Source: Bradyrhizobium sp. LLZ17
GTDB taxonomy: Bacteria > Pseudomonadota > Alphaproteobacteria > Rhizobiales > Xanthobacteraceae
Direction of reading: 5' to 3'
Length of the DNA stretch: 64,000 nucleotides
Assembly: GCF_041200145.1 (NCBI RefSeq)
Contig: NZ_CP165734.1
Span: 992,001 to 1,056,000 of the forward strand
The notes beneath the pieces are model-generated. The model did not search any database. It worked only from the letters and a program-made list of their open reading frames with translations, and had not been told where the DNA came from. Within the stretch, counting starts at the first letter, position 1. The number at the start of each line of letters is the position of its first letter. Shown in pieces: positions 1-64,000 of the stretch. The position numbers were made by a program, and so were the translations under genes.

Positions 1-188
1 AGTGTATCTATTGCGGCCTGTGCCAGGAGGCCTGTCCGGTCGACGCCATCGTCGAAGGTCCGAACTTCGAGTTTGCGACCGAGACCCGCGAGGAACTGTT
101 CTATGACAAGGCCAAGCTGCTCGCCAACGGCGATCGCTGGGAACGCGAGATCGCAAAAGCGATCGAGCTCGACGCGCCGTACCGGTGA
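1..188 (+). CDS. nuoI: NADH-quinone oxidoreductase subunit I, 3' end only
   Basis: This is the last 61 residues of the ferredoxin-like complex I subunit that carries two [4Fe-4S] clusters in the peripheral arm. The frame opens at base 3 and ends with TGA at 186-188. The visible stretch begins with the second cluster motif [12 protein letters not shown], then V-D-A-I and the usual C-terminal tail ending D-A-P-Y-R. The 5' part lies outside the window. It is followed 9 bases later by nuoJ, in the standard nuo order. Confidence 0.95.
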
Positions 189-197
189 GATGAGAGC

Positions 198-836
198 ATG
201 ATCCTTCCCGCGCTGTTCTTCTATCTGTTCGCCGCCGTCTGCGTCGCCTCGGCGGTGATGGTGATTGTCTCGCGCAATCCCGTTCACTCCGTGCTGTTCC
301 TGATCCTGGCCTTCGTCAACGCCTCCGGCCTGTTCGTGCTGATGGGTGCCGAATTCCTGGCGATGATCCTGATCGTGGTCTATGTCGGCGCGGTCGCGGT
401 GCTGTTCCTGTTCGTGATCATGATGCTCGACGTCGACTTCCTCGAGCTGCGCGAGGGCTTCATCGAGTACTTGCCGGTTGGTCTCGTGATCGGCGGCATC
501 TTCCTGTTCGAGCTGCTGCTCACCGTCGGCTTCTGGGTCATCAATCCCACCGTGAGCAAGACGATAACCGCGGCGATCCCGACCAACGTCTCCAACACCG
601 AGGCGCTCGGGCTCGTGCTCTATACCAAGTACATCCACTACTTCCAGCTTTCGGGCATGGTGCTGCTGGTCGCGATGATCGGCGCCATCGTGCTGACGCT
701 GCGCCACAAGGCGAGCGTGAAGCGGCAGGACATCAACGTTCAGAACGCGCGCACGCCGGAGATGGCGATGGCGATGCGCAAGGTGGCACCGGGGCAGGGG
801 CTTTCGGACGCCGATGCGGCGGAGTGGGTGAAATGA
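198..836 (+). CDS. nuoJ: NADH-quinone oxidoreductase subunit J
   Basis: This is a membrane subunit of the complex I proton-pumping arm (ND6 homologue), 212 residues. About five hydrophobic segments are visible. The conserved third segment, with [16 protein letters not shown], lies around residues 62-77 and forms the pi-bulge helix near the quinone chamber. The ATG follows the purine-rich GAGATGAGAGC. The C-terminal polar tail of about 40 residues is longer than in E. coli. Its stop overlaps the nuoK start (ATGA at 833-836), so the two are translationally coupled. Confidence 0.95.
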
Positions 837-1141
837 CGGTCGGGCTCGGGCACTATCTGGCGGTCGGCGCGATCCTGTTCACGCTCGGGATCCTCGGCAT
901 CTTCCTGAACCGCAAGAACATCATCGTCATCCTGATGTCGATCGAGCTGATCCTGCTCTCGGTCAACATCAATCTGGTGGCGTTCTCGACCTTCCTCGGC
1001 GACATCGTCGGCCAGGTCTTCGCACTGCTGGTGCTGACCGTCGCTGCCGCCGAAGCCGCGATCGGTCTCGCTATCCTGGTGGTCTATTTCCGCAACCGCG
1101 GCTCGATCGCGGTTGAGGACGTCAATCTGATGAAGGGCTGA
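833..1141 (+). CDS. nuoK: NADH-quinone oxidoreductase subunit K
   Basis: This is the ND4L homologue, a 102-residue protein with three transmembrane helices. The conserved acidic residues of the membrane proton path are visible in the segments I-E-L-I-L-L-S-V-N and A-A-E-A-A-I-G-L. I take the ATG at 833, which overlaps the nuoJ stop, over the GTG at 824. It gives the usual family length and the ATGA coupling typical of the operon. Its stop lies eight bases before nuoL. Confidence 0.95.
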
Positions 1142-1149
1142 GCTCAGTT

Positions 1150-3252
1150 ATGGTCCAGGCAATTGTCTTTCTGCCTCTGCTGGGCGCCATTCTCGCCGGC
1201 CTGATCGCCATTTTCGGCGCGCATGCCCGCAATCCGAGTGGCGACACGGTCGAGCATCACGATGACCATGGTCACGGTGCGCAAGCCCATGCGTCCGATA
1301 CGATCAACGAGGATGCGTCGGTCATCCACGAGACCCATCACGAGCCCGGCGATGGGCACGACGACCACCACGTCTCCGAGCCGCCGGCGGCGGGCTCGCG
1401 CGGGGCGGAGCTGATCACGACGGCGCTCTTGTTCGTGGCGGCCGCGCTGTCCTGGATGACGCTGGTCGATGTCGGCTTCAATGGCCACGACGCCCGGATC
1501 CAGCTTCTGCCCTGGATCTTCTCCGGCGACTTGCAGGTCTATTGGACGCTGCGGGTCGACACGCTGACCGCCGTGATGCTGGTGGTGGTGACGACCGTGT
1601 CCTCGCTCGTGCACCTCTATTCCATCGGCTACATGGACGAGGACCCCTACCGGCCGCGCTTCTTCGGCTATCTCTCGCTGTTCACCTTCGCCATGCTGAT
1701 GCTGGTGACCGCGGATAATCTCGTGCAGCTGTTCTTCGGCTGGGAAGGCGTGGGTCTGGCGAGCTACCTCCTGATCGGCTTCTGGTACCAGAAGCCCTCG
1801 GCGAACGCAGCGGCGATCAAGGCCTTCGTGGTCAACCGCGTCGGCGATTTCGGCTTCGCGCTCGGAATTTTCGCGATCTTCTACCTGACCAACTCGACCG
1901 ATTTCGAGACCATCTTCCACCAGGCGCCCGGCCTCACCGGCAAGACCATCGACTTCCTCGGCTGGCATGCCGATGGGCTGACCCTGACCTGCCTGCTGCT
2001 GTTCATGGGCGCGATGGGCAAGTCGGCCCAGTTCCTGCTGCACACCTGGTTGCCGGACGCGATGGAAGGCCCGACCCCGGTGTCGGCGCTGATCCATGCG
2101 GCGACCATGGTCACCGCCGGCGTCTTCATGGTGGCGCGGCTGTCGCCGCTGTTCGAGCTCGCGCCGAACGCGCAGGCCGTCGTGATGTTCTTCGGCGCCA
2201 CCACGGCGTTCTTCGCGGCGACCATCGGTCTGGTCCAGAACGACATCAAGCGCATCGTCGCCTATTCGACCTGTTCGCAGCTCGGCTACATGTTCGTGGC
2301 GATGGGGGCAGGGGCCTATTCGGTCGGCATGTTCCATCTGTTCACGCACGCCTTCTTCAAGGCGCTGCTGTTCTTGGGCTCCGGCTCCGTGATCTACGCG
2401 ATGCATCACGAGCAGGACATCCGCAACATGGGCGGCCTGTGGCGCAAGATCCCGTATACGTTCGGGGTGATGACCGTCGGTACGCTGGCGCTGACCGGTT
2501 TCCCGCTGTTCGCCGGCTACTTCTCCAAGGACGCGATCATCGAGTCCGCCTACGCCTCGCATAATCCGTTCTCGATGTACGCCTATCTGCTGACGATCGC
2601 GGCCGCCGGCCTGACCTCGTTCTACTCCTGGCGTCTGGTGTTCAAGACCTTCTTTGGCGAACCGCACGACCAGGAGCACTACGAGGCCGCGCACGAAAGC
2701 CCGATCTGGATGCTCATTCCGATCGGCGTTCTCGCGATCGGCTCGATCCTGGCCGGCTTCCCGTTCAAGGAGATCTTCACCGGGCCTCACGGCGTGGAAG
2801 AGTTCTTCCGTGAGTCCGTGAAAATGAACCCGCATATCCTCGAGGATATGGAGCACATGCCGGCGCTGCTCGGATGGCTGCCCTTTATCATGATGGTGCT
2901 GGGCTTCGTGGTGTCCTACACGTTCTACATTCGCAAGCCCTACCTCCCGGTCGAGCTCGCGAACACCCAGCCGATGCTGTACCAGTTCCTGCTCAACAAA
3001 TGGTACTTCGACGAGCTCTATGACGTCATCTTCGTTCGTCCGGCGAAGTGGATCGGGTACCAGCTCTGGAAGAAGGGCGACGGCTTCATCATCGACGGCT
3101 TGGGCCCCGACGGCATCTCGGCCCGCGTGCTGGATGTCACCCGCAACGTCGTGAAGATCCAGACCGGCTATCTCTATCACTACGCTTTCGCCATGCTGAT
3201 CGGCGCCGCCGGCCTGATCACCTGGTTCATGTTCGGCTTTGGAGGCCAGTAA
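1150..3252 (+). CDS. nuoL: NADH-quinone oxidoreductase subunit L
   Basis: This is the largest antiporter-like subunit of complex I (ND5 homologue), 700 residues against about 613 in E. coli. It has about 14-16 transmembrane helices and the long C-terminal lateral helix. The conserved antiporter core is visible in [12 protein letters not shown] (around 195-206), [20 protein letters not shown] (around 298-317) and the Y-S-T-C-S-Q-L-G-Y segment. An unusual loop of roughly 55 residues after the first helix (about residues 25-80) contains about 12 histidines and many acidic residues. The stop is directly followed by the nuoM ATG. Confidence 0.95.
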
Positions 3253-4761
3253 ATGACGACCTGGCCCATTCTATCGGTCACGACCTTCCTGCCGCTGGTC
3301 GGCGCGCTGATCGTTTATCTCAGCCGCGGCGATGACGAGGCCGCCCGGCGCAACTCGCGCTGGATCGCGCTGTGGACCACGCTGATCACTTTCGCCGTCT
3401 CGGTGCTGCTGGTGCTGCGCTTCGATCCGTCCAATGCGGACTTCCAGTTCGTCGAGAAGGCGAACTGGCTTGCCACCGGCATCACCTACCACATGGGCGT
3501 GGACGGCATTTCGCTGCCGCTGGTGATCCTGACCACCGCGATCATGCCGTTCTGCATCATCGCGAGCTGGAAGGCGATCACGAACCGCGTCCGCGAATAC
3601 ATGATGGCGTTCCTGATCCTGGAAACGCTGATGATCGGCACCTTCTCGGCGCTCGATCTCGTGCTGTTCTACCTGTTCTTCGAAGGCGGCCTGATCCCGA
3701 TGTTCCTGATCATCGGCGTCTGGGGCGGCCCGCGCCGGGTCTACGCATCGTTCAAGTTCTTCCTCTACACGCTGCTCGGCTCGGTCCTGATGCTGCTCGC
3801 CATCATGGCGCTGTACTGGAATGGCGGCACCACCGACATCCCGACCCTGATGCACACTGCCGTGCCGCGGTCCTTGCAGACCTGGGCCTGGCTGGCCTTC
3901 TTTGCGTCCTTCGCGGTGAAGATGCCGATGTGGCCGGTGCACACCTGGCTCCCCGACGCGCACGTCGAGGCGCCGACCGCGGGCTCAGTGGTGCTGGCCG
4001 CGATCCTGCTGAAGATGGGCGGCTACGGCTTCCTGCGCTTCTCGCTGCCGATGTTCCCGCTGGCCTCGCATGACTTCGCGCCGCTGATCTTCACGCTCTC
4101 GGCCATCGCCATCATCTACACCTCGCTGGTGGCCTTGATGCAGGAGGACATGAAGAAGCTGATCGCCTATTCCTCCGTGGCGCATATGGGCTTCGTCACC
4201 ATGGGAATCTTCGCCGGCACCATGCAGGGTGTCGCCGGTGGCGTGTTCCAGATGATTTCGCACGGCATCGTCTCCGGCGCGCTGTTCCTCTGCGTCGGCA
4301 TCGTCTACGACCGCATGCACACCCGCGAGATCGCGGCCTATGGCGGCCTCGTCAACCGGATGCCGCTCTACGCGCTGACCTTCATGGTCTTCACCATGGC
4401 CAATGTCGGTCTGCCCGGCACCTCCGGCTTCGTCGGCGAGTTCATGACGCTGCTCGGCACCTTTAAGGTCTCGATCTCGACCGCGTTCTTCGCCACCTTC
4501 GGTGTCATCCTGTCGGCCTGCTACGCGCTGTGGCTCTACCGCAAGGTCGTGTTCGGCGCGCTGATGAAGCCGTCGCTGGCGAGCATCAAGGACCTCACCT
4601 TCCGCGAGGGCCTGATACTGTTTCCGCTGATCGCGCTGACGATCCTGTTCGGCGTCTATCCGAAGCCGGTGCTCGACATGTCGGCGGCCTCGGTCCAGCA
4701 ACTCGTCAACAACTACAACACCGCTGTGACGGCCGTGAAGGCCGCCGCACTGCTCCAGTGA
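3253..4761 (+). CDS. nuoM: NADH-quinone oxidoreductase subunit M
   Basis: This is an antiporter-like subunit of the complex I membrane arm (ND4 homologue), 502 residues and about 14 helices. Diagnostic stretches are [13 protein letters not shown] (the helix 5 glutamate) and [20 protein letters not shown], with the conserved helix 7-8 loop. The ATG begins on the base after the nuoL stop, with GGAGGC inside the end of nuoL serving as the ribosome site. Length and order match the family exactly. Confidence 0.96.
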
Positions 4762-4783
4762 GCGGGCAGGTCAGGATATCGCC

Positions 4784-6220
4784 ATGAGCTTTTCGACTGC
4801 AGGTTATCAACTGGCGCCGGTGCTGCCCGAGCTCGTGCTCGCGGTCGGCGCCATGGCGCTTCTGATGCTCGGGGCCTATCGCGGGCAGGGCGCCACCAAG
4901 ACGGTCACGACGCTGGCGGTCCTGCTCCTGATCCTGGTCGGCGTGCTCGAATATCTGCTGCCCGCGGGCAAGCAGGTCACGTTCGGCGGCAGCTTCATCG
5001 TTGACGATTTCGCGCGCTTCATGAAGATCCTGGCCCTGATCGGCTCGGCGGTGACGCTGGTGCTGTCGACGGAATTCCTGTCCGATCCGTCGCGCCGCAT
5101 TTTCGAATATGCGATCCTGGTGCTGCTCTCGACGCTCGGCATGATGGTGCTGATCTCGGCCGGCGATCTGATCTCGCTCTATCTCGGCCTCGAGCTGATG
5201 TCGCTCGCGCTCTACGTCGTGGCGGCCTCGAACCGCGACAACGCCAAGTCGACCGAAGCCGGCCTGAAGTATTTCGTGCTGGGCGCACTGTCCTCGGGCA
5301 TGCTGCTCTACGGCGCCTCGTTGGTCTACGGCTTCACCGGCACGATCAGCTTCGCCGGGATCGCGACGGCGGCGACGGCCGCGAATGTCGGTCTGGTGTT
5401 CGGCCTCGTCTTCCTGCTCGCCGGCCTCTGCTTCAAGGTTTCGGCGGTGCCGTTCCACATGTGGACGCCTGATGTCTACGAGGGCGCGCCGACCCCGGTG
5501 ACCGCGTTCTTCGCCTCCGCGCCCAAGGTCGCCGCGCTCGCGGTCTTCACCCGCGTCACGCTGACCGCATTCCCGGGCATTGTCTCGCAGTGGCAGCAGA
5601 TCCTGGTGTTCGTGGCGATCGCCTCGATGGTGCTCGGCTCGTTCGCAGCGATCGGCCAGAGCAACATCAAGCGTCTGATGGCCTATTCCTCGATCGGCCA
5701 TATGGGCTTTGCCCTGGTCGGTCTCGCCGCCGGCACGGTCGAAGGCGCGCAGGGCGTGCTGATGTACATCGTGATCTATGTCGCGATGACGCTCGGCTCG
5801 TTCTCGATCATCCTCGCGATGCGGCGCAACGGCCAGGCCGTGGAGCAGATCAGCGATTTCGCCGGTCTGTCACGCACCAATCCGCTGCTCGCCTTCATGT
5901 TCGCGATGCTGCTGTTCTCGCTCGCCGGCATTCCGCCGCTCGCCGGCTTCTTCGCCAAATGGTACGTGTTCGTCGCCGCCATCAAGGCCAACCTGTTCAC
6001 GCTCGCTGTGGTGGGCGTACTCTCCAGCGTCGTCGGCGCCTACTATTATCTCGCCATCGTCAAGACGATGTATTTCGACGAGCCGGCCGGCCAGGTCGAT
6101 CCTGTCAGAGTCGAGGTGAAGACGGTGCTGGCGGTCGCAGGCTTGTTCAACATTCTCTTCGCGGTGTTTGCGGGCCCGGTGGTAAGCGTGGCCTCCGCCG
6201 CCGCAAAGTCGTTGTTCTAG
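4784..6220 (+). CDS. nuoN: NADH-quinone oxidoreductase subunit N
   Basis: This is the third antiporter-like subunit (ND2 homologue), 478 residues. Visible family signatures are [16 protein letters not shown] near residue 130, [20 protein letters not shown] around 220-240, and [10 protein letters not shown]. It is the last nuo gene. birA starts two bases after its stop, so birA and rnj are probably on the same transcript, as commonly seen in Rhizobiales. Confidence 0.96.
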
Positions 6221-6221
6221 G

Positions 6222-7028
6222 ATGGGCTTCGCGCTCGGTCCTCGCGCTCTGTCGGCGGGCTACAAGCTCGCAGCCTTGGAGCGGACCGGCTCGACCAATA
6301 CCGACGCGATCGAGAGCGCACGCGCCGGCGAACGCGGGCCGATCTGGTTCGTCACGTCTGAGCAGACCGCCGGCCGCGGCCGGCGCCAGCGCGCCTGGAT
6401 CGCGCCGCGGGGCAATCTGGCGGCCACCGTCCTCGAATTCGTCGACGTCGCTCCCGCGGTTGCCGCCACGATCGGTTTCGCAGCCGGGCTGGCGGAAGAG
6501 GCCGCGCTGGAAAAGGTCAGCCTCGAAGCCGCGCTACGGCTTGGTCCTGACCGGCCCCGATACGCCCTGAAATGGCCGAATGACGTCCTCGCGAACGGCA
6601 GGAAGCTGGTCGGCATCGGGCTCGAGGCCGAAGCCATCGGCGATCGCCTTGCCGTCGTCGTCGGCATCGGCACCAACGTCGTGGCGGCGCCGGAGGGCAC
6701 GCCGACGCCGGCGGTGTCGCTCGCGGCGCTCGGCGTGCAGATCAGCGCGGAGGAGCTGTTTTCAGTGCTGTCGGACGCCTGGGTGGAATTCCGCGGCATC
6801 TGGGACAATGGTCGCGGCTTCGCGGAGATCCGCCGGCTGTGGCTGGAGCGCGCCGCCGGTCTCGGCGAGCGGGTTGCGATCAACACGGGAGCGACGACGC
6901 TGGAAGGCATTTTCGACACGATCGACGACACTGGTTGCCTGATCGTCCGCACCGCTGACGGCCGACGCCTGCCGGTGGCGGCCGGCGAGGTGTTCTTCGG
7001 CTCGGCCGCCTCCGTGGGAGCTGCGTGA
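6222..7028 (+). CDS. birA: biotin--[acetyl-CoA-carboxylase] ligase
   Basis: This enzyme activates biotin with ATP and transfers it to the lysine of biotin carboxyl carrier proteins. The protein has 268 residues and is a class I ligase: catalytic domain plus a small C-terminal SH3-like domain, with no N-terminal DNA-binding domain, so it should not repress transcription. Key motifs are T-A-G-R-G-R-R-Q-R-A-W (biotinyl-AMP loop), K-W-P-N-D-V-L and K-L-V-G-I-G-L-E. The stop overlaps the start of rnj (TGATG). Placement after nuoN is the normal alphaproteobacterial arrangement. Confidence 0.93.
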   Translation: MGFALGPRALSAGYKLAALERTGSTNTDAIESARAGERGPIWFVTSEQTAGRGRRQRAWIAPRGNLAATVLEFVDVAPAVAATIGFAAGLAEEAALEKVSLEAALRLGPDRPRYALKWPNDVLANGRKLVGIGLEAEAIGDRLAVVVGIGTNVVAAPEGTPTPAVSLAALGVQISAEELFSVLSDAWVEFRGIWDNGRGFAEIRRLWLERAAGLGERVAINTGATTLEGIFDTIDDTGCLIVRTADGRRLPVAAGEVFFGSAASVGAA

Positions 7029-8689
7029 TGGCGAAGTCTGACGAACTGGTCTTTGCGCCGCTCGGCGGTGTCGGCGAGATCGGCATGAACCTGTCGATCT
7101 ACGGCCTCGGCAACCGCCAGCAGCGCGCCTGGCTCGCGATCGACCTCGGCGTCTCCTTCGGCGACGAGGAGCATTTGCCGGGCATCGACCTGATCATGCC
7201 CGACATCAGCTTCCTGGAGAAGGAGCGCAAGAACCTGATGGGCCTAGTGCTGACCCACGCCCATGAGGACCATTTCGGCGCCATCATCGACCTCTGGCCG
7301 AAGCTGAAATGCCCGATCTATGCGACGCAGTTCAGCGCCGCGCTGTTCGAGGCCAAATGCGCCGCCGAGCGCAACGCGCCGAAGATCCCGGTGACGGTGG
7401 TGCCGTCGGGCGGGCGCATCGATGTCGGTCCGTTCAACGTCGAGTTCATCCCAGTCGCGCATTCGATTCCGGAATCGCATGCGCTGGCGATCCACACCGA
7501 GATCGGCACGGTCTTGCACACCGGCGACTGGAAGATCGATCCGACGCCGATCATCGGCCGGCCGACCGACGAAAAGCGGCTGCGCGAACTCGGCGATGAG
7601 GGCGTGCTCGCCCTGATCGGCGATTCCACCAATGCCGTGCGCGACGGCCGCTCGCCGTCCGAATCCGAAGTCGCCAAGACCATCGCCACCCTGGTCAAGG
7701 CCGCCAAGGGCCGTGTCGCCGTGACGACCTTCGCCTCCAACGTCGCGCGTATCAAGGCGGTCGCGGACGCCGCCAGGGCCGCCGACCGCGAAGTCGTCGT
7801 GGTCGGACGGGCGATGGAGCGCGTGTCGCAGGTCGCGCGCGAGACCGGTTATCTCGACGGCGTCCAGAGCTTCCGTTCGACCGACGTCTACGGCCATCTG
7901 CCGCAGGACAAGGTGCTGGCGCTCTGCACCGGCAGCCAGGGCGAGGCCCGCGCGGCGCTGGCGCGCATCGCCAATGACGACCACCCCGAGATCACGCTCA
8001 ATCGCGGCGACTGCGTGATCTTCTCCTCGCGCACTATCCCCGGCAACGAGAAGGCGGTCGGCTCGATCATCAATAATCTGATCCTGCAGGGGGTCGAGGT
8101 CATCACCGACCGCGACCATCTGGTCCACGTCTCCGGCCATCCCCGCCGCGACGAATTGCGCGACATGATCGGCTGGGTCAGGCCACAGCTCCTGATCCCC
8201 GTCCACGGCGAGGCCCTGCATCTGCACGAGCATGCCAAGCTCGCGCGGGCCGCCGGCGTGCCGCGCGTGCTGGTGGTCCGCAACGGCGACCTGATCAAGC
8301 TCGGCCCCGGCGATCCCGGCATTATCGGCGAACTGCCGTCCGGCCGTCTCTACAAGGACGGCTCGATCCTGGAGGATTCCAAGTCGCGCGCGGTGATCGA
8401 GCGGCGCCGGATGGCGTTTTCCGGCTGCGCCTTCATCGCCGTCGCCATGACCGCGCAGGGCGAGCTCGCCGACGATCCCGAAGTGGATCTGGTCGGAATC
8501 CCCGAGAAGAACCGGGCGGGCGAACCCTTCGACGACCTGGTTTTCGATGCGGTCATGTCCACGATCGAGGGCCTGCCAAAGGCCCGCCGCCGCGATCCCG
8601 ATGCGCTGGCGGAGTCGGTCCGGCGCGCGGTGCGGGCCGTCATCAACGAACATTGGGGCAAAAGCCCCCCTGTCTGGTCCATGTCCTGA
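7028..8689 (+). CDS. rnj: ribonuclease J (MBL-fold RNase)
   Basis: This is a metallo-beta-lactamase and beta-CASP fold ribonuclease with 5'-3' exonuclease and endonuclease activity in RNA maturation and decay. It has 553 residues from the ATG at 7028. A GTG at 7025 is an alternative start. The zinc motif H-A-H-E-D-H lies at residues 77-82, followed by H-T-G-D-W-K-I-D and the later H-V-S-G-H-P-R-R-D-E-L. It overlaps the birA stop. The family is general in Rhizobiales, where it works alongside RNase E. Confidence 0.94.
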   Translation: MAKSDELVFAPLGGVGEIGMNLSIYGLGNRQQRAWLAIDLGVSFGDEEHLPGIDLIMPDISFLEKERKNLMGLVLTHAHEDHFGAIIDLWPKLKCPIYATQFSAALFEAKCAAERNAPKIPVTVVPSGGRIDVGPFNVEFIPVAHSIPESHALAIHTEIGTVLHTGDWKIDPTPIIGRPTDEKRLRELGDEGVLALIGDSTNAVRDGRSPSESEVAKTIATLVKAAKGRVAVTTFASNVARIKAVADAARAADREVVVVGRAMERVSQVARETGYLDGVQSFRSTDVYGHLPQDKVLALCTGSQGEARAALARIANDDHPEITLNRGDCVIFSSRTIPGNEKAVGSIINNLILQGVEVITDRDHLVHVSGHPRRDELRDMIGWVRPQLLIPVHGEALHLHEHAKLARAAGVPRVLVVRNGDLIKLGPGDPGIIGELPSGRLYKDGSILEDSKSRAVIERRRMAFSGCAFIAVAMTAQGELADDPEVDLVGIPEKNRAGEPFDDLVFDAVMSTIEGLPKARRRDPDALAESVRRAVRAVINEHWGKSPPVWSMS

Positions 8690-8703
8690 CAGTCTAATTT
8701 GGG

Positions 8704-8747
8704 CATGATCTTTTAGGAAAACCGCTTCACACTTTTCCGGATCATGA
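8704..8747. repeat. short palindromic intergenic repeat with CATGATC/GATCATG ends
   Basis: This 44-base element sits between rnj and the epimerase gene. Its ends, CATGATC and GATCATG, are inverted copies, and the middle holds the motif AACCGCTTC. A diverged copy lies at 58329-58393, with the shared core CGCATGATCTTTT and ACCGCTTC. I recognise this as a dispersed repeat type of Bradyrhizobium intergenic regions. It could fold as a hairpin in RNA, but it lacks the U tract of a terminator. Confidence 0.7.
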
Positions 8748-8764
8748 ACTAACGGGAGAGAAAC

Positions 8765-9169
8765 ATGCTGGGCCGGCTCAACCATGTCGCGATCGCGACC
8801 AAGGACGCCGTCAAGGCGGCCAGGATCTACGGCGCCGCGTTCGGCGCGCAGATCTCGGAGGCGGTCGGACTGCCCGGGCACGGCGTCACCACCGTGTTCG
8901 CGACGCTGCCCAACACCAAGATCGAGTTCATCGAGCCGCTCGGCGAGGGCTCGCCGATCGCGAAATTCCTCGAGCGCAATGCCGACGGCGGCATCCACCA
9001 CATCTGCTACGAAGTCGTCGACATCATCGCCTCGCGCGACACGCTGGTGAAGGAGGGCGCCCGGGTGCTCGGCGACGGCGTGCCGAAGATCGGCGCCCAC
9101 GGCAAGCCGGTGCTGTTCCTGCATCCGAAGGATTTTTCGGGCGCGCTGGTCGAAATCGAGCAGGCGTAG
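8765..9169 (+). CDS. mce: methylmalonyl-CoA epimerase
   Basis: This enzyme interconverts (2R)- and (2S)-methylmalonyl-CoA in propionyl-CoA use. It has 134 residues with a vicinal oxygen chelate fold. Metal ligands are expected at the N-terminal histidine in L-N-H-V-A-I-A-T, in G-G-I-H-H-I-C-Y-E-V and at a glutamate near the C terminus (L-V-E-I-E). The ATG is preceded by GGGAGAGAAAC. It is followed nine bases later by the DUF1467 gene, a pairing usual in alphaproteobacteria. Confidence 0.93.
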   Translation: MLGRLNHVAIATKDAVKAARIYGAAFGAQISEAVGLPGHGVTTVFATLPNTKIEFIEPLGEGSPIAKFLERNADGGIHHICYEVVDIIASRDTLVKEGARVLGDGVPKIGAHGKPVLFLHPKDFSGALVEIEQA

Positions 9170-9178
9170 GGCCGAACC

Positions 9179-9454
9179 ATGGCCTATCAAATCTCGACCG
9201 GTCTCGCGATCTACTTCGTCATCTGGTGGATCGCACTGTTCCTGACGCTGCCGTTCGGCGTGCGCAGCCTGCACGAGGACGGCGGTGGCGCGCCCGGCAC
9301 CGATCCCGGCGCCCCGATCCTGACCGGCATGCGGCAGAAGCTGATCTGGACCACGATCATCTCGGCGGTCATCTTCGCGCTCGGCATGGCGGCCTATCAG
9401 GCCGGATATCTCCAGATCGAACGCTTGTCGAAATTGATGGGCATGCCGTTCTAG
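9179..9454 (+). CDS. DUF1467 family small membrane protein
   Basis: This is a 91-residue protein with two predicted transmembrane helices (about 8-26 and 57-78). The typical DUF1467 start Y-F-V-I-W-W-I-A-L-F-L-T-L-P-F-G-V-R-S is followed by a short polar loop rich in glycine and aspartate. Its function is not known. In many alphaproteobacteria this gene lies directly before proS. Here the next core gene, proS, is about 25.6 kb away, so this marks the left border of the accessory block. Confidence 0.9.
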   Translation: MAYQISTGLAIYFVIWWIALFLTLPFGVRSLHEDGGGAPGTDPGAPILTGMRQKLIWTTIISAVIFALGMAAYQAGYLQIERLSKLMGMPF

Positions 9455-9540
9455 CGGCGTGATCCGACGAGAGACGAGGATTGTTGACCAAGCTCGCGAT
9501 GACGCCGGAGATGCTTCGCATACCGAATCGAAGTGGGGGG

Positions 9541-9894
9541 ATGCAAATGACCTTTCAGAAAATCGTCGTCGCGCTTCTGGTGCTGATCGTCGCCGGGCTT
9601 GGCGGCATCGGCTATTTCGAGTGGCGGATGGCGGCGCAGGTGCGGACGCTGAAGGCGTTCGTCGAGGGCTATGTCTTCAGCGACGCGGTGATGGCCTGCG
9701 AGCGGGCGCAGAGCTCGACGCCGTTCAAATGGAACGGCGGCAAGAGCACCTCGGTCATCGGGCTGAACTCGGTCAAGGCCGACAAATACACGGTCAGCGC
9801 CAGCTACACGCTGGTGGCGGACAACGTCTATTGCGATTACGATCCGATCAAAAGAAAGGCCGAGATCGGCTCGAGCTTCCTGGAGCGGGAGTAG
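9541..9894 (+). CDS. hypothetical membrane-anchored protein
   Basis: This is a 117-residue protein that I do not recognise. The chosen start is the ATG at 9541 (M-Q-M-T-F-Q-K-I). The frame is also open from a TTG at 9481, but that part looks non-coding. A single hydrophobic segment (about residues 8-26) acts as a signal or anchor. The rest has two cysteines that could pair (in M-A-C-E-R and V-Y-C-D-Y-D) and the polar segment F-K-W-N-G-G-K-S. It probably faces the periplasm. mtnK begins 35 bases downstream. Confidence 0.65.
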   Translation: MQMTFQKIVVALLVLIVAGLGGIGYFEWRMAAQVRTLKAFVEGYVFSDAVMACERAQSSTPFKWNGGKSTSVIGLNSVKADKYTVSASYTLVADNVYCDYDPIKRKAEIGSSFLERE

Positions 9895-9929
9895 CGATCC
9901 GGCCGTACCAAGCATGGAACGGGATCGTC

Positions 9930-11216
9930 ATGACCGAGGGGCGAGGGGACTACCGGATTCTACAAGAGGCCGCCTTGCGGGATTATCTCGCGGGCGTTCC
10001 GGAACTGGCGGCGTTGCTCGGCGGTGAGCCGGCGTCCTGGTCGATCACCGAGGTCGGCGACGGCAATCTCAATCTCGTCTTCATCGTGAAGGGCGCAAGC
10101 GGCGGCGCCGCCGTGAAGCAGGCGCTGCCTTACGTCCGCCTGGTCGGCGAAAGCTGGCCGCTGCCGCTGTCGCGGGCGCATTACGAGTATCTGGCGCTGT
10201 CGCGGCAGGCCCAGCTCGCGCCCGGGCTGGTGCCGGCGCTGCTGCATCACAACGAGGCGCTGGCGCTCACGGTGATGGAGCTGCTCGAACCCCACATCAT
10301 CATGCGCAGGGGCCTGGTCGCGGGCGCGCACTATCCGCGCTTCGTCGAGGACATCACGACCTTCATGGCGCGGACGCTGTTCTTCACCTCCGATCTGGCG
10401 CTCTCAGCCGCCGAGAAGAAGCAGGCGATCGCGGCGTTCGCCGGCAACCATGCGCTGTGCAAGATCACCGAGGATCTGATCTTCACCGATCCCTACCGCG
10501 TCGCCGAGCAGAACCGCTGGACCGCACCGTATCTCGATGCAGTCGCTGCCGAGTTACGCGAGGACATGGAGCTGCACGTCGCGATCTCCCGGCTGAAGCT
10601 GAAATTCATGGCAAGCCCGGAGGCGCTGCTCCATGGCGACCTCCACACCGGCTCGATCATGGTGACGGAGAACGAGACGCGCGTGATCGATCCCGAATTC
10701 GCGTTCTATGGCCCGATGGGCTTCGACGTCGGCGCAGTGCTGGCCAATCTCCTGATGGCCTATTTCGCCTCCGCCGGCCACGAGCGCTCGCCGGGCGAAC
10801 GGGCCGCGTTCGAAACGTGGTTGCTCGAGACGGTCGAGAAAGTCTGGAGCGAGTTCGCCCGCAAGTTCCTCGATCTCTGGCGTGACGGCGCCGTGGGCGA
10901 CGCCTATCCGCTCTCGCTCTTTGCCGGCGAGAAGGGCGCTCTGCGGCTGGAAGCCGAGCGGCAGGCCTATGTGCAGCGGCTCTTCGCCGACACCGTCGGC
11001 TTCGCCGCCGCAAAAATCATCCGCCGCATCTTCGGCCTCGCCCACAATATCGATTTCGAGCTGATCGAGGACCCGAAGCAGCGCGCTGTCAGCGAAGCCC
11101 GCGCGGTGCGGCTGGCACGCGCGATGATGGTGGAGACGGCGGCGTTTCGGACGATCGCCGAGATCACCGCCGCCGCGCGAAAGCTGCGGGACTGGCAGCC
11201 GGAATTATCAAACTGA
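9930..11216 (+). CDS. mtnK: S-methyl-5-thioribose kinase
   Basis: This enzyme phosphorylates 5-methylthioribose to 5-methylthioribose-1-phosphate in methionine salvage. It has 428 residues with an aminoglycoside-phosphotransferase-like fold. Visible motifs are V-G-D-G-N-L-N-L-V-F (nucleotide loop), the catalytic H-G-D-L-H-T-G-S-I and the metal-binding D-P-E-F. I chose the ATG at 9930, because the longer open frame upstream overlaps the previous gene and has no family similarity. The usual partner mtnA is not next to it in this window, so the pathway must be completed elsewhere. Confidence 0.9.
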   Translation: MTEGRGDYRILQEAALRDYLAGVPELAALLGGEPASWSITEVGDGNLNLVFIVKGASGGAAVKQALPYVRLVGESWPLPLSRAHYEYLALSRQAQLAPGLVPALLHHNEALALTVMELLEPHIIMRRGLVAGAHYPRFVEDITTFMARTLFFTSDLALSAAEKKQAIAAFAGNHALCKITEDLIFTDPYRVAEQNRWTAPYLDAVAAELREDMELHVAISRLKLKFMASPEALLHGDLHTGSIMVTENETRVIDPEFAFYGPMGFDVGAVLANLLMAYFASAGHERSPGERAAFETWLLETVEKVWSEFARKFLDLWRDGAVGDAYPLSLFAGEKGALRLEAERQAYVQRLFADTVGFAAAKIIRRIFGLAHNIDFELIEDPKQRAVSEARAVRLARAMMVETAAFRTIAEITAAARKLRDWQPELSN

Positions 11217-11235
11217 GGTCGTCGCGAGAGCACTC

Positions 11236-11315
11236 CGTCATTGCGAGCGCAGCGAAGCAATCCAGACTGCCTTTGCGGAACGATTCTGGATTGCTTCGCT
11301 GCGCTCGCAATGACG
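11236..11315. repeat. 80-bp inverted repeat with CGTCATTGCGAGCGCAGCG ends
   Basis: The ends, beginning CGTCATTGCGAGCGCAGCGA and ending in its reverse complement, form a stem of roughly 30 base pairs around a short variable centre. A second copy lies at 23455-23534 with the same arms and a different centre. This is a dispersed palindromic repeat well known from Bradyrhizobium and related genomes. It separates mtnK from the decayed gene to its right. Confidence 0.85.
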
Positions 11316-11328
11316 CGGTGAGGGCACG

Positions 11329-11924
11329 TCAATACAGCCGCAGCGGAAGCAGGGCGCCATCCGGGCCGACCAAGAGACCCCAGGTCTCGTTGGCCGCGAC
11401 CTCGACCTCCCGATTCTGTGCCGCGCTTCCAGCCACCTCGAGCGTAACCTTGTATTTGCCCGGCGACAGATCGAGCTTCTGGCTATCAGACAGTTCGCCT
11501 GCCGCATCGTCGGAGTTTGCCAGTTTCTCTCCGGCGTGCGCCGCCAATCTGATGGTTTGTTCGTTGACGGTGATGACGGCCTCTTCATCGGTCTTGTGCC
11601 GAGCATCAGCTTCACTTGTCCGGGCTTCGGCAGCAGGCCGGCCGTTGCGACCGCCCGCTTGCGCTGCGACAGCTCGCTGATCGTCTTGTCGTCCTGACGG
11701 GAGAGCCGAAGCAGGGCGGGTCCATGGGCCGTTCATAGTTGTCCACGATCGTATCGACAGCGCAAGACGTTGGTCCGCCCGTAGATCGTTGTTTCCTCTC
11801 CCGATTCTCTGACCTCAAAGATCCGAGGAGCCTCGCCGAAGCGGGCACCTCGAACATGGTCTGCAAGGAACCGCGCCATCAAGACGAAAGAGAAGCTTGC
11901 GTTCGACGTGCGCTGAATGGTCAA
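11329..11924 (-). pseudogene. frameshifted hypothetical gene, reading frame split in three or four pieces
   Basis: No single frame covers this segment, but consecutive pieces in different frames read like one protein. Near 11733-11876 (frame ending 11733) is F-G-E-A-P-R-I-F-E-V-R-E-S-G. Then come V-D-N-Y-E-R-P-M-D-P, Q-D-D-K-T-I-S-E-L-S-Q-R (about 11700-11660) and finally L-S-P-G-K-Y-K-V-T-L-E-V-A-G to the stop at 11329. Single-base losses near 11597 and 11719 would join the last three pieces. The last 45 residues look like a small beta-rich domain. I do not recognise the family. It could be true decay or repeated sequence errors. Confidence 0.5.
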
Positions 11925-11962
11925 CTCGCGAACTGGAATACGCCTGCATTGCCGGAGGGACC

Positions 11963-13552
11963 ATGATGTTCAGGATGATGGCGATCGTCGCGGCTTTGGG
12001 ATTGGCGCTTGCCGGATCAGTGGAGGCCCAGACTCCACGCAGGGGCGGGACCATCCGGATGACGGCGCCTTATGGGTCGAGTTTCACCAGCCTGGACATC
12101 CACACCACCCAGCGCGCCCAGGACGAGATCTTCGCCAAGGGTCTGCACCGGTCGCTCTACATCTGGGATTCCGCGGAAGGAAAGCCGGTTCCGGAATTGG
12201 CCAAGGAGGTCGTCGTCTCCGGCGGCGGCCTCGTCTACACCTTCAAGCTGCGCGACGACGCCTATTTCCACAATGGCCGCAAGATGACGGCCGACGATAT
12301 CATCTGGTCCTACAACCGCATCATGGACGGCAGCAAGGCCTATCCCGGCGCGCGTTATGTCCGCGTCATCGAGGGCGCGGCCGACGTGGAGAAGGGGAAG
12401 GCCAAGGAAATCTCCGGGTTGAAGAAGATCGACGACTTCACCCTCGAAATGAAGCTGACCGAGAAGGTCGATCCTGGCTTCTACCTCTTCACCGCGCTGA
12501 CCTCGATCTATCCCGCCGACGAGGCGGTCAAGGACGGCTTCATCCAGCATCCGATCGGGCTTGGACCGTTCAAGTTCGTCGAGCACGTGCCGGGATCGCG
12601 CATCGTCCTGGAGCGGTGGGACCGGTTCTACAAGCCCGGCAAGCCCTATGCCGACAAGATGATCGTGTCGGTCATGGGCGAGGCCGCGGCACGCGATGTG
12701 GCCTTCCGCAACAAGGAGATCGACACTTCGGTGCTGGGACCTGCGCAATATGTCGCCTATCAGGCCGACCCCAACCTCAAGGGTACCATCGTCGAGGTCG
12801 CCGAGGTCTTCACCCGATACATGGGGATGAATCCCGCGTTCAAGCCGTTCGCCGACAAGCGCGTCCGGCAGGCGATCAACTATGCGATCGATACCGATTT
12901 GATCATCAACAAACTCGTCAAGGGCAAGGCCTATCGCGCCACCAGCTGGCTGCCGCTGACCTCTCCGCTCTACGACAAGACCATGAAGCCTTACCCGTTC
13001 GATCCCGCCAAAGCCAAGCAGCTGCTCGCCGAGGCCGGCTATCCCAACGGCTTCGAATTCGAATGGACCACCAGCCAGAATGAAAGCTGGGGCCTGCCGA
13101 TCGTCACGGCGGTCATCCCGATGCTGGACCGGGTTGGCATCAAGGCCAAGGTCAAGCAGGTCGAGGCCGCGGTGCTGTCCGAGGTGGTTCGCACCGGCGA
13201 CTACCAGGCCTTTATCTATTCCCAGCAGACCGGCCCGGATCCCCAGGCGGCGCTGAAATGCTTCCACTCGTCGACGCCGCCATCGGCCTGCAACTACATG
13301 AATTTCAAGAACGCCGAGTTCGACAAGTTGATCGACGAGGCCGGGCAGAGCGACGATTCCGCCAAGCGCGGCCAGCTGCTGCAAAAAGCCAACGCGCTGC
13401 TCTACGACGAGGCGCCGGTCTGGTTCTTCAACTACAACAAGGCGGTGATGGCCGTGCAGCCGTGGCTCCACGGTGTTCAGCTGAACGCGACCGAGCTGAC
13501 CCACCAGAATGTCGAAGACCTCTGGGTCGACGAGACCTCGCCCGCGAAGTGA
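11963..13552 (+). CDS. ABC transporter substrate-binding protein, family 5 (dipeptide/oligopeptide type)
   Basis: This periplasmic solute-binding protein (SBP_bac_5 fold) delivers its ligand to the transporter encoded just downstream. It has 529 residues from the ATG at 11963, which has a clear GGAGGGA site. The longer frame to 11897 is not needed. A signal peptide ends near V-E-A-Q-T. The family pattern is present: Y-G-S-S-F-T-S-L-D early, then Y-T-F-K-L-R-D-D-A-Y-F-H-N-G and Q-A-I-N-Y-A-I-D. The ligand cannot be read from sequence; dipeptides, oligopeptides and opines are all possible. Permease and ATPase genes follow in the same direction. Confidence 0.9.
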   Translation: MMFRMMAIVAALGLALAGSVEAQTPRRGGTIRMTAPYGSSFTSLDIHTTQRAQDEIFAKGLHRSLYIWDSAEGKPVPELAKEVVVSGGGLVYTFKLRDDAYFHNGRKMTADDIIWSYNRIMDGSKAYPGARYVRVIEGAADVEKGKAKEISGLKKIDDFTLEMKLTEKVDPGFYLFTALTSIYPADEAVKDGFIQHPIGLGPFKFVEHVPGSRIVLERWDRFYKPGKPYADKMIVSVMGEAAARDVAFRNKEIDTSVLGPAQYVAYQADPNLKGTIVEVAEVFTRYMGMNPAFKPFADKRVRQAINYAIDTDLIINKLVKGKAYRATSWLPLTSPLYDKTMKPYPFDPAKAKQLLAEAGYPNGFEFEWTTSQNESWGLPIVTAVIPMLDRVGIKAKVKQVEAAVLSEVVRTGDYQAFIYSQQTGPDPQAALKCFHSSTPPSACNYMNFKNAEFDKLIDEAGQSDDSAKRGQLLQKANALLYDEAPVWFFNYNKAVMAVQPWLHGVQLNATELTHQNVEDLWVDETSPAK

Positions 13553-13606
13553 CACGCGCCCGCGCGCTCCCTCCATCGCGACGTCTGATGGAGGGAGGGA
13601 AGAAAA

Positions 13607-14536
13607 ATGCCGATGCTCTCCTTCCTGATCCGTCGTCTCCTGCAAACCATTCCGACCGTGCTTGCCGTCGTGCTGCTGGTGTTTGCGTTGTTCAGCGTCG
13701 TGCCCGGCAGCATCGTCTCGACCATGAGCGACGACAGCGATCCGCAGGTCGAGGCGCGCATGAAGAAGCAGCTCGGCCTCGACGAGCCCGTCTACATCCG
13801 CTTCGGCTCCTACATCGCCAAGCTTGCCACCGGTGATTTCGGCACCTCGTTCCGGACGCGCGAGCCGGTCACGGCCATGATCGCCAAACGGGCCTGGCCG
13901 ACGCTGCAACTGATCTTCGCATCCATGGCGTTTGCAGTTCTGATCGGCGTGCCGCTCGGCTTCGTCGCGGCATTGCGGCCGGGCGGCATCGTCGACAGCG
14001 CGGCGATGGTCCTGGCGGTGTCGGGCCTGTCACTGGCCAAGTTCTGGCTGGGGCTGCTGCTGATGTACCTGTTCGCGCTGAAGCTCGGCTGGCTGCCGAG
14101 CTTTGGCTATGGCGATGGCGGAGGCAAATATCTGATCCTGCCGGCCGTGACCCTCGGCGTGTCGCCGATGGCGCTGCTGGCCCGGACGACGCGCGCGGCC
14201 GTCCTTGAGATCATGACCGCGGATTTCGTCCGCACCGCGCGCTCGAAGGGCATGAGCGAGACCCGGGTCGTGAAATGGCACGTGATGCGCAACGCGCTCG
14301 TCCTCATTCTCACCACCATGGGCCTGCAATTCGGCGCGTTGATGGGGCAGGCGGTCGTCGTCGAGAAATTGTTCTCGTGGCCGGGCATCGGCTCGCTGCT
14401 GGTCGACAGCGTTCTCCAGCGCGACATTCCCGCCGTGCAAGGCTCCATTCTCGTGGTGGTGCTGTCCTTTCTCGCACTCAACCTGTTGATCGACCTGCTC
14501 TACGGCGTGATCGATCCCAGGATCAGATACGCATGA
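13607..14536 (+). CDS. ABC transporter permease, DppB type
   Basis: This is an inner-membrane permease of 309 residues with six predicted helices. The N-terminal segment L-I-R-R-L-L-Q-T-I-P-T-V is typical of DppB/OppB proteins. The EAA loop that contacts the ATPase, A-R-S-K-G-M-S-E near residues 208-215, and the later F-S-W-P-G-I-G-S-L-L are typical of the family. The ATG has a strong purine-rich site (GGAGGGAGGGAAG). Its stop overlaps the next start by four bases (ATGA). Confidence 0.93.
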   Translation: MPMLSFLIRRLLQTIPTVLAVVLLVFALFSVVPGSIVSTMSDDSDPQVEARMKKQLGLDEPVYIRFGSYIAKLATGDFGTSFRTREPVTAMIAKRAWPTLQLIFASMAFAVLIGVPLGFVAALRPGGIVDSAAMVLAVSGLSLAKFWLGLLLMYLFALKLGWLPSFGYGDGGGKYLILPAVTLGVSPMALLARTTRAAVLEIMTADFVRTARSKGMSETRVVKWHVMRNALVLILTTMGLQFGALMGQAVVVEKLFSWPGIGSLLVDSVLQRDIPAVQGSILVVVLSFLALNLLIDLLYGVIDPRIRYA

Positions 14537-15350
14537 AGCTTCGCGCCAATCTCGTCATCGGCGGGGCCTTGTTCGCGCTTGCGATCGTCGTCGGCCTGCT
14601 TGCGCCCTGGCTGGCGCATACGGATCCCGTGCTGGATGCCAATTTGATGAACGCGGAGGAGGCCCCGAGCTGGACCTGGTGGTTCGGGACCGACGGGCAG
14701 GGCCGCGATATCTATTCCCGCGTCGTCTATGGCGCGCGGATTTCGCTCACGGTCGGCATCGTCTCGCAGCTCATCAACAGCGTCATCGGCGTGGCGCTGG
14801 GCCTGAGCGCCGGCTATTTTGGCGGCTGGTGGGACGATGTCGTCAACGGCCTGACCAATCTCATGCTCGCGATTCCCTCGCTGATCTTCGCGTTGGCCAT
14901 CATGGCGGTGCTCGGGCCCGGCCTGACCAGCCTGCTGATCGCACTCGGCTTGACCAACTGGTCCTTCACCTGCCGGATCGCACGGGCCTCGGCGCTGTCG
15001 CTGCGGAGCCAGGGCTATGTGCAGGCCGCAACCGTGCTTGGCTACGGCGATGTCCGCATCATGCTCACGCAGCTGCTGCCGAACATGCTGGGGCCGATCA
15101 TCGTCATCGGCACTCTCGGCATGGGCAGCGCGGTGTTGTCCGAAGCCGCCTTGTCGTTCCTCGGCCTCGGCGTCCGGCCGCCTTACCCAAGCTGGGGCAG
15201 CATGCTGTCGGAGGCCCGCGACCAGATCACGACGGCGCCGTGGCTCTCGGTTTTTCCGGGCCTTGCCATCTTCCTGACGGTGCTCGGCCTCAATCTGCTC
15301 GGCGACGGCCTGCGTGACATTCTCGATCCACAATCGCGGAGCCGGCGCAC

Positions 15351-15354
<4 letters not shown>
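14533..15354 (+). CDS. ABC transporter permease, DppC type
   Basis: This is the second inner-membrane permease, 273 residues from the ATG at 14533. Upstream open frame in phase overlaps the first permease and is not part of it. It shows the DppC features: F-G-T-D-G-Q-G-R-D-I-Y-S-R near residue 50, the EAA loop around A-S-A-L-S-L-R-S-Q-G-Y, and L-S-F-L-G-L-G-V. It overlaps both neighbours by ATGA, which suggests tight translational coupling of permeases and ATPase. Confidence 0.93.
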
Positions 15355-16323
<969 letters not shown>

Positions 16324-16331
<8 letters not shown>

Positions 16332-16602
16332 GGGCAGGGCAATCGCCTATGGATTTCACGAGGACCTGGCGGGCTTGCTCCGCCTCTCCCGCTTGCGGGA
16401 GAGGCCGACGCGCCCCGGGCGATGCGAAGCATCGTCCCGCGCGCGGCGGGTGAGGGCTCTCACCCCACAGGGATGTTCTCCGCAATTCTCGACAATCCCG
16501 ACGCGGAGACACCCCCACCCCAGCCCTCCCCGCAAGCGGGAGAGGGAGCCCCGTGCCGATGCCGCCGCATCGTGCACACCATATGCGATTGCCCTGATGC
16601 AT
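16324..16602. repeat. palindromic MITE-like element inside the peptide-transporter operon
   Basis: This roughly 280-base non-coding element lies between two ATPase genes. It has imperfect terminal inverted repeats (AGGGCAATCGCCTATGG at 16336-16352 against its near reverse complement at 16579-16595), bounded on both sides by ATGCAT. Inside are two further palindromes (CTCTCCCGCTTGCGGGAGAG near 16384 and CTCCCCGCAAGCGGGAGAG near 16526). No transposase is encoded. It provides the stop of the upstream gene and the probable start of the downstream gene, and stays open in the downstream frame. Confidence 0.7.
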
Positions 16603-17625
16603 AGAGGCAAGCCGGACGACGATCTCATTCTCAGCGTCGAGGATCTCGCGGTTCATTTTCCGCTGGGTGGCGGCTTGCTGGGCGGCGGCCGGCGGCTGCT
16701 CCGCGCCGTGGACGGGGTCGATCTCAAGCTGAAGCGGGGCGAATGCCTCGGTCTGGTCGGCGAGTCCGGCTCCGGCAAATCGACCGTCGCCTTGTCGATC
16801 CTTGGCTTGTTGACGCCGACGCGCGGCCGCATCGTTCTGGACGGGCAGGTTGTGACGAACCGGCAAGCCGGCGATCGAAAGTCGCTGGCCCGCACCGTGC
16901 AAATGGTCTTTCAGGATCCCTACGCCTCGCTCAACCCGCGCCAGACCGTTCGTCGCACGCTGGAAGACCCGCTGCGCGTGCACGGCGTGACCGCGGCAAG
17001 CGAAATCAAAGACCGCGTCGCTACGATGCTGCGGCATGTCGGCCTGCGGCCCGAACAGGCCGACCTGTACCCGCATGAATTCTCCGGCGGCCAGCGCCAG
17101 CGCATCGGCATCGCGCGCGCCCTGATCCTCAGCCCAAAGATCGTTATCTGCGACGAACCGGTCTCGGCGCTCGACGTCTCGATCCGCGCCCAGATCATCA
17201 ATCTGCTGCTGGAATTGAAGGACACGCTTGGCCTCTCCTACATCATGATCAGCCACGACCTTGGCGTCGTCGAGCACATGAGCGACCGGGTCGCCGTGAT
17301 GTATCTCGGCCGCATCGTCGAGAACGGCCACTGGGGCGAAATCTTCGAGCGGCCCGCGCACCCGTACACGCAGGCCCTGATCGCCGCCATCCCCGATCCG
17401 CTGCGCCATGCGCCGTTAGGGACGACCGGTGGCGATCTCCCCAACCCGCTCAATCCGCCGAACGGATGCGCGTTCAGCCCGCGGTGCCGGTATGCCGAAG
17501 CGGCGTGTCGCCGCGAGCCGGGGCCGTTGCTGGAGACGCGGGTGGACGGGCACGCGGTGAGGTGTTGGCGGAGCGAGGAGATTGCGGGGCAGGCGGCCTC
17601 TAGCGAGCCGAACTCCGTGCCCTAG
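16597..17625 (+). CDS. ABC transporter ATP-binding protein, DppF type
   Basis: This is the second ATPase of the importer, 342 residues from the ATG at 16597. Motifs are Walker A G-E-S-G-S-G-K-S (55-62), Q-loop Q-D-P-Y-A-S-L-N-P, signature F-S-G-G-Q-R-Q-R, Walker B I-V-I-C-D-E-P-V, and the C-terminal cysteine region (F-S-P-R-C-R-Y-A). The frame is open for another 91 codons upstream to 16324, but that stretch is the palindromic repeat and shows no family similarity. I therefore start at 16597. It ends three bases from the convergent stop of the large gene on the minus strand. Confidence 0.9.
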   Translation: MHRGKPDDDLILSVEDLAVHFPLGGGLLGGGRRLLRAVDGVDLKLKRGECLGLVGESGSGKSTVALSILGLLTPTRGRIVLDGQVVTNRQAGDRKSLARTVQMVFQDPYASLNPRQTVRRTLEDPLRVHGVTAASEIKDRVATMLRHVGLRPEQADLYPHEFSGGQRQRIGIARALILSPKIVICDEPVSALDVSIRAQIINLLLELKDTLGLSYIMISHDLGVVEHMSDRVAVMYLGRIVENGHWGEIFERPAHPYTQALIAAIPDPLRHAPLGTTGGDLPNPLNPPNGCAFSPRCRYAEAACRREPGPLLETRVDGHAVRCWRSEEIAGQAASSEPNSVP

Positions 17626-17628
17626 TCC

Positions 17629-20600
17629 TCAAACCGACCGCTGCGTGCCCGGCTCTCTGCTGCCTCGTCTTTTTCGCTCTTTGGCGATCCACTCCTGGAG
17701 GTCAGCCTTGGCTTTGCTTATGGCATTGGCAAGGTCTGGAGCGTGATCGGTCGGAAGCTTTTCAAGCAGCTTCAACCGTTCTTCCAGTTTCGTCGCAAGT
17801 GATCCGCTCCAGCTCCACGGACGTAAGCGGCGCACGATCTCATTCAATACGGCATCAGGATCGGTGCTCTTGTTGAGCAGCTTCGAGGCCAGGGGGAGCC
17901 ACTCATGCGGTTCGTTGTTCGCAGGACGCTTAAACAGGCCCGCCGATGCCGCCATGAGGGGATAGCGGACTGCCGGATCAGCATCGCACCATGCGAGAAG
18001 GACGTCATCCGGCACGACGCCCAGCGGGTTCTTGTGAAAGCGCTGGAAATCGAGGAAGACCTGCACGGCTTTTTGCCGCGCCTTGGCGTCGCCCGAGAAG
18101 GCCTCGTCGAGCACGATCTTCGGATGAACGCGAAGCAGTCCGGTTACTAGATCATCCTGATTGTATGCTCGGATGTCGTAGCGGCCGACCGCGACCATCA
18201 TTTTCCGGATGATGCTTCGCACGATCGGAACGCCTTCGTCGCCGAATAACGACACATGCGCAATTCGCCCTAGCTCCCGATCCTCCCGATCCGTGCGGCC
18301 ATTCTTCTCATGGAATTCAAAAGCATCGAGGAGAACGCGTCCAGTCTCGGCAACCTCGGGCACCGGCTCCCGCTTGTCGATCCCATTTGCAACCAAACGC
18401 ATCGACAGGATTTCCAAAGCGACCGCCAGGCCACCGGGCTTGCCCGCAATGGCAAGGAGAAGGTCTCGGAACTCCGGTCCCGAAATCTCTTCGCTCGCGC
18501 GGCCGTGAGTCAACGCGTAATATTGGGTGATGTCCGCTTTGCCGAGTTCGAGGGCCCGGTGCAGGCGCTGAACGCCTTTCTCATCCACAATGACCCGCGC
18601 CTGAAGGTGCGGAAAATACACCCCAACTGATGGGTGTTCGACGGCCTCGTCCAAAATTTTGTCGGCCAACATGGCATTCCGCTTTTGCAGACCCGTTAAG
18701 AATCCGCCCATCAGACCTGTGTCGGGCTTATCCGCTACCGAGAATTCGGTCACGAAGGCCTGCCAAATCTCGTAGGGCTTCTCTGTGGTGCTTCCGAGGC
18801 CGACGCCGAACAGAGGAACGCGAGAACCGCCGCGCACGAGGCCCGGCAGCAGCGCTTTGAATGCCTCATCGTCGTTCGCAACATCCTTTCCGAGATTTTC
18901 GACTGTCTGATTCATGCGCACCATCGCGCCCTCGTAGTCGTCATTTTCGATCTCGTCGAGATCATCCAGGTCGATGTTGCGCCCCGATCCCAGGACCACG
19001 CCGTTCACCTTGTCGACGAGATTCTTAGGACGAAGAAATTCCTCTAATGCCGACAGCCGCTCGCGTATCTCGGCAGGCATGTGTTCGGCATCAAAAATTC
19101 GCGTCTGATGCACGGCTACCCAACCTTCGCGCCAGAATCTCTTGCTTGCGATTTGCCTCATTAGCGCTTCCAAAGCGTCCGCTTGGCCCGCGTTGCACCA
19201 GAGACCCCGGAATTCATGAGCGATGGCAGTGCGGACACCGGGCGCAGCTGGGGCATCGGATAGCGCAAGGGGTGAAATCAGGTGCAGCACTGCCGCGAAC
19301 CAATCCTGCACATCCTGGCCGGTTGGCGGATAGTAGCCGTAGTCACGCGAACGCGCGCCGAATTCAAAACTATGGGCCGAGGAGAAATGGTCGGTCTTCA
19401 GGACGGCGTCGAGGGATTTCAACCCCAGCGCGCTACACCCGGGCTCGTCGGACTTTAGCAGACCTTCCAGAACTTTCAGCCGCATGACGATCGGCGCATG
19501 CGTGCCGGACAGAACAATGTAGAACAGCGACGGCGCGATACCCGCGGCGCCGCTGTCATCATCGTCATTCGCCGCCAGGGCGATCTTGATCAGCAAGGCG
19601 ATCGCCCGCTCGAATTGTTCCGGCTCATAGGCAAGCGAGCGAAGCAGCCGCACCACATGCGTGGCCCTGGCCAGCGTAGGCTCGTCGGCGTCCTTCAAGA
19701 CGCGCTCGATGGCTGCCAGGGTCTCATCCGGCATGACAGGCGCGACGTTTGCCAACATCGTTCGTTCATCTTCGCCAAGATTGGTGATGTCCGCGAGCAT
19801 CCCTCCCGGGGCGAGCCAGGCCTGCACGATGGACCGGGCCTCCATGCTGCCGTCGAGATATCCAAGCCTTCGCGAGAATGAACGCCTAAGGCGCGGAGGT
19901 GCATCGCTCACCAGCGTCTTCAAGATCGTCGCCGCGGGAATGTTCTGTAAGGCGAGCGCAGCAAGGCGATTGGCAATTGCGTGCGGCAGCACCGCGCGCC
20001 ATTCTGCGCGTTCCTGCAACAGATCGCGTCGTTTCAGTTCGGCGACCGCAGCGTAAACCTCCGATACGGGCTTGCCGATGAGCCCTGCAACAATGGGCAG
20101 CTCGGCACCTTTACCTTCTGTTTTGACACCTTCGAAGGAATAGACGAGCGAGCACGCCTGGGCTATCAGGAGCAAATCGGGGTCGTGTTCATGCCGCTGC
20201 TGAAAGAGCCGCTTGAACAGATCCGCATCGCTGAGCTTGCTGATGGAATCATTTTTCCCAATCGTGGTGGCCAATGCGAGTGCCACGCGCGCGTTGCCGC
20301 CCGAGAACTGCGCAATGGTTCCTGCGTCGATTTGTGAGACCTGGGGATAGCGCCGCGCGACTAACTTTTCGATAAGGGGAAGAGAGGACGTATCCAGTGC
20401 GAAGAGATCCGTGCCCTCAGGCTGATCATCACGGATATCGTACTCGACCGTGATCACGCTGATAGTCGAGTTCGCCTCGCGCGCGACCTTCGCCAATTCA
20501 CCGTGAAGCTCGAAGGGACAGTTGTCAATGACGAGGATACCACGCCTGCGCGCGGCAATCAGGTCGGAGGCAAGACCGATGGGTGGCGGGTTTGGATCTT

Positions 20601-21423
20601 CAGCAACATTAGTGTAGTAGGCCAGTGAAGGATCAAGCCCTCCGTTGCCGACTTTGTCTTCGAACAGCGCTTCACAGAGCCGGGTCTTGCCCACACCTGA
20701 AAGGCCAACGAGCCGGACCACCTGTCTCGGCTGACGCAGAACGTCACGGATACGGTTGATGCCGTCGATCGCGCTCAGTCCTTCGCCCTCTTTTTCATCG
20801 CCGGTCTTGATACGGGCTTCGCCATCGACCAGATATGAATCATCGGTTCCGCCGGGCGCCCGCGACCAGGAGCCGAACGACTGCCAGCCCGGGATAGATT
20901 TGCCGATCAGGCATCGCACCCACGGAATGAGCCCGGGATGATCACGGAGCCACGTCGCCACGCGGTTGCGGTCATAGAAATCGAGCACGAGCTTCGATGC
21001 GTCGGCGATGCCCTCGACCGCATCAGCCATCGCCTTCTTGCGGTTCTTGAGAGCCGAATGAGCCGTGGACCCCGTCGCACTTACGATGATGTATGAACCT
21101 GACGCCTGGGCGAGCTCAACAAGGATAGGACGCACCACGCCGTCCGGCTTCATCTCATCGAGAATTTCCTGTCTGGGCATATCGGGCTTCTTTACCTGAA
21201 ACCCCGTCTCTGGCCGGGGGATGAAGCCGTTGATGCTGGCGCCGGTCGGCAGCCCCACATGCACATCAAGCCCGCCGTCCTTGGCAGTCTGGCTGCCACC
21301 CCACGTCACGTGGGACACGGGATGACCTTGCCGGCGCAACTCGGCCTCGCAAAGCCGTCCGATCAGCGCGCGTAAATCCGTGTCATTCAGAAGGGCAATA
21401 TCGTCGCCGGTGATCTCAAACAT
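17629..21423 (-). CDS. nuclease-like / STAND NTPase protein with large helical C-terminal region (candidate defence gene)
   Basis: The protein has 1264 residues. Residues 1-160 resemble an Mrr/PD-(D/E)XK-type nuclease: D-G-G-L-D-V at 49-54 (acidic residue D53) and F-Q-V-K-K at 75-79 (Q76, K78). Next comes a STAND-type NTPase core with Walker A G-L-S-G-V-G-K-T at 240-247 and Walker B I-L-V-I-D-N at 296-301. A winged-helix-like segment follows at about 415-490 (V-A-E-L-K-R-R-D-L-L-Q). Residues 540-1264 have no motif I recognise and look largely helical, as in repeat-type sensor regions. The order nuclease - NTPase - winged helix - repeats is that of Avs-like anti-phage proteins. Function in defence is inference. 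It stands alone, convergent with the ABC operon. Confidence 0.7.
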   Translation of the reverse strand: MFEITGDDIALLNDTDLRALIGRLCEAELRRQGHPVSHVTWGGSQTAKDGGLDVHVGLPTGASINGFIPRPETGFQVKKPDMPRQEILDEMKPDGVVRPILVELAQASGSYIIVSATGSTAHSALKNRKKAMADAVEGIADASKLVLDFYDRNRVATWLRDHPGLIPWVRCLIGKSIPGWQSFGSWSRAPGGTDDSYLVDGEARIKTGDEKEGEGLSAIDGINRIRDVLRQPRQVVRLVGLSGVGKTRLCEALFEDKVGNGGLDPSLAYYTNVAEDPNPPPIGLASDLIAARRRGILVIDNCPFELHGELAKVAREANSTISVITVEYDIRDDQPEGTDLFALDTSSLPLIEKLVARRYPQVSQIDAGTIAQFSGGNARVALALATTIGKNDSISKLSDADLFKRLFQQRHEHDPDLLLIAQACSLVYSFEGVKTEGKGAELPIVAGLIGKPVSEVYAAVAELKRRDLLQERAEWRAVLPHAIANRLAALALQNIPAATILKTLVSDAPPRLRRSFSRRLGYLDGSMEARSIVQAWLAPGGMLADITNLGEDERTMLANVAPVMPDETLAAIERVLKDADEPTLARATHVVRLLRSLAYEPEQFERAIALLIKIALAANDDDDSGAAGIAPSLFYIVLSGTHAPIVMRLKVLEGLLKSDEPGCSALGLKSLDAVLKTDHFSSAHSFEFGARSRDYGYYPPTGQDVQDWFAAVLHLISPLALSDAPAAPGVRTAIAHEFRGLWCNAGQADALEALMRQIASKRFWREGWVAVHQTRIFDAEHMPAEIRERLSALEEFLRPKNLVDKVNGVVLGSGRNIDLDDLDEIENDDYEGAMVRMNQTVENLGKDVANDDEAFKALLPGLVRGGSRVPLFGVGLGSTTEKPYEIWQAFVTEFSVADKPDTGLMGGFLTGLQKRNAMLADKILDEAVEHPSVGVYFPHLQARVIVDEKGVQRLHRALELGKADITQYYALTHGRASEEISGPEFRDLLLAIAGKPGGLAVALEILSMRLVANGIDKREPVPEVAETGRVLLDAFEFHEKNGRTDREDRELGRIAHVSLFGDEGVPIVRSIIRKMMVAVGRYDIRAYNQDDLVTGLLRVHPKIVLDEAFSGDAKARQKAVQVFLDFQRFHKNPLGVVPDDVLLAWCDADPAVRYPLMAASAGLFKRPANNEPHEWLPLASKLLNKSTDPDAVLNEIVRRLRPWSWSGSLATKLEERLKLLEKLPTDHAPDLANAISKAKADLQEWIAKERKRRGSREPGTQRSV

Positions 21424-21429
21424 GATTCG

Positions 21430-21458
21430 AAGCTAGGTATGCCGCGGTCTTGCGTCAA
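21430..21458 (-). promoter_or_regulatory. putative promoter of the large STAND gene, probably leaderless
   Basis: On the minus strand TTGACG (21458-21453) and TAGCTT (21435-21430) are separated by 17 bases, a good match to a housekeeping -35/-10 pair. The expected transcription start falls about at 21423, the A of the ATG. No Shine-Dalgarno sequence precedes the ATG, which fits a leaderless mRNA. Confidence 0.5.
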
Positions 21459-21506
21459 CTACAGATGGAAACGCTCCGCCTGATATCCCGCCTGCTTCGC
21501 GCCTCC

Positions 21507-22130
21507 TCAATTCCTAACGCCAACCAGACGAGGGCGGCGATCTGCAAGCGGCCTCTCGACCGGCAGGGCACGCAGCCATTCGCGGACGCTGACGATCTCG
21601 GGACAATCCGCGGTACCCTCAGGCGCAATCAGCCAATCACCCAGACCTGATCCCTCATCGACCCGGTCGCAGCGATAGCCCGGATGGTGGCCAAGACTGC
21701 GAGCGATCAGCAGGTCGACCTTGCCTTCGACCAATTCGTGCAGGCCGGCCGGATGCAGCACCCGCAAGCCGATCTCCGCATGCGTGCCCCGAAACGCTGC
21801 GAGATCGAGGCGGCGGAGGTCGAAGCTGCCATGGACGCCCAATTGCAGCAGCACGGCACCTGCCGGTCTCAATTGCGAGGTCGCTTCCGCAATGTGGCGA
21901 AAGCCTTCGGAGACCCCGGGCAGATAGGCCTGACCGGCGACGGTGAGGATGAGCTGCTTATGCAGCCGCTCGAACAGCTGCACGCCGAGGCGCGCCTCCA
22001 GCGCCTTCACCTGCTGCCCCACTGCGGCCGGCGTCACGTGCAACTCGTGTGCGGCCAGTTTGAAGCTGAGATGCCGGGCGGCGGCTTCGAACGCGCGGAG
22101 CGCGTTGAGTGGGGGAAGGGCGTAGGTCAT
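21507..22130 (-). CDS. LysR family regulator, GcvA-like, with internal deletion
   Basis: The N-terminal winged helix-turn-helix is complete: L-N-A-L-R-A-F-E-A-A-A-R-H-L-S-F and V-T-P-A-A-V-G-Q-Q-V-K-A-L-E. The effector domain is not. The sequence jumps from the first subdomain (Y-R-C-D-R-V-D-E) straight to the C-terminal end (P-E-I-V-S-V-R-E-W-L), so about 90 residues of the second subdomain are missing in frame. The total is 207 residues against about 300 usual. The start is the ATG at 22130; the upstream extension to 22286 lies in the divergent promoter region. It is divergent from the RidA gene, its likely original target. It may bind DNA but probably cannot respond to a ligand. Confidence 0.75.
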   Translation of the reverse strand: MTYALPPLNALRAFEAAARHLSFKLAAHELHVTPAAVGQQVKALEARLGVQLFERLHKQLILTVAGQAYLPGVSEGFRHIAEATSQLRPAGAVLLQLGVHGSFDLRRLDLAAFRGTHAEIGLRVLHPAGLHELVEGKVDLLIARSLGHHPGYRCDRVDEGSGLGDWLIAPEGTADCPEIVSVREWLRALPVERPLADRRPRLVGVRN

Positions 22131-22257
22131 CACACTCCATTTTGACACTGATGGGTTGCGGGCTTGCAATAGATTTTCTTGCGCTGAACCGCAGCAATGA
22201 TGCTTTGCGGAGCGGTGATGGCGCTGGATACGGTCGAGCACAATCCGGAGAAACCCT

Positions 22258-22650
22258 ATGCCGCCAGCGCATATCGTCAGCCACAACCCCGCAACGGTCC
22301 ATCCTCCCGCCGGCGGCTACTGCATGGGGCTTGAAGTGACCCAGCATCGACGCCTGTTGTTCATCAGCGGTCAGGTGCCGGAGAGACTCGACGGCACCGT
22401 TCCCGACGGTTTTGAGGCGCAATGCGAGCAGGCCTGGCGCAACGTGATCGAGGTGCTCGCCGCCGCCGGCCTTGGCGTCGCGCATCTGGTCAAAGTCAAC
22501 ACGTTCCTGACCGACCGCGATCAACTTGTGATCAACCGCTCCATTCGTCGCGCGATGCTGGGCGAACACCAACCCGCGCTGACGGTCGTGATCGTCGAGA
22601 CCGTCGACAGCAAATGGCTGCTGGAGATCGAGGCGATCGCCGCCGAATGA
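22258..22650 (+). CDS. RidA family protein (enamine/imine deaminase type)
   Basis: This is a 130-residue protein of the RidA/YjgF family, trimeric, which hydrolyses reactive enamines and imines or related compounds. The family pattern is seen in L-L-F-I-S-G-Q-V-P and V-K-V-N-T-F-L-T-D, ending I-E-A-I-A-A-E. The arginine that binds the substrate carboxylate in true RidA is not evident at its usual place near residue 105 (here the segment reads P-A-L-T-V-V-I-V), so it may belong to another subgroup. It is divergent from the LysR gene and 42 bases before the ATC hydrolase-like gene. Confidence 0.85.
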   Translation: MPPAHIVSHNPATVHPPAGGYCMGLEVTQHRRLLFISGQVPERLDGTVPDGFEAQCEQAWRNVIEVLAAAGLGVAHLVKVNTFLTDRDQLVINRSIRRAMLGEHQPALTVVIVETVDSKWLLEIEAIAAE

Positions 22651-22692
22651 AACCGGCCGACATCCCAATGAACCAATCATATCAGGTGCCCC

Positions 22693-23397
22693 GTGGCTGA
22701 GATCATCCATCCGTTTTACGAAGCGCATCGCGGTGCGATGGAGGCTGCCATGCGCGATCGACTCGACCTTGCCGAGGCGATGTTGCGCGAGCGCGCGCAT
22801 CTCGCCGGCATCGACGGAATCAAGCGAGAGGTGATGGACGAGTTCGAGATCGTGCTCACCCAAATGCCCTATATCGGTGGCGCGGCAAGTCGCATGAGCG
22901 ATTTCTTCATGCGTCTGACGGGCTTTATGGCGATCAGCCGCGTATTGCGACGACACGGCGTGCCGCTGCCTGTGATGGGCGAGATCGAGCGGGAAACCTA
23001 CAAGGCGCAATTGCTCACCGGTTCAGAAGCGGAACGCCTCGCCTCGGGCCGTCAATTCATGTCGCCGGAGAACCGGGCTTTGCTGCGCGAGCAGGCAGCA
23101 AGAAGCGTTGCTGAAAGCCATCAGACCGAGTTTCCGGAAGATTTCGTCTACGATTTCGTCGAACCCGGACCGGGGGACGGTTTTGAATTCGGCATCAACT
23201 ACAAGGCTTGCGGCTTCTGCAAACTCGCGGAGCGCCATGGCGACAAGGACATCCTGCCGAACATCTGTGGGCTCGATTTCGTCGCCTACGCAACGCGAGG
23301 CATCCGCCTGGAGCGGACACAAACGTTGGCCGGCGGCGCGAGCCATTGCGACTTCCGATTCTCGTGGCTCCCGTCGGGCGAGAAGGCCGCGAGTTAA
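22693..23397 (+). CDS. L-2-amino-thiazoline-4-carboxylic acid hydrolase family protein
   Basis: This is a 234-residue cytoplasmic protein that starts with GTG. The C-terminal half has the family core N-Y-K-A-C-G-F-C-K-L followed by L-P-N-I-C-G-L-D-F, with three conserved cysteines. The segment G-G-A-S-H-C-D-F-R-F near the end is also typical. In Pseudomonas the namesake enzyme opens the thiazoline ring of ATC to N-carbamoyl-cysteine or related products on the way to cysteine, but most relatives are uncharacterised. The gene sits in a small group with a RidA protein and a LysR regulator, which suggests amino-acid or amine catabolism. Confidence 0.8.
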   Translation: MAEIIHPFYEAHRGAMEAAMRDRLDLAEAMLRERAHLAGIDGIKREVMDEFEIVLTQMPYIGGAASRMSDFFMRLTGFMAISRVLRRHGVPLPVMGEIERETYKAQLLTGSEAERLASGRQFMSPENRALLREQAARSVAESHQTEFPEDFVYDFVEPGPGDGFEFGINYKACGFCKLAERHGDKDILPNICGLDFVAYATRGIRLERTQTLAGGASHCDFRFSWLPSGEKAAS

Positions 23398-23454
23398 GCG
23401 CCTCCTCATGCTCCGCGAACGAGATGGTTCTGGACTACACCCGTGTTGCCAAAT

Positions 23455-23534
23455 CGTCATTGCGAGCGCAGCGAAGCAATCCAGACTGCCTCCGCGGAAA
23501 GACCATGGATTGCTTCGCTGCGCTCGCAATGACG
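23455..23534. repeat. 80-bp inverted repeat, second copy
   Basis: The arms match the element at 11236-11315 (CGTCATTGCGAGCGCAGCGA and its reverse complement), with a different centre. It lies in the 225-base gap between the ATC hydrolase-like gene and the convergent MaoC gene. A hairpin of this length may help end transcription from both sides. Nothing else is visible in the gap. Confidence 0.85.
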
Positions 23535-23622
23535 GAGCTTGGGGCATTGGTCCTGAGCCTATAAAGCTGTCTTCGTAACGCGGTGGTGGGATTGATGCAG
23601 ACCTCGGGGCGTTACACCCCGG

Positions 23623-24074
23623 TCAGGCCGCGATTGAACCGGATATCGGAAATTCGACCATGGCTTCACCGGCCGCGACGTGTTCGCCGTTTTGATTGCG
23701 GACCAGCACGTCGATCAGCACCCAACGTGATTTCTGTGTCGACTGCTTGGACTTCACGATACCCAGGGGCTGAATGGTGTCCCCGGGTTTGACCGGTTTG
23801 AGCCAGCGCGTCTCCAGGCGACGCAGAATGGCGCCGGCAGGATAGGCCCAATCGGTCAGCATCCGGGTGATCAGCCCGAAATTGTTCATGCCGTGCATGA
23901 TGATGCCGCCGAAATTGGTCTTGCCGAAATTGTTCTTCATGTAATCGTCGTCGAGATGCAGAGGGTTGTAGTCGAGCGACCCGTCGCAGAACAGACGGAT
24001 GGATCGCGTGTGACGTCGAACGTTGGACCGTCGATCGTGTCGCTGACGCTGAGGTTTTCGAAGCTGGTGCTCAT
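23623..24074 (-). CDS. MaoC-like dehydratase, frameshifted near 24002
   Basis: The reading starts at the ATG at 24074 (M-S-T-S-F-E-N-L-S-V) and continues after a one-base loss in the frame that ends at 23623. The joined protein has about 150 residues. Past the break it reads R-L-F-C-D-G-S-L-D-Y-N-P-L-H-L-D and then G-G-I-I-M-H-G-M, the hot-dog-fold hydratase pattern with the Asp/His pair. Inserting a base between 24002 and 24003 (giving G-A-T-x-C-C-A-T-C on the coding strand) restores the frame. It is the partner of the gene just upstream, and such pairs often form a heteromeric enoyl-CoA hydratase. The break may be a sequence error. Confidence 0.75.
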
Positions 24075-24102
24075 ACCGTGTTTCCGTTGTCTGTCGTCGC
24101 GA

Positions 24103-24570
24103 TCATGCGGGGCGGATGGTCTGGCCGCGGCCGGAACAGATGACGTCGCCGTGCTGGTTGAAGAACACGTTGTCGTGGACGACGAAGAGGCGCTCGCGCT
24201 TGATGAATTTGTCCAGTGCGCGGGCCTGCAGCGTGATGGTGTCTCCGGGCCGTGCAGGCTTGTTGTAGCACCAGGATTGGCCGGCATTGATCGTCCCCGG
24301 CGTTCGCATCCAGTCGTCCATCGGGGTGCAGGCGAACATCAGCAGGATGTGGATCGACGGCGGTGCGATCAGCCCGCCATAGTGCGTTGTCCTTGCGTAG
24401 GCCTCGTCGAAATAGAGCGGGTGATCTTCGCCGACGGAGCGGCAATAGAGCTGGATCGCTTCGAGCGTCAGCTTGTAGGGGATCGTCTTGCGCGGCTCAC
24501 CCGGGACGATCTCGTCCCACACCTTGCGCAGATTGGCGTCCTTCCAGAAATCGGTCTCGAATGATGACAT
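24103..24570 (-). CDS. MaoC family dehydratase, N-terminal-domain type
   Basis: This is a 155-residue hot-dog-fold protein with the FAS1/MaoC N-terminal pattern: Y-C-R-S-V-G-E-D-H-P-L-Y-F-D-E near residue 50, G-G-L-I-A-P-P-S-I-H and the ending G-R-G-Q-T-I-R. A CAGGAG site precedes the ATG. It lies 28 bases upstream of the second MaoC gene in the same direction, so the two probably encode one hydratase acting on an acyl-CoA. The substrate is unknown. Confidence 0.85.
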   Translation of the reverse strand: MSSFETDFWKDANLRKVWDEIVPGEPRKTIPYKLTLEAIQLYCRSVGEDHPLYFDEAYARTTHYGGLIAPPSIHILLMFACTPMDDWMRTPGTINAGQSWCYNKPARPGDTITLQARALDKFIKRERLFVVHDNVFFNQHGDVICSGRGQTIRPA

Positions 24571-24697
24571 CGTGCTCCTGTTTTGCCCGACGAGTCAAAC
24601 ACCGCCAAGAAGCGGGTTCAAGGCAGCTCACACCAAGTTCGCCAATGATTTGTACTGTGCATGGGGTTGTTTTCGCTTTTTTTATCTCGAGGGCCTT

Positions 24698-25741
24698 CTA
24701 CTCGGCCGCCTTCTCCCGCAGCCGCTGCGCATAGACGTTGATGACCAGCGCTGCCAGCAGGATCAGGCCGCGGATCAGGATCTTCAGGAAACTGTCGATG
24801 TTGACGTGGTCGAGGCCGTTATTGAGAACACCGAGGACGAAGAGCCCGACGATGGTGTTGCCGATGCCGCCGCGGCCGCCGAACAGGCTGGTGCCGCCGA
24901 CCACGACGGCGGCGATGGAGTCGAGCAGATAGGTGTCGAACTCGTTCTGCTGCGCGCTGCCGAAATGGGCGACGCCCAACATGCCGCCGATGCCGGAGCA
25001 CACCGCCGAGATCACCATGACGGCGCCGAGGATGAGCTTGACGTTGAGGCCGGAATATTCGGCCGCCTCGCGATTGCCACCGACCATGTAGACGTAGCGG
25101 CCAAAGCGCGTGTAGGTCAGCACCAGATGGCCGCCGAGCAGCATGATCGCGGCGACGATGACGATCCAGGGGATGCCGCCGATCGCGCCGGAGCCGAGCG
25201 TGGTGATCAGATCAGGCACCTTGTAGGCGATCTGTCCGCGCACCAGCAGCGCCGAGATGCCGGCCGCGATCTGCATCATGGCGAGCGTCATGATGAAGGA
25301 GGGGATGCCGATCACGGTCAGCCCCAGCGCGTTGACGAGGCCAAGGGCCGCACAGAGCAGGATCGCGAGCAGGATCGCGGCTGCGCCGGGCAGGGGAATG
25401 TTGGGAATGTTGACGTAGGATTCCTGCAGCGTGAAATAGGCAACCGCGATGCCGGTGACATTGGCGATGCTGGCGATCGATAGGTCGATCTCGGCGCAGA
25501 GGATCACGAAAGTGAGGCCGACCGCGATGATGCCGGTCACCGACACCTGCGTCAGGATGTTGCCGAGATTGTCGAGCGTCGCAAAGGAAGGGCTGGCAAG
25601 GGCGAAGAAGGCCGACAGGAAGATCAGCGTCAGGAACGGCGCGATGTTGCGCATCTGAGAGCGCAGGAACGGCGCAAGGCCCCGCGCTCGCCGGGCCGCC
25701 GCTGGAACCGTCTCACTGCTTGCCATTGGCTTCTCCGTCAC
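24698..25741 (-). CDS. sugar ABC transporter permease, RbsC family
   Basis: This is a 347-residue inner-membrane permease with 8-10 hydrophobic segments. The family stretches V-G-L-T-F-V-I-L-C-A-E-I-D-L-S-I, Y-M-V-G-G-N-R-E-A-A-E-Y-S-G and the glycine-rich G-G-T-S-L-F-G-G-R-G-G-I-G are present. It overlaps the upstream ATPase gene by four bases. The three-gene order (binding protein, ATPase, permease) and the direct coupling indicate one operon for a pentose, hexose or polyol; the ligand cannot be told. Confidence 0.92.
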   Translation of the reverse strand: MTEKPMASSETVPAAARRARGLAPFLRSQMRNIAPFLTLIFLSAFFALASPSFATLDNLGNILTQVSVTGIIAVGLTFVILCAEIDLSIASIANVTGIAVAYFTLQESYVNIPNIPLPGAAAILLAILLCAALGLVNALGLTVIGIPSFIMTLAMMQIAAGISALLVRGQIAYKVPDLITTLGSGAIGGIPWIVIVAAIMLLGGHLVLTYTRFGRYVYMVGGNREAAEYSGLNVKLILGAVMVISAVCSGIGGMLGVAHFGSAQQNEFDTYLLDSIAAVVVGGTSLFGGRGGIGNTIVGLFVLGVLNNGLDHVNIDSFLKILIRGLILLAALVINVYAQRLREKAAE

Positions 25742-27240
25742 GCCGCCTCCAGCAGGCGGTCCTTGCTCACAGCTTCGTTGGCAAATTCCCGCACCAATGC
25801 GCCGCGTTTGAGCACGAGGATGCGGTCGGCCAGCGACAGTACCGTTTCCGGCTCGGTCGACAGCACGATGATCGCGAGCCCCTTGGCGCGGAGGTCGCGG
25901 ACGATGTTGATGACGTCGTTCTTGGCGCCGACATCCATGCCGCGCGTGGGTTCACATAGCACGAGCAGCTTCGGCGGATAGGTCAGCCACTTTGCCAGCG
26001 CGACCTTCTGCTGGTTGCCGCCGGAGAGCATGCCGAGATCGAGGCCGACCACCGGCGGCCTGATCTGCAACTGCTCGACCTGTCGCCTGGCGATGTCGCG
26101 CTCCTGCGCCGGCTTGAGCAGCAGCGTGGAGATACGATCCAGAATGCTGATCGAGATGTTCTTGTAGACCGGCTCCTGGTGGAACAGCATGGCGCGCCGG
26201 CTCTCCGGCACCAGCGCCACGCCGGCCCGCCGCGCGGCCGCCGTGCTGGCAAAGGTTTTGGCCTTGCCGTCGACGACCAGCGTTCCGCCATCCGGCTTCA
26301 GCTTGCCGAACAGGATCCGCGACAATTCCTGCTGGCCGCACCCCATGAAGCCGTAGATGCCGAGCACTTCGCCGGCGCGCGCCTCGAAGGAGACATCCTG
26401 CAGGCTACGAGCCAGCGAGAGCTGGTCGACCTTCAGGACCACCGAGCTGCCGCTCGGGCGCGGCAGCATCAGATCGTCGCTGTAGCTGTGCTCGAGCGCT
26501 TCGCCGGCGCGGCCGATCATGGCCTCGATCAGCGCGCCCTTGCTGGTCGCGGCGGCCGCGGTCTCCGCGACTTTCCGACCATTGCGGAACACCGTCACCG
26601 TATCGGACACGCGCAAGATGTCCTCGATGAAATGGGAGATGAAGATGATGCCGGTGCCTTGTTCGCGCAGGCGCCGCAGCGTCGCGAACAGCCGCTCGAC
26701 TTCGGGCGGGGAGAGGGCGGAGGTCGGCTCGTCCAGGATGACGATGCGGGCGCCTGAGAACAGCACGCGGGCGATCTCGATCAGCTGCTGCAGCCCGATC
26801 GGGAGGTCGCCGAGCCGGCTCATCGGATCGACGTCGATGCCGAAGCGGGCGAGCTGCTCGCCGGCCTCGCGCGCCATGCGCCGCCATTGCACCAGGCCGA
26901 GCCGGTTGGTCGGCTGATTGCCCAGGAATACGTTCTCCGCGACCGTGAGATCGGGCGCGACCGAGAGCTCCTGATGCACCATGGCGATGCCGGCCGCGTG
27001 CGCATCGCGGGCCGAGCGGAAATGCGTCTCCTGGCCGTCGATCAGGAAGCGGCCGGAGAATTCAGCGTGCACGCCGGCGATGATCTTCATCAGCGTGCTT
27101 TTGCCGGCGCCGTTCTCGCCGACGAGACCGTGGATCTCGCCGGGTGAAAGCGCAAAATCGACGCCACGAAGCGCTTCGACGCCGCCGAAGCTCTTCGTGA
27201 TGCCTTTCAGTTCCAGAATGGGCGAACGACCCGTTGTCAT
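25738..27240 (-). CDS. sugar ABC transporter ATP-binding protein, RbsA family
   Basis: This is a 500-residue protein with two fused ATPase domains. The N-terminal domain has a full Walker A (G-E-N-G-A-G-K-S) near residue 40, L-V-Q-W and the signature-like D-L-P-I-G-L-Q-Q-L, with I-V-I-L-D-E-P-T. The C-terminal domain has a degenerate Walker A (G-F-M-G-C-G-Q-Q), as is normal in RbsA-like proteins, and L-S-G-G-N-Q-Q-K. It lies six bases after the binding-protein gene and overlaps the permease gene. Confidence 0.93.
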   Translation of the reverse strand: MTTGRSPILELKGITKSFGGVEALRGVDFALSPGEIHGLVGENGAGKSTLMKIIAGVHAEFSGRFLIDGQETHFRSARDAHAAGIAMVHQELSVAPDLTVAENVFLGNQPTNRLGLVQWRRMAREAGEQLARFGIDVDPMSRLGDLPIGLQQLIEIARVLFSGARIVILDEPTSALSPPEVERLFATLRRLREQGTGIIFISHFIEDILRVSDTVTVFRNGRKVAETAAAATSKGALIEAMIGRAGEALEHSYSDDLMLPRPSGSSVVLKVDQLSLARSLQDVSFEARAGEVLGIYGFMGCGQQELSRILFGKLKPDGGTLVVDGKAKTFASTAAARRAGVALVPESRRAMLFHQEPVYKNISISILDRISTLLLKPAQERDIARRQVEQLQIRPPVVGLDLGMLSGGNQQKVALAKWLTYPPKLLVLCEPTRGMDVGAKNDVINIVRDLRAKGLAIIVLSTEPETVLSLADRILVLKRGALVREFANEAVSKDRLLEAA

Positions 27241-27246
27241 GAAGGA

Positions 27247-28269
27247 TCAGATCAGGAAGTGATCTTCCATCCACTGCATGCCGGGGGCGTTCGCCTTGGT
27301 CACGACCGGGCCGTCGGTGACGACGTTCTTGGGGATGCCCTGTCCGCTCTTCTCGCCGCCGACCACCGCGGCGACGCCCGCGATGATCGCGCCGCCATGA
27401 ATGCGGCAGGACGGATTGCGCACCGTTGCGAACATCCGGCCTTCGCTCACCGCCTGGATTGCCGGCGGCATGGCATCGACGCCGCCGATCAGGATGTTGG
27501 TGCGGTTGTGCGCCTTCATGATGTTGGCGGCGGCGAGCGCCATGTCGTCATTGTGGAAGAACGCCGCGTCGATCTGCGGATATTTGGTGAGATAGGTTTC
27601 CCAGAGCCGCGCGGTCTTCGACACGTCCCAATCGGCCGGCTGGGTGTCGAGCACCTCGATATTGGGGAACTGCTTGATCACCGAGTTGAACCCTTTGGCG
27701 CGGCCCTGCGCACCGGTGTGACCAAGCGCGCCCTGCGTCATGATGATCTTGCCCTTGCCGCCCATGGCCGTGCACAGCGCCTGCGTCACCGACGCGCCCA
27801 TGAACTCGTTGTCGGGGGCGAGGAAGGAGTGGACGTTAATTTGATCGAGCGGAGCAATCAGCGTGTCCATGTCGATCACGGGCGTGCCTGCGTCGATCAT
27901 CTTCTGCACGGGCTGGGTCAGGGTGCCGATGCCGAACGCCTGGATCGCGACGAAGTCCCATTTCTGCGAGGCCATGTTGTCGATCGCGGCGCGCTGCTTG
28001 ACCGCATCGAGCTGGCCGTCGAACCATGTGACTTCGACATTGAACAGCTTGCCCCAGAATTCCGCGGCCTGCTTGCCCTGCGCGCACCAGGTGGCCTGGA
28101 GGCCGGCATTGGAGAAGGCCGCCTTCAGCGGCTTCTCGGATCGTCCGACTTCGGCAGCAAGGGCGGGGTTTATGCCCATGCTGCCGAGGATGGCAGTTGC
28201 GGCGCCGGCGGTCGCTGCCGCCTGAAGAAGATCGCGCCTGGTCGTCGAAAAATCTTTCGTCCCGGACAT
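27247..28269 (-). CDS. sugar ABC transporter substrate-binding protein
   Basis: This periplasmic binding protein (type 1, Peripla_BP_4 fold) has 340 residues from the ATG at 28269. The N terminus carries a twin-arginine signal, T-T-R-R-D-L-L-Q-A-A, and a hydrophobic stretch ending N-P-A-L-A-A-E, so it is exported folded. The upstream in-frame extension to 28488 covers the intergenic region and is rejected. It is the first gene of the sugar transporter operon, with a 143-base gap to the globin gene upstream. Confidence 0.9.
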   Translation of the reverse strand: MSGTKDFSTTRRDLLQAAATAGAATAILGSMGINPALAAEVGRSEKPLKAAFSNAGLQATWCAQGKQAAEFWGKLFNVEVTWFDGQLDAVKQRAAIDNMASQKWDFVAIQAFGIGTLTQPVQKMIDAGTPVIDMDTLIAPLDQINVHSFLAPDNEFMGASVTQALCTAMGGKGKIIMTQGALGHTGAQGRAKGFNSVIKQFPNIEVLDTQPADWDVSKTARLWETYLTKYPQIDAAFFHNDDMALAAANIMKAHNRTNILIGGVDAMPPAIQAVSEGRMFATVRNPSCRIHGGAIIAGVAAVVGGEKSGQGIPKNVVTDGPVVTKANAPGMQWMEDHFLI

Positions 28270-28412
28270 CGCTCGCTCCCATATATCTTGTCGTCGGCGC
28301 GTCATTGATTGCGCGACCGATGTCCGAAAGTGTCTCACAATCGCTGGGTTCGCGCCACCCAATCTGCAACACGCGAAGAGCAAGCCGGGCCGCGTTGGTG
28401 CAGCGCAAAGCG

Positions 28413-28825
28413 TTACGCTGCGACGCCAGCGAAGGCGTCGAGATCGGCGAGCAGTTGGTCCCATGCAAGCGCAATGTCCGGCCCCCATTCATGGCCGAGG
28501 AGATCTCGCAGCGTATCCCTGATGACGGCGAAGAAGGCGATGAACAGCTCGCGCGGCGTGCCATAGGCATCGTGCGAGGCGACTTCGCAGGCGATCAAGC
28601 GGAAATGCCCGCGGCGCTCGCCCCGAAGTCGAGGATCGCCTCGATCGTCAGCGCGAGCATCGATCCCTTCACGAGCTCACTGCCTTGCGTGCGGAACATC
28701 GCCTGCGTTTCGGGATGCTCGCAGAACAGCCGTCGGTAAACCAGCGGGGTGAGATCCGCGCAGCGCATCGCTGCCAGTTCGAAGCTCCGTTCAATCGGGT
28801 TGGAAGGGAGGTCCATCGGGCGCAT
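28413..28825 (-). CDS. globin-like protein, frameshifted near 28625
   Basis: Two frames together give a protein of about 137 residues. The first part, from the ATG at 28825, includes Y-R-R-L-F-C-E-H-P-E-T-Q-A-M-F. The second reads H-F-R-L-I-A-C-E-V-A-S-H-D-A-Y-G and R-D-T-L-R-D-L-L-G. Adding one base at about 28624-28625 (T-T-C-G-x-G-G-G) joins them as D-F-A-G-E-R-R-G-H-F-R. This is the single-domain globin pattern, where the heme-binding histidine would be in the G-H-F or S-H-D segment. The break may be a sequence error. A terminator-like hairpin sits only 14 bases upstream of the start. Confidence 0.65.
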
Positions 28826-28838
28826 CAGCCCCGCAGAC

Positions 28839-28867
28839 AAAAAAAGAGCGGGGCCCTAGCCCCGCTC
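28839..28867 (-). terminator. intrinsic terminator-like hairpin in the globin leader
   Basis: On the minus strand a perfect nine-pair GC-rich stem (GAGCGGGGC with its complement, loop of four) at 28867-28846 is directly followed by seven Ts (28845-28839). This has the form of a Rho-independent terminator for leftward transcription. No gene on the minus strand lies just upstream; the next gene to the right reads rightward. It ends 14 bases before the globin ATG, which allows attenuation of globin expression. Confidence 0.7.
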
Positions 28868-29274
28868 AAAAATTGTGTCGACCCTATTATCCCCGATTCT
28901 AAGATTTGATCTTGATTGGCGGGGCGACGCTGCGTTTTGCGCGCCAGGGGCTCCTCCCGAGACTTGGACCACCAGACTTCGACCTCACGGCCAGTCTGAG
29001 CAAGAGGGATGCTAGATCAACTTTTCTCACTTGTCATCATTTTCGGCAACGATTGTTCAAAATTCGAGCAATTGACGAAATGATCGGGCTGATCACCCGA
29101 TAAGCAGCTGAAAAACATGAGAAAATTTCGGCTTTATGGGGTGCTGCCGCTGCCTCTCCGGCCGCCGGCCGGGCAGTTGGAACACAGTTCGCGAGAAACT
29201 TGCGCCAGCCCAAGTAGACAGGCGAAGCGATCTCGACTCGGAACGGGTGTGATGTTTAGTTAGCAGGCGAACGA
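28868..29274. other. 407-base intergenic region, leader of globin and copper genes
   Basis: This region separates the leftward globin gene from the rightward DUF2946 gene, so it should hold both promoters. On the minus strand a 29-codon open frame (28994-28905) starts GTG and ends P-P-I-K-I-K-S just before the terminator stem; it is arginine- and lysine-rich. I cannot tell whether it is translated, and I do not recognise a known riboswitch or small RNA. Confidence 0.3.
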
Positions 29275-29661
29275 ATGGTTCGGCGGATGCGTGCAGGCCT
29301 GCAAAAATTCCTACCGGTTGTCCTGCTCGCTCTGGTGATGCAGGTGCTGGCGCCGATTGCCGCCTGCTGGGCGGCGGGTCAGGCTGTTGCCGATCCGCTT
29401 ACGACTGGCCTCATCTGCCACAGCGTCGGCGAGCAGGGCGGTCCGGGCGACCAGAACGGCTCCCCCACGGCACATGCCGGTGCGTGTGCGCTGTGTTGTC
29501 TGGCGCAGGCCAACACGTCGTTCGATTCGCCGCCGCAGGCTGTACTCTCCATTCCTTTCCGCCACGCCGAGCGCGTGGTGTGGCATGCGGCGGACGTATC
29601 CGTCGACGCTGCCCGCAAGGGCGCGAGCGCCCAGGCACGCGGGCCTCCGCAGTTTTCCTGA
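29275..29661 (+). CDS. DUF2946-like small secreted or membrane protein
   Basis: This is a 128-residue protein. It has one N-terminal hydrophobic segment (about 10-32), then a region with several cysteines and histidines (L-I-C-H-S, A-H-A-G-A-C-A-L-C-C-L-A-Q-A) which is typical of DUF2946 proteins found beside copper and TonB genes. It lies directly before the TonB receptor gene. A role in copper binding or transport is inferred from the context only. Confidence 0.7.
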   Translation: MVRRMRAGLQKFLPVVLLALVMQVLAPIAACWAAGQAVADPLTTGLICHSVGEQGGPGDQNGSPTAHAGACALCCLAQANTSFDSPPQAVLSIPFRHAERVVWHAADVSVDAARKGASAQARGPPQFS

Positions 29662-29745
29662 CGACCTTCGGTGTCGCCGCGGTCCGTCCGCCGGCGATTG
29701 ATGTGTCAATTCACCGGCGATCTGTGCCGGCGCCAGGAATGCACC

Positions 29746-32208
29746 ATGTTATCTCGTCATGCCCGCCGCGGCGTGAGCGTCGTCGCCGTTCAGGCCGCGC
29801 TGCTGGTCTCGTCAAGCGGAGGTTTTGCACAGTCCGCCGAAAGCGCGCTGCCGGCGGTGACCGTCGATGCACCTGCGACGGTGAAACCGAAGCCACGCAA
29901 GCCCGTCGCTCAGGCGGCTGGAGTCAGGAGATCATCGGCAAAGCCGGTTACGGCGCAGCCGGCCCCGGTCGCCGCGACCAATGACCAGGGCGCTGGCAGC
30001 CCCGGAGCTGCGCTGGACCAGCCGGCGGCTGCGGCGCGCTATCAATTGCCCCAGCGATCCTTCAGCGTCACCGCGAAGCAAATCGACGAGACCATCAACC
30101 TCAAGGATCCCGAAGACGCGGTCAAATACATGCCGAGCCTTTTCGTGCGAAAGCGCAACGACGGCGACAATCAGGCGGTGCTGGCGACGCGAAGCTGGGG
30201 GCTGAATTCGAGCGCACGCACGCTGATCTACTACGACGACCTGCTGATCTCGGCCCTGATCGGCAACAACAACTCCGGCGCCTCTCCGAAATGGAACCTG
30301 ATCTCGCCCGAGGCGATCGGACGGGTCGATTTCCTCAATGGTCCGTTTGCCGCGGCGTATCCGGGCAATTCGATCGGTGGCGTCCTGCTGATCACGTCCA
30401 AGATGCCGGACAAGCCGTTTGCCGTGGCCAAAGAAACGGTCTCTGTGATGCCGTGGAATCAATACGGTACCAAGGACACCTACGTCACCAGCCAGACCAG
30501 CGCCGCCGCCGGTAATCGGGACGGCAAGTTGTCGTGGCTCGTGAGCGCAAACTATCTCGACAGCTACCAGCAACCGCTGACCTACACGACTTTCGGCAGC
30601 ATCCCCGCAGGCGCCACCGGCGCTTTCGCGGCAAGGAACAAGGTCGGGCAGGAAGCCGATGTCGTGGGTACCGGCATTCTCGCGCATTCGCAGCAGACGT
30701 CCGGAAATCTGCGGCTTGCCTACGATCTGTCGCCACTCGTGCAGGCAACCTACTCGTTGGGCATCTGGAATAATCACCAGGTTTCCGACCCGCAGACCTA
30801 CTTGCGTTCGACAGTGACGGGGGCACCGACCTTTGCCGGTATCAGCACGTTTGCGAACGGGAAGTACATCTGGGACGAGACCCACTTGAGCAACGCAGTC
30901 GCCCTCAAGAGCGACAGCAAAGGTATGTTCGATTTCGATCTCTCTGCGTCCAGCTACAATTATCTTGAGGATACTCAGCTCAATCCGTTCACGGTAACCA
31001 GCGGTGTCGGGTTCTCGCAGAACGGCAAGATCACGCGCATGGACGGAACCAACTGGCAGAATGCAGACGCCAAAGGCATCTGGCGTCCGTTCGGGTATGA
31101 CGGCCCTCACGAGATTAGTTTTGGCCTGCATGGTGATCGCTACCGCCTGGAGAATCCCACTTATGCCTCGACGGTCTGGTACCAGACCTCTTCCACCGGC
31201 ACCGGGCAGCTCTATGCAAGCGGCGAGGGGGAGACACGGGCCGGCGCACTGTGGCTTCAGGACGCTTGGAAGATCCAACCGAACCTGAAGCTCACCTTGG
31301 GAGGGCGGCTGGAGAGCTGGAAAGCGTTCGATGGGTTCAACGTCGTGACCGCGACCACGGCGGCGGGCGCGATTGCCTCCACCTTCGCGACGAACCAGCC
31401 GGGACTTGCATCGGCGAACTTCTCGCCCAAGGCTTCGTTGTCGTACGATCCGAATAAGGATTGGAACGTCACCGCCAATTTTGGCGAGGCTTACCGCTAT
31501 CCGACAGTTCTGGAACTCTACCAGAACGTGACGGTCGGCAGCACCATCACGGTTGCCAATCCTTTCCTGAAGCCTGAGCAGGATTTTACGGGTGAGCTCA
31601 ACATTGAGCGTCACTGGAGCGACGGCCGGGTGCGCCTGACGCTGTTCAGGGAGCGGACCAACAATGCGATCATCTCACAAACCAACGCGATCAACGCAAC
31701 GCAGACGGCCACGACGTTCAGCAATGTCGACGCGGTCAGGATGCAAGGTGCGGAGTTGTCCGCCGACAAGGATAACGTCTTTATCCAGGGCCTTCAGCTT
31801 TTCGGGAGTCTGACCTATGTCGACTCGCGCATCCTCGCCGATGCAAGCTGGGCTGGCAAGGATCCCTTGACGGGTGTTCCGACAACGGCAGCCGGCAAGC
31901 GTGTGCCCAATGTGCCCGATTGGCGCGCCAAGTTCGGCGTGACCTATCGACCTAACGAGAGCTGGGCTTATACGGTCGCGGCGCGCTACAGCGGCAAGCA
32001 ATATTCGACGTTGGACAACACCGACAGCGTTTCGCACGTCTACGGCGCCTTCGATAATTTTTTCGTTGTGGACATGAAGATCCACTACAACGCGACGAAG
32101 AATTTTGCGTTCGATTTCGGGATCGATAATCTGTTCAACGCGCAGTACTTCCTGTTTCATCCGTTCCCGGGACGAACTTTCGTTCTCGCCGGCAAGTACA
32201 CGTTCTGA
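29746..32208 (+). CDS. TonB-dependent receptor, probably copper or metal related
   Basis: This is an outer-membrane receptor of 820 residues from the ATG at 29746, which gives a proper signal peptide (to about G-F-A-Q-S). Open frame continues to 29671 but the peptide there is not signal-like. After a proline/lysine-rich linker the plug domain shows Y-M-P-S-L-F-V-R-K-R. The barrel has many alternating aromatic strands and the C terminus ends in K-Y-T-F, with a terminal aromatic as needed for BAM insertion. The downstream copper genes suggest a copper uptake receptor similar to the OprC/NosA class; the ligand is inference. Confidence 0.88.
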   Translation: MLSRHARRGVSVVAVQAALLVSSSGGFAQSAESALPAVTVDAPATVKPKPRKPVAQAAGVRRSSAKPVTAQPAPVAATNDQGAGSPGAALDQPAAAARYQLPQRSFSVTAKQIDETINLKDPEDAVKYMPSLFVRKRNDGDNQAVLATRSWGLNSSARTLIYYDDLLISALIGNNNSGASPKWNLISPEAIGRVDFLNGPFAAAYPGNSIGGVLLITSKMPDKPFAVAKETVSVMPWNQYGTKDTYVTSQTSAAAGNRDGKLSWLVSANYLDSYQQPLTYTTFGSIPAGATGAFAARNKVGQEADVVGTGILAHSQQTSGNLRLAYDLSPLVQATYSLGIWNNHQVSDPQTYLRSTVTGAPTFAGISTFANGKYIWDETHLSNAVALKSDSKGMFDFDLSASSYNYLEDTQLNPFTVTSGVGFSQNGKITRMDGTNWQNADAKGIWRPFGYDGPHEISFGLHGDRYRLENPTYASTVWYQTSSTGTGQLYASGEGETRAGALWLQDAWKIQPNLKLTLGGRLESWKAFDGFNVVTATTAAGAIASTFATNQPGLASANFSPKASLSYDPNKDWNVTANFGEAYRYPTVLELYQNVTVGSTITVANPFLKPEQDFTGELNIERHWSDGRVRLTLFRERTNNAIISQTNAINATQTATTFSNVDAVRMQGAELSADKDNVFIQGLQLFGSLTYVDSRILADASWAGKDPLTGVPTTAAGKRVPNVPDWRAKFGVTYRPNESWAYTVAARYSGKQYSTLDNTDSVSHVYGAFDNFFVVDMKIHYNATKNFAFDFGIDNLFNAQYFLFHPFPGRTFVLAGKYTF

Positions 32209-32249
32209 CCGGCGGGACAATCTCAACGGCGACAAGAAAGGCAAACGAC

Positions 32250-32774
32250 ATGAACAACCTCTCACGCATCCTTGCTCTCGCGACGCTCTCGGCCGTCGTG
32301 ATCGCCGCGCCGGTCCGCGCCGACGAGGTCAAGGCCGGCGATCTCGTGATCTCGCAAGCCTGGAGCCGGGCAACCCCGAGCGGAGCAAAGGTCGCCGGCG
32401 GCTATCTCACGATAGAGAACAAGGGGACGGCGCCGGATAAGCTCCTCAGCGTCTCGGCCGAGATCGCGGGCAAGGCAGATCTCCACGAGATGACGACGGA
32501 GAACGGCGTGATGAAGATGCGCCCGCTGGACAAGGGCCTCGTGATCGAACCGGGCAAGACCGTGAAGTTTGCACCGGGCGGCTATCATTTGATGCTCCAG
32601 GAGCTCAAAGCGCCGCTCAAGCAGGGCGACAAGGTGCCGGTCACGTTGGAGTTCGAGAGGGCGGGCAAGATCGCGGTATCACTCGACGTCCAGGGCGTCG
32701 GCGCGCAGGCGCCCGGCGGAGGCGGAAGCATGATGATGAAGAAAATGCCCGATCATTCGGGAATGAAAATGTGA
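32250..32774 (+). CDS. copper chaperone PCu(A)C family protein
   Basis: This is a periplasmic Cu(I) chaperone of 174 residues that helps assemble the Cu(A) or Cu(B) site of cytochrome oxidase. It has a signal peptide ending P-V-R-A-D. The metal motif is complete: H79 and M81 (L-H-E-M), M90 (V-M-K-M), H113 and M115 (Y-H-L-M-L), matching the family spacing. The C-terminal tail is rich in methionine and histidine (M-M-M-K-K-M, H-S-G-M-K-M), an extra copper-binding tail. Confidence 0.93.
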   Translation: MNNLSRILALATLSAVVIAAPVRADEVKAGDLVISQAWSRATPSGAKVAGGYLTIENKGTAPDKLLSVSAEIAGKADLHEMTTENGVMKMRPLDKGLVIEPGKTVKFAPGGYHLMLQELKAPLKQGDKVPVTLEFERAGKIAVSLDVQGVGAQAPGGGGSMMMKKMPDHSGMKM

Positions 32775-32806
32775 CGAGCGTGATCCAGCTCTCCGGGAGA
32801 CCAAAC

Positions 32807-33325
32807 ATGTCGAAGACATCCTGGCTGGTCCTGATGGCTGCGCTCGCCGCATCGCCCGCGGCGGCGCACGTCTATCTGGAAGGCAAGCAGGCTACGGTCG
32901 GCGCGTCCTATAAGGCCGTCTTCGCCGTGCCGCATGGCTGTTCGGGCTCGCCCACGATCAAGATTCGTGTGCAGATCCCCGAGGGCGTTATCGCAGTGAA
33001 GCCGATGCCGAAGGCTGGCTGGAGCGTCGATGTGGTCGAGGGCCAATATGCCGGCGATTACGATTATCACGGCAAGAAGCTGTCCTCGGGAGCAAAGGAA
33101 GTGGTTTGGTCCGACGGCAAGCTGCCGGACCAGAACTATGACGAGTTCGTCATGAGCAGCTTTCTCACTGACGGTTTGAAGCCGAACACCACGCTGTACT
33201 TTCCTGTGGTGCAGGAATGCGAGAAAGGAATCAGCCGCTGGATCGAAATCCCTGCGGAAGGAGCAGGGCACTCACATGAAGAGAAGTCCCCGGCGCCAGG
33301 CGTGAAATTGCTGCCAAAGCCCTAA
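32807..33325 (+). CDS. YcnI/DUF1775 family copper-binding protein
   Basis: This is a 172-residue exported protein from the ATG at 32807 (GGGAGA upstream). A start at 32771 inside the previous gene is unlikely. The signal peptide ends S-P-A-A-A, so the mature protein would begin with histidine (H-V-Y-L-E), the residue that binds copper in DUF1775 domains. The fold is shown by V-F-A-V-P-H-G-C-S-G-S-P-T, with two cysteines (the second in V-V-Q-E-C-E-K). It overlaps the copCD start by one base. Confidence 0.9.
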   Translation: MSKTSWLVLMAALAASPAAAHVYLEGKQATVGASYKAVFAVPHGCSGSPTIKIRVQIPEGVIAVKPMPKAGWSVDVVEGQYAGDYDYHGKKLSSGAKEVVWSDGKLPDQNYDEFVMSSFLTDGLKPNTTLYFPVVQECEKGISRWIEIPAEGAGHSHEEKSPAPGVKLLPKP

Positions 33326-34886
33326 TGCGCCTGATCGCTGCACTCACGACACTGCTGGTCCTTGTCGGTTGTACGACCGGCGCGTTCGCGCATGCGGCCC
33401 TGATCGCAGTCGAGCCGGCTAGCGGCAGTATCCTCGCGAGTGCTCCGAAGGCGGTGGAGCTGCGCTTCAACGAGGCGGTGACGCCCGGCGCAATCCAGTT
33501 GATCGACGGGACGGGCAGGGCGCGTGGCGACGTGCGAGTCACCATTTCGGGCGAGAGCATCTCTGTCGCGATGCCGCCGGACCTGCCGCAGGGCACGGCG
33601 GTCGTGAGCTACCGCGTGATCTCGCAGGACGGTCATCCCGTCGCCGGGTCCGTGCTTTTCTCGGTTGGCGCTCCGACCGCGACGAAGCCGCCGGCCAATG
33701 CGCAGGGCCGGCTGAACGCACTGATCTGGCTGGCGCGAGTCGGTCTCTATCTCGGGCTTTTTGTCGGCGTTGGCGGCGTGTTCTTTGCCCGCTGGTTTGC
33801 GGGCTCGACGACGGGCATGACCGTGCCGCGCGTCGCGCTCCTTGTTGGTCTCGCGAGCGCTGTTGCCTCTGTTGGCGTACTTGGCCTCGATCTCCTCGGC
33901 CTGCCGCTGGCGGCGGTTGTGACGGCGCGCCCGTGGATGATCGCATTTGCGACCAGCGCCGGTCCCGCGTTGCTGGTTGCCATCGCCGCGATGCTGCTCG
34001 CGCTGATGGCGCTGCGCAGCGCGTGGTACGCCCGTGCTGTTGCCGTCGTCGCGTTCGTCGGCGTTGGCCTGTCGCTCGCCATGACCGGGCACGCTGCAAC
34101 GGCGCCCCCGAAATGCTGACGCGCCCTGCGATGTTCCTCCACGGCCTCGGCGTCGCCTTCTGGATTGGCGCACTCGCGCCGCTGACAGCACTGGTATCAA
34201 AGCCAACCGCCGCAACCTTGCCAGTCCTGGACCGCTTCTCGCGCATCGCAATGCCGGTTGTGGCAGCGCTGGCGCTGACCGGCCTGTTGCTCGCGATCAT
34301 TCAGCTCGAAAAGCTGTCGGCGCTGGTGGAGACCAATTATGGCCTCATCCTCGCGATCAAGCTGGCGCTGGTCTTCTTCCTTGTGGCACTCGCCGCGCTC
34401 AATCGATTCCGGCTGATGCCGGCGCTGGCGCACAATCGCAAGGCCGCGCCTGCGCTTAAACGCGCGATCCTGCTAGAGTGCGGGGTCGCGGTCGGTATCT
34501 TCGCCGTCGTTGCCGGCTGGCGCTTCACGCCGCCCCCGCGGACGATCGTTCCCGAGACGCCGCTGGCGATCCACATCCACACCGACAAGGCGATGTTCCA
34601 GGTGCTGGTGTCGCCGGGCAAGCCGGGTGTGGACGATTTCGTGCTCCAGCTCATGACCGGAGAGGCGACGCCGCTTCAGGCCAAGGAGGCGACGCTGACC
34701 TTGAGCCTGCCCGAGCGCGGTATCGAGCCGATGGAGCGCGACGCCGAGCTCGGACCCGATGGCTACTGGCACGTGCGCAACGTGGAGTTGCCTTTCGCGG
34801 GCCGCTGGCGTCTGCGTATCGATGCGCTGGTGACCGATTTCGAGAAGATCACGCTCGAGGACGAGCTCGAGGTCGCGCCGCCTTGA
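33325..34886 (+). CDS. CopC-CopD fusion protein (YcnJ-like), frameshifted near 34106
   Basis: The joined protein has about 520 residues. Residues 1-115 are an exported CopC domain whose mature end starts with histidine (A-F-A-H-A-A-L) and which has H-P-V-A-G-S. A CopD membrane region of about eight helices follows, then a periplasmic C-terminal domain (about 390-520). The first frame ends at 34119 and the rest continues in another frame up to 34886, with V-A-F-W-I-G-A-L-A-P as the CopD segment past the break. One lost base in the C-run at about 34104-34109 explains it, perhaps a sequence error. Gene order YcnI then CopC-CopD is the same as in the Bacillus ycn operon. Confidence 0.8.
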
Positions 34887-34937
34887 TGTTGCCCGGTTCA
34901 AGCTGAACCTGAAGTCGACGGAAAAATGACAGGAATT

Positions 34938-34958
34938 CCGCTGCGTTAGCGGCTTTTC
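34938..34958 (+). terminator. weak hairpin after copCD
   Basis: A five-pair stem CCGCT/AGCGG with a five-base loop (34938-34952) followed by CTTTTCC lies in the gap before proS. It is short and may be only a weak terminator for the copper genes. Confidence 0.35.
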
Positions 34959-35032
34959 CTCATTCCCGGTCTTGTGTTTTCGCTCCCAATCCGGTTTCAC
35001 TGCAAGCCGTCGCTGATTCTTTGAGTGTTGCC

Positions 35033-36352
35033 ATGCGGTTGTCACGGTTCTTTCTGCCTATCCTGAAGGAAAATCCGAAAGAGGCGGAAATCGTCTCGCA
35101 TCGCCTGATGCTGCGTGCCGGCATGATCCGTCAGGAGGCTGCCGGCATCTATGCCTGGCTGCCGCTCGGCTTTCGCGTGCTGAAGAAGATCGAGCAGATC
35201 GTGCGCGAGGAGCAGGACCGCTCCGGCGCGCTGGAGCTCCTGATGCCGACGCTCCAGCTCGCCGATCTCTGGCGCGAGAGCGGCCGCTACGACGCTTATG
35301 GCCCGGAGATGCTGCGCATCGCCGATCGCCACAAGCGCGAGCTGCTGTATGGACCGACCAACGAGGAAATGATCACCGAGATCTTCCGTGCCTATGTGAA
35401 GTCCTACAAGAACCTGCCGCTCAATCTCTATCATATCCAATGGAAATTCCGCGACGAGCAGCGTCCGCGTTTCGGCGTGATGCGCGGCCGCGAATTCTTG
35501 ATGAAGGACGCTTATTCCTTCGATCTCAACGAGGCGGCGGCACGGGTCGCCTACAACAAGATGTTCGTGGCCTATTTGCGCACGTTCGCGCGGATGGGGC
35601 TGAAGGCGATTCCGATGCGGGCCGAGACCGGGCCGATTGGCGGCGATCTCAGCCACGAGTTCATCGTGCTCGCCGAGACCGGCGAATCCGGCGTTTTCAT
35701 CAATCGCGATGTGCTGGATTTGCCGGTGCCGGGCGAGGACGTGGATTATGAAGGCGATCTGACCCCGATCATCAAGCAGTGGACGTCGGTCTATGCCGCC
35801 ACAGAGGACGTTCACGATGCCGCGCGCTTCGAACAGGAAGTCCCCGAGGACAAGCGGCTGAACACCCGCGGCATCGAGGTCGGCCAGATCTTCTATTTCG
35901 GCACCAAATATTCCGAGCCGATGAAGGCGATGGTGGCCGGCCCCGATGGCGTCGACGTGCCGATCCATGGCGGCTCCTACGGTGTCGGCGTCTCCCGCCT
36001 GCTCGGCGCCATCATCGAGGCCTGCCATGACGATTCCGGCATCAAATGGCCGGAGGCCGTGGCGCCGTTCCGAGCCGTGGTGCTCAACCTCAAGCAGGGT
36101 GACGCGGCGGTCGATGCGGCCTGCGAAAAACTCTATGCCGAGCTCTCAGCCAAGGGCGTCGACGTGCTCTATGACGACACCGACCAGCGCGCCGGCGCCA
36201 AATTCGCCGCCGCCGATCTGATCGGGATCCCCTGGCAGATCATGATCGGGCCGAAGGGCCTCGCCGACGGCAAGGTCGAAATCAAGCGCCGCAGTGACGG
36301 CGCCCGCGAAACGATGTCGCCGGCGGACGCAGTCGCTCGCCTGGTCGGCTGA
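35033..36352 (+). CDS. proS: prolyl-tRNA synthetase
   Basis: This is a class II aminoacyl-tRNA synthetase, 439 residues from the ATG at 35033. That is the short form without the editing insertion, usual in alphaproteobacteria. Motif 2 [17 protein letters not shown] and motif 3 G-S-Y-G-V-G-V-S-R are visible, and the anticodon-binding domain covers about 340-430. It restarts the core gene order broken at the DUF1467 gene and is followed by lolC/E. Confidence 0.96.
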
Positions 36353-36424
36353 ATAGTGTTCATCGCGCGATAATGGGCCGGCAATCCGGCCACAATTGAC
36401 CCCAGATCATGGGATTATCAAGCG

Positions 36425-37705
36425 ATGGATGAGACCATGACCGAGACTGCACACACCGCGCCTTTCGCCCCCTTCGAGTGGATGCTGTCGGCGCGCTATC
36501 TGCGCGCGCGGCGCAAGGAGGGATTCATTTCGGTCATCGCCGGGTTCTCCTTCCTTGGCATCATGCTGGGCGTGGCGACCCTGATCATCGTCATGGCCGT
36601 GATGAACGGCTTCCGCAAAGAGCTGCTCGATAAGATATTGGGCCTTAACGGGCACATCCTGGTGCAGCCGCTGGAATCGCCGCTGACCGACTGGAAGGAC
36701 GTGGCCGAGCGCATCAGCCAGGTTCAGGGCGTCCGGCTCGCAGCCCCGGTGGTCGATGGTCAGGCGCTGGCGTCCTCGCCCTGGAACGCCTCGGGCGTCC
36801 TGGTGCGCGGCATCCGTTCCGACGACCTCAACAATCTCACCTCGATCGCCAAGAACATCAAGCAGGGTTCGCTCGAGGGCTTTGACGACGGGCAGGGCGT
36901 CGCGATCGGCCGGCGCCTCGCCGATCAATTGTCGCTGCATGCCGGCGACAGCGTGACGCTGGTGGCGCCGAAGGGCGCGGTCACCCCGATGGGCACGACG
37001 CCGCGCATAAAACCCTACAAGATCGTCGCGGTGTTCGAGATCGGCATGTCCGAATATGATCTCGGCTTCGTGTTCATGCCGCTGGCGGAAGCGCAGGCCT
37101 ATTTCAACCGCAGCAGCGACGTGACCTCGATCGAGGTGTTCACCACCAATCCTGATCGCATCGACGCATACCGCAAGGCGGTATCGGAGGCTGCCGGGCG
37201 TCCGGTTTTCCTGGTCGACTGGCGGCAGCGCAACTCGACCTTCTTCAATGCGCTCCAGGTCGAACGCAATGTGATGTTCCTGATCCTGACCATGATCGTG
37301 CTGGTCGCCGCGCTCAACATCGTGTCCGGCCTGATCATGCTGGTAAAGGACAAGGGCAGCGACATCGCGATCCTCCGCACGATGGGGGCCTCCCAGGGTT
37401 CGATCATGCGGATATTCCTGATCACGGGCGCCTCGATCGGCGTGGTCGGCACGCTGGTCGGGTTCGTTGTCGGGCTGGTGATCTGCCTCAACATCAGATC
37501 CATCCGCCAATTCCTGTCCTGGCTGACCAGCACGGAGCTGTTCTCGCCGGAGCTGTACTTCCTTTCGAAGCTGCCTGCCGAGATCGACGTCGGCGAGACC
37601 ACGGCCGTCGTCGTCATGGCGCTGACGCTGTCGTTCCTTGCGACACTGTACCCGTCGTGGCGCGCCGCGCGCCTCGATCCCGTCGAAGCGCTGCGGTACG
37701 AGTGA
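36425..37705 (+). CDS. lolC: lipoprotein-releasing system transmembrane protein LolC/LolE type
   Basis: This is an inner-membrane subunit that releases mature lipoproteins to LolA. It has 426 residues with four transmembrane helices and a large periplasmic domain between the first and second. Family sequences are [17 protein letters not shown] at the first helix and [14 protein letters not shown] near 320. The C-terminal [16 protein letters not shown] is also conserved. Alphaproteobacteria commonly have one such protein forming a dimer, so the name LolF could also apply. Confidence 0.94.
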
Positions 37706-37712
37706 GGGGCTG

Positions 37713-38417
37713 ATGGAGCGGGAGCAGGGGGCGGAAGATGTACCGGTCATTTATCTCCACGAGATAAAGCGGCAGTACTTGCAGGGCGAGGCGGCGCTGA
37801 CGATCCTGGACGGCGCCAAGCTTGCGCTGTGGGCGGGCCAGTCGGTCGCGCTGGTGGCGCCATCGGGCTCCGGCAAGTCGACGCTGCTGCATATCGCGGG
37901 CCTGCTCGAAGCGCCCGATTCCGGCGAGGTCTACGTCAATGGCGCGCCGACCTCGCAATTGCCCGACATCGAGCGAACCCAGCTTCGCCGCACCGATATC
38001 GGCTTCGTCTACCAGTCGCATCGACTGTTGCCGGAATTCTCGGCACTCGAAAACGTCATGATGCCGCAAATGATCCGCGGCCTGAAGAAGTCCGAGAGCG
38101 TCAAGCGCGCCAAGGAGATCCTCGGCTATCTCGGGCTCGGCGACCGCATCACGCATCGCCCGGCCGAGCTGTCGGGCGGCGAGCAGCAGCGGGTGGCGAT
38201 CGCACGCGCGGTGGCCAACGCGCCGCGGGTGCTGTTCGCGGACGAGCCGACCGGCAATCTCGATCCGCACACCGCCGACCACGTGTTCCAGGCGCTGATG
38301 CAGCTGGTCAAGGCGACCCGGGTCTCGATGCTGATCGCGACCCACAACATGGAACTGGCCGGCCGCATGGATCGGCGCGTCTCGCTGGCGAATGGCCAGG
38401 TGATCGAGCTCGACTAA
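37713..38417 (+). CDS. lolD: lipoprotein-releasing ABC transporter ATPase
   Basis: This is the ATPase that powers lipoprotein release, 234 residues from the ATG at 37713, eight bases after lolC. The earlier start at 37638 lies within lolC and is not used. Walker A G-S-G-K-S-T, the signature L-S-G-G-E-Q-Q-R and Walker [13 protein letters not shown] (MacB/LolD type) are present. In related genomes dnaE usually follows; here it is 8.6 kb away. Confidence 0.95.
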
Positions 38418-38543
38418 AAAGTCGAAAACAACCCCATGCACAGTAGCCGGCCGTTGCCGGCGACAATCGGGGTGGCGCCTGCCAGCCATTTGACGCGCCT
38501 GGCAAAAGTGCGGCGACGGCGCACCGCCGCCGCGTCAGGCGGG

Positions 38544-39623
38544 TTATGGCCGGATCACTGTCATGTTGAACGGGCCGGACTTGGCGGCCGCATAGGCCAC
38601 GGCGTCGTTGGCATGGTCGAGGTCGAAGGCCGTCGTCTCGTAGTGATCGAGGCGCAAGAGCCCTGCGCGGACCAGTGCGATCAGCCGGACGGCCGCGTCG
38701 GGCGGGTACATCCAGACGCCGTGAATGGTAATGCATTCACGCATGATCCAGTTATAGGGCAGCTCCAGGCCCGGGCCTCCCAGCATGTTGACGCCGCCCA
38801 TCAGCACCACACGCCCGTAGGGCCGCACCGTCATGATCGCGGCGCGCACCACCGTCGTCGAGACCGAAGGCGGCATGATGTCGAATACGCAATCGATCGG
38901 GCCCGGCGCGGCGCGCTCCATGCGCTCGCGGTCGTCGGCCTCGTTGTCCGAGAGCTTCACCGGCCTCACGCGGTCACCGAAACGACGCACGAGCTCGGCG
39001 AGCACGCTCTCATTACGGCCCGGCGCCACGACGCAAGCAGCCCCCATCGCCAGCGCCACCGTCACGGCGGCGCTACCGAAATTGCCGGTGGCGCCGCTCA
39101 CCAGCACCGTCTCGCCGGGCCGGAGGTTGGCGGCCAGGAATCCGCCATAGGGCACGAGCATGTTGCCCAGCGCACACCACTGTGTCGCTTCCGCCGCGTT
39201 GATGTGGCCCAGCCGTTTCACGTTCTCGGTCGGCACCCTCATCTGCTCGGCAAAGGAGCCGTCGCGAAAATACTTCTGCAGCCGCATGCCGCCTTCGCCG
39301 CGCGCGCTCGCGCCCTGCAGTGTGATGTCGGGCGCTATCGCATCGTCGCGGGAACGCACCGTCGGATCGCAAATCACCCAGTCGCCGACGGCAAGTTTGG
39401 TCGCGTCCGGTCCGATCGTGCGCACGCGCCCGACGCAGCCGGCGCCGGGGATCACCGGCAGGTCGAGCAGATATTTGCGCTCGCCGCTCAAAACCTCGTT
39501 CGTATAGGACAGCACGCGAGTTGAAACGACATCAACGACAACCTCGCCGGTGCCGATGACAGGCTCCGGGACGTTCTCTATGACCAGTGGGGATCCAAAC
39601 GATTTGAGCACGGCAGCTTTCAT
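38544..39623 (-). CDS. zinc-type/MDR alcohol dehydrogenase or quinone oxidoreductase
   Basis: This is a 359-residue oxidoreductase of the medium-chain dehydrogenase family. The GroES-like domain shows I-P-G-A-G-C-V-G-R-V and the Rossmann motif V-S-G-A-T-G-N-F-G-S-A-A-V is near residue 175. The usual catalytic zinc ligands are not clearly present, so a zinc-free quinone-reductase type is possible. The start at the ATG (39623) has GAGG nine bases upstream; a GTG at 39632 is an alternative. It is divergent from an XRE regulator which probably controls it. The substrate is not known. Confidence 0.85.
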   Translation of the reverse strand: MKAAVLKSFGSPLVIENVPEPVIGTGEVVVDVVSTRVLSYTNEVLSGERKYLLDLPVIPGAGCVGRVRTIGPDATKLAVGDWVICDPTVRSRDDAIAPDITLQGASARGEGGMRLQKYFRDGSFAEQMRVPTENVKRLGHINAAEATQWCALGNMLVPYGGFLAANLRPGETVLVSGATGNFGSAAVTVALAMGAACVVAPGRNESVLAELVRRFGDRVRPVKLSDNEADDRERMERAAPGPIDCVFDIMPPSVSTTVVRAAIMTVRPYGRVVLMGGVNMLGGPGLELPYNWIMRECITIHGVWMYPPDAAVRLIALVRAGLLRLDHYETTAFDLDHANDAVAYAAAKSGPFNMTVIRP

Positions 39624-39734
39624 GACATTCACCTCGGAGGCTTCTGGTGCACGGCATATGTCGGCATCTTGCGCTCCCAGGAAGCCCTGGTATTATCCTA
39701 GTATTGTTCAGACCCTCTCTGGCGAGGTGAGCTC

Positions 39735-40574
39735 TTGTCCGATCCGCGCCGCGTCGAATTCGGCGACTTCCTGCGCTCGCGCCGCGAAAAGCTGTCGCCG
39801 AAGACCGTAGGCCTTCCCGCAGGCCAAAGGCGGCGCACCATGGGCCTGCGCCGCGAGGAAGTCGCGCAGCTCGCCGGGATCGGGGTCGACTGGTACATCC
39901 GGCTTGAGCAGGGCCGCACCGTCAGCCCGTCGGTCACGACCGTCGATGCGCTGGCGCGCGCGTTGCGCCTCAGCAAGGCCGAGCATACCCATCTCAAGGC
40001 GCTTGCGCGTGACGGCGACCGGCGTCCGTTCGTGCGCGAGATCGTGCCGCCGCCGATCCTGAGGCTGATCGAGAGCCTGACCCAGCCGGCCTACATCACC
40101 GGGCGGCGCTGGGACGTGCTGGCCTGGAACGCCGCCGCCGAAGAGGTCTTCGCATTCGGGCGATTGCCGGAGGAGGACCGCAACACGCTGCTGCTGATGA
40201 TGACTAACAAGCAGACGCGAAGGGCTTACGGTGCCGGCTGGGCCGAGGTCGCCAAGCGCATGGTCGCGATGTTTCGCGCCACCTACGACGTCTGGGCGGG
40301 CGATCCTGCTTTCGTGGACTTGACGGCGCGGCTGCGGCAGGGCAGCCCGGAATTCGTCAAATGGTGGGGCGCGCACGAGGTCCACAGCACCCTGTCGGGC
40401 CGCAAGACCATGTCCCATCCCACCAAGGGCGTGCTGCATTTCGAGCACACCAGCTTCCAGGCCAATGATGATCCGGCGCTGAAGCTCGTGATCTATACGC
40501 CGGTGAAGGGAGAGGGGAGCGCCGCGCACGTTGTTGGATCCTCGATCAAACAGCGCTCCGAAAGATCAGATTGA
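39735..40574 (+). CDS. XRE family transcriptional regulator with MmyB-like ligand domain
   Basis: This is a 279-residue protein starting at TTG with a GAGGTGA site nine bases upstream. Residues 1-85 form the helix-turn-helix (G-L-R-R-E-E-V-A-Q-L-A-G-I-G-V-D-W-Y-I-R-L-E-Q-G-R). The rest is the MmyB-like PAS domain, with R-R-W-D-V-L-A-W-N-A-A-A and the ending H-F-E-H-T-S-F. This type typically represses a neighbouring divergent dehydrogenase or exporter gene. The shared 111-base promoter region (39624-39734) includes an AT-rich part around 39690-39712. Confidence 0.87.
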   Translation: MSDPRRVEFGDFLRSRREKLSPKTVGLPAGQRRRTMGLRREEVAQLAGIGVDWYIRLEQGRTVSPSVTTVDALARALRLSKAEHTHLKALARDGDRRPFVREIVPPPILRLIESLTQPAYITGRRWDVLAWNAAAEEVFAFGRLPEEDRNTLLLMMTNKQTRRAYGAGWAEVAKRMVAMFRATYDVWAGDPAFVDLTARLRQGSPEFVKWWGAHEVHSTLSGRKTMSHPTKGVLHFEHTSFQANDDPALKLVIYTPVKGEGSAAHVVGSSIKQRSERSD

Positions 40575-40611
40575 GGCAGGCTCCTGCGATAGATTGGTTG
40601 GCTGCGACGCT

Positions 40612-40980
40612 CTAGATGCGCTCGAAGGTGTCGACATTGGTTGTCACGGCGCGCCACCAGTTCAAGGGCTTGAGCTTTGCGGGATCGCCTTCTCGGGCGG
40701 CGCTCAGCGCTTGATCTGCGACCACGAACCAGACGGTCTCCATTTTCCCGTGACGCAGCAGTCCCGTGTACGAAACCACTCGGTCGCCCGCGGCAGACGA
40801 GCCCACGGCGACAAAGCCAATACAATTGCCCTTGTGAAACCCGATGATCGGAACTGTTTGCCCGTAAAAGCCGCTGTCTTCGAGCGCGGTTTCGAAATTG
40901 CCGTCGATGCGGCCCTCTGCATCGCCGGTGATGCGCAAGATCGAACCGAATTGATTTTGCCAATTGCCGACCCACGTCAT
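40612..40980 (-). CDS. avidin-family biotin-binding protein, no signal peptide
   Basis: This is a 122-residue beta-barrel protein of the avidin/streptavidin family. The N-terminal strand W-Q-N-Q-F-G-S (N9, F11, S13) corresponds to the biotin-binding Asn/Leu/Ser positions of streptavidin. T-V-W-F matches the strand with W108, and W-W-R-A-V-T-T-N-V-D-T-F matches the W120-D128 strand. Some contacts differ: F replaces Y43, and Y is likely at the W92 place. Unlike streptavidin and bradavidin I there is no signal peptide, so it should stay in the cytoplasm. It starts 15 bases after the CYTH-CHAD gene on the same strand, with GGGAG before its ATG. Confidence 0.85.
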   Translation of the reverse strand: MTWVGNWQNQFGSILRITGDAEGRIDGNFETALEDSGFYGQTVPIIGFHKGNCIGFVAVGSSAAGDRVVSYTGLLRHGKMETVWFVVADQALSAAREGDPAKLKPLNWWRAVTTNVDTFERI

Positions 40981-40995
40981 GATGGTCTCCCAAGG

Positions 40996-42505
40996 TCACT
41001 TGTTCGGCTGAACACCCAGGCGGCGCAATCGGCGCAGATCCTTTGATGCGTGCTCGATCAAGTCCTGAGCGGCTTCACGTTCCTGCCCAATGATGAATCC
41101 TGCCGCGAATGCCTGGGCGCGCCGATTTGCGGGAGGCGCCGCCAGCGCTGCCTCGATCGCCAACTCGCGATGCGCCATGAAATCGTTCAACGATCCCAAG
41201 GCGGACTGAATCCGTTTCAGCCGGGCGGAAAAGCCGGCGAGCTCGTTTCGGTCGCTATCCCGGTAGAGGCTTTCGAAGAAGTCGACGGCATACCGGATCT
41301 TCTTGATCCTGATCCGCAATTTGTGGCGCTGTCGCGGATCGAGATCGCTCAGCTGCTTGCCTTGCTTTCGCGCCTTCTTGACCCGCCGGTCGAGCACTTC
41401 GGCGCCGTAGGCAGCGATCGTTCGATCGTCAGCGGTGCGGGGGCGTTCGGTTTCTATCCACTCGGCCGCATCGATCAAAAGTCGGCGGTAGCGGCCCAGA
41501 ATCGACCGCGTCGCGGGCGTGCCGGAAGGCAGCCATGCGCTGCTCCGAGAACGTCTTGCGGATCGCGCGAGACCCACGCTTCGGGACGTCCTGCTCGGTG
41601 ATCGGCTGAATACTTTCCTTGAGAAAAACGTCGATCTCCCGCGCCGGCGCAAGCTCGTCCGTGAGCCATTTGAGCTCAGCCTTGATCCGGCCGGTGCTCG
41701 CGCGCGGCAGGATGTCGTCGAAGAGGGAGATGGCCGCCCGCAACCGCCGCAGACCGACGCGCATTTGATGGACGCCCTCGGGATCCATGTTGCGCACCGG
41801 ATCGGCATTGGTGGTGATGTGCCGAAGTGTCGAACGCGCGATGACGCGGAAGGCATCTTGCGGTGAAAGCTCGGGCTTCAGCCGGATCGGTTCGGCGTGT
41901 TGCGCGCCTTCGCCCTCCCGCGTCAGGAGCCGGTAACCCCGCTCGGATTTCGAGCGCAGGTCGAGCTCCGCCTCCGTCTTGCGTTCGATGTCGCGCGCCA
42001 AGCGAAACAGATCTGCGACATGCCCGGACTTCAGCTCAAGTTCAAGCTCGGCGATAGGTCGCGAGCGGCGGCCGGCTCCGATCCGGCCGCGGTCCACCGC
42101 GAGCTCGATCTGGCTCCCCCGGACCCGCCGTACCTCGGCCGTCCGATGCACGTTGGTCTGGAAGACCGGTTTGAGCTTGTGCGAGAGTTTCTCAGTGGCC
42201 ACGCCGTCGAGCGCTGTATCCCTCGCTTGCTTGAGGTCAGGCTTTGGGCCGCTGACCTCGTGCTCCCATTCGCCACGCGTCAGGCTCCCCGACGAGCCGT
42301 TCGCCTTCACGGTTTGGACGTAGCGGCCTTCGACCTTGCGAACCCGAAGCGTGAGGCCGTTTCGTTTGAGCTTGTGCTTGCTCGTATCATAATAACTTGA
42401 CACGAGCGCCTGCTCCGATAGATCGCGCCCTCTGCTGCCGCTGCGCAAGATGGAGGCCAGCTTTCGTGGCGCAACCTGGAATTTGAGTTCCGTTTCTGCG
42501 TTCAT
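40996..42505 (-). CDS. CYTH and CHAD domain protein, frameshifted near 41495
   Basis: The reading begins at 42505 with the CYTH signature E-T-E-L-K-F (triphosphate tunnel fold) and holds the CYTH domain for about 200 residues, then a CHAD domain (V-H-Q-M-R-V-G-L-R-R-L-R near 250). The frame changes at 41491-41500, a G/C-run, and the rest of CHAD follows in the frame ending 40996 (L-R-I-R-I-K-K-I-R-Y-A-V-D-F-F). The joined length, about 500 residues, is normal. The CHAD domain binds polyphosphate and the CYTH domain may hydrolyse triphosphates. The frameshift could be a sequence error. Confidence 0.8.
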
Positions 42506-42561
42506 GGCGCGCGCTTTCCGTCACTCGATCTCAAAGTGGCGCGACGGAAAGAAGTTCCGCG

Positions 42562-43867
42562 TTAGGCCACCGGATCCTTGTGATGATGCGAACGGGCCCG
42601 GTCGTCCGGTGCCAGCGGCGGCGCCGCGCGCGAGGGTGGGGTCTCCACCGGCGCGGCGTCGCGTCCCGTGGACTCCTTGACCGGAGCGGCTCTGACGTCC
42701 CGGTAGGCGATCAGCCAGATCAGGAAGCCGGCAAGCGCCAGAGCGGCGCCGACTGGACCGGTGGAGGTCCAGCCCAGCCCATGGCGAATGGCAATGCCGC
42801 CGAGATAAGGGCCGAGTGCATTGGCGGTGTTGAAGGCCGAATGGTTGAGTGCGGCAGCGAGCGCCTGCGCGTCCCCTGCGACGTCCATGAGCCGTGTCTG
42901 GAGGATGGCTCCGAGCGACACGCCGGCGCCGATCGCGAAGACGTCTGCCGCGAGCAGCCACGGATTGCCGGCGACAAGCGGGAACACCAGCAGCGCGCCG
43001 GCCGAGAACAGCAGGATGACGCCCGCCGTCGGCATCAGCGCGCGGTCGGCGAAGCGCGGCACGAACAGATTGCCGAGTGTGGCTCCGATCCCGAACACCG
43101 CGAAAAAAAAATGGGATGACCGCGGGGCTGACCCTGGTGACCTCCATCAGTGTCGTCGCAAGATAAGTGTAGACGGCGAACATGCCGCCGAAACCGATGG
43201 CACTGATCGCCAGCGTGATCCAGACGCGGCCGCTCTTTAACGCGCCGAGCTCTCGCAGCGGATCCGACCCGCCGGCCCGGTCGCGCGGCGCGAACAGGGC
43301 GCACAGCAGCACGGTGAGCAAGGCCAGCAACGACACCAGGCCGAAGCTTGCGCGCCAGCCCATTGTCTGACCAATCAGGTTGGCGAGCGGCACGCCAATG
43401 ATGGTGGCGCAGGTCAGGCCCAGCATCACCTGGCCGACCGCCCGAGAACGGCGATGTTGAGGAACGAGCGAGGCTGCGACCAGCGCGGCGATACCGAAAT
43501 AAGCGCCATGCGGCAATCCCGAGAGGAAGCGGGCCACGATCATCCAGCCATAGCTCGGCGCCAGCGCGGTGAACGCATTGCCGAGCGCAAACACGACCAT
43601 CAGAACCAGCAACTGCGTGCGCCGGGCGAACTGTGCACCAAGCACGGCGATCAGCGGCGCGCCCAGCACCACGCCGAGCGCATAGGCGCTGATCACGTGC
43701 CCGGCGGTGGGTTCGTCGATCTTGAGGTCGGCCGCAAAAAACGGCAGCAAGCTCATCGATGCGAATTCGGTGGTTCCGATCGCAAAGCCGCCCATCGCGA
43801 GCGAGAAGAGGATGATACCGAGGTGAGGGGACACCGAGGCCGTAGTCGCGGAGGGCGATGTCGTCAT
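42562..43867 (-). CDS. MFS transporter (arabinose efflux/DHA type), frameshifted at an A9 run
   Basis: This is an inner-membrane major facilitator of about 435 residues with twelve helices. It starts at 43867, with AGGA upstream. The first half includes G-T-T-E-F-A-S-M-S-L-L-P-F and F-L-S-G-L-P-H-G-A-Y-F, typical of the AraJ/YdeA-like drug/sugar efflux group. The frame breaks at the nine-base A run on the plus strand (43103-43111); with eight bases the reading continues I-P-F-F-F-A-V-F-G-I-G-A to the stop at 42562. Homopolymer miscounting is the simplest explanation. The substrate is unknown. Confidence 0.8.
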
Positions 43868-44082
43868 GTGTCCTGCATTGGTGGCGTCAACGGGAACCAG
43901 CCCAGCGAACGTTGCCACCCTGCATTATTTGTCTACGGTACTTAGACCGGGATCAGCTCGCGTCAACAACAGAAGCTCGGCGAAGGCAGATTGCATATCT
44001 GCGTCCCGATTGCGTCTGGCCAGCGCTCGAGCAGCGCGCCGCCGTGTCACACAATGCAGGGCGCCGCGACAGGTTTGTCGGC

Positions 44083-45431
44083 CTACGGTGTGGCCGAAGG
44101 AGTTGCGCTGACGCTCGGCGACAGAGTTGCGGGCCCAGGAGCTGTCGGCCACGGACTCGCCGGCCAAGGACTCTTCGCGCTGATCATGGCCGATGCGCAC
44201 GATGCCGAGAGCTGTGGCCATACTGGCGCCAGGCTCGTCACCTCGATCTCGAATGTTGTAGCGTTGGGCTTTCCGTCCGGCATCGGCGTGGTTTCGCGGA
44301 CCTGGAGGGTGCGCGAGGCCAGCATCGCCTTGACCATGTCGGAGCCGAGGGCGCCGCTCCAGACCTCGTACTTGCCAACGCGCAGCGGAAACCCTCCGGC
44401 TTCCTGCTTGGTGTCGGCGCTTGCCGCCATCAGGATCGTGCTTTTGCCGACGGCGGTCTCGTCGATCTCGGCCGCGGATCGCAGCGGCACGCGGTCCTTG
44501 TTTTCGCAGGACAGGCGCCACTCCATCATCCGGAACGAGGCGCCGTTCTCCTTCTTCAGCATCGCGAACTTGCTGATGGAGGGCCGCGCTCCCTTCTCCA
44601 GGGTCCACGTCGTCTCGGCCAGTGTTCGCGTATCGATGCCGAAGCGATGGAGCTCGCCTCGCGTCAGCGTATGCGGGCTCTCGAACTTCACTGTCCGGAT
44701 CAAATCATCAAGCTCGTGGCTGATGCCCATCGCCGCCACGAACGCAGTCCGCGCGCGGTTTGACGTCTCGATTTGACGCTGCCTGGCATCCGCGACCAAT
44801 TTCGCCGGCGGATGCCCGTGGATGACGAGCATCAGCCTGGAGTTATGGACCGCCATCGCCGCGTCCGGCGCCACCTCGCGAGATGTCGCCCCGAGAAACA
44901 GGTAACCGCAGGCCGAGTTGCACATCGCATTGCGGGTGGTGAGTTCAGCCTCGACCTCGCCGCCTGCGTTCTTGATCTTGAGGCATGCGGCGTCCAGCTG
45001 CGTGCCCGCGGCGCACGCCGTCGCAATCGTGCGGCCGACGCGCGCGACCGCCTTGCGACTGCGCAGCAACCGCCCGATGACGTAGGACTGCTCCACGTTC
45101 CCGCCCGGCGAATGCAGGTAGATCGGTCGCTGCATGTCCTTGACGCCGGCGAGGAAGCGTCGAATGCGCGGGCCTGCGTCCTGGTCGACCTCGCCCTCGA
45201 TGGCAATCCAGCGGTCGCAGCCCGGCCCGCATGCGTCAGGGCCCCCTTCGCAAGGTAGATCGTCAGCCTGGACTCAAATCCGGCCTTCTCGGCCGGGAGT
45301 CCTTCTGCATGCAATGCACCGGGGATCGACAGCGAGGCCACGAGAAGAAAAAATGCGGGCAAGCATGCAATGAGGGGACCGCGCGGGGAAAGACACGTGC
45401 GGACGTTATACGATGATCGGCGTGACCACAA
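44083..45431 (-). CDS. periplasmic ClpP-fold protein (COG3904 type), frameshifted near 45244
   Basis: An exported protein begins between 45431 (TTG) and about 45389, with a signal peptide ending A-L-H-A-E-G. It runs through R-L-T-I-Y-L-A-K-G, then continues in another frame: C-G-P-G-C-D-R-W-I-A-I-E-G. Adding one G to the five-base run at 45242-45246 joins them. The fold is ClpP/crotonase-like, with L-H-S-P-G-G-N and N-S-A-C-G-Y (possible nucleophile serine) and A-V-H-N-S (possible histidine). The last 40 residues are compositionally odd. Whether it is a protease is uncertain. Confidence 0.65.
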
Positions 45432-45870
45432 CTTTCGGTAGCGTATTGGGTGCGCTCATTCGGCGACGCTACGCCGCCCATCAGCCGCGTGAAGCGCGTC
45501 GGGCGGTTGATTCCCGTGCGCGGGAGGCAAGCGCTAGGCATGTCATCGCGCGATCGCAAATGTGGCGAACGCGCGCGAAACTGTGGCGAGAATGGGGAGA
45601 GAAAATATTGTGCGCATCGCCAACTTCAAATCACACGATTGTGCGCGCGACGTTGTTACGCGCGCTCGCGCAAAACGTGGTCCAGTGAACATTGGAACTG
45701 CGGAAAACTCTTGTTTCAAAGGGTTTCCGCGCACGCGTCGCTAAACCTTCGTTAATGAAGCGCGGCCCTTTGGGGCGAAGTGTTGCGTCGAGGTTACAGC
45801 AATTCCGTCGATCGCTGATATGACGACGCCAGGCCCGGGGGCCTAACGACGAAACTGGAACGGGATTAAA
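45432..45870. other. intergenic region upstream of the outer-membrane protein gene
   Basis: This is a gap of 439 bases. It should contain the promoter and leader of the barrel protein gene. A short palindrome (AGGCCCGGGGGCCT at about 45832-45845) lies 25 bases before the start. Around 45540-45690 the sequence is locally richer in A and T. I see no coding frame with family similarity, and no promoter good enough to name. Confidence 0.4.
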
Positions 45871-46593
45871 ATGAACAAGAATTTGTTGCTTGCCGCTGTC
45901 AGCCTTGTCGCGCTCAGCGCGGCTGCGCCGGCGGTGGCTGCTGATCTCGCGGCGCGGCCTTACACCAAGGCGCCTGCGATGGTCGCCACGCTCTATGACT
46001 GGAGCGGCTTCTACATCGGCGTCAACGGCGGCGGCGGTTCGGCGCATTCGACCTGGGATCTGGTCGGCGGCGGTCGCGAGGGTTCGCATGATGCGACCGG
46101 TGGCACCGTCGGTGGTCAGATCGGCTACCGCTGGCAGTCCGGCCAGTGGGTGTTCGGCGTGGAAGGCCAGGGCAACTGGGCCGACTTCTCCGGCGACAAC
46201 GTCAGCGCGCTGTTCGCGACCCGCAACCGCTCGAAGATCGATTCGTTCGGTCTGATCACCGGTCAGATCGGCTACGCCTGGAACAACGTCCTGCTCTACG
46301 TCAAGGGCGGTGCGGCTGTGACCGGCGGCAAGTACGAGGTGTTCAGCACGGCCACCGGCGCGCTGCTGGCCTCGAACGACCAGACCCGCTGGGGCGGCAC
46401 CGTCGGCGCCGGCATCGAGTATGGTTTTGCCCCGAATTGGTCGGTTGGCATCGAGTACAACCACATCTTCCTGCAGGACAAGGACGTCACCTTCGCGCTG
46501 GTGCCGTCGACCGACCGCATCCGTCAGGACGTCGACATGGGCCTCGTTCGCCTGAACTACAAGTTCGGCGGCCCGGTCCTTGCGAAGTACTGA
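45871..46593 (+). CDS. outer membrane beta-barrel protein, Omp31/OmpA-like
   Basis: This is a 240-residue outer-membrane protein with a cleavable signal peptide (A-P-A-V-A-A-D-L-A). The mature part is an eight-stranded barrel with Y-D-W-S-G-F-Y-I-G-V-N-G-G at the first strand, Q-I-G-Y-R-W-Q, G-Y-A-W-N-N-V-L-L-Y, I-E-Y-G-F-A-P-N-W-S-V-G-I-E-Y, and R-L-N-Y-K-F-G-G. These are characteristic of the Brucella Omp31/Omp25 and Bradyrhizobium porin-like family. The start has GGGA upstream. A clear terminator follows at 46624. Confidence 0.93.
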   Translation: MNKNLLLAAVSLVALSAAAPAVAADLAARPYTKAPAMVATLYDWSGFYIGVNGGGGSAHSTWDLVGGGREGSHDATGGTVGGQIGYRWQSGQWVFGVEGQGNWADFSGDNVSALFATRNRSKIDSFGLITGQIGYAWNNVLLYVKGGAAVTGGKYEVFSTATGALLASNDQTRWGGTVGAGIEYGFAPNWSVGIEYNHIFLQDKDVTFALVPSTDRIRQDVDMGLVRLNYKFGGPVLAKY

Positions 46594-46623
46594 GACCAGT
46601 CGCTCCGTTTGAGCGATCGTCGA

Positions 46624-46652
46624 AGCCCGGCCTGATGGCCGGGGCTTTTTAT
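46624..46652 (+). terminator. Rho-independent terminator of the omp gene
   Basis: The stem AGCCCGGCC (46624-46632), loop TGAT, and GGCCGGGGCT (46637-46646) with one bulge are followed by TTTTATT. It lies 31 bases after the stop of the barrel protein gene. Confidence 0.8.
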
Positions 46653-46703
46653 TGTCTGAATTCATCGAGTTAACCATCCCATTTCGAGATGGCTGAGAGA
46701 TGC

Positions 46704-46747
46704 TTGACTCCCGAGAACAAAATGAGAACAATGTTCTTCATACGTTC
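46704..46747 (+). promoter_or_regulatory. SOS promoter with two LexA boxes in a palindromic arrangement
   Basis: The alphaproteobacterial LexA site GAAC-N7-GAAC occurs at 46715-46729 and its inverted form GTTC-N7-GTTC at 46733-46747, with three bases between them. Both have exact half-sites and spacing. They overlap a promoter: TTGACT at 46704-46709 and AACAAT at 46727-46732, spacer 17. LexA bound here would occlude the RNA polymerase site. The target is the 32-residue gene at 46765. Confidence 0.85.
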
Positions 46748-46764
46748 TCAATATGGAGTGAGCC

Positions 46765-46863
46765 ATGTTCAGGATTTTCGTGGAAGAAGCCGCCGCACTG
46801 ACCTCGATCGCGCTGTTCGTCGGGATGATCGCGATCTGGGCCCAGGTACTGCCGCAACTCTGA
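46765..46863 (+). CDS. SOS-regulated 32-residue membrane microprotein (SidA-like)
   Basis: This short open frame of 32 codons starts with ATG behind GGAGTGAG. It reads M-F-R-I-F-V-E-E-A-A-A, then a single hydrophobic helix L-T-S-I-A-L-F-V-G-M-I-A-I-W, ending A-Q-V-L-P-Q-L. It lies 18 bases downstream of two LexA boxes. In Caulobacter the SOS-induced SidA is a 29-residue inner-membrane protein that delays cell division through FtsW/FtsN. The size, topology and regulation of this gene are the same, though I cannot show sequence homology. It is too short for most gene finders. dnaE1 starts 205 bases later and may or may not be on the same transcript. Confidence 0.75.
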   Translation: MFRIFVEEAAALTSIALFVGMIAIWAQVLPQL

Positions 46864-47068
46864 CTCGTGCTCGGCGCAAAACACTTGCCTGGGAACTCGC
46901 GGATGCGAGCTTGGGGAAAACCGGGACGACGCGGCCGATCGGCCGCTCCGGCGTGGACTCCGGCGTGGCGAGCCCTCACCATTGCGAGGCGAGTCGGCCG
47001 GGCGAGTGCATGATGCCTTGAGGAGCCGGTGACCGCTCCATCTCATCTGCAAGAGGCCGTCACGCGAA

Positions 47069-50000
47069 ATGCCGAGCGCCGGATTTGTCCACCTTCACGT
47101 TCACTCGGCCTATTCGCTGCTCAAGGGCTCGATCAAGATCGCCAAGCTCGCCGAGCTTGCCAAGAAAGATCACCAGCCGGCCCTGGCGCTGACCGACACC
47201 GACAACATGTTCGGAGCGCTGGAGTTCTCCGACAAGATGGCGGGCTCGGGCATCCAGCCGATCGTCGGCTGCGAACTCGCGATCGATTTCGGCGATCAGG
47301 ATCCGAATGCCCGCAACGCGCTGCTGCCGTCGCGCATCGTGCTGCTGGCGGCGCAAGAGCGCGGCTATCGCAGCCTGATGCGGCTGAATTCGCGGGCGTT
47401 CCTGGAGACGCCCGACACCCACGCCTGCCACATCAAATTCGACTGGCTCGAGGGCGAGACCGAGGGCCTGATCGCGCTGACGGGCGGTCCGGACGGGCCG
47501 ATCTCGCTGGCGCTGGGCGCCGGCCATCCCGAGCTTGCCGCCGCGCGCTGCGAGCGTCTCGCCAGCCTGTTCGGCGATCGCCTCTATATGGAGCTGCAGC
47601 GTCATGGCCTGGACAAGGAACGGCGGGTCGAGAGCGGCCTGATCGACATCGCGTTCGCAAAAGGCCTGCCGCTGGTTGCGACCAACGAGCCGTATTTCGC
47701 CGCGACGGACGACTACGAAGCGCATGACGCGCTGCTTTGCATCGCCGGCGGCCGGCTAATCGCGGAGACCGAACGCGAGCAGCTCACGCCCGATCACCGC
47801 TTCAAGACGCGGGCCGAGATGGCGGTGCTGTTTGCCGATGTTCCGGAGGCGCTGGCCTCCACCGTCGAGATCGCCGAACGCTGCTCGTTCCGGCCGATGA
47901 CGCGCAAGCCGATCCTGCCGTTCTTCACCGTCGGCGCCGCGTCGAGCTCGGATGCGGCCGCGGTCGAGGCGGCGGAATTGAAGCGGCAGGCGGAGGAGGG
48001 GCTCGCCAATCGGCTGCGCGTGCACGGCCTGTCGCAGGGCACCACCGAGGAGGACTACAGCCAGCGGCTGGCGTTCGAGCTCGACGTCATCATGCGCATG
48101 AAGTACGCGGGCTACTTCCTGATCGTGTCCGATTTCATCAAATGGGCCAAGGGCCAGGGCATACCGGTCGGACCGGGCCGCGGTTCAGGCGCGGGCTCGC
48201 TGGTGGCCTGGGCGCTGACCATCACCGATCTCGACCCGATCAAGTTCGGGCTGCTGTTCGAGCGCTTCCTCAATCCGGAACGCGTCTCGATGCCGGACTT
48301 CGACATCGACTTCTGCCAGGACCGCCGCGGCGAGGTGATCCAGTACGTCCAGCAGCGCTATGGCCGCGACCAGGTGGCGCAGATCATCACCTTCGGGACG
48401 CTGCAGGCGCGCGGCGTGCTGCGCGACGTCGGCCGCGTGCTGCAAATGCCTTATGGCCAGGTCGACAAGCTCACAAAACTGGTGCCGCAGAATCCGGCCG
48501 CGCCGGTGACGCTGGCGGCCGCGATCGAGAGCGAGCCGAAGCTGCAGGCGTTTCGCGACGAGGACCCGGTGGTGGCGCGCGCCTTCGACATCGCGCAGCG
48601 CCTCGAAGGCCTGACCCGCCATGCCTCGACCCACGCGGCCGGTATCGTCATCGGCGATCGCCCCCTGAGCGAACTGGTGCCGCTCTACCGCGATCCCAAA
48701 TCCGACATGCCGGTGACCCAGTTCAACATGAAATGGGTCGAGCCGGCCGGCCTCGTCAAATTCGACTTCCTCGGCCTGAAGACGCTGACCGTGCTCGACG
48801 TCGCGATCAAGCTGCTCAAGCCGCGCGACATCCACGTCGATCTCGCCACGTTGCCGATCGACGATGCCGAGAGTTATCAGATGCTGGCGCGCGGCGACGT
48901 GGTCGGCGTGTTCCAGGTTGAAAGCCAGGGCATGCGGCGCGCGCTGATCGACATGCGCCCCGACCGTTTCGAGGACATCATCGCGCTGGTGGCGCTGTAT
49001 CGCCCGGGTCCGATGGCGAACATCCCGACCTATTGCATGCGCAAGCACGGCGACGAGGAGCCGGAATATCTGCATCCCGTGCTGGAGCCGATCCTGAAGG
49101 AGACCTTCGGCGTCATCATCTACCAGGAACAGGTGATGCAGATCGCGCAGGTGATGTCGGGCTATTCGCTCGGCGACGCCGACCTGCTGCGCCGCGCCAT
49201 GGGCAAGAAGATCCGCTCCGAGATGGAGAAGCAGCGCGAGATCTTCGTCGCGGGCGCGGTGAAGAACGGCGTGCCGAAGGGGCAGGCCGACACGATTTTC
49301 GAGCTGTTGGCGAAGTTCGCCGACTACGGCTTCAACAAGAGCCACGCAGCGGCCTATGCGCTGGTGTCCTACCACACCGCCTACATGAAGGCGCATTACC
49401 CGGTGGAGTTCATCGCGGCGTCGATGACGCTCGATCTCAACAACACCGACAAGCTCTCCGAATTCCGCTCGGAGGCGCAGCGCCTCGGGATCAAGGTCGA
49501 GCCGCCGAACATCAACCGTTCCGGCGCGACCTTCGAGGTCGGCGACAAGACCATCTATTACGCGCTCGCCGCGCTGAAGGGCGTCGGCATTGCCGCGGTC
49601 GAGCAGATCATCGCGGAGCGGACCAGGAACGGCCTGTTCACCTCGCTGGCCGACTTCGCCGCACGCGTCAATCCGCGATCGGTCAACAAGCGCATCATCG
49701 AAAGCCTCGCGGCCGCCGGGGCCTTCGACACGCTGGAGCCGAACCGCGCCCGCGTCTTCGCCGGTGCGGACTCGATCCTGGCCGCCTGCCAGCGCGCGCA
49801 CCAGGCCGAGACCATCGGCCAGAACGACATGTTCGGCATGTCGGCGGACGCGCCGACCATCATGCTGCCGCAGGTCGAGCCGTGGCTGCCGGCCGAGCGG
49901 CTGCGCCGCGAATATGATGCGATCGGCTTCTTCCTGTCGGGCCATCCGCTCGACGATTACGCGACGGTGCTGAAGCGGCTGCGGGTGCAGAGCTGGGCGG

Positions 50001-50572
50001 AGTTTTCGCGCGCGGTGAAAACCGGCGCCACCGCCGGCAAGGTCGCAGCCACCGTGGTGTCGCGCATGGAGCGACGCACCAAGACCGGCAACAAGATGGG
50101 CATCATGGGGCTGTCTGATCCCACGGGCCACTTCGAGGCGGTGCTGTTCTCGGAGGGGCTCGCGCAATATCGCGACGTGCTGGAGCCTGGCGCAGCCGTG
50201 CTGCTCCAACTCGGCGCCGAGCTCCAGGGCGAGGACGTTCGCGCCCGCGTGCTGCACGCCGAACCGCTGGATGAGGCCGCCGCCAAGACGCAGAAGGGCC
50301 TGCGCATCTTCCTGCGCGACACCAAGCCGCTGGATTCAATCGCCAAGCGTCTGGCCGGCCCCGAGATGGCCGGCGCGAACGGCGCAGCACCGAGGGTCGG
50401 CAGTCCCGGCATCGCACCGCGCTCCAACGGCGACGGCGAGGTCTCGCTGGTGATCATGCTCGACCTCGAGACCGAGGTGGAAATGAAGCTGCCAGGCCGC
50501 TTCAAGGTTTCGCCGCAGATCGCCGGCGCCATCAAGGCGGTCGCGGGCGTGGTGGACGTGCAGCAGGTCTAG
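47069..50572 (+). CDS. dnaE: DNA polymerase III subunit alpha
   Basis: This is the replicative polymerase catalytic subunit, 1167 residues. The N-terminal PHP domain has H-L-H-V-H-S-A-Y-S at residues 8-16. The palm motif P-D-F-D-I-D-F-C-Q-D lies near 409, with G-P-G-R-G-S-G-A-G-S-L-V just before it. The later part has R-A-M-G-K-K and F-N-K-S-H-A-A-A-Y-A, and the OB-fold is near 990. Length and the N-terminal pattern identify DnaE1 rather than the shorter SOS mutasome DnaE2. It normally follows lolD; here the accessory block separates them. Confidence 0.96.
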   Translation: MPSAGFVHLHVHSAYSLLKGSIKIAKLAELAKKDHQPALALTDTDNMFGALEFSDKMAGSGIQPIVGCELAIDFGDQDPNARNALLPSRIVLLAAQERGYRSLMRLNSRAFLETPDTHACHIKFDWLEGETEGLIALTGGPDGPISLALGAGHPELAAARCERLASLFGDRLYMELQRHGLDKERRVESGLIDIAFAKGLPLVATNEPYFAATDDYEAHDALLCIAGGRLIAETEREQLTPDHRFKTRAEMAVLFADVPEALASTVEIAERCSFRPMTRKPILPFFTVGAASSSDAAAVEAAELKRQAEEGLANRLRVHGLSQGTTEEDYSQRLAFELDVIMRMKYAGYFLIVSDFIKWAKGQGIPVGPGRGSGAGSLVAWALTITDLDPIKFGLLFERFLNPERVSMPDFDIDFCQDRRGEVIQYVQQRYGRDQVAQIITFGTLQARGVLRDVGRVLQMPYGQVDKLTKLVPQNPAAPVTLAAAIESEPKLQAFRDEDPVVARAFDIAQRLEGLTRHASTHAAGIVIGDRPLSELVPLYRDPKSDMPVTQFNMKWVEPAGLVKFDFLGLKTLTVLDVAIKLLKPRDIHVDLATLPIDDAESYQMLARGDVVGVFQVESQGMRRALIDMRPDRFEDIIALVALYRPGPMANIPTYCMRKHGDEEPEYLHPVLEPILKETFGVIIYQEQVMQIAQVMSGYSLGDADLLRRAMGKKIRSEMEKQREIFVAGAVKNGVPKGQADTIFELLAKFADYGFNKSHAAAYALVSYHTAYMKAHYPVEFIAASMTLDLNNTDKLSEFRSEAQRLGIKVEPPNINRSGATFEVGDKTIYYALAALKGVGIAAVEQIIAERTRNGLFTSLADFAARVNPRSVNKRIIESLAAAGAFDTLEPNRARVFAGADSILAACQRAHQAETIGQNDMFGMSADAPTIMLPQVEPWLPAERLRREYDAIGFFLSGHPLDDYATVLKRLRVQSWAEFSRAVKTGATAGKVAATVVSRMERRTKTGNKMGIMGLSDPTGHFEAVLFSEGLAQYRDVLEPGAAVLLQLGAELQGEDVRARVLHAEPLDEAAAKTQKGLRIFLRDTKPLDSIAKRLAGPEMAGANGAAPRVGSPGIAPRSNGDGEVSLVIMLDLETEVEMKLPGRFKVSPQIAGAIKAVAGVVDVQQV

Positions 50573-50686
50573 CAACACGCACGACGGTGCGGCCGATTGC
50601 ATGTTTTGCGCCGGATCCGTGCCGCTGCTGTTGCAACCAGGCGGTGTTTTTGGCTAGCATGCCCTCGGGAATGAATTGGGGGCGTG

Positions 50687-51205
50687 ATGTTACTGCGTGG
50701 GCTGGTGCTGCTTACGGCGGCCGTTTTGCTGTGTGGCTGCGAGACGGCGAGAAATGGGCTCGACTATTCCGAGACGGTTCGAAAGATAGGTCCGCCGAAA
50801 GCCGGGCAGACGCGCGTCGTGGTGTTTCGCGAGAAAGGTTATGGCGGCATCGGCGATTCGGACTGGGTGTTCTCTCTCGACGGCGCCCCGATCAAGGGAC
50901 TGAAGACCGGGACGTATGTCTATGTCGATCGCCCGGCGGGCCAGCACCAGTTCGTGGCAGAAGAGGCGGCCCTCGGAACCACGCGCGTGGACTTCTCGGC
51001 TCAATCCGGCCAGACCGTGTTCTTCGTGACGCGCATGAGCGAGCGCAAGAGCGCCATGATCGCAAATGCAAGCACGGGCTTGCTGGGCTGGGGTCTCACG
51101 CTCGCGATGACCTCCGGTTACAAGAATCAAGGACCGCTCGATTTCCTGCCGCTGGACGAACAGGCGGCAAGGACGACGATCGCGGAGCTTAAGCTGGCGG
51201 AATAG
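50687..51205 (+). CDS. DUF2846-like lipoprotein
   Basis: This is a 172-residue protein from the ATG at 50687; a GTG at 50684 is an alternative. The lipobox L-L-C-G-C near residue 18 marks a lipoprotein. The remaining domain reads R-V-V-V-F-R-E-K-G-Y-G-G and later D-R-P-A-G-Q-H-Q-F-V, which is the DUF2846 pattern (small beta-sandwich, function unknown). A second hydrophobic region lies around 125-140 (S-T-G-L-L-G-W-G-L). No operon partner is visible. Confidence 0.75.
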   Translation: MLLRGLVLLTAAVLLCGCETARNGLDYSETVRKIGPPKAGQTRVVVFREKGYGGIGDSDWVFSLDGAPIKGLKTGTYVYVDRPAGQHQFVAEEAALGTTRVDFSAQSGQTVFFVTRMSERKSAMIANASTGLLGWGLTLAMTSGYKNQGPLDFLPLDEQAARTTIAELKLAE

Positions 51206-51332
51206 GTCGGCCGCGCCAGATGGCTGGCGCGCGGCGCGGTCGAGCTTGTGGTTTCGTCACATCATTGCGAGTATGATCGTTACAATGCGGCGCGCCTGCG
51301 AGCACGCGTTCGTTGCGCCGCGAGGAATCGCG

Positions 51333-52073
51333 ATGTGTGACAGGTGCTCCGAATCTGCGCAGGACAGAATCGCGCCATCGCGGCGATCCGCGATGCTGCT
51401 TGCCGCCTCCGCCCTGAGCCTCGCCTTCGCCGGTCGAGTGCTCGCCAAGGAAACCAGGGCGCCGCCCAAACCGCAGAACGTGCTGTCGCCGGACGCCGCG
51501 CTGAAGCGGCTGATGGCGGGCAATGCGCGCTATGTCGACGGCGTGTCGCGGCGCCACGATTTCAAGCATGAGCGTGAGGTGCTTGTCGGCGGGCAGAATC
51601 CGTTCGCGGCGGTGCTAAGCTGCGCGGACTCGCGCATCGCGCCGGAATACGCCTTCGACACCGGCCGCGGCGATCTCTTCGTCTGCCGCGTCGCCGGTAA
51701 TTTTGCCGGCGTCGAGACCATTGCCAGCATGGAATATACGGTGGCCGTGCTGGGCTCACCGCTGATCCTTGTGCTCGGCCACGACAATTGCGGCGCGGTC
51801 GATGCGACGCTGAAAGCGCTCAAGGACAACAAGCCGCCGCCGGGACACATTCCCTCGCTGGTCGATGCGATCGCGCCCGCGGCGAAAGCCGCGATGCAGC
51901 AGGGCGGGGATGTGCTCGACAACGCGATTAGGCAGAACGTAATCGACAACGTCGCGACGCTGAAATCGGCCGCGCCGATCCTCAACGCGGCCGTGGATCA
52001 GGGCAAGCTGAAAATAGTGGGCGGCATCTATCGGCTCACGACGGGAACGGTAGACCTGATCGCACAGGGCTGA
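51333..52073 (+). CDS. beta-class carbonic anhydrase, exported form
   Basis: This enzyme interconverts CO2 and bicarbonate. It has 246 residues from the ATG at 51333 (GAGGA upstream). The zinc ligands are evident: C and D in S-C-A-D-S-R and H/C in G-H-D-N-C-G-A. The N terminus has S-R-R-S-A-M-L-L-A-A-S-A-L, a twin-arginine-like signal ending near R-V-L-A-K, so it is probably periplasmic. The upstream in-frame extension to 51246 is not used because it lacks a ribosome site. Confidence 0.9.
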   Translation: MCDRCSESAQDRIAPSRRSAMLLAASALSLAFAGRVLAKETRAPPKPQNVLSPDAALKRLMAGNARYVDGVSRRHDFKHEREVLVGGQNPFAAVLSCADSRIAPEYAFDTGRGDLFVCRVAGNFAGVETIASMEYTVAVLGSPLILVLGHDNCGAVDATLKALKDNKPPPGHIPSLVDAIAPAAKAAMQQGGDVLDNAIRQNVIDNVATLKSAAPILNAAVDQGKLKIVGGIYRLTTGTVDLIAQG

Positions 52074-52255
52074 AGCTAAAAGGCTGACCCTGACATACAA
52101 AGGGCCGAAGCTGACGCGGAGCTGACGCGACTCGCTGCGGCTGGCCGGGTGCCATGCCGCCGCCTTAATCCCAGCCTTTCGTTCAAGTGCCGTTCATCCG
52201 GCCGTGCGCCTCATGCGTGGCGATGACTCAACAAGCAATAGCGGGCAAGCAAGCC

Positions 52256-54609
52256 ATGCGTGGGACACACAAGGTCTTCATCTGCTTCCTTCTGCCGATT
52301 CTGCTGCTTGCTGCGGGCACGCCCGATGCGGCACGCGCGCAGCAGCAGGAAAAGCGCATCGCGCTCGTGGTTGGCAACGGTGCCTATGCCAAGTCGCCGC
52401 TGGCAACCACCGCGAACGACGCCGGCCTGATCGCGCAGACGCTGCAAGCAGCGGGCTTCGACGTGGTCGGCGCGCGCGATCTCGACGGCGACACGCTGCG
52501 CAAGAGCTTTCGCGATTTCATCCAGAAGGCGCAGGCCTCCGGTCCCGGCACCGTCGCGATGGTCTATCTGGCCGGTTACGGCGTGCAGCTTGCCGGCGAG
52601 AACTATTTCATCCCGGTCGATTCCAACATCACGCGCGACACCGACATTCCGACCGAAGGCTTGCGCATCAGCGACTATGTCCGCCAGCTCGCTTCGATTC
52701 CGCTCAAGGCTGACATCGTCGTGCTCGATGCGGCGCGCGCGCAGCCCTTCATCGAGGGCGGCCAGCCGATCGCGAGCGGACTGGCATTGGTCGAGCCGGA
52801 TCCGAACATGCTGATCGCCTTCAACGCTGCGCCCGGCACGGTCGCGCCCGAGGAGCCTGGACCTTACGGCGCCTACGCGCAGTCGCTGGCCGAAATGATC
52901 CGCACCGGCGGCCTGTCGCTTACCGAGGTGTTCGACCGCGTTCGCCTGCGCGTCAATGACGCCTCCAAAGGCGCGCAGGTGCCCTGGGACGACCAGAAGA
53001 TCAGCGCGCAATTCTCGTTCTTCGAGCGCGGGCCCGATGCGCCGCCGCCGCAGTCCACGCCGGATCAGGTCGCTGCGACCCGCAACAAGCCGATCCGCGA
53101 TCTCGGCGTCCAGGATGCCTATGCGGCCGCGCTCGAGCGCGACACGCTGCCGGCCTATGAGGAGTTTCTCGCGGCCTATCCCGGCGACCCGCTCTCCAAG
53201 CGCGTGATGGCGATCGTGGCGGCGCGACGCGAAGCCATCACCTGGCGGCGGACCTATCGGACCGACACGCCGGAGGCCTATTGGTCGTATCTGCGCCGCT
53301 ATTCGCGTGGGCCGCATGCGGGCGATGCACGCCGCCGCCTGGCGATCCTGACGGCACCGGTCGAGCCGCCGCCGAGCTTTGCGATGATCGACTATGACGT
53401 GCCGCCACCGCCGCCGGACGAGATCGTCTATGTCGATCGTCCGGTGCTGCTGTTCGGCGATCCCTTGTTCGGCTTCGCACCGCCACCGCCGCCGCCGGTC
53501 TACTATCTGCCGCCGCCGCCGGCGGACTTCGTCGTGCTGGCGCCGCCGCTCGCCGTCGTCGGCCTGTTCGTGCTGCCGCAGCCGGTATTCGTGCCGATCC
53601 CGGTGTTCGTCAGGCCGCCCGTCTATGTCGCGCCGCCGCCGAACAACATCATCTACCAGAACATCCACAACACCACGGTCATCAACACGGTGATCAACCG
53701 GCCGCCGCCGACCGGGGCAGGCGGGCTTGCGGCAGGGAGCCTTGCACCTGCCGTCGCCGGCCGCGCGACAGCCGCCGGACCGGCCGTGCCGCAGGCGGTT
53801 GCCCAACGCGCCGCCCTGATCCAGCAGGGCAAGGCGCCGATGCCGCCAAGCGCGGCCATCCATGCGACCGCGCGGCCGGGCACGCCTCCGGTAACGCCTG
53901 CGAATGTCGCTCCGACGGCCCCGCCGCAGACCCGGCTGCCCGAGGCCAACACGCTGCCGGTCCCGGGCGGCCACGGCGGCCCGCCGGCGCCGGTCGGGGC
54001 AGGGCCCAACGCTCGGCCCGCGCCAGCGACCGCGACTGCGCCGAACACGACGTTGCCGACCCATACGGGGGCACCGGCCGCTGCCGCGCCGGCCACCGCT
54101 ACGCCTGCCGCGGGCACCGCGGCGACCGCACCCGGCCAGCCGCCGAAGGTCCCGGTGGCGCAGACCCCGGCCGCGGCCGGCCCTGCCGAACGGGCCAACG
54201 AACGCGCCAATGAACGGGCGAAGGCCGCAACACACCAGCCGGCCGGCTCGCCATCTCCGGGGTCCCGGTTGGGAAGCCTTCGGCCAGCGCCGCAAAGCCG
54301 GTGACGCCGCCGGCATCGGCTGCGCACGAGCGGATCAAGCCGCAGAATCAGCCCGTGCAGGCGGCAAGGCCTCCGGCGGCACCCCCGCGGCCTCAGGCCG
54401 TGGCGAGGCCCACGCCTCCGCCGCCGCGTGCGGTTGCGCCGCCGCCCCGGCCTCCTGTCGCCGCCGCGCGACCCGCGCCGCCGGCAGCTCGGGCGGCCCC
54501 GCCACCACCGCCGCCGCCACGGGTGGCCGCAGCCCCGCCGCGTCCGGCCGCTCCGCCACCGCGCCCCGCTGCGCCGAAGAAATGCCCACCCAACCAGCCC
54601 AGGTGCTAG
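52256..54609 (+). CDS. caspase-fold protein lacking the catalytic dyad (pseudo-caspase), frameshifted near 54250
   Basis: This is an exported protein of about 784 residues from the ATG at 52256; an ATG at 52223 is also possible. After the signal peptide (to A-R-A-Q) comes a peptidase C14-like domain: R-I-A-L-V-V-G-N at 34-41, then M-V-Y-L-A-G-Y-G-V-Q at 102-111 and V-L-D-A-A-R near 156-161. The catalytic His and Cys of caspases are replaced by Y108 and A160, so it cannot be an active cysteine protease. A Pro-rich, low-complexity second half follows. The frame ends early at 54304; one base lost at about 54250 links it to the frame ending K-K-C-P-P-N-Q-P-R-C at 54609. Confidence 0.8.
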
Positions 54610-54701
54610 GCTTGGTGTCTGGCCAACCGCCAAGTGGGCGGGCGGTATTCGGGAACGGGCCTTTCGCGGGCGACAAACGCCCTTGAAAGGCCCTTATTTC
54701 C

Positions 54702-54729
54702 TTGCTTCTGGCCGAAATCGCGGTATACA
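54702..54729 (+). promoter_or_regulatory. putative promoter of rpsB-tsf
   Basis: TTGCTT at 54702-54707 and TATACA at 54724-54729, spacer 16, lie about 115 bases before the rpsB start. The leader between contains GGAGGA at 54817-54822 and GGAGA at 54830, nearer the ATG. Confidence 0.5.
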
Positions 54730-54842
54730 GCGCGCCATCTCACACGGAAGCATGGCTCACAAGGCCGTCCGGTGGCAGCCGGGGCGACAACGCTCCGTTT
54801 TGCTCACACGCTTCCGGAGGAACCAACCGGAGAATTAGAACG

Positions 54843-55838
54843 ATGGCACTACCCGATTTCACTATGCGTCAGCTGCTCGAGGCTGGCGTGCACTTTGGTC
54901 ACCAGTCCCACCGCTGGAATCCGAAAATGGCGCCGTTCATTTTCGGCGCCCGCAACAACATCCACATCGTCGACCTCGCGCAGACCGTGCCGTTGCTGCA
55001 TCACGCATTGCAGGCGGTCAGCGACACCGTCGCCAAGGGCGGCCGCATCCTGTTCGTCGGCACCAAGCGCCAGGCGCAGGACGGCGTTGCCGATGCGGCC
55101 AAGCGTTGCGCGCAGTACTTCGTCAATTCGCGCTGGCTCGGCGGCACGCTGACCAACTGGAAGACGATCTCCGGCTCGATCAAGCGCCTGCGTCACCTCG
55201 ACGAAGTGCTGGCCGGCGGCGATGCCAGCTCCTACACCAAGAAGGAGCGTCTGACGCTTCAGCGCGAGCGCGACAAGCTCGACCGCTCGCTCGGCGGCAT
55301 CAAGGACATGGGCGGTCTGCCCGACCTGATCTTCGTGATCGACACCAACAAGGAAGACATCGCGATCCAGGAAGCCCAGCGGCTGAACATCCCGGTCGCC
55401 GCGATCGTCGACACCAATTCGGACCCCAAGGGCATCACCTATGTGGTGCCGGGCAATGACGACGCTGGCCGCGCGATCGCGCTCTATTGCGACCTGGTCG
55501 CGCGCGCAGCAATCGACGGCATCGGACGTGCCCAGGGCGATTCCGGCATCGACGTCGGCGCGTCGGCCCAGCCGGTCGTCGCCGAAGAGCTGCCGCCCAC
55601 GACTGGCGGCTTCCAGGGCCTCGCCGGCCCGCGCGGCACCGCCGACGACCTCAAGAAGCTCCCGGGCGTCTCGGGCGCGATCGAGAAGAAGTTCAACGAC
55701 CTCGGCATCTTCCACTTCTGGCAGCTCGCCGAGCTCGATCACGACACCGCGCACAAGATCGGCGAAGAAGTCGGTCTGCCCAGCCGCGCGGATGCCTGGG
55801 TGGCCAAGGCCAAGGCGCTGACCGCGGAAGCGGAATAG
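54843..55838 (+). CDS. rpsB: 30S ribosomal protein S2
   Basis: This is a primary small-subunit protein, 331 residues against about 240 in E. coli. It starts at the ATG 54843 ([20 protein letters not shown]). The S2 core shows [14 protein letters not shown] and L-P-D-L-I-F-V-I-D. The extra C-terminal region (about 250-331) contains [14 protein letters not shown] and F-H-F-W-Q-L-A-E-L, a helix-hairpin-helix-like domain also seen appended to L21 and NuoE in alphaproteobacteria. It is followed by tsf after 134 bases that contain a short hairpin. Confidence 0.96.
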
Positions 55839-55972
55839 TCAAAAAAGAGCGATGGGTTGGCCGGATAAGCTCCGGCCACCATTTCAGTTGACGCGAATTC
55901 CTGAAATGGACCGCGGCGGGGCAATTGGATGCCACGCCGCGGCAAACCGGCAGGCAAAAGGGATTTTCAACG

Positions 55973-56895
55973 ATGGCAACGATCACAGCAGCGATGGTCA
56001 AGGAGCTGCGCGAGTCGACCGGCGCGGGCATGATGGACTGCAAGGCCGCGCTCACCGAGACCAACGGTGATTTGGAAGCGGCGCAGGACTGGCTGCGCAA
56101 GAAGGGTCTCTCGAAGGCCGCCAAGAAGTCGGGCCGCGTCGCGGCCGAGGGCCTGATCGGCGCGCTCACCAAGGGTAGCAAGGGCGTCGTGGTCGAGGTC
56201 AACTCCGAGACCGACTTCGTCGCGCGCAACGGTCAGTTCCAGGGCCTGGTCAAGATGATCGCCCAGGTCGCATTCGACGTCGGCGCCGATGTCGAGAAGA
56301 TCAAGGCCGCAAAGGTCGGCGACGTCACGATCGAAGCCGCGATCAATGACGCGATCGCGACCATCGGCGAGAACATGTCGCTGCGTCGCGCTGCTTCGCT
56401 CGAAGTGAGCCAGGGGGTGGTGTCGAGCTACGTCCACGGTGCCGTCATCGACGGCGCCGGCAAGATGGGCGTGATCGTGGCGCTCGAATCGCCCGGCAAG
56501 AGCGACGAGCTCGCGACGCTGGGCCGCCAGATCGCGATGCATGTCGCTGCCGCCAACCCGCTCGCGCTCGATCCGTCCGGTCTCGATCCGGCGGTCGTGA
56601 AACGCGAGAAGGACGTGCTCGCCGACAAATATCGCCAGCAGGGCAAACCGGAGAACGTGATCGAGAAGATCGTCGAGTCCGGCCTGAAGACCTACTACAA
56701 GGAAGTTTGCCTGCTCGAGCAGGCCTTCATCCACGACACCGGCAAGTCGGTGGCGCAGGCGGTGAAGGAGGCCGAGGGCAAGGTCGGCGGCCCCGTGAAG
56801 ATCGCGGGCTTTGTGCGCTATGCTCTCGGTGAGGGATCGAGAAGCAGGAATCGGACTTCGCGGCCGAGGTCGCGGCGGCCAGCGGCAAGAAGTAA
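55973..56895 (+). CDS. tsf: elongation factor Ts, frameshifted near 56835
   Basis: This is the guanine nucleotide exchange factor for EF-Tu. It starts at the ATG at 55973 ([13 protein letters not shown]). Signatures are [13 protein letters not shown] and S-E-T-D-F-V-A-R-N. Near the end the annotated frame runs off into junk to 56959. Adding a base at 56834-56836 (after G-A-G-G-G) gives [15 protein letters not shown] and the stop at 56893-56895, 307 residues, the normal length. The gene is essential, so the break is almost surely a sequence error. pyrH follows. Confidence 0.92.
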
Positions 56896-56955
56896 GCGCC
56901 GGAACGTTCCTTCCGGCGTGCCGCCGGAAGCGGCGCCCGGACGAGGAAAGTGCTC

Positions 56956-57672
56956 ATGACTGATCCGGTCTATCGTCGCGTCGTGATCAAGTTGTCCGGC
57001 GAATACCTCGCGGGGCAGCAGGGCTTTGGCATCGATCAGCCGACCATCGACCGGGTTGCGGACGATCTGATCGCGGCCCGGCATCTCGGCACCGAGGTCG
57101 CCGTCGTGATCGGGGGCGGCAATATCTTTCGCGGCGTCGAAGTCTCCTCCCGTGGCGTGTCACGCCCGACCGGCGACACAATGGGCATGCTCGCCACCAT
57201 GATGAACTGCCTCGCGCTCGAAGCCACAATCGAGCGCAAGGGCACTCCAGCGCGCACGCTGTCGGCCTTCGTCATGCCCGAGATTTCCGAGCTGTTCACC
57301 CGCACCGCAGCACACAAATACCTCGCGGAGGGGCGGATCGTGCTGCTCGGCGGTGGAACCGGTAATCCGTTCTTCACCACCGACACGACGGCGGTGCTGC
57401 GCGCCGCCGAGATCGGCGCCGAGGCGGTGCTGAAGGCGACCAATGTCGACGGCGTCTACTCGGCCGACCCGAAGAAGGATCCGACTGCCACGCGATTCGA
57501 CCGGCTGACGCATTCGCAGTCCGTCGAGGGCGGCTATAAGGTGATGGACGCGACCGCCTTCGCGCTTGCCCGCGAGACGTCGCTGCCTATCATCGTGTTT
57601 TCGATCGCGGAGCCCGGTTCGATCGGCGCCATTCTGCGCGGCGCCGGCCACGGGACGATCGTCGCCGGCTGA
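56956..57672 (+). CDS. pyrH: uridylate kinase
   Basis: This enzyme phosphorylates UMP to UDP. It has 238 residues from the ATG at 56956, with GAGGAAAG upstream; a GTG at 56950 is an alternative. It belongs to the amino-acid kinase fold: [21 protein letters not shown] and [13 protein letters not shown] inhibition and GTP activation are family features. It sits in the normal order after tsf and before frr. Confidence 0.96.
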
Positions 57673-57729
57673 CGGCTCACGGAAAAGAGGGCGAGGGGCG
57701 TGCCGCCGGTTTTTTGAAGGAGAAGCGAG

Positions 57730-58293
57730 ATGGTCACGGGAAATTTCGATATCAACGAAGTGAAGCGCCGCATGCAGGGCGCCGTCCAGTCTCTCAAGCA
57801 CGAACTCGGCGGCTTGCGCACCGGCCGCGCGTCCGCGTCGATGCTGGATCCGGTCCAGGTCGAAGCCTATGGCAGCCACATGCCACTCAACCAGCTCGCC
57901 ACTGTCAGCGTGCCCGAGCCGCGGTTGATCTCGGTTCAGGTCTGGGACAAGTCGATGGTCAAGGCGGTCGAGAAAGCGATCGTCGATTCCAATCTCGGCC
58001 TGTCGCCGGCGACCGAAGGGCAGGTGTTGCGGCTGCGCATTCCGGAGCTCAACGAGGAGCGGCGCAAGGAACTGGTCAAGGTCGCGCACAAATACGCCGA
58101 AGCCGCCAAGGTCGCGGCGCGTCATGTCCGCCGCGACGGCCTCGATGTTCTGAAGAAGCTCGAGAAGAACCACGAGATGTCAGAGGACGACCAGGAGCGT
58201 CTGGCCGGCGACGTGCAGAAGGCGACCGACAGCACGATCACCGAGATCGACCAGTTGCTGGCTGCCAAGGAAAAAGAAATCCTCACCGTCTAG
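57730..58293 (+). CDS. frr: ribosome recycling factor
   Basis: This factor splits the post-termination ribosome together with EF-G. It has 187 residues with the tRNA-shaped two-domain fold. Visible stretches are [12 protein letters not shown] and [14 protein letters not shown]. The ATG has a strong AAGGAGAAG site. uppS follows after a repeat-bearing gap of 116 bases. Confidence 0.96.
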
Positions 58294-58328
58294 AGCGCGA
58301 CCAATCGCGCTTTAGGTTATTGTTCGCG

Positions 58329-58393
58329 CATGATCTTTTTCGGAGAACCGCTTCGCACTTTGCGCTAGTGCGGCGCTTCGGGTCCGGATCACG
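58329..58393. repeat. dispersed intergenic repeat with CATGATC and GATCACG ends
   Basis: This is a diverged copy of the element at 8704-8747, with the shared CATGATCTTTT and ACCGCTTC motifs and terminal complementarity CATGATC/GATCACG. The 3' part carries an extra insertion (CTAGTGCGGCGCTTCG region). It lies in the leader of uppS. The flanking sequence contains further repeat pieces (GCGCGACC...GCGCTTTAGG). Confidence 0.65.
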
Positions 58394-58409
58394 CTTTAGG
58401 GCCGCCTTC

Positions 58410-59168
58410 ATGTCCAACGCCGCCGCGCCCGTCACGGAAGGACCCGACAGGTCCGAGGCGCCCGCGCATGTTGCCATCATCATGGATGGCAATGGACGCT
58501 GGGCCGCCGCGCGCGGATTGCCGCGGGCCGAAGGCCATCGCCGCGGCGTAGAGGCATTGCGCCGCGTGGTTCGCGCCTCGCACGAGCTCGGCATCCGCTA
58601 TCTCACCATCTTCTCCTTCAGCTCGGAGAACTGGTCGCGGCCGGCGAGCGAGATCGGCGATCTCTTCGGCCTGCTCCGCCGCTTCATCCGCAACGATCTC
58701 GCCAGCCTGCATCGCGACGGCGTCAAGGTGCGCATCATCGGCGAACGGGACGGGCTGGAAGGCGACATCTGTGCACTTCTCAACGAGGCCGAGGAACTGA
58801 CGCGCGACAACACGCGCCTGACGCTGGTCGTCGCCTTCAATTACGGCTCGCGGCAGGAGATTGCGAAGGCGGCGCAAGTGCTCGCGCGCGAGGTTGCGGA
58901 AGGCCGGCGCGATCCGGCCTCGATCGATGCCGAGACACTTGGTGCCCATCTCGACGCGCCGGACATTCCCGACCCCGATCTCATCATCCGCACCAGCGGT
59001 GAGCAGCGCCTGTCCAATTTCCTGATGTGGCAGGCCGCCTATAGCGAGCTCGTGTTCGTGCCGATCCACTGGCCCGATTTCGACAAGGCGGCGCTCGAAG
59101 GTGCGATCGCCGAATTCGCCAGACGCGAGCGCCGTTTCGGCGGCCTCGTCGCGAAAACCGCCTCGTGA
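58410..59168 (+). CDS. uppS: undecaprenyl diphosphate synthase (polyprenyl diphosphate synthase)
   Basis: This cis-prenyltransferase makes undecaprenyl diphosphate, the lipid carrier for peptidoglycan and O-antigen. It has 252 residues from the ATG at 58410; the upstream extension is repeat sequence. The catalytic aspartate is in [10 protein letters not shown] around residues 22-31, followed by [10 protein letters not shown] and the ending [12 protein letters not shown]. The stop overlaps the cdsA start. Confidence 0.95.
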
Positions 59169-60010
59169 GCGAACCCGACGCCGCACCGGCCGGCTCCGCG
59201 CCCGCCTCGAGCAATCTCGTGATGCGAGTCCTCGCAGCGCTCGTGCTGGCGCCGCTCGCCCTTGTGCTCGCTTATGCCGGTGGCTGGCTCTGGGCGCTTC
59301 TCGTCACGCTGGCCTCGATCGGATTGTTCGCGGAATGGCTGACGGTGGTGGGCGCGGCGGGCTCGGTGGTTCTGACCGCGTCCGGGACGGCCGTCCTCGC
59401 CATCATGGGCTTCTGCGTTGCCTTCGGCGCGCTCAAGACCGCCGTCATCACCGGCCTCGTTGGCGGCGCGATCGTGACCCTGCTTGCGCGGGGCATGTTG
59501 GTCTGGGCCGCCACTGGTTTCGCCTACGCATCGGCCGCGCTGCTGGCCTCGATCCTGGTGCGACAGGATCCCGTGAACGGCTTCGCCGCGCTGATGTTCG
59601 TGCTGCTCGTGGTGTGGGCGACCGATATCGGCGGCTATTTCGCGGGCCGCGGCATTGGCGGACCGAAGCTATGGCCGCGGGTCAGCCCCAAGAAGACCTG
59701 GGCCGGCGCGTTCGGCAGCTTTGCCGCGAGCCTTGGGGTTGCGGGCGGCTTTGCCGCCTGCGGGATAGGGAAGGCTATTCCGCTGCTGCTCGTGAGCGCT
59801 GTCCTGACCGTGGTCTCGCAGCTCGGCGATCTCTTCGAATCCGCCGTGAAGCGGCGCTTTGGGGTCAAGGATTCCAGTCACTTAATTCCCGGCCATGGCG
59901 GGCTTCTGGACCGTCTGGACGGCTTTGTCGCTGCCATCCTGGTGGCATGGATTATCGGCTTTCTCCGCCATGGTGTGCATAGCGCCGGAAGCGGTCTTAT
60001 GGTTTGGTGA
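59165..60010 (+). CDS. cdsA: phosphatidate cytidylyltransferase
   Basis: This enzyme makes CDP-diacylglycerol from phosphatidic acid and CTP. It is an integral membrane protein of 281 residues with about eight hydrophobic segments, starting at GTG. The family signature near the C terminus is [12 protein letters not shown] and [12 protein letters not shown]. It overlaps uppS by four bases and is followed four bases later by dxr. Confidence 0.94.
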
Positions 60011-60014
60011 GGAT

Positions 60015-61236
60015 ATGAGCGCGGTCCCATTGCGTAACAACAAGGCTGCGGCGACGAGCGTCCGCAGTGTCACGGTCCTTGGTGCCACCGGCTCGATCGG
60101 CGACAGCACCATGGACCTGATCCGTGCAGCGCCCGAACGCTACCGGGTGGAGGCGCTGACTGCGAACAGCAATGTCGAGGCGCTGGCAAAGCTCGGCAGA
60201 GAATTTTCCGCGCGCTTCGTCGCGATCGCCGACGCCTCCAAGCTTGCTGAGCTCAAAGCCGCGCTGGCAGGAACCAGCACGGAATGCGGCGCCGGCGAAA
60301 GCGCGGTGATCGAGGCCGGTGCGCGTCCGGCCGATTGGGTCATGGCGGCGGTCAGCGGTGCGGCCGGACTGAAGCCGGCTTTGGCGGCGGTCGATCGCGG
60401 TGCCCACGTTGCGCTCGCCAACAAGGAATGCCTCGTTTGCGCCGGCGACTTTTTCATGCAGCGCGCCGCGAAAGCGGGCGCCTGCATCTTGCCGGCGGAT
60501 TCCGAGCACAATGCGCTGTTTCAGGCGCTCGGCTCAGGCAATCGCGATGAACTCGTCCGCGTCATCATCACCGCCTCGGGCGGTCCGTTCCGGACCTGGA
60601 AGAGCGCCGATATCGAGCAGGCCACGCTGGCCCAGGCGCTGAAGCATCCGAACTGGAGCATGGGCCAGAAGATCACGATCGATTCCGCTTCGATGATGAA
60701 CAAGGGGCTCGAGGTGATCGAGGCGTCCTATCTGTTCGCGCTGTCGCCGGACGAGATCGACGTGCTGGTTCATCCGCAATCGATCATCCACGGCATGGTC
60801 GAATTCTCCGATCGCTCGGTGGTGGCCCAGCTCGGCTCGCCCGACATGCGCACGCCGATTGCGCATTGCCTCGGCTGGCCCGACCGCATCAAGGGACCGG
60901 CGGCCAAGCTCGATCTGGCCAAGATCGGCCAATTGACCTTCGAGGCGCCGGATTACGAGCGCTTCCCAGGCCTTCGCCTGGCCTTCGATCCGCTCCGGAC
61001 CGGGAAGGGGGCGACCACCGTCTACAACGCCGCCAACGAGGTCGCGGTCGCCGCGTTCATTGCCGGCAAAATCCGGTTCGGCGCCATCGCGCGGCTGGTC
61101 GAAGCGACGCTCGAGGACTGGGTCGAGCGGAAACCAGGCGCCCATGACCTCGGCGGATGACGCAATATCCGTTGACCATGTTTCGCGAAATAGGGCCGCC
61201 GCCCTATTGCCTCAAATTGCCTTAAAGGCATCCTAG
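60015..61236 (+). CDS. dxr: 1-deoxy-D-xylulose 5-phosphate reductoisomerase, frameshifted near 61130
   Basis: This is the second step of the non-mevalonate isoprenoid pathway. It starts at the ATG at 60015. The NADPH motif is G-A-T-G-S-I-G-D-S, and metal/substrate segments include [15 protein letters not shown] and H-P-Q-S-I-I-H. The annotated frame ends early at 61160 with D-L-G-G. Two missing bases at about 61130 (G-A-G-C-x-x-G-G-A-A-A-C) would give E-R-G-N-Q-A-P and then S-A-D-D-A-I-S-V-D to the stop at 61234, about 406 residues, the usual length. It is an essential gene, so a sequence error is likely. Confidence 0.9.
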
Positions 61237-61280
61237 GTAGTTCGGGGCCAGGGCCTTGCGGCGCTGGATGAGGGAATTCG

Positions 61281-62431
61281 ATGATCGACTTTTTCGTCCA
61301 CAGTTTCAATACGTTGAGCCATGGGCTCCTCGGTTACGCCGTTCCCTTCCTGTTCGTCCTGACCATCGTCGTGTTCTTCCACGAGCTTGGCCATTTTCTG
61401 GTCGCGCGCTGGGCTGGGGTTCGGGTGTTAACCTTTTCGCTCGGTTTCGGGCCTGAGCTGGTTGGCTTCAACGACCGCCACGGCACGCGCTGGAAGATCT
61501 CGGCGATCCCGCTCGGCGGCTATGTCAAATTCTTCGGCGACGAGAGCGAGGCCTCGACCCCGTCCGCCCAAACGCTCGCGGCCATGACCGCCGAGGAGCG
61601 CGCCGGCAGTTTCCACCACAAGAAGGTCGGCCCGCGCGCCGCCATCGTCGCGGCCGGTCCGATCGCCAATTTCATCCTCGGCGCGCTGATTTTCGCGGGC
61701 ATGGCCTTGTACTATGGCAAGCCGAGCACGATCGCGCGTGTCGACGGCATCGTGGCCGACGGCGCGGCGGCTTCTGCCGGGTTCAAGGTCGGTGACGTCG
61801 TCGTGCAGATAGACGGCAAGCCGATCGAGAGCTTTGCGGACATGCAGCGATCGTGGCGACGAACGCGGGTTCCGCGCTCGTCTTCGAGGTGAAGCGGGAC
61901 GGCGCACTCGTGTCATTGACCGCGACGCCGGCGCTGCTGGAGCGCAAGGATCCGTTCGGCAACAGCCACCGCCTCGGCGTGCTGGGTGTGGAGCACAAAT
62001 CTCAGGCCGGTGAAACGTCGACCTCGCCGGTCGGTGTGGGCGAGGCGCTGAAGATCGGGGTGGACCAGGTCTGGTTCATCATCAGCAGCACGTTCAAGTT
62101 CCTGGGCTCGCTGTTCGTCGGAAACGGCAATCCGAACGAGGTCAGCGGCGTCCTTGGAATCGCGAAAATGTCGGGGCAGGCGGCCAGCGCCGGGTTCCAG
62201 TTCGTGATCAATCTCTGCGCCGTGTTGTCGGTCTCGATCGGTCTGTTGAACCTGTTCCCGATCCCGCTGCTCGATGGCGGTCACCTTCTGTTCTACACAG
62301 CTGAGGTGGTCCGCGGTCGTCCGCTGTCCGAGCGGACCCAGGAGATGGGGTTCCGGATCGGGCTGGGTCTGGTGCTGATGCTGATGGTGTTCGCGACCTA
62401 CAACGACATCCTTCGGATGGCCTCGTCCTGA
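61281..62431 (+). CDS. rseP: RIP metalloprotease RseP (site-2 protease), frameshifted near 61849
   Basis: This is an intramembrane zinc protease that cuts anti-sigma factors and signal peptides. It starts at 61281. The zinc motif H-E-L-G-H is near residue 34, a PDZ domain lies in the middle (D-V-V-V-Q-I-D-G-K-P), and L-F-P-I-P-L-L-D-G-G-H is near the end. The frame breaks after F-A-D-M-Q-R at 61849-61850; one missing base gives Q-R-I-V-A-T-N-A-G and continues to the stop at 62431. The joined length, 383 residues, is normal. bamA follows. Confidence 0.92.
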
Positions 62432-62446
62432 TAGGGGCTTTTTTGT

Positions 62447-62468
62447 GACGTTGCTCTTGGGCAACGTC
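62447..62468. terminator. hairpin between rseP and bamA
   Basis: A perfect eight-pair stem GACGTTGC/GCAACGTC with a six-base loop is placed after a T run (62438-62444) and 16 bases after the rseP stop. There is no T tract on its 3' side, so it is at best a partial terminator on the plus strand, or a processing site before bamA. Confidence 0.4.
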
Positions 62469-62606
62469 TTGGATTGAAATTGAAATTGGGGCGCGCTCGG
62501 CCGTTTGCGGCGTCGGTGAAATTGGCTACAAGCGGCTTGAACTTGGGGATTCTCCAGACCGGCGTTGGGGTTGGGTCTGGAGCGGAATGATGAGGGCGCG
62601 TTGCGC

Positions 62607-64000
62607 ATGATGTTTGGACTGCGACTCCGGGGCGGCTTGCTTGCCACCCTGATCATGTTCGGCGCGGCGGTGGTTGCCCCGGTCGGGGCTGTTTTTGTGT
62701 CCTCGTCTGCGCTTGCGCAGACCGTGCAGTCGATTTCCGTCGAGGGAAATCGCCGCGTCGAGGTGGAGACGATCCGCTCCTATTTCAAGCCGGGACCCGG
62801 GGGCCGCCTTGATCAAGGCGCCATCGACGACGGCCTCAAGGCGCTGATCGAGACAGGCCTGTTCCAGGACGTGAAGATCAACCGCGGCCCGGGCGGCCAG
62901 ATCATCGTTTCCGTGGTCGAAAACCCGGTGATCGGTCGCGTCGCCTTCGAGGGCAACAAGAAGATCAAGGACGAGCAGCTCACCGCGGAAATCCAGTCCA
63001 AGGCCCGCGGCACGTTCTCTCGTGCCATGGTGCAGTCGGACACGCTGCGTATCGCCGAAATTTACCGTCACTCCGGCCGCTATGACGTGCGTGTCACGCC
63101 GGAAATCATCGAGCAGCCGAACAACCGCGTCGACCTCGTCTTCACGGTCGAGGAGGGCGTCAAGACGGGCGTCAAGTCGATCGAGTTCGTCGGCAACAAC
63201 GCGTTCTCGTCCTACCGCCTCCGGGACATCATCAAGACGCATGAATCGAATCTGCTGAGCTTCCTCGGCAGCAACGACGTCTACGATCCCGATCGGGTCG
63301 AGGCCGACCGCGACTTGATTCGCCGCTTCTATCTCAAGAACGGATCGCCGACGTCCAGGTCGTGGCCGCGCTCACCGAATATGATCCGGACAAGAAGGGC
63401 TTCAACGTCACCTTCAAGATCGAGGAAGGCCAGCAATACCGCGTCGGCGCGGTCGATTTCCGCACCAGCATTGCCAATTTCGACCCGACCACGCTGCGCT
63501 CCTTTTCGCGCGTCAATGTCGGCTCGCTCTACAACGTCGAATCGGTCGAGAAGTCGGTCGAGGACATGCAGATCGAGGCCTCACGGCGCGGCTTCGCCTT
63601 CGCCGTCGTGCGTCCCGGCGGCGACCGCAATTTCGATGCGCACACCGTGTCGGTGGTGTTCAACATCGACGAGGGTCCGCGTACCTACATCGAGCGCATC
63701 AACATCCGCGGCAACACCCGCACGCGCGATTACGTGATCCGTCGCGAGTTCGACCTCTCGGAGGGCGACGCCTACAACCGCGCGCTGGTCGACCGGGCCG
63801 AGCGGCGCCTGAAGAATCTCGACTATTTCAAGAGCGTGAAGATCACGACGGAGCCTGGCTCCTCCAGCGATCGCGTGGTGCTGATCGTCGATCTCGAAGA
63901 GAAGTCGACCGGCGATTTCTCGGTGTCGGGCGGTTACTCCACGACCGACGGTGCGCTGGCCGAAGTCTCGATCGCCGAGCGCAACCTGCTCGGCCGCGGC
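62607..64000 (+). CDS. bamA: outer membrane protein assembly factor BamA, 5' part, frameshifted near 63343
   Basis: This is the central subunit of the outer-membrane barrel insertion machine. It starts at the ATG at 62607, with a signal peptide ending S-A-L-A-Q-T. POTRA domains follow in order, with V-Q-S-I-S-V-E-G-N-R-R, I-G-R-V-A-F-E-G-N-K-K-I-K-D and K-S-I-E-F-V-G-N-N-A-F. The frame ends in junk after F-Y-L-K-N-G, and one missing base at 63343-63344 restores I-A-D-V-Q-V-V-A-A-L-T. It continues open to the edge (S-I-A-E-R-N-L-L-G-R-G); the rest of POTRA 5 and the barrel lie outside the window. Confidence 0.92.

Follow-up and report, generated by a model that had tools for sequence, protein, structure and literature searches.

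The window analysed here is a stretch of 64,000 nucleotides (G000:C1:992001-1056000) from a host genome that consists of one 7.8-Mb contig. A promoter, two LexA-type boxes, a ribosome binding site, and a short frame form a compact unit within the 365 bp located 5' of dnaE. In window coordinates, the features of the locus are as follows:

45871-46593, outer-membrane-type protein gene, the upstream neighbour (assigned by eye)
46626-46643, plus strand, terminator-like hairpin located 3' of the outer-membrane-type gene, separating that gene from the promoter of the sidA-type gene
46704-46732, plus strand, promoter-like hexamers TTGACT (46704-46709) and AACAAT (46727-46732) with a 17-bp gap, 9 of 12 positions matching
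46715-46729, minus strand, LexA-type box 1, GAACAAAATGAGAAC, which reads GAAC-N7-GAAC on the plus strand and GTTC-N7-GTTC on the minus strand
46733-46747, plus strand, LexA-type box 2, GTTCTTCATACGTTC, GTTC-N7-GTTC, in mirror order to box 1
46755-46758, plus strand, ribosome binding site GGAG, 6 bases 5' of the ATG by direct reading
46765-46863, plus strand, sidA-type gene of 32 codons with one predicted transmembrane helix, MFRIFVEEAAALTSIALFVGMIAIWAQVLPQL
47069-50572, plus strand, dnaE, encoding the replicative DNA polymerase III alpha subunit (DnaE1)

The paired hexamers were the only promoter-like site in positions 46550-47120, and the two boxes, separated by a 3-bp spacer (AAT), are placed between and over them. 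The original prediction had described two boxes in mirror order over a promoter, followed by a ribosome site and, after it, a frame of 32 codons with one membrane helix, and each of these elements was confirmed. It had not mentioned the next gene downstream, which is dnaE, on the same strand and across a gap of 205 bp in which no terminator-like site was found. The DnaE encoded here is 86% identical to that of a Bradyrhizobium MAG, 83% to that of Tardiphaga, and 80-81% to those of Rhodopseudomonas, values in keeping with the genus Bradyrhizobium.

Two observations concern the neighbouring genes. The outer-membrane-type protein carries the motif LAARPYTKAP, as does a similar protein at L239 1704-2465; this pair adjoins two SOS loci, sidA-dnaE and uvrA, possibly by coincidence. 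On the minus strand at 44083-45135, a frame has a ClpP-like start (IYLHSPGGNVEQSY, read by eye) and possibly a ClpP-like fold.

The short frame and its double operator

The 32-codon frame is a real gene whose amino acids are under selection. When the 32-residue protein was used alone as a query, with the boxes ignored, matches were obtained in 107 of the 149 genomes of the family, representing 35 of 47 genera; the query found no match in the other 42 genomes. DnaE was encoded behind the short frame in 29 of 30 family loci. The ratio pN/pS over 35 family sequences was 0.18, as compared to a mean of 0.93 (sd 0.32, lowest value 0.47) in a column-permutation control (200 permutations, on 12 of the 35 sequences). 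Hydropathy indicated one hydrophobic stretch in the 32-residue window protein and likewise in relatives. Pfam contained no family for this protein, NCBIfam gave one match far below the cut-off, and no Rfam family reached the gathering threshold in 46600-47120.

A single GTTCN7GTTC box is worthless as evidence here: the host genome contains 202 such sites against 205 for a reversed control, which is the frequency expected by chance. The mirrored pair, with a spacer of 0-12 bp allowed, is confined to one place in the 7.8-Mb genome, and the control had no matches; the pair was absent from 300 simulated windows generated with the dinucleotide frequencies of the window. Conservation of the pair was surveyed in 35 family loci picked without regard to boxes, namely the 30 best-scoring loci of the family search plus five named genomes. 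The double operator was intact in 34 of them and had the 3-bp spacer in 33; TTGAC was found 9-11 bp ahead of the first box in 34. The lone locus with an imperfect double operator (L040) has one altered half-site base. The double operator is still kept at L037, where 86 bp separate its end from the start codon, versus 17 in the window. The check for conservation in relatives that had been proposed with the original prediction thus came out in its favour; the outcome named as refuting it, boxes retained after loss of the frame, was not seen, the short frame being conserved together with the boxes.

The original prediction had also placed the frame under LexA control, a claim strengthened by boxes of the same type elsewhere in the host genome. 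The host lexA gene (G000:C1:1077344-1078045) has GTTCGATATGTGTTC just upstream; the uvrA box, GTTCTTCCTACGTTC, differs from box 2 by one base; and the 15-mer upstream of a Ku gene (L231, G000:C1:2771866-2771880) is identical to box 1. A further box (L237, G000:C1:2372374-2372388) is common to an imuB-type operon and a divergent gene encoding a uracil-DNA-glycosylase domain joined to DUF4130; the gene before imuB was read as imuA by eye and had no match in Pfam. These sites belong to 12 box regions that were picked non-randomly, for how they are spelled or where they lie, out of the listed sites, which make up about half of the 202; four of the 12 lie at repair or SOS genes (lexA, imuB, uvrA, and Ku), the other eight having no obvious repair link. 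Such a sample can demonstrate the type of a box, not its frequency. In type, the boxes of the window match those of the host genome's LexA, which presumably binds them. End joining may also be under LexA in this genome. A second Ku gene is present in L241, about 550 bp from the box at that locus.

Mirrored double GAAC/GTTC boxes with spacers of 10-11 bp were also noticed 5' of lexA, a gene assigned by eye, in two other families of the order (L014, L016, L018, L020, L021, L023, L293, and L295). Paired operators are therefore also found at genes other than those of the sidA type.

Relationship to Caulobacter SidA

The resemblance to SidA of Caulobacter noted in the original prediction goes further than analogy: the two share the dnaE neighbour, their operators are related, and profiles point to homology. 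To locate the Caulobacter frames, named genomes were reached through CtrA, dnaE was located, and the stretch upstream was read. The same or nearly the same 29-residue frame was present in C. hibisci and in Caulobacter sp. D5, BK020, and AP07, ending 33-38 bp before the DnaE start as read here. These frames come from congeners of C. crescentus and were equated with SidA by locus number, not by published sequence: CCNA_02004, which we take to be CC1927, adjoins dnaE. In the sources consulted, sidA bears the number CCNA_02004 (PMC11034885) and Caulobacter dnaE the number CC1926 (PMC1839093), and SidA is described as an inner membrane protein of 29 residues that binds FtsW (PMC4211646). Ahead of the frame, all four Caulobacter loci carry GAAC-N7-GAAT and GAAC-N7-CAAC in tandem; none of the four contains an exact GTTCN7GTTC box.

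A gapless alignment of the cores of the window protein and the Caulobacter frame has E, A, L, S, A, F, V, and M in common. Pairwise BLASTP of the window protein against the Caulobacter 29-mer found nothing at E 100, and a profile built from 27 distinct family sequences gave the Caulobacter frames E-values of only 0.12-0.38 before iteration; the case for homology therefore rests on iterated profiles and on the neighbouring gene. The profile was searched against 1,900 stop-bounded fragments, from both strands, of 90 dnaE-linked regions. Matches at E<0.02 were added at each iteration, those from Caulobacterales never, and 95,000 shuffled fragments served as the control. All fragments were cut to their last 33 residues; longer tails (up to 42) can carry translated LexA-box DNA, which inflates scores. 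After iteration without any Caulobacterales sequence, the four Caulobacter frames were matched at E 2.0e-6 to 2.8e-6. The final round yielded 29 matches below 0.05, none on the minus strand, while the 95,000 shuffled fragments produced two scores below 0.05; their lowest E-value was 0.015 in that round and 0.0036 over all rounds. When a Rhizobiales set was aligned with a Caulobacterales set by hhalign, the alignment spanned 21 columns and kept the same register, with E 2.8e-5 and a probability of 74. An unplanned test was provided by L212 (Methylobacterium tarhaniae), one of the 90 regions but left untested in the profile run; its frame, unseen by the profile, was matched at E 5.9e-4 and has an exact box, GAACAAAACAAGAAC. 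The profile matches provide statistical support for reading the likeness to SidA as homology.

The window protein and SidA are thus both about 30 residues long, with one helix, a LexA-type control region, a position just 5' of dnaE, an N-terminal positive charge, and the core E/D-x-x-A-L-x-S-x3-F. They differ in length (32 residues here, 29 in Caulobacter), in the motif near the end (WAQ here, VAQ in Caulobacter), and in their operators, the tandem inexact boxes of Caulobacter contrasting with the mirrored double operator and 3-bp spacer found here.

Across 46 aligned members (24 to 36 residues), an acidic residue (D or E) occupies position 8 in 43, position 12 holds L, F, or I without exception, and S or A is found at position 14 in 39. 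F18 is present in 38 and W25 in 35; the W25 of Rhizobiales members and the W19 of Caulobacterales members fall on different helix turns. Every one of the 46 has K or R within its first 8 residues, as compared to 10 within the last 8, a bias which by the positive-inside rule places the N-terminus in the cytoplasm. The host genome also encodes FtsW, 45% identical to that of C. hibisci (170 of 375 residues) and sharing with it A31, F145, and A246. Changes at these three sites suppress SidA in C. crescentus, according to PMC4211646; the agreement lends the SidA reading weak support.

Distribution in Alphaproteobacteria

Searches beyond the family used a 24-sequence profile, A1, with a cut-off of E<=0.01 for both order and class; its rows from L066, L215, L228, and L230 were chosen by box and position, not by profile. 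In the order, A1 matched 128 of 297 genomes, where about 3 would be expected from the E-value alone, and matches inside frames longer than 100 residues may also be due to chance. In the class, it matched 21 of 289 genomes, the host included; 9 of the 20 besides the host either served as rows of A1 or are identical to such a row, which guarantees their match (G082, G440, G445, G496, G511, G550, G552, G646, and G662). dnaE was located just downstream on the same strand in 17 of the 20 (14 judged by coordinates, 3 by fetched loci), the exceptions being G117, G650, and G556. G650 has no exact box, and both it and G556 may be chance matches. The match in G117 (L282, G117:C1:493231-493320) is a sidA-type gene away from dnaE that has kept its LexA box, 47 bp before the start codon; it is akin to the Methylobacterium frame L215, itself a row of A1.

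Among 40 relatives, hand-picked from the better profile matches at one to four per family, an exact LexA box lay within 160 bp in 33 and dnaE behind the frame in 32; three of the seven that lacked an exact box had a near one, and eight had no dnaE motif in the stretch fetched. A comparison of 60 class loci found a box within 600 bp at 11 of 11 loci with a sidA-type frame versus 3 of 49 without (Fisher p 1e-9), the frame criterion being a profile E<0.25 and four of the 11 being weak at 0.13-0.20.

The A1 profile missed a set of still shorter frames, of about 24 residues, with a K/R-D/E-x-C-A-L core. They were found in a further family at L288, L289, L290, and L291 (G067, G103, G134, and G021), each preceded by mirrored boxes with a 3-bp spacer; a dnaE-like start followed one of the four, 223 bp on in G067. 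They look like the shortest members of the SidA family. Named genera with members include Rhodopseudomonas, Afipia, Tardiphaga, Microvirga, Alsobacter, Cucumibacter, Devosia, Pseudovibrio, Aurantimonas, Hoeflea, Methylobacterium (Leaf112 by box and position), Phenylobacterium, and Brevundimonas. No sidA-type frame was found in the upstream stretch of Mesorhizobium (L217), Oryzicola (L216), Methylobacterium bullatum (L208), or Brevundimonas bacteroides (L227).

Several loci were less regular. At L105 (G536), L112 (G437), and L115 (G475) a LexA-type box precedes dnaE, with no sidA-type frame by profile; the 35-residue membrane frame at L115 may be a divergent member. In the metagenome assembly of Brevundimonas sp. 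SSC2 (L224), the frame behind the box begins like those of Caulobacterales and then diverges, and looks interrupted.

Proposed function and alternatives

The 32-residue frame is very probably the ortholog of Caulobacter SidA, the SOS-induced inhibitor of the FtsW/FtsI/FtsN septal synthase. For the present organism, binding of the operator by LexA, induction, contact with FtsW, and arrest of division are all inferred, and the proposed order of events is as follows. In undamaged cells, the mirrored operator would be occupied by two adjacent LexA dimers that keep the promoter shut. Once DNA is damaged, RecA filaments would form and trigger self-cleavage of LexA, opening the promoter and allowing the 32-residue protein to be made. 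Its positively charged N-terminus would stay in the cytoplasm while the single helix inserts in the inner membrane, where it would bind FtsW and keep the FtsW/FtsI/FtsN septal peptidoglycan synthase inactive. Cells would then elongate without dividing until LexA returns. Tight repression would matter for such a protein, because loss of lexA in C. crescentus is described as causing extreme filamentation through sidA (PMC12700426). The double operator may thus serve to repress more tightly a protein whose leaky expression would stop cells from dividing.

The same size class, single helix, and LexA-type boxes would also suit an SOS-induced membrane toxin, the helix of which would slow growth by depolarising or piercing the inner membrane and would have no specific target in division, and a double operator would be equally understandable if the protein were lethal once unleashed. 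TisB and DinQ of Escherichia coli are both SOS-controlled single-helix peptides in this size range, but they are membrane-active toxins under antisense RNA control and have other neighbour genes. No RNA family was recognized in the region by the Rfam search described above, although Rfam might not include an antisense RNA encoded locally. We consider a toxin of this type very unlikely; both the sequence and the neighbour match SidA-type frames, whose Caulobacter member acts on FtsW in the account of PMC4211646.

The position of the frame suggests another role, that of a regulatory leader for dnaE, in which the boxes would bring the replicase under SOS induction and dnaE would be tuned by ribosomes translating the short frame. 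The conserved neighbourhood, and the same-strand gap of 205 bp to dnaE with no terminator-like site found in it, fit this role. On the other hand, selection at this frame acts on amino acids, not on reading alone, as the pN/pS of 0.18 indicates; the frame lies at very different distances from dnaE in different loci; the copy at L282, away from dnaE, keeps both box and sequence; and 46 of the 49 class dnaE loci without a frame are also without a box. We consider a leader function very unlikely. Chance boxes before a spurious frame, for which the chance frequency of single boxes in the genome might be cited, are hardly credible where frame and double operator are conserved together and the mirrored pair occupies one place in the genome, and are refuted by pN/pS and operator conservation.

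As a SidA ortholog, the protein would join other damage-induced division inhibitors, likened here by their descriptions. DidA of Caulobacter crescentus is likewise a damage-induced membrane division inhibitor that acts on the FtsW/FtsI/FtsN complex, but it is SOS-independent and binds FtsN, as reported in PMC4211646. YneA (Bacillus subtilis), SosA (Staphylococcus aureus), and ChiZ (Mycobacterium), from other phyla, are SOS-induced membrane proteins that block late division; a LysM domain is present in ChiZ, and SosA contains an extended region (PMC13396833). The same source models YneA, SosA, ChiZ, and SidA at low confidence on TM7 of FtsW, with SidA on the opposite side.

The literature searched contained no report of SidA homologs outside Caulobacter and no paper on how other alphaproteobacteria halt division upon DNA damage; that search was incomplete, and we make no claim of a first report. 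What is new here is a well-supported member of the SidA type, together with evidence that SidA's kind constitutes a family in Alphaproteobacteria. It is likely that SidA is an old SOS checkpoint protein of this class that has travelled with dnaE and is carried by much of the order, by Caulobacterales, and by other families of the class. It would have been overlooked on account of its small size (24-36 residues) and fast divergence; two families of the order would keep it repressed by two mirrored LexA boxes set 3 bp apart, and one of these families would have shortened it to about 24 residues. The natural variation of the 46 aligned members, with their near-fixed acidic residue, F, and W, would provide a map of the side of the helix that faces the target. 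If the reading is correct, a SidA ortholog before dnaE would be the means by which Bradyrhizobium, Rhodopseudomonas, Afipia, Tardiphaga, and many others stop division in response to DNA damage.
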